A stretch of 13,707 nucleotides of DNA, taken from positions 1 through 13,707 of the forward strand of contig JAOQAL010000719.1 in NCBI GenBank assembly GCA_025963615.1, written 5' to 3'. Each line of letters begins with the position of its first letter. Position 1 is the stretch's first letter. The DNA is from Chitinophagaceae bacterium. GTDB lineage: Bacteria > Bacteroidota > Bacteroidia > Chitinophagales > Chitinophagaceae. The position numbers were made by a program, and so were the translations under genes. The notes below the pieces were generated by a model, which was not told the DNA's origin, made no database searches, and saw only the letters and a list, made by a program, of their open reading frames with translations. Shown piece after piece: positions 1 to 13,707 of this stretch.

Positions 1-55
1 TCCTTGACAGCAAAGGGTTTCATTGAATTTGCCTATTTTTCCCCGGACAATAGTG

Positions 56-83
56 ATCCAGCATCCAGTATCCAGCATCTAGT
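56..83. repeat. Heptad repeat, family B (short array)
   Basis: Three perfect heptads (ATCCAGC, ATCCAGT, ATCCAGC at 56-76) are followed by a degenerate fourth, ATCTAGT, at 77-83. The last base overlaps the stop codon of the minus-strand acyltransferase gene, so in that gene's sense the array begins directly after its TAA. The unit is the same as in the long array at 12283-12477. Nothing else is recognisable in positions 1-55. Confidence 0.85.
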
Positions 84-1273
84 TACAGGTAACTCAACCA
101 CCATTTTTCCTTATGGCTGGTTTTATAGTTGTCGTACCATTTGCACAACGGATATACTGCGATTACGATCGAAAGCCAAACCAGGTATACAATTCCAAGT
201 GAAAATCCATAACCTTTCAATGTTTGTGTAAACCAAAGAGGTTCTTTTAATATCCATATTTTCCAGCTGAAATTGGTGAATAATGGCGCCGCAAGCAGTG
301 TACCAAGGTGAATCAGGAAAATATGAATGATATAATAAAACATAGGCACCCTGCCATAAATGGAAACAACACGAGACACTGAAGTATTTGCATTTTCCGT
401 GAAGGCAAGGAAAAGCATAGCAGGCCCGAGCGTCATTAATGTATATAATAATGATGGCGGGTATTTGTTTACCTTAAGGAAAGAAAAGAAAGTATACATT
501 GAGGATGGCTGGTGACTCCAGGGATGCGGATCGCCATACATGTTTATGAAACGGATTACAATAAACAACACAATGGCAGCGACACCCATCACCAATAGTA
601 TCTTCTTTCTTTTTTCTGCACTGAAAGCAGGAGTATACAAAGTACCCATGCAATACCCCAGCGCCATGATACCGATCCATGGAATGACAGGATAGCCCAC
701 AAGTATATTTCTTCCATGCCAGTCAAAAAAATTCTCTTCGTGTAGTAAAGACCAGCCAAAAGCTTTTAACGTATTGCCGGGTACATGAATATTGTCTAAT
801 AAGTTGTGACCCGCTACGAGTACAATGGCAATCAGCAGTATTAATTTTTTGGGTAAATGAATTAAACCGGCCAGCGCAATCATGCTGAAGCCCAAAGCCC
901 ATATAACAATGAAGTAAATATTGGTAAAACTGATATCAAAGTTCCATGCGAAATCAAAGAGAACTAATTCCAGGAATATGAGCCAAAGGCCACGTTTTAA
1001 CAAAAAGAGTGATAATTCTTTTTTACTCTTTCGTTGCCCAACCAGGAATGCAGAAGTTCCGGCGAGAAACATAAATACAGGAGCGCAGAAATTAGTGATC
1101 CATCTTGTAAAAAATAAAGCAACGCTGGTTTTATCCAGGTCGAGCGGATCGTATAAATAAGCGCCGGCATGAAAATAATCCCTCACATGGTCAAGGGCCA
1201 TGATGATCATTACCGATCCGCGGAGCAGATCAATGGACGCAATTCTTTTTTTAGCAGTTAGTGGCTGTTGCAT
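83..1273 (-). CDS. Multi-pass membrane acyltransferase, DUF1624/HGSNAT-like
   Basis: This 396-residue integral membrane protein has about ten hydrophobic segments. The N-terminal block reads R10-IASIDLLRG-S20 and then ALDHVRDYF at 26-34, the signature of the DUF1624 family related to heparan-alpha-glucosaminide N-acetyltransferase and YeiB-like proteins. In that family a His near this position is thought to take part in acetyl transfer across the membrane; D28-H29 are the counterparts here (inference). The expected role is acetylation or acylation of an extracytoplasmic sugar or envelope component, with unknown substrate. Length is normal for the family and the frame is intact. It is the last of five minus-strand genes, 56 bp after the preceding one, and has a possible own -7 box at 1293-1300. 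Family assignment is firm; substrate is unknown. Confidence 0.85.
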   Translation of the reverse strand: MQQPLTAKKRIASIDLLRGSVMIIMALDHVRDYFHAGAYLYDPLDLDKTSVALFFTRWITNFCAPVFMFLAGTSAFLVGQRKSKKELSLFLLKRGLWLIFLELVLFDFAWNFDISFTNIYFIVIWALGFSMIALAGLIHLPKKLILLIAIVLVAGHNLLDNIHVPGNTLKAFGWSLLHEENFFDWHGRNILVGYPVIPWIGIMALGYCMGTLYTPAFSAEKRKKILLVMGVAAIVLFIVIRFINMYGDPHPWSHQPSSMYTFFSFLKVNKYPPSLLYTLMTLGPAMLFLAFTENANTSVSRVVSIYGRVPMFYYIIHIFLIHLGTLLAAPLFTNFSWKIWILKEPLWFTQTLKGYGFSLGIVYLVWLSIVIAVYPLCKWYDNYKTSHKEKWWLSYL

Positions 1274-1292
1274 AGCAATTTTTTTTCTCCGG

Positions 1293-1300
1293 CAAAATTA
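1293..1300 (-). promoter_or_regulatory. Possible Bacteroidota -7 promoter box for the acyltransferase gene
   Basis: Read on the minus strand, the gap upstream of the ATG at 1273 contains TAATTTTG, an exact match to the Bacteroidota -7 consensus TAnnTTTG, about 20 nt before the start codon. No convincing -33 TTTG lies about 19 nt further upstream. The call therefore rests on one short, AT-rich element and is tentative. Confidence 0.3.
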
Positions 1301-1329
1301 TTCTTTGACCTTGATGAATATTTTTTTCT

Positions 1330-2316
1330 TTAGTCTTTTTTTAAAGAATAATTTTCTCTTAAAAACTGAAGGATTTTGTGGTTGGTAATGGTGTAATTAT
1401 TCAATTGAAGGCTCCGGGTTGAGACCAGCATTTGTTTATAAAACAATACCATGTTAGATGCTTCGCCCCGGTCGAAGGATGCAACGTTTAAGATTTTACC
1501 TTCGATGTTCCGGTTACTTTGCCGGTAATTATTTATCACATCGAGTACATTGGTAGCGGTATCTTCCCGGCGCAGATGGTCTAACCAACTCCAGTCAAAA
1601 TATTTCAGCATGAATGGCTTGATGGGGCTGGCGAAATACTGGTACTCCTGGTCATTCCGGGACCGTAAACTATTTATATTAACGCTGATATCGCCAAGCA
1701 ACTTTTGCAAAGCGATGCTTTTAAAATAGCGGAGGGAACCGGAATTCCGAAGCTGGCTCAGGATGCCATCCTTCGGTTCAAAGGCATAGGTGTTGATGAG
1801 GTACAAACTGGTGGTATAGGCAGGGTAGAATTTTTTAGGGAGATCAGTCAGTGAACTGTCCTTAACAAAGCTGCTTAAGTAGTCCATGTCTTTTTCTTTT
1901 GCCAGGCGGCTGGTCAATTTATTCGCAGCCACCGTGGAATCGTCCAGTAATTCGGCGTATAACGTTTTGGCATATTCTTTTTCCCGTTGGTGTTCGATTA
2001 CATGCTCTAACTGGTACTCCGCTAAAAAGCCGCAAAACACGGCCAGGAAAAGCATTAAAAATTCCCAGATATAGGTTTTCCAGTTTTTCTTTTCCTGGCC
2101 GTGTGAGTGATGATGGATTTCCATGTTTTCGGTTGTAGTTTGATTATGGAGAGTAGCTCCGGCTTTCGTTTCTGACGCAGCAAGATCTTCGCCGGTTGTT
2201 TCACTGGTTAAAGGAGCTTTATCCGGCATCATTTCTTCCGGATCTGCCGGAACGCCGGGTTGCCTTCCCGTACCTCCGTCTTCATGACTTTTTTGTCTGT
2301 TTTTATTTTCTTCCAT
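1330..2316 (-). CDS. His-rich single-pass membrane protein of unknown function
   Basis: This 328-residue protein has an acidic, probably disordered N-terminus (1-64), a His cluster HHHSH at 68-72, then one hydrophobic segment at about 82-102 with the block EFLMLFLAVFCGFLAE. An EHVIEHQREKEY stretch (104-115) follows, and then a long, mostly helical soluble domain. This arrangement is familiar from uncharacterised Bacteroidota proteins (DUF6090-like; recalled, not searched). Many relatives start close to the His cluster, so M65 is an alternative start that would remove the low-complexity tail. The C-terminal domain has several paired Leu/Asn-rich helices and no catalytic motif I can name. The His cluster just before the membrane segment could bind metal, but this is speculation. 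It lies 64 bp after the NTF2-like gene and 56 bp before the acyltransferase gene, in the same direction. Confidence 0.75.
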   Translation of the reverse strand: MEENKNRQKSHEDGGTGRQPGVPADPEEMMPDKAPLTSETTGEDLAASETKAGATLHNQTTTENMEIHHHSHGQEKKNWKTYIWEFLMLFLAVFCGFLAEYQLEHVIEHQREKEYAKTLYAELLDDSTVAANKLTSRLAKEKDMDYLSSFVKDSSLTDLPKKFYPAYTTSLYLINTYAFEPKDGILSQLRNSGSLRYFKSIALQKLLGDISVNINSLRSRNDQEYQYFASPIKPFMLKYFDWSWLDHLRREDTATNVLDVINNYRQSNRNIEGKILNVASFDRGEASNMVLFYKQMLVSTRSLQLNNYTITNHKILQFLRENYSLKKD

Positions 2317-2380
2317 TAGCTATAAGTGGGATGCTTTTTGTAGTATTTCCAAAATTGATTGTTGTTATCTGTTTTTGGTT

Positions 2381-2830
2381 TTAATTACGGCTGATAAGCG
2401 TTGAATGCAGGACGTCGATCTTCCATCTTTTTTTCTTTCGGATTAAAACCACCGTTTCCATCCATTTTACAAATCCTTGTTTTCCATTCCTGGTTATTTC
2501 TGAATTGAGATTATAAGTTGCCCATGCCGTGTTTTTATTTACTTCTGTATGTATAAAGCTGATGGTATTAGTACGCTTAAAATCTGTTGCCTGATTCAAT
2601 GTTATTCCTTTCATAATAAGGGTATCAATATTCCAAACCATGCCATACTCGAACAGTAGAATATCAGGAGTACAGTAATTCTTTAAGTTAACCGAATCCC
2701 GGTTTGATAATGCATCGAAAACTTTCATAACAGTATGCTGTACGGCCAGCTGTTTTTCTGTTATGGGCTCTTGCGCCTGTATCAATACCGTAAATAAAAT
2801 TCCCACGGGGAGTAGTCTTATTTGTTTCAT
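2381..2830 (-). CDS. Small secreted NTF2-like (SnoaL/DUF4440-type) protein
   Basis: This 149-residue protein has a signal peptide (MKQIRLLPVGILFTVLIQAQ, probable cleavage near residue 20), so it is exported. The mature part follows the NTF2-like plan. It has an initial helix with VFDALSNRDSVNLKNYCTPDILLFEYG (about 37-63), a central IDTLIMKG segment, then beta strands containing AWATYNLNSEI and FVKWMETVVLIRKKKRWKIDVLHSTL. This resembles the DUF4440/SnoaL group, which covers enzymes and small-ligand binders; no catalytic set can be assigned. It lies 64 bp downstream of the SDR gene in the same direction. The genes are probably co-transcribed, but the gaps are large enough that separate promoters are possible. 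Confidence 0.75.
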   Translation of the reverse strand: MKQIRLLPVGILFTVLIQAQEPITEKQLAVQHTVMKVFDALSNRDSVNLKNYCTPDILLFEYGMVWNIDTLIMKGITLNQATDFKRTNTISFIHTEVNKNTAWATYNLNSEITRNGKQGFVKWMETVVLIRKKKRWKIDVLHSTLISRN

Positions 2831-2894
2831 TTTTTACCTGACATACTTTAACATCCGGAAGTAGTTATCTATCATCATCTGCTTCATTTGCCTG

Positions 2895-3758
2895 CTATGA
2901 ATTCTGCCTGGCATTCAAACCAAAACTGCTTTCTACTGCGTTATACCAATCTTCATCGCTAGCTGCATTCCAATCGACCCATTCTTCATCGGTCAAAGAG
3001 GCCCGCCAGGTTATGAATGGTAATGCGTCCGGACCGACCGGATGCCGTAATTGCCAGGTGCCGCTATTGGCTATTTCCAAAATTTTAGCGGCTACCAGGG
3101 AGGCTTGTGTCGGGGTTTTAAGAGATGCTGCAAAAAGGCCTCCGAACCGTTTGGACTGTGGATAAATGGAATCACTGCCAATACTGATGTTTTTCGCCAT
3201 GGCTGTATCAATAATACCGGGCTCCACAATTCCAACCCTGATATTAAAGGGCTTCACTTCCTGCGCCAGGACTTCACTCACCGCTTCCAGCGCAAATTTG
3301 CTGGCTGTGTAAGCGCCCAGTGGAGTATTTGCAATCTTACCCGCAATACTCGCCACATTAATAATACAGCCGTGGCGGTTATTACGCATGGATAACAGCA
3401 CCGCTTTGATGCAACGGAGAACGCCGAAATAATTAGTCTCCATAACAGATTTAAAATCTGCCATACTTAAATCTTCAATGGAGCCGTGTCGCTCAATACC
3501 TGCATTATTTACCAAAACATCTACCGCACCATTCTCCTGGAGTATGGTATCAATACTTCGTTGAACTGATTCGTCGGAGTCCACATCCATGGCAGAAATG
3601 ACTATTGCCAGGGACTCCTCTTTAATTTTTTGTTTTAACGCAGTAGCCATTTCAGGATTACGCAGGGTGGCGAAAACTTTATAGCCAGCACGGCCAAATG
3701 CAAGGGCCGTTTCAAAGCCGATGCCTTTACTGGTACCTGTGATAATTGCTGATTTCAT
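2895..3758 (-). CDS. Short-chain dehydrogenase/reductase (classical SDR)
   Basis: This 287-residue NAD(P)-dependent oxidoreductase has the full classical SDR set. The cofactor glycine motif TGTSKGIG is at 7-14, NNAG at 84-87, the catalytic Asn at N109, Ser at S137 (in NVAS), and Tyr and Lys at Y150 and K154 (YTASK). PG at 179-180 is followed by IIDTAMA, as usual for the substrate loop. The acidic/WD-rich C-terminus (about 255-280, DEEWVDWNAASDEDW) resembles SDRs annotated as oxidoreductases of unknown substrate. There is no signal peptide, so it is cytoplasmic, unlike its secreted neighbours. It lies 71 bp after the TPR gene and 64 bp before the NTF2-like gene. Class and activity are firm; the substrate cannot be inferred. 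Confidence 0.92.
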   Translation of the reverse strand: MKSAIITGTSKGIGFETALAFGRAGYKVFATLRNPEMATALKQKIKEESLAIVISAMDVDSDESVQRSIDTILQENGAVDVLVNNAGIERHGSIEDLSMADFKSVMETNYFGVLRCIKAVLLSMRNNRHGCIINVASIAGKIANTPLGAYTASKFALEAVSEVLAQEVKPFNIRVGIVEPGIIDTAMAKNISIGSDSIYPQSKRFGGLFAASLKTPTQASLVAAKILEIANSGTWQLRHPVGPDALPFITWRASLTDEEWVDWNAASDEDWYNAVESSFGLNARQNS

Positions 3759-3829
3759 TTTTTAAGATTTAGGGGATGGTTTTATTTTGAAAATTTATTA
3801 AATCATGCCCGCTGGCGGTAATATTCCTT

Positions 3830-5530
3830 TTAAAAATTGCCGTAAATCCCAGGATCAGCATAGGCTGCAGCTTCTTTTAACAAGATTTCATATTCTTTAA
3901 CTTTTTCTGCATTACCTTTTTTGATATATACTTTGCGCAAACAATTATAGACAAATGCGCTTTTTGGAAATCTTTTTAGCAGTGAAATATATGTCTCGAT
4001 GGCGACGTCATATTTTCCTGCTTTTATCTGTGCAGCCGCGATGCTTACCGCAACAGGACGGGCATACAATGGCGGCTCGCCATACCCTAAATCCATTTCA
4101 TTTTTATTCGCTTTTTCTAACAATTTGATAGCCTGGTCATAATGGCCCTGGTAACTGGCTATGCAGCCCTGCAATTCTAAACTTGCCGTGTTTAGGGTGT
4201 TTTGATACCATTCGTTTAAGCTGCTGCCTTTCCCTGTTTGCCTGGCATTTCTCCATAATAATGCATCTAAACTATTTGAATATTGTCCGGCTTCTGTTAG
4301 ATTATCTTTTGAATAGGCATCCATTCCTTTTACAAAAAAGGTAAGTCCATTTTTAAATTCCATATTGGCATAACTGAAAACTGTGTCCTTATCAACAACC
4401 AATTCAAATTGTTTAGCCGCTTTATCCCAATTGCCGAATGCCATTTCCATTTTGGCTGGTGCCAGCAATCCCTGGTTAAAAAAAGTGCCATCATAAATCT
4501 TTTTCCGGTGCTTATTGACCGGCATAGTCTTTAATCGTTCCGCATAATAAAGCCCTTCAGAAAGCCGGCCATCATGTACACAATTATTTATGAGGTAATT
4601 TATATTGTGGATGTAATTCCAGTTATCCACCTCTTCAATGCCTTCTTTTTTCAAATAGGCTGAGTCTGTTTTGACTGAAGCTACAAATGCGTCATGTGCT
4701 TTTTTATAATTGCCCACCCTGTTATAAATGTGGCCGGGCATGTGTACGATATGACCGGATGCAGGTGCCAGGGACGTTAATATATCAGCGCTTGCAAGGG
4801 CCTGATCCGGACAGCAATGCTCCATCAGGTGAATCCAGTAATGATGTAACCCATGATTGTTCGGCTCAGCTCTTTGTACATCTTTGAGTAAAAACTCGCT
4901 GTAGAGCTGGCCATCCCGGGGTTTCATATCCGTATCAAACCCACTCATTTTTGAAAGCGCTAAAAATAATTTTGCATCAATATCATCCGGGAACTTATGT
5001 ATAATGAGTTCGTATTTTTTATCAATTTCCGGGTAGGCTTTTTCTTTAAGTGAGTCGCTTAACAATGAAAGTTCGGCGTATAACTTTTCATGTTCATTTG
5101 CTGTACCAATTAATTTCTTTAGCTGGTTAAAGGCCATGGTCCGGTTGTTTTTATATACACTGTCTTCATCAGGTCCCGGCATTTGTACCAATCCCCAATA
5201 AGGCATGATAGCTGTTGAATCATTCCGGATCGCTTCCTTAAAAGCCCGGTAAGCTTCCAAATCCCAGAAGTCGTGCAGTAAAGAAAGTCCCTGGTTAAAA
5301 TAGGCCTGTGTTTTCTCAGATTTGGTTTGGATTTTCATTTTGGATCCGCCAATACCAACCATAAGTTTTGGAGCCGGTAAATTGTGAATGTAAAAATTCT
5401 GCGACCTGGAAGCCTGCAGGTGTGCAAGATGGTTGTGGCTTGTTTTGGAATCATCGTCTACGTGATGATCGTGCTGCGAAAATGTAAGAAGTGGCCATAA
5501 GGCTATAAGAAAGGTTAAGATCTGTCGCAT
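3830..5530 (-). CDS. Secreted TPR protein with conserved His-rich motifs
   Basis: This 566-residue exported protein has a signal peptide MRQILTFLIALWPLLTFS followed by a His/Asp-rich stretch (HDHHVDDD, then HNHLAHL, about 20-39). A TPR-like unit follows at about 75-115 (FNQGLSLLHDFWDLEAYRAF then AIRNDSTAIMPYWGL). The centre carries HHYWIHLMEH at 229-238 and GHIVHMPGHIYNR at 259-271, a pattern I recall in uncharacterised TPR proteins of Bacteroidota and Acidobacteriota. Further TPRs lie near 271-290 and 490-560. The regularly spaced His and Glu residues suggest a metal site, but no reaction is known to me. It is the first gene of the minus-strand group, facing the divergent region, so any shared promoter should lie upstream of 5530. 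The frame is intact. Confidence 0.8.
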   Translation of the reverse strand: MRQILTFLIALWPLLTFSQHDHHVDDDSKTSHNHLAHLQASRSQNFYIHNLPAPKLMVGIGGSKMKIQTKSEKTQAYFNQGLSLLHDFWDLEAYRAFKEAIRNDSTAIMPYWGLVQMPGPDEDSVYKNNRTMAFNQLKKLIGTANEHEKLYAELSLLSDSLKEKAYPEIDKKYELIIHKFPDDIDAKLFLALSKMSGFDTDMKPRDGQLYSEFLLKDVQRAEPNNHGLHHYWIHLMEHCCPDQALASADILTSLAPASGHIVHMPGHIYNRVGNYKKAHDAFVASVKTDSAYLKKEGIEEVDNWNYIHNINYLINNCVHDGRLSEGLYYAERLKTMPVNKHRKKIYDGTFFNQGLLAPAKMEMAFGNWDKAAKQFELVVDKDTVFSYANMEFKNGLTFFVKGMDAYSKDNLTEAGQYSNSLDALLWRNARQTGKGSSLNEWYQNTLNTASLELQGCIASYQGHYDQAIKLLEKANKNEMDLGYGEPPLYARPVAVSIAAAQIKAGKYDVAIETYISLLKRFPKSAFVYNCLRKVYIKKGNAEKVKEYEILLKEAAAYADPGIYGNF

Positions 5531-5588
5531 ATTGTTTTTTTGAAAAGTATTTAGTCTATAAAGTACCGGTTTAAAAGCGATGGTTAAG

Positions 5589-5605
5589 CGGGGATGATTT
5601 CCCCG
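5589..5605. repeat. Short inverted repeat, 6-bp arms
   Basis: CGGGGA at 5589-5594 and TCCCCG at 5600-5605 are perfect reverse complements around a 5-nt loop. No T-tract follows on either strand, so it is not a standard intrinsic terminator. It lies about 60 bp upstream of the TPR gene start and could sit in its leader. Confidence 0.4.
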
Positions 5606-5792
5606 ATAAAACTTCCACGTGTTTTTTTGAAACCCGCATCCGGATAACCCCTTTGTATTTTTGCTACGTTATCAGGAAAAACCGTTTACTCTTCCAGGCT
5701 TCCGCTGTTGCTTCCATTCCATTGCAATAAAACCGGCGCTGGCATCGTCAACCACAATAAGCCTTACAAGATAATCCAGGTGCTTTTACAAT

Positions 5793-5818
5793 AGCCGGCA
5801 ATGTTTATGGCGCCGGCT
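5793..5818. repeat. GC-rich inverted repeat, 7-bp arms
   Basis: AGCCGGC at 5793-5799 pairs perfectly with GCCGGCT at 5812-5818 around a 12-nt spacer. No T-run follows on either strand. It could be a hairpin in a leader or small RNA, or an operator with widely spaced half-sites; nothing decides between them. Confidence 0.4.
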
Positions 5819-5893
5819 TGGCCAGGGGAGGGATTAGCATGGCACGATCGTTAATTTATACTTTTGTTACTGTCAAATTATGAATGCTCCGCT

Positions 5894-5907
5894 ATCTCAA
5901 TTGAGAT
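5894..5907. promoter_or_regulatory. 14-bp perfect palindrome, possible operator
   Basis: ATCTCAATTGAGAT is its own reverse complement. It lies in the middle of the divergent region, 2 bp from a second inverted repeat at 5910-5926. This type of site is typical of dimeric helix-turn-helix repressors. No regulator gene is in the window, so the role is an inference from symmetry and position. Confidence 0.4.
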
Positions 5908-5909
5908 TC

Positions 5910-5926
5910 AGCCATATTTTATGGCT
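5910..5926. promoter_or_regulatory. Inverted repeat with 3-nt spacer, possible operator or hairpin
   Basis: AGCCATA at 5910-5916 and TATGGCT at 5920-5926 are perfect reverse complements separated by TTT. It directly follows the palindrome at 5894-5907, making a 33-bp cluster of dyad symmetry about 360 bp upstream of the GH51 start and 370 bp upstream of the TPR start. Confidence 0.4.
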
Positions 5927-6286
5927 TTACCTGGGGTAGGGTATGGGTAGCTTCATTATTTCAATCTGCAGTTAAATATAGGATAAAAAGTTTACTAGAG
6001 GTTATCAAACAGACATATCGGGGCCCCGTATTTTAAAGGGCTGAGACAGGTAAAAGGAAATGCTCGCCAGGAGGGGTATTGGCTATTGTTGAACGTTATA
6101 AATATTCCAATGACAAGTTGCCTTAACAAATAGTATGCTTGATTATCCGAAATTAAAATTCGCCTTCTTATTCCTGAATCCGGTTTTTAAACTTTAAAGC
6201 GTTAATTTTTGTAAATAAATTGCCAAATAATCCCGGTGAGCTTTACAAGGGATAAATTCAGTTACATTTAATCAAACTTTTTACTG

Positions 6287-7810
6287 TTGAAAAAACTTTT
6301 TATTCTTCCTCTGATTTTAGGGTGTGTGTCGATACTGCATTCACAAACTTTGAAGGCAAAAATTAAAATCGATATTGAACGGACTACTGGTGAAATCGAT
6401 TCATTACTCTATGGAAATTTTACCGAGCATCTGGGACGTTGCATTTATGGCGGCATTTATGATCCCGCTTCCCCGCAGGCGGATGCCTTTGGTTTTCGTA
6501 AAGATGTTTTAGCAGCTTCCAGGGAGCTGGGTGTTTCAATTCTCCGCTGGCCCGGCGGCAACTTTGTTTCAGGGTATCGTTGGCAGGATGGTATTGGTCC
6601 TCTGACTACAAGGCCTAAAAGAAAAGAACTTGCCTGGAATTCCGTTGAACCGAATATAGTAGGTACTGACGAATTTTTGCAATATGCTGAACGGCTCGGT
6701 ACGCAACCTTATATTCCTGTTAATCTGGGTACAGGTACACTCGACGATGCAAGAAACTGGGTAGAATATTGTAATAGCGATACCGGAACTTATTATGCAA
6801 ACCTTCGGGCCAGGAATGGACGGGTAAAACCATATCGGGTGAAATATTGGGGATTGGGTAATGAGATGGATGGGTTCTGGCAGATGGGTGCGAAGAATGC
6901 GGATGATTATGGCAAATACGCCCTGGAGGCTGCCAAGTTGATGAAATGGGTGGACCCGGAAATTAAACTCACTGTTTGCGGTCTCAGTTACTGGAGTAGT
7001 GGTACTGCAGACTGGAACCGCACGGTACTTAATTATTTAAAAGGGTATGCTGACTATATTTCTCTGCATTTCTATTTCGGCGACCGGACCAACAACTTTC
7101 TTGAATACATGGCTTCGATGAAAGAGCCCGAGAATGAAATAAAACAAACTGAAGCCATTATTAATGAAACAATCTTTAAGAATAATATAGATAAACCCAT
7201 TTACATCGCTTTTGACGAATACAATGTGTGGTACAGGACTGGCGTAGAAGAAAAGATGGAAGAAAAATATAACCTGCAGGATGCCCTCGCGATTGCTACT
7301 TTCCTGAACACATTGATACGCAACGCGCAGATCGTGAAGATGGCCAACATCGCGCAACTGGTGAATGTTATTGCGCCAATGATGATTACGAATGATAAAC
7401 TCTGGAAACAAACGGTGTATTATCCGCTGCAATTATTTGCCACCAATTGTTTCGGCTCGTCGGTAAATAGTTTTGTACAAACTGATACATTTAATACGGA
7501 AAAATATAAGGGAGTTCCTTATTTAGATGTTTCTTCAGCCTATAATGCAAAGAACCAAACACTGGTTTTAAATGTAGTGAACCGTCATCCTTCAAAAGAC
7601 ATTGAAACGAATATTGAAAACCAATATGGGATACCCGATAAGAGAGGCACAGCGTATGAAATAAATTCACCGGGTTTGAAGGATGAGAATTCTGTAAACG
7701 AACAAAAGGTGAAGACAAAAGAAAAATTATTTGCAATAGCCGGCAAAAGTTTCATGTATACATTTCCAGCGCATTCATTTACTCAGTTAATGATTAAAAT
7801 AAAACAATAA
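6287..7810 (+). CDS. Secreted GH51 alpha-L-arabinofuranosidase
   Basis: This 507-residue exoenzyme is expected to release alpha-L-arabinofuranose from arabinan, arabinoxylan or pectin side chains by a retaining mechanism. A signal peptide covers about residues 1-19 (MKKLFILPLILG then CVSILHSQ). GH51 landmarks are NFTEHLGRCIYGGIYDP (44-60), RWPGGNFVSGYRW (87-99), WGLGNEMDG with acid/base E193, and FDEYNVWY with nucleophile E311. The C-terminal third forms the usual beta domain ending in FPAHSFTQLMI. Length is normal for the family. The start is TTG: an in-frame TAA lies at 6269-6271 and no ATG exists between it and the signal peptide. No Shine-Dalgarno is visible. The GH127 gene follows after 151 bp on the same strand. 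Family and residues are firm; the polymer is inferred. Confidence 0.95.
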   Translation: MKKLFILPLILGCVSILHSQTLKAKIKIDIERTTGEIDSLLYGNFTEHLGRCIYGGIYDPASPQADAFGFRKDVLAASRELGVSILRWPGGNFVSGYRWQDGIGPLTTRPKRKELAWNSVEPNIVGTDEFLQYAERLGTQPYIPVNLGTGTLDDARNWVEYCNSDTGTYYANLRARNGRVKPYRVKYWGLGNEMDGFWQMGAKNADDYGKYALEAAKLMKWVDPEIKLTVCGLSYWSSGTADWNRTVLNYLKGYADYISLHFYFGDRTNNFLEYMASMKEPENEIKQTEAIINETIFKNNIDKPIYIAFDEYNVWYRTGVEEKMEEKYNLQDALAIATFLNTLIRNAQIVKMANIAQLVNVIAPMMITNDKLWKQTVYYPLQLFATNCFGSSVNSFVQTDTFNTEKYKGVPYLDVSSAYNAKNQTLVLNVVNRHPSKDIETNIENQYGIPDKRGTAYEINSPGLKDENSVNEQKVKTKEKLFAIAGKSFMYTFPAHSFTQLMIKIKQ

Positions 7811-7855
7811 TAATTGCTTGCGTGTGTGAATGACAAAATCAGTATAATGACTTGG

Positions 7856-7869
7856 GAATAAATTTATTC
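7856..7869. promoter_or_regulatory. 14-bp AT-rich palindrome upstream of GH127
   Basis: GAATAAATTTATTC is a perfect 14-bp palindrome in the GH51-GH127 gap, 92 bp before the GH127 ATG and 32 bp before the leader ORF's Shine-Dalgarno-bearing start. It could be an operator. AT-rich palindromes arise more readily by chance, so confidence is low. Confidence 0.3.
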
Positions 7870-7901
7870 AAAATAATTGCATTTGCGTTAAGGAGGTTGT
7901 T

Positions 7902-7940
7902 ATGCTGCAGCAACAGGGTACCGGCCCAATTGAAAAATGA
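7902..7940 (+). CDS. Possible 12-residue leader ORF upstream of GH127
   Basis: A perfect AAGGAGG lies at 7890-7896, 5 nt before ATG at 7902. The open frame encodes MLQQQGTGPIEK and ends at TGA 7938-7940, followed at once by a second TGA in frame (7941-7943). It is in frame with GH127, whose ATG is 21 bp further on. Such a strong Shine-Dalgarno is unusual in Bacteroidota, and no start elsewhere in this window has one. GTTGTT at 7896-7901 can pair with AGCAAC at 7909-7914 (one G-U), placing this ATG in the hairpin loop. It could be a translated leader controlling GH127, or chance. The peptide resembles no known attenuator. Confidence 0.35.
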   Translation: MLQQQGTGPIEK

Positions 7941-7961
7941 TGATCCTGTCTGAAAGAAAAA

Positions 7962-10328
7962 ATGATGAATAAAAAATTCCTTTTAATTATTTGCATTTCG
8001 GGGTCGATGATCGCCGGAAGATCCCAATCCTGCATACCGGAAAAAAACAACCCCAAGATAAAAGTAAAACCGGTTATAGATATAAAAGCTTACGCTTTCA
8101 ATTTAAGGGATGTGCGGCTACTGGATGGCAGCCCGTTCAAAAACGCGATGGACCGGGACGCGGGGTTTTTATTGTCAATCAATGCGGGCCGGTTGCTGCA
8201 TCGTTTTTTTCAGAATGCCGGCCTGCCAACCCAGGGCGATGTGTATGGCGGATGGGAAAGCGAAGGATTGTCCGGTCATACGCTGGGCCATTATCTGTCC
8301 GCCTGTTCCATGATGTATGCTTCAACCGGTGATAAACGGTTTAAAGATAAAGTGGACACTATCGTAAACGAATTGCAACGTTGTCAGCAAGCCAGAAAAA
8401 CTGGCTATATCGGTGCAATACCCAAGGCAGATTCCATTTTTGGAAAATTGGCAAATGGAGAAATAAAATCGGGCGGTTTTGATTTGAATGGGGGATGGAG
8501 CCCCTGGTACACTGTGCATAAGGTCATGGCAGGATTGCTGGATGCCTGGTTGCATGGCAATAATAAGAAAGCATTGACAATAGTAACCGGTATGGCCGAC
8601 TGGACAGAAAATACATTGAAGAATTTATCGCCGGAACAATTGCAGAAAATGCTTCGTTGTGAATATGGCGGCATGAATGATGTGCTGGCTGAATTATACG
8701 CAGTAACAGGAAATAAAAAATACCTCGATCTTTCTTATAAATTTTACGATGATTTCGTAATGGTCCCCTTATCGAAAAAGATCGACCCGATGCCGGGGAA
8801 ACATTCCAATACCAATGTGCCAAAAGCCATTGGCAGCGCTGCACAATATGAACTGGCGGGCAAGCCATCAGATAAAACCATTGCATTGTTTTTCTGGCAA
8901 ACCATGGTGCATCATCATACCTACGTGATAGGTGGGAATAGCAACTATGAATATTGTGGTGAAGAAGACAAACTGAATGACCGGCTGAGCGATAATACCG
9001 CCGAGACCTGCAACACCTATAATATGCTGAAGTTGACAAGGCATTTATTTTCCTGGGACCCGCTCAGCGCTTTGGGCGATTATTATGAAAGGGCCTTGTA
9101 CAATCATATTCTTTCTTCACAAAACCCGGAAACAGGAATGATGTGTTACTTTGTGCCGTTGCGTATGGGTACTCAAAAAGTATTCAGTGATTCGTTCAAT
9201 ACGTTTACCTGCTGTGTCGGCAGCGGTATGGAAAATCATTCTAAATACACGGAAGGAATCTATTATGAAGGAAAAGACGGCAGCCTGTATGTGAATTTAT
9301 TTATTCCGTCTGTACTAACGTGGAGGGATAAAGCTGTCACGGTAAAACAGGAAACAGCTTACCCTGAAAACAGTGCGACTCAATTGACCCTCACCGTCAA
9401 AAAGCCGGTAAAATTTGCAATGAGGATCCGCAAGCCCCTTTGGGCGAGAGATGGATATACAATAAAAATTAATGGAAAGGATTTCGCAACAACAACAGAT
9501 AATGGGTATATAATTATCTACAGGCAATGGGCGGACAAGGATAAACTGGAAATAAATCAACCCATGAGCTTGTATACGGAAAAGATGCCTGATAATCCAA
9601 ACCGGGTAGCGTTTTTATATGGGCCGCTCGTATTGGCCGGGCAATTGGGAAATACGATGCCGGATCCCCTATATGGCGTTCCCGTTCTCCTGACGGATAA
9701 TAAAAATATAAATGACTGGATAAAACCGGTACCCAATAAGGCATTGAGTTTCGAGATGAAAGGGGTGGGAAAACCTTTCGATGTAAAATTTATTCCCTTC
9801 TATAAAACCTATAAAAATTATTATAGTGTTTACTGGGATTATTTCACGAATGCACAATGGGCGGCACGGCAGGAAGAATATGAAAAAGAAATGAAAGAAC
9901 AAAAGGAGATAGAGTTAAGAACGATTGATAATTTCCGTATCGGTGAAATGCAGCCGGAACGCGATCATCACCTCGCCGCAGGCGAAAAATCCTATGTGAG
10001 TGACGCGTTGGGAGTTAATGGAAGAGAAGCAAGGGCTGGAAGTTTTTTTTCTTTTGAAATGAAAGTAGATCCTACCGCTGGAGCGGGAAACAGTTTGTTG
10101 CTTACTTATATTGGGGATGATAAGGACCGCAAATTCGATATCATTGTGAATGGACGGAGAATAGCTACGGAAGAATGGGCTGGTGGCACGACCGGAAAAT
10201 TTTATCACAAAGCTTATGTGTTGCCCGGCGAATTGATTGAACATGCTCAAATAATTACAGTGCGTATTGAAGCGAACTATGATAAAACCGCGGGCCGGAT
10301 CTTTAATGCCAGGATAATTAAGAATTAA
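7962..10328 (+). CDS. Secreted GH127 beta-L-arabinofuranosidase with extra C-terminal domain
   Basis: This 788-residue enzyme is expected to remove beta-L-arabinofuranose from plant glycans, as characterised GH127 (former DUF1680) enzymes do with hydroxyproline-linked or pectic arabinosides. A signal peptide lies in about residues 1-22. The (alpha/alpha)6 domain spans about 40-430 and contains GGWESEGLSGHTLGHYLSA and GEEDKLNDRLSDNTAETC. The zinc-cysteine catalytic set is present: E348 and C350 (AETC), and C417-C418 (TCCVGSGMENH), with C417 the expected nucleophile. Beta-sandwich domains follow (about 440-640), then a domain beginning near FRIGEMQPERDHH (about 655-788) of the type annotated DUF6805 in relatives (recalled). 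ATGATG gives two possible starts; the first is used. Upstream are a palindrome and a leader ORF; a heptad-repeat array begins 15 bp after the stop. The frame is intact. Confidence 0.95.
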   Translation: MMNKKFLLIICISGSMIAGRSQSCIPEKNNPKIKVKPVIDIKAYAFNLRDVRLLDGSPFKNAMDRDAGFLLSINAGRLLHRFFQNAGLPTQGDVYGGWESEGLSGHTLGHYLSACSMMYASTGDKRFKDKVDTIVNELQRCQQARKTGYIGAIPKADSIFGKLANGEIKSGGFDLNGGWSPWYTVHKVMAGLLDAWLHGNNKKALTIVTGMADWTENTLKNLSPEQLQKMLRCEYGGMNDVLAELYAVTGNKKYLDLSYKFYDDFVMVPLSKKIDPMPGKHSNTNVPKAIGSAAQYELAGKPSDKTIALFFWQTMVHHHTYVIGGNSNYEYCGEEDKLNDRLSDNTAETCNTYNMLKLTRHLFSWDPLSALGDYYERALYNHILSSQNPETGMMCYFVPLRMGTQKVFSDSFNTFTCCVGSGMENHSKYTEGIYYEGKDGSLYVNLFIPSVLTWRDKAVTVKQETAYPENSATQLTLTVKKPVKFAMRIRKPLWARDGYTIKINGKDFATTTDNGYIIIYRQWADKDKLEINQPMSLYTEKMPDNPNRVAFLYGPLVLAGQLGNTMPDPLYGVPVLLTDNKNINDWIKPVPNKALSFEMKGVGKPFDVKFIPFYKTYKNYYSVYWDYFTNAQWAARQEEYEKEMKEQKEIELRTIDNFRIGEMQPERDHHLAAGEKSYVSDALGVNGREARAGSFFSFEMKVDPTAGAGNSLLLTYIGDDKDRKFDIIVNGRRIATEEWAGGTTGKFYHKAYVLPGELIEHAQIITVRIEANYDKTAGRIFNARIIKN

Positions 10329-10343
10329 AAGATTCAATGGTTA

Positions 10344-10390
10344 GAGAAAAGCTTCGAGCTATGAGCTGCAAGCTGCAAGCGTCAAGCTGA
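10344..10390 (+). repeat. Heptad repeat array, family A
   Basis: Six heptads lie in register at 10349-10390: AAGCTTC, GAGCTAT, GAGCTGC, AAGCTGC, AAGCGTC, AAGCTGA. They are led by GAGAA. The array starts 15 bp after the GH127 stop and reads in the same sense as the gene. Its first 17 nt match 13643-13659 at 16 positions. Confidence 0.85.
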
Positions 10391-10427
10391 TAAACTACGC
10401 CGCCAGCCGGTTGCAAAACATTAAATT

Positions 10428-12113
10428 ATGAAAGGGATAAATAATTTCTTTTTTATCGTAAGTATGGGTTTGTCTTTTTATTGCCAGGCGCAGGTAGATC
10501 CGAAACCAAACATATTTACCCATGCAGATACATTGCGCGGAAGTATGACTCCCGAACGGGCCTGGTGGAATGTATTGCGGTATGATCTGACAATAAAACC
10601 TGATTATAACAGTAAAACGATCGCCGGGAAAAATAAAATCAGCTATTCCGTAGTGAAGGATAATAAAGGAGTAATGATGCAGCTGGATCTGAAAGAACCA
10701 CTGGAAATTGATAGTATCATTTTAAATGGTCGCAGCAGATTGACCTATACACAGGAAGGGAATGTATGGCATGTGAAGATGCCGGGGCAAAAAAAATATT
10801 CAAAAAATTCCGTAGAGATTTTTTACCAGGGTACCGTACACGAAGCGATCAATCCACCCTGGGATGGTGGATGGATATGGGCGAAAGATTCATTGGGCCG
10901 TCCCTGGATGACGGTTGCCTGTCAGGGGTTAGGTGCTTCCTCATGGTATCCGTGTAAAGATCACCAGAGTGATGAACCGGATCACGGCGCCAGTCTTACC
11001 ATGATAGTTCCTGATACATTGATTGCCATCGCCAATGGAAGACTGCAAGTCAAAAAGGAAAATAATGATGGCACCACTTCTTATAAATGGGCGGTGGTAA
11101 ATCCGATCAGTAATTATTGCATCATACCCTATATCGGGAAATATATCAACTTTAGCGAAGTATATAAGGGAGAAAAAGGGAATCTTGACCTGAATTATTG
11201 GGTACTGGATTATCACCTGGCGAAAGCCAAATCCTACATGCCGCCGGAAGTTCATAATATGCTGAATGCATTTGAACATTGGTTTGGCCCTTATCCTTTT
11301 TATGAAGACGGTTACCAGTTGATTGAGACGTCCCATACCGGAATGGAACATCAAAGCGCCGTATCCTATGGAAACTGGTACAAGCCCGGATACCGGAGCC
11401 GTGACTTGTCGGGCACCGGCTGGGGCATGAAGTGGGATTTTATCATCATTCATGAAAGTGGGCATGAATGGTTTGGCAATAATATTACCACGAAGGACCT
11501 CGCTGATATGTGGGTGCATGAAGGATTTACTAACTATAGTGAAACATTGTTTATTGACTACATTTTTGGTAAAGAGGCTGCCGACGAATACAATGCAGGT
11601 ACCCGGATAGGGATCAAAAATGATAAACCTGTGATTGCCCACTACAATGTAAATGAGAAGGGTAGTGGTGATATGTATCCCAAGGCGGGCAACATGCTGC
11701 ATGCTATCCGCCACGGTCTGGATCATGATGAATTGTTCAGGCAGCTGTTGCAGGGATTAAATAAAACTTTCTACCATCAAACGGTGACCACCCGGCAGAT
11801 AGAAAATTATATTTCGAAAAATACAGGATTTAATTACGGTAAAGTATTTGATCAATATCTAAGAACGATTCAAATACCGGTATTTGAATTTTACATCAGT
11901 AAAAATAAAAAACAGGTATTTTACCGATATACCCATTGCGTAAAAGGGTTCAACCTTCCCTTAACATTAAAGAACAAAGATTCTAAAGTAAAAATCATCC
12001 CTTCAGAACAATGGAAAACGTTAAACCTGGCAGCTAACGATGCCACACTATTTGAAAAATCAGCGATTGAAAAAATGTACTACGTTACGGTCATACAGTC
12101 GCCGGAAAAATAA
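10428..12113 (+). CDS. Secreted M1-family zinc metallopeptidase
   Basis: This 561-residue exported peptidase (signal peptide in about 1-21, ending FYCQAQ) belongs to the gluzincin M1 family, which removes N-terminal amino acids from peptides. The zinc motif HESGH is at 342-346 with third ligand E365 (WVHEGFTNYSE), giving the standard 18-residue spacing. The substrate-binding exopeptidase motif reads TGMEH at 304-308 in place of GxMEN, a variant I recall in Bacteroidota M1 enzymes. Y417 (MYPKAGNMLHAIR) matches the transition-state tyrosine. The N-terminal beta domain covers about 45-250. The protein ends soon after the catalytic domain, with a short C-terminal strand region and no large helical domain. 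The start ATG at 10428 gives a clean signal peptide. It sits between arabinosidase and rhamnose-transporter genes with no obvious functional link. Confidence 0.93.
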   Translation: MKGINNFFFIVSMGLSFYCQAQVDPKPNIFTHADTLRGSMTPERAWWNVLRYDLTIKPDYNSKTIAGKNKISYSVVKDNKGVMMQLDLKEPLEIDSIILNGRSRLTYTQEGNVWHVKMPGQKKYSKNSVEIFYQGTVHEAINPPWDGGWIWAKDSLGRPWMTVACQGLGASSWYPCKDHQSDEPDHGASLTMIVPDTLIAIANGRLQVKKENNDGTTSYKWAVVNPISNYCIIPYIGKYINFSEVYKGEKGNLDLNYWVLDYHLAKAKSYMPPEVHNMLNAFEHWFGPYPFYEDGYQLIETSHTGMEHQSAVSYGNWYKPGYRSRDLSGTGWGMKWDFIIIHESGHEWFGNNITTKDLADMWVHEGFTNYSETLFIDYIFGKEAADEYNAGTRIGIKNDKPVIAHYNVNEKGSGDMYPKAGNMLHAIRHGLDHDELFRQLLQGLNKTFYHQTVTTRQIENYISKNTGFNYGKVFDQYLRTIQIPVFEFYISKNKKQVFYRYTHCVKGFNLPLTLKNKDSKVKIIPSEQWKTLNLAANDATLFEKSAIEKMYYVTVIQSPEK

Positions 12114-12132
12114 TTGAATCAATGAAATGCTC

Positions 12133-12209
12133 GAGCTATGAGGTTTGAGCTGTGAGGTTTGAGCTATGAGGTTTGAGCTGTGAGCTGTGAGCTTCGAGCT
12201 GCAAGCTTC
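12133..12209 (+). repeat. Heptad repeat array, family A (11 units in register)
   Basis: Eleven consecutive 7-nt units fill 12133-12209 exactly. GAGCTAT/GAGGTTT and GAGCTGT/GAGGTTT alternate, making a 28-nt higher-order unit (12133-12160). A second copy starts at 12161 and breaks down after 21 nt, then GAGCTGT, GAGCTGT, GAGCTTC, GAGCTGC and AAGCTTC follow. It starts 19 bp after the M1 peptidase stop, in the gene's sense. Confidence 0.9.
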
Positions 12210-12235
12210 AAGACCTACAGTTCTGAGACTTACTT

Positions 12236-12273
12236 CAGTCTCGCAGCTCACAGCTCGTAGCTTGCAGCTTTCC
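12236..12273 (-). repeat. Inverted family A module ending in GAGACTG
   Basis: On the minus strand this reads GGA, then AAGCTGC, AAGCTAC, GAGCTGT, GAGCTGC, GAGACTG. It matches the plus-strand module at 13670-13707 at 35 of 38 positions. It is inverted relative to the array at 12133-12209; for example 12182-12193 and 12245-12256 are perfect 12-nt complements, so the transcript can form a stem-loop. Confidence 0.85.
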
Positions 12274-12282
12274 TATTTCCCC

Positions 12283-12477
12283 ATCCAGCATCTCCATCCT
12301 CCCTGCATCTCGCCTCCAGCGCCCCATCATCCAGTATCCAACATCCAGTATCCAGTATCCACCATCCAGCCATCCCGCATCCCGCCTCCAGCGCCACATC
12401 ATCCAGTATCCAACATCCAGTATCCACCATCCAACATCCATCATCCAGCATCCATCATCTCGCATCCAGCATCCCCC
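12283..12477. repeat. Heptad repeat array, family B (long)
   Basis: The consensus unit is ATCCAGY with variants ATCCAAC, ATCCACC, ATCCATC and ATCCCGC. Six units are in register at 12329-12370 and eleven at 12401-12477. The array contains a 44-nt direct duplication, 12311-12354 and 12383-12426, identical at 43 positions and offset by 72 nt. The same unit occurs at 56-83. Confidence 0.9.
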
Positions 12478-12478
12478 T

Positions 12479-12496
12479 CATGACAGACCATGACAG
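12479..12496 (+). promoter_or_regulatory. Two CATGACAG direct repeats upstream of rhaT
   Basis: CATGACAG occurs at 12479-12486 and again at 12489-12496, a centre spacing of 10 bp (one helical turn), about 70 bp before the rhaT ATG. Such spacing fits half-sites of an AraC-family activator, the usual regulator type for rhamnose genes. This is inference only, and chance or repeat decay remains possible. Confidence 0.25.
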
Positions 12497-12563
12497 TTAT
12501 AACTTTCCCGGAGTATATTTTTAGGACGGGTTTTTGGTCGCCACAATGAGAAATTAAAAGAGC

Positions 12564-13640
12564 ATGCAGGTAATTTCAGGAATCTTTTTACACTTCATCG
12601 GTGGCTTTGCCTCAGGCAGTTTTTATATACCTTATAAAAAGGTAAAAGGATGGAGTTGGGAAAGTTTTTGGATCATCGGTGGCTTATTTTCATGGCTTAT
12701 TGTCCCTCCCATTGCAGCCTGGTTAACGATTCCGGCATACGCGGATATTATCCGTAATGCGCCGGGAACTGTAATCGGATCTACATTTTTTATGGGTTTA
12801 TTATGGGGCATTGGCGGTTTAACCTACGGTTTGGGGGTGCGGTACCTGGGCGTTTCGCTGGGTAGCTCTATTATACTTGGATTGTGTTCGGTATTCGGAG
12901 CACTAATTCCATCAGTATATTATTATTTTAATCCAGCAAAGGGAAAAGATACCATTGCTGATTTGTCCGGTACACACTGGGGCTTATTGGTCCTATTGGG
13001 ATTAGTAGTTTGCATAATCGGTATCATAATATGCGGCAAGGCCGGTTCGATGAAAGACAAGGAGTTGGGCGAAAGCCATAGGGACGCATCCGGCAGTGAA
13101 TTCCGTTTGGTAAAGGGGTTGATTCTGGCAATTATTTCCGGTGTGTTAAGCGCCTGTTTCAGTTTCGGTATTGAAGCGGGAAGCAGTATGGGCGCTACAG
13201 CCAATGAAATATGGAAGGCTGCAAACCCGGGACAGGGCGAGTTTTTATTCCGTAATAATGTCATCTTCGTTGTGATTCTCTGGGGCGGACTCACAACAAA
13301 TTTTATATGGTGTATGATTTTAAATGCAAAGAATAAGACTTTTGGAGATTACACGAATAAAAGATCGCCCCTGCTTAAAAATTATCTATTGTGCGCATTG
13401 GGCGGCACCACGTGGTTTCTTCAGTTTTTCTTTTATGGAATGGGAGAAAGTAAAATGGGCAATGGGGCGAGCTCGTGGATACTACATATGTCGTTTATCA
13501 TTTTAGTAGCCAATATGTGGGGTATTGCCTTAAAAGAATGGAAAGGGGTGAGTAAAAGAACAAGAACGACCATTATAGCAGGCATTGGTACAATTATATT
13601 ATCGGTATTGATAGTAGGGTATGGGAATTCATTGAAGTAA
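12564..13640 (+). CDS. rhaT: L-rhamnose/proton symporter RhaT
   Basis: This 358-residue inner-membrane transporter has about ten hydrophobic segments and is expected to import L-rhamnose with a proton. It matches the Escherichia coli RhaT sequence as I recall it at several blocks: FYIPYKKVKGWSWE (20-33), LWGIGGLTYGLGVRYLGVS (80-98), an FxLxKGLxLAxxSGxxSA-like block near 185-200, and LHMSF (307-311) followed by LKEW. Length is near that of the E. coli protein (344). The ATG at 12564 lies 9-10 nt after an AAAAGAG purine run, and the N-terminus aligns with the known family start. It is separated from the M1 gene by 450 bp of repeats, so it probably has its own promoter. A family A repeat array starts directly after its TAA. 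Rhamnose catabolic genes would be expected further right. Confidence 0.93.
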   Translation: MQVISGIFLHFIGGFASGSFYIPYKKVKGWSWESFWIIGGLFSWLIVPPIAAWLTIPAYADIIRNAPGTVIGSTFFMGLLWGIGGLTYGLGVRYLGVSLGSSIILGLCSVFGALIPSVYYYFNPAKGKDTIADLSGTHWGLLVLLGLVVCIIGIIICGKAGSMKDKELGESHRDASGSEFRLVKGLILAIISGVLSACFSFGIEAGSSMGATANEIWKAANPGQGEFLFRNNVIFVVILWGGLTTNFIWCMILNAKNKTFGDYTNKRSPLLKNYLLCALGGTTWFLQFFFYGMGESKMGNGASSWILHMSFIILVANMWGIALKEWKGVSKRTRTTIIAGIGTIILSVLIVGYGNSLK

Positions 13641-13707
13641 CTGAGGAAAGCTTCGAGCTGCGAGACTGAGGAAAGCTGCAAGCTGCAAGCTATGAGCTGC
13701 GAGACTG
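13641..13707 (+). repeat. Heptad repeat array, family A (runs off the window)
   Basis: The array abuts the rhaT stop codon. CTGAGGA (13641-13647) leads into AAGCTTC, GAGCTGC, GAGACTG (13648-13668), a junction AGGA (13669-13672), then AAGCTGC, AAGCTGC, AAGCTAT, GAGCTGC, GAGACTG (13673-13707). CTGAGGAAAGC occurs at both 13641-13651 and 13666-13676, showing two modules joined head to tail. The right end is cut by the window. Confidence 0.88.

Follow-up and report, generated by a model that had tools for sequence, protein, structure and literature searches.

The analysed window is the whole of contig C747 (13,707 nt), part of a fragmented Chitinophagaceae assembly (835 contigs, 4.78 Mb, 79% complete). 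Its last gene, rhaT (12564-13640, plus strand), encodes an L-rhamnose/proton symporter and provides the gene context of the repeats described here. Three bases past the rhaT stop codon begins a first partial copy of a heptad-bearing element, represented by its left arm (13644-13668, plus strand; match to our element model at 13648-13679). This arm consists of the edge AGGAAAGC, two heptads, AAGCTTC (13648-13654) and GAGCTGC (13655-13661), and GAGACTG (13662-13668) at the boundary of arm and core, and the AGGA junction follows at 13669-13672. These coordinates bear out the sequence-only reading of the window, which had described two RAGCTNY modules after rhaT, ending in GAGACTG and joined by AGGA. 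The second module (13670-13707, plus strand; model match 13681-13707) is the left arm of another copy, and it is truncated at the contig end because the window comprises the entire contig.

A complete element lies upstream in minus orientation at 12133-12273 (model match 12189-12262, minus strand, 79.2 bits). Read on that strand, it consists of a left arm (12243-12273), a 34-nt core (12209-12242) with the sequence GAGACTGAAGTAAGTCTCAGAACTGTAGGTCTTG, and inverted right-arm heptads at about 12133-12208. Comparison of 13670-13707 with the minus strand at 12236-12273 reproduced the similarity reported earlier, 35 of 38 positions being identical; for 200 copies of the window generated by a first-order Markov model, the same 38-mer matched at 25 positions at best. 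The minus-strand copy had been taken for a dispersed module; the opposite orientation is correct, but the match belongs to one complete larger element. A heptad arm without a core is located at 10349-10388 (plus strand), 20 bp past the stop codon of an ORF ending at 10328. In total, two-heptad steps of the form RAGCTNYRAGCTNY occur 14 times in the window versus 0.01 expected. A second heptad family, (ATCCANN)n, is present at 12324-12474 and 56-83; it yields 172 three-unit matches in the source genome and none for the control pattern, and no inverted arms were noticed for it in the window.

C747 ends in the same 21 bases with which contig C820 (locus L081) begins, and C820 runs on through further arm and core copies into a gene matching rhaD, the bifunctional rhamnulose-1-phosphate aldolase/dehydrogenase. 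The two contigs are probably adjacent, as suggested by this repeat-borne overlap and by the gene order in relatives. In both same-genus relatives, G001 and G002, the rhaT-rhaD gap is short and free of the element: the rhaD protein match adjoins rhaT in G002, and the same gene follows rhaT in G001, as judged by reading. As a dispersed repeat, the element would break assemblies of its own genome, and the window ends inside a copy.

The search for heptad runs and the GAGACT junction proposed in the sequence-only reading was carried out over the whole genome. It returned 230 three-heptad runs (1 for the control pattern) and 78 arm-GAGACT junctions (0 for the control), so the arrays are neither confined to the window nor devoid of shared edges and a shared end heptad. 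The recurring unit is an imperfect palindrome of about 90-110 bp, composed of an edge (A)GAAAGC, mostly four RAGCTNY heptads, a 34-nt core with the consensus GAGACTGAAGTAAGTTACnGAACTATAGGTCTYG, and inverted heptads that often end near GCTTTTCTT. GAGACTG marks the boundary of arm and core, and the next left arm has AGGA/GGAAAG as its outer edge. With this structure, the proposal that each module is a defined element holds for the recurrence but not for the module as a whole unit, which is only half an element; similarly, GAGACTG recurs as a junction but is not terminal, as the arm meets the conserved core there.

The cores were collected from 52 stretches around heptad runs among the matches listed, a part of all heptad runs, and copies were picked only if AGCT lay close to one or both sides. 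The core search gave 38 rows. A palindromic copy in L052 had been read in both directions, and removal of its reverse reading leaves 37 whole cores (34 of them in alignment A1 and 28 in alignment A2). By a mechanical count, 35 of the 37 have at least two of three heptads on both sides; this number includes the first copy in L058, whose right-hand heptads are really the left arm of the next copy. The core is exactly 34 nt long in 34 copies, its positions are on average 10.5% non-consensus, and at least 31 exact core matches are present in the source genome. Copies occur in both orientations. Some loci demonstrate partial tandem expansion: in L058 and L066, the left arm and core recur ahead of a single right arm, and in L079 a single left arm is followed by repeats of core and right arm at a spacing of 55.

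The 37 copies fold more stably than their dinucleotide shuffles, with mean z-scores of -4.0 (33 of 37 copies below -2) on one strand and -3.9 (29 of 37) on the other. Among the 34 aligned copies, the AGCT positions are 0.07 non-consensus versus 0.29 for the other arm positions (p=1.6e-5 over positions), AGCT being in part selected for by the choice of copies. In the source genome, the arms of the same copy pair no better than arms taken across copies (-29.8 vs -30.5), and 1756 of 2000 arm shuffles were as good as the observed arrangement, so arm-to-arm covariation was not found here and lends no such support to a selected RNA fold. Since AGCT is self-complementary, the pairing follows from the heptad design itself.

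We analyzed the position of 61 heptad clusters in the 52 stretches with respect to genes. Stop-side distances are at most 20 bp in 40 of 59 cases (5 overlaps), and distances to predicted starts are that short in 4 of 49 (2 overlaps). Where both flanks of the gap are known and one or both are stop flanks, 29 of 42 clusters are within 20 bp of a stop, versus 39% under random placement; of the clusters between two stop codons, 7 of 12 have both stops within 20 bp. One of the 61 clusters is contained in a called ORF. Relative to co-directional genes, 5 elements have the same and 15 the opposite orientation, while 7 lie in convergent and 3 in divergent gaps, numbers too small to lean on. In other genomes of the family (31 clusters), hairpins tend to fill the whole gap and are within 20 bp of a stop in 22 of 26 cases and of a start in 18 of 26; since hairpins elsewhere are equally near to starts, the stop preference holds for the source genome alone. 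In G109, from which 400 kb were sampled at even steps, heptad runs were found in 7 of 209 gaps, with no concentration in convergent gaps (1 of 39).

The model of arms and core scored up to 1.1e-24 in the source genome, and no other among the 294 family genomes was comparable: the next best match, 3.8e-9 in G001, has a different core. At least 33 of the 294 genomes, the source included, have a match at E<=0.001; all counts of this survey are lower bounds, at most 16 candidates having been scored per genome. The copies read in other genomes have the same arms and not the same core. The model's top match over 822,548 bases of G002 reached 21.3 bits, versus 88.3 in the source genome. A core search within the genus found no exact match in either relative, with two matches at one mismatch in G001 and three in G002; with two mismatches the search did no better than its control, and only matches with 0-1 mismatch are informative. 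Of 166 flanking-gene queries, 31 had a match of at least 45% identity in the same bases of G002, and four gaps were read across there. Besides rhaT-rhaD, the L048 (divergent) and L070 gaps are element-free and carry other sequence instead, and in the L046 gap the same stop codon is followed by short, degenerate heptads; in this small comparison, the element is missing from three of four gaps. The earlier suggestion of dispersal beyond local slippage is upheld by these empty gaps together with the genome-wide recurrence of junction, core and approximate edges.

Beyond the family survey, RAGCTNY runs were detected in 11 of 296 genomes of a phylum sample, the source included. Heptads with GAGAC were found in 32 stretches of named genomes from many phyla, near records of the source genome possibly being excluded; Maribellus, Chitinophaga, Ferruginibacter, Pseudomonas and Acidobacteria are among them, and some of the stretches have inverted heptads close by. 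The RAGCTNY consensus recurs in unrelated phyla, with perfect or almost perfect arrays in Halomonas, a Deltaproteobacteria MAG, Enteroscipio and Streptomyces (L117, L119, L121, L141). Plasmids and phages gave no match to one 121-base copy, and viral contigs gave none to one junction-core pattern.

The gap between rpsQ and rplN offered a single position that could be followed across Chitinophagaceae. The rplN gene is present in 38 of 40 family genomes, and 30 loci were examined upstream of it (the reading covered 30 gaps from 31 loci, and the pairing tests 32 gaps from 33 loci). It was not found in the 79% complete source assembly, and our guess is that repeats in the operon gaps may have broken the assembly. 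The gap often carries a heptad hairpin, RAGCTNY-like in some genera and built of ATTCGTA, ATTCAAC or ATTCATA in others, and in several genera it has no heptads. In 114 gaps near rplN from 33 family loci, the density of recurring 4-mers is 48.6 per kb at lag 7, versus 3-9 at the majority of lags other than multiples of 7; lag 8 reaches 24.4 and lag 16 reaches 12.9 per kb, and some arrays mix 7 and 8. Three or more recurrences at lag 7 were observed in 47 of the 114 gaps, and at lag 8 in 24. In other Bacteroidota (27 loci), lag 7 stands at 13.1 per kb and in 3 of 33 gaps, a gap count no higher than for lags 5 or 8.

The two halves of the heptad-bearing rpsQ-rplN gaps pair at -21.2 kcal/mol versus -12.9 with the partner reversed (p=1.6e-4, n=20), and the 12 gaps without heptads showed no significant difference in half-pairing (p=0.18). 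Halves swapped between genomes were as good in none of 5000 trials for all 32 gaps, in none of 5000 for the 20 heptad gaps, and in 44 of 5000 for the 12 gaps without heptads. Within subsets, same-genome halves were not better than swapped ones (601 of 5000 for 15 AGCT gaps, 438 of 5000 for 5 gaps with other heptads). The two arms of these hairpins therefore seem to share the unit word, and finer covariation was not seen.

Several known classes of repeats were compared with the element. The simple heptanucleotide repeat (LSSR/STRR) is ruled out by the conserved core and the inverted second arm. Cyanobacterial STRRs are tandem heptanucleotides, as in the element's arms, and form simple direct repeats. 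They had been named earlier as the closest concept, but the inverted second arm and the ability to form a hairpin make the Geobacter elements and REP/REPIN sequences nearer precedents. With REPs it has in common many extragenic copies (78 junctions, one of 61 clusters inside a called ORF). The unit is not a palindrome of 20-40 bp, its length being about 90-110 bp with heptad arms, and the REP tag GTAG/CGTC is not constant: GTAG occurs in 14, CTAC in 14, CGTC in 1 and GACG in 0 of 37 slices, and the tag is absent from the consensus. As to a link with RAYT or a REPtron, the 79% complete assembly contains four Y1_Tnp genes, with no heptads in their 2.1-3.3 kb loci. No target-site duplication was apparent, the longest common flanking word being 3.14 versus 3.06 in shuffled pairs, and fuzzy edges could hide a short one. 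For the comparison with MITEs, the edges are roughly inverted (GAAAGCTGC / GAAGCTTTTC), and the search for an autonomous partner covered the Y1_Tnp genes. Eight loci (24,646 bases) gave no Rfam match at the gathering score.

The element itself was not found described in the open-access literature searched. Dispersed heptad elements are already in print for Geobacter: according to the accessible part of the report, G. metallireducens has 49 elements of four heptanucleotide repeats with the consensus GGACCGG, and a class 3 of 16 sites, 15 of which are five tandem repeats with the consensus MTYCTGA, depicted as two strands with a connecting loop (PMC2700814). Like the present element, they are dispersed, multicopy and made of tandem 7-mers, but the 7-mers and the phylum are different, and that part of the text mentions neither a 34-nt core nor stop adjacency (PMC2700814). 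REPs and REPINs are presented in the accessible text as short multicopy extragenic hairpins, often just downstream of genes, REPINs being inverted pairs around a spacer (PMC3733652, PMC3116915). Those features are common to our element, which differs in having no constant GTAG/CGTC tag, no RAYT neighbour found, variable heptad arms and a conserved core. The TAACTGA heptamers of Beggiatoaceae, Cyanobacteria and some Bacteroidetes are likewise intergenic and tandem, some of them in ribosomal protein operons by the section headings of the publication; they are direct repeats of one unit (one indirect), mostly before start codons in the main species, and, unlike our element, have no common core in the accessible description (PMC4679880). 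Finally, the GGGAATC/GGGGAYT heptads of Xanthomonas and Nostoc are strongly over-represented intergenically, and in two related species most of them occupy corresponding intergenic positions while differing in length and sequence; they are of the G-quadruplex type, again with no common core in the accessible text (PMC4692102).

Taken together, we favor, with a probability of roughly 0.7, a lineage-specific dispersed hairpin repeat of the REP/REPIN-like type, in which two RAGCTNY arms surround a conserved 34-nt core. Independent replication slippage could instead have produced plain heptanucleotide repeats at each site, their likeness reflecting a common mutational bias. In many bacteria, heptads are reported to be more frequent than any other long simple repeats (Mrazek 2007, cited in the accessible parts of PMC4679880 and PMC4692102), RAGCTNY runs occur in scattered phyla, and other 7-mers in the family show the same period (48.6 per kb at lag 7). 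However, independent slippage would produce neither one 34-nt core with the same junction at dozens of loci nor inverted arms, and for the source genome this explanation, to which we assign little weight, is largely refuted by the common core; slippage is likely the way in which arms grow and shrink. A regulator that binds DNA or RNA and recognises AGCT once per 7 bases, with the arrays as its binding sites, seems similarly improbable. AGCT is held while flanking arm positions drift, the arms are not matched to each other, and comparable Geobacter heptad sites are annotated as predicted binding sites of a global regulator in the available part of that report (PMC2700814). Against this, the same gap is occupied by quite unlike 7-mers in other members of the family (ATTCGTA, ATTCAAC, ATTCATA). 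Location after stop codons is also unusual for a regulator of initiation.

Somewhat less improbable, and still unlikely in our view, are bidirectional intrinsic terminators ending the transcription of the genes whose stops they abut. Such a role would agree with the stop-codon adjacency, including the 7 of 12 stop-stop clusters close to both stops, with the strong folding on both strands, with pyrimidine-rich right edges such as TTTTCTT, and with a Pseudomonas match in which, as read by eye, heptads in a hairpin are followed by a T run. Nevertheless, no intrinsic terminator with a G+C-rich stem and a T run is present at the elements within the window: the scan of its 10300-13707 part yielded 4 sites versus 3.4 expected, none of them on an element. 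Over the six positions that follow the last AGCT, T makes up only 0.36-0.62 against a background of 0.29, the composite copy sits between rhaT and rhaD, and in other genomes hairpins fill gaps inside ribosomal operons.

Under the preferred reading of a dispersed hairpin repeat, each copy would form a hairpin, either in DNA that is single-stranded or towards the 3' end of an mRNA, and its arms would gain and lose length in 7-nt steps by slippage. The hairpin would be copied to new sites by machinery acting in trans, and tolerance of a 3' hairpin past stop codons would explain why the element persists there. Movement in trans by a transposase is a tentative suggestion, with the odds leaning against it, and a selected RNA-level role in the source genome is proposed with the same reserve. 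Such a role at the mRNA 3' end, suggested by position and foldability, might consist in shielding that end or in loosening the coupling to the next gene, here of rhaT from rhaD. If the dispersed-repeat reading is right, the element would be a tractable system for asking why 7-nt units dominate the long simple repeats of bacteria and how gene-end hairpins arise and are renewed.

A broader, more speculative possibility, which we hold to be rather doubtful, is that Chitinophagaceae and scattered other bacteria have an undescribed class of intergenic hairpins with arms of 7-letter units, in which the word is lineage-specific and the same in both arms, and the gap, for example rpsQ-rplN, is kept; in the genome studied here, one such hairpin would have gained a fixed core and become a mobile repeat. 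If so, a copying process with a 7-nt step would build and rewrite hairpins at gene ends. The rpsQ-rplN gap is a ready comparative series, with one hairpin position occupied by different 7-mers.

Other repeats were seen next to the heptad hairpins. A GTACAAGAGTGCGACGCAAC-like sequence frames or adjoins hairpins in G172 (L176-L179) and G165 (L161), with forms in G002 (L242, L267), and may mark a composite mobile element. Several elements of the source genome adjoin a second repeat, CCCGGGGTCTGCCCCGAAGAAGC or close forms of it (L033, L052, L060), which in L052 and L060 is duplicated along with the elements. In G021, at about 910-1000 of L091, a heptad hairpin is apparently in frame, as judged by reading, inside a gene that we take to encode a cysteinyl-tRNA synthetase. 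Finally, positions 2036-2349 of L031 contain two head-to-tail units of ~161 bp, in which the element lies inside an outer CACATAG...CTATGTG inverted repeat.
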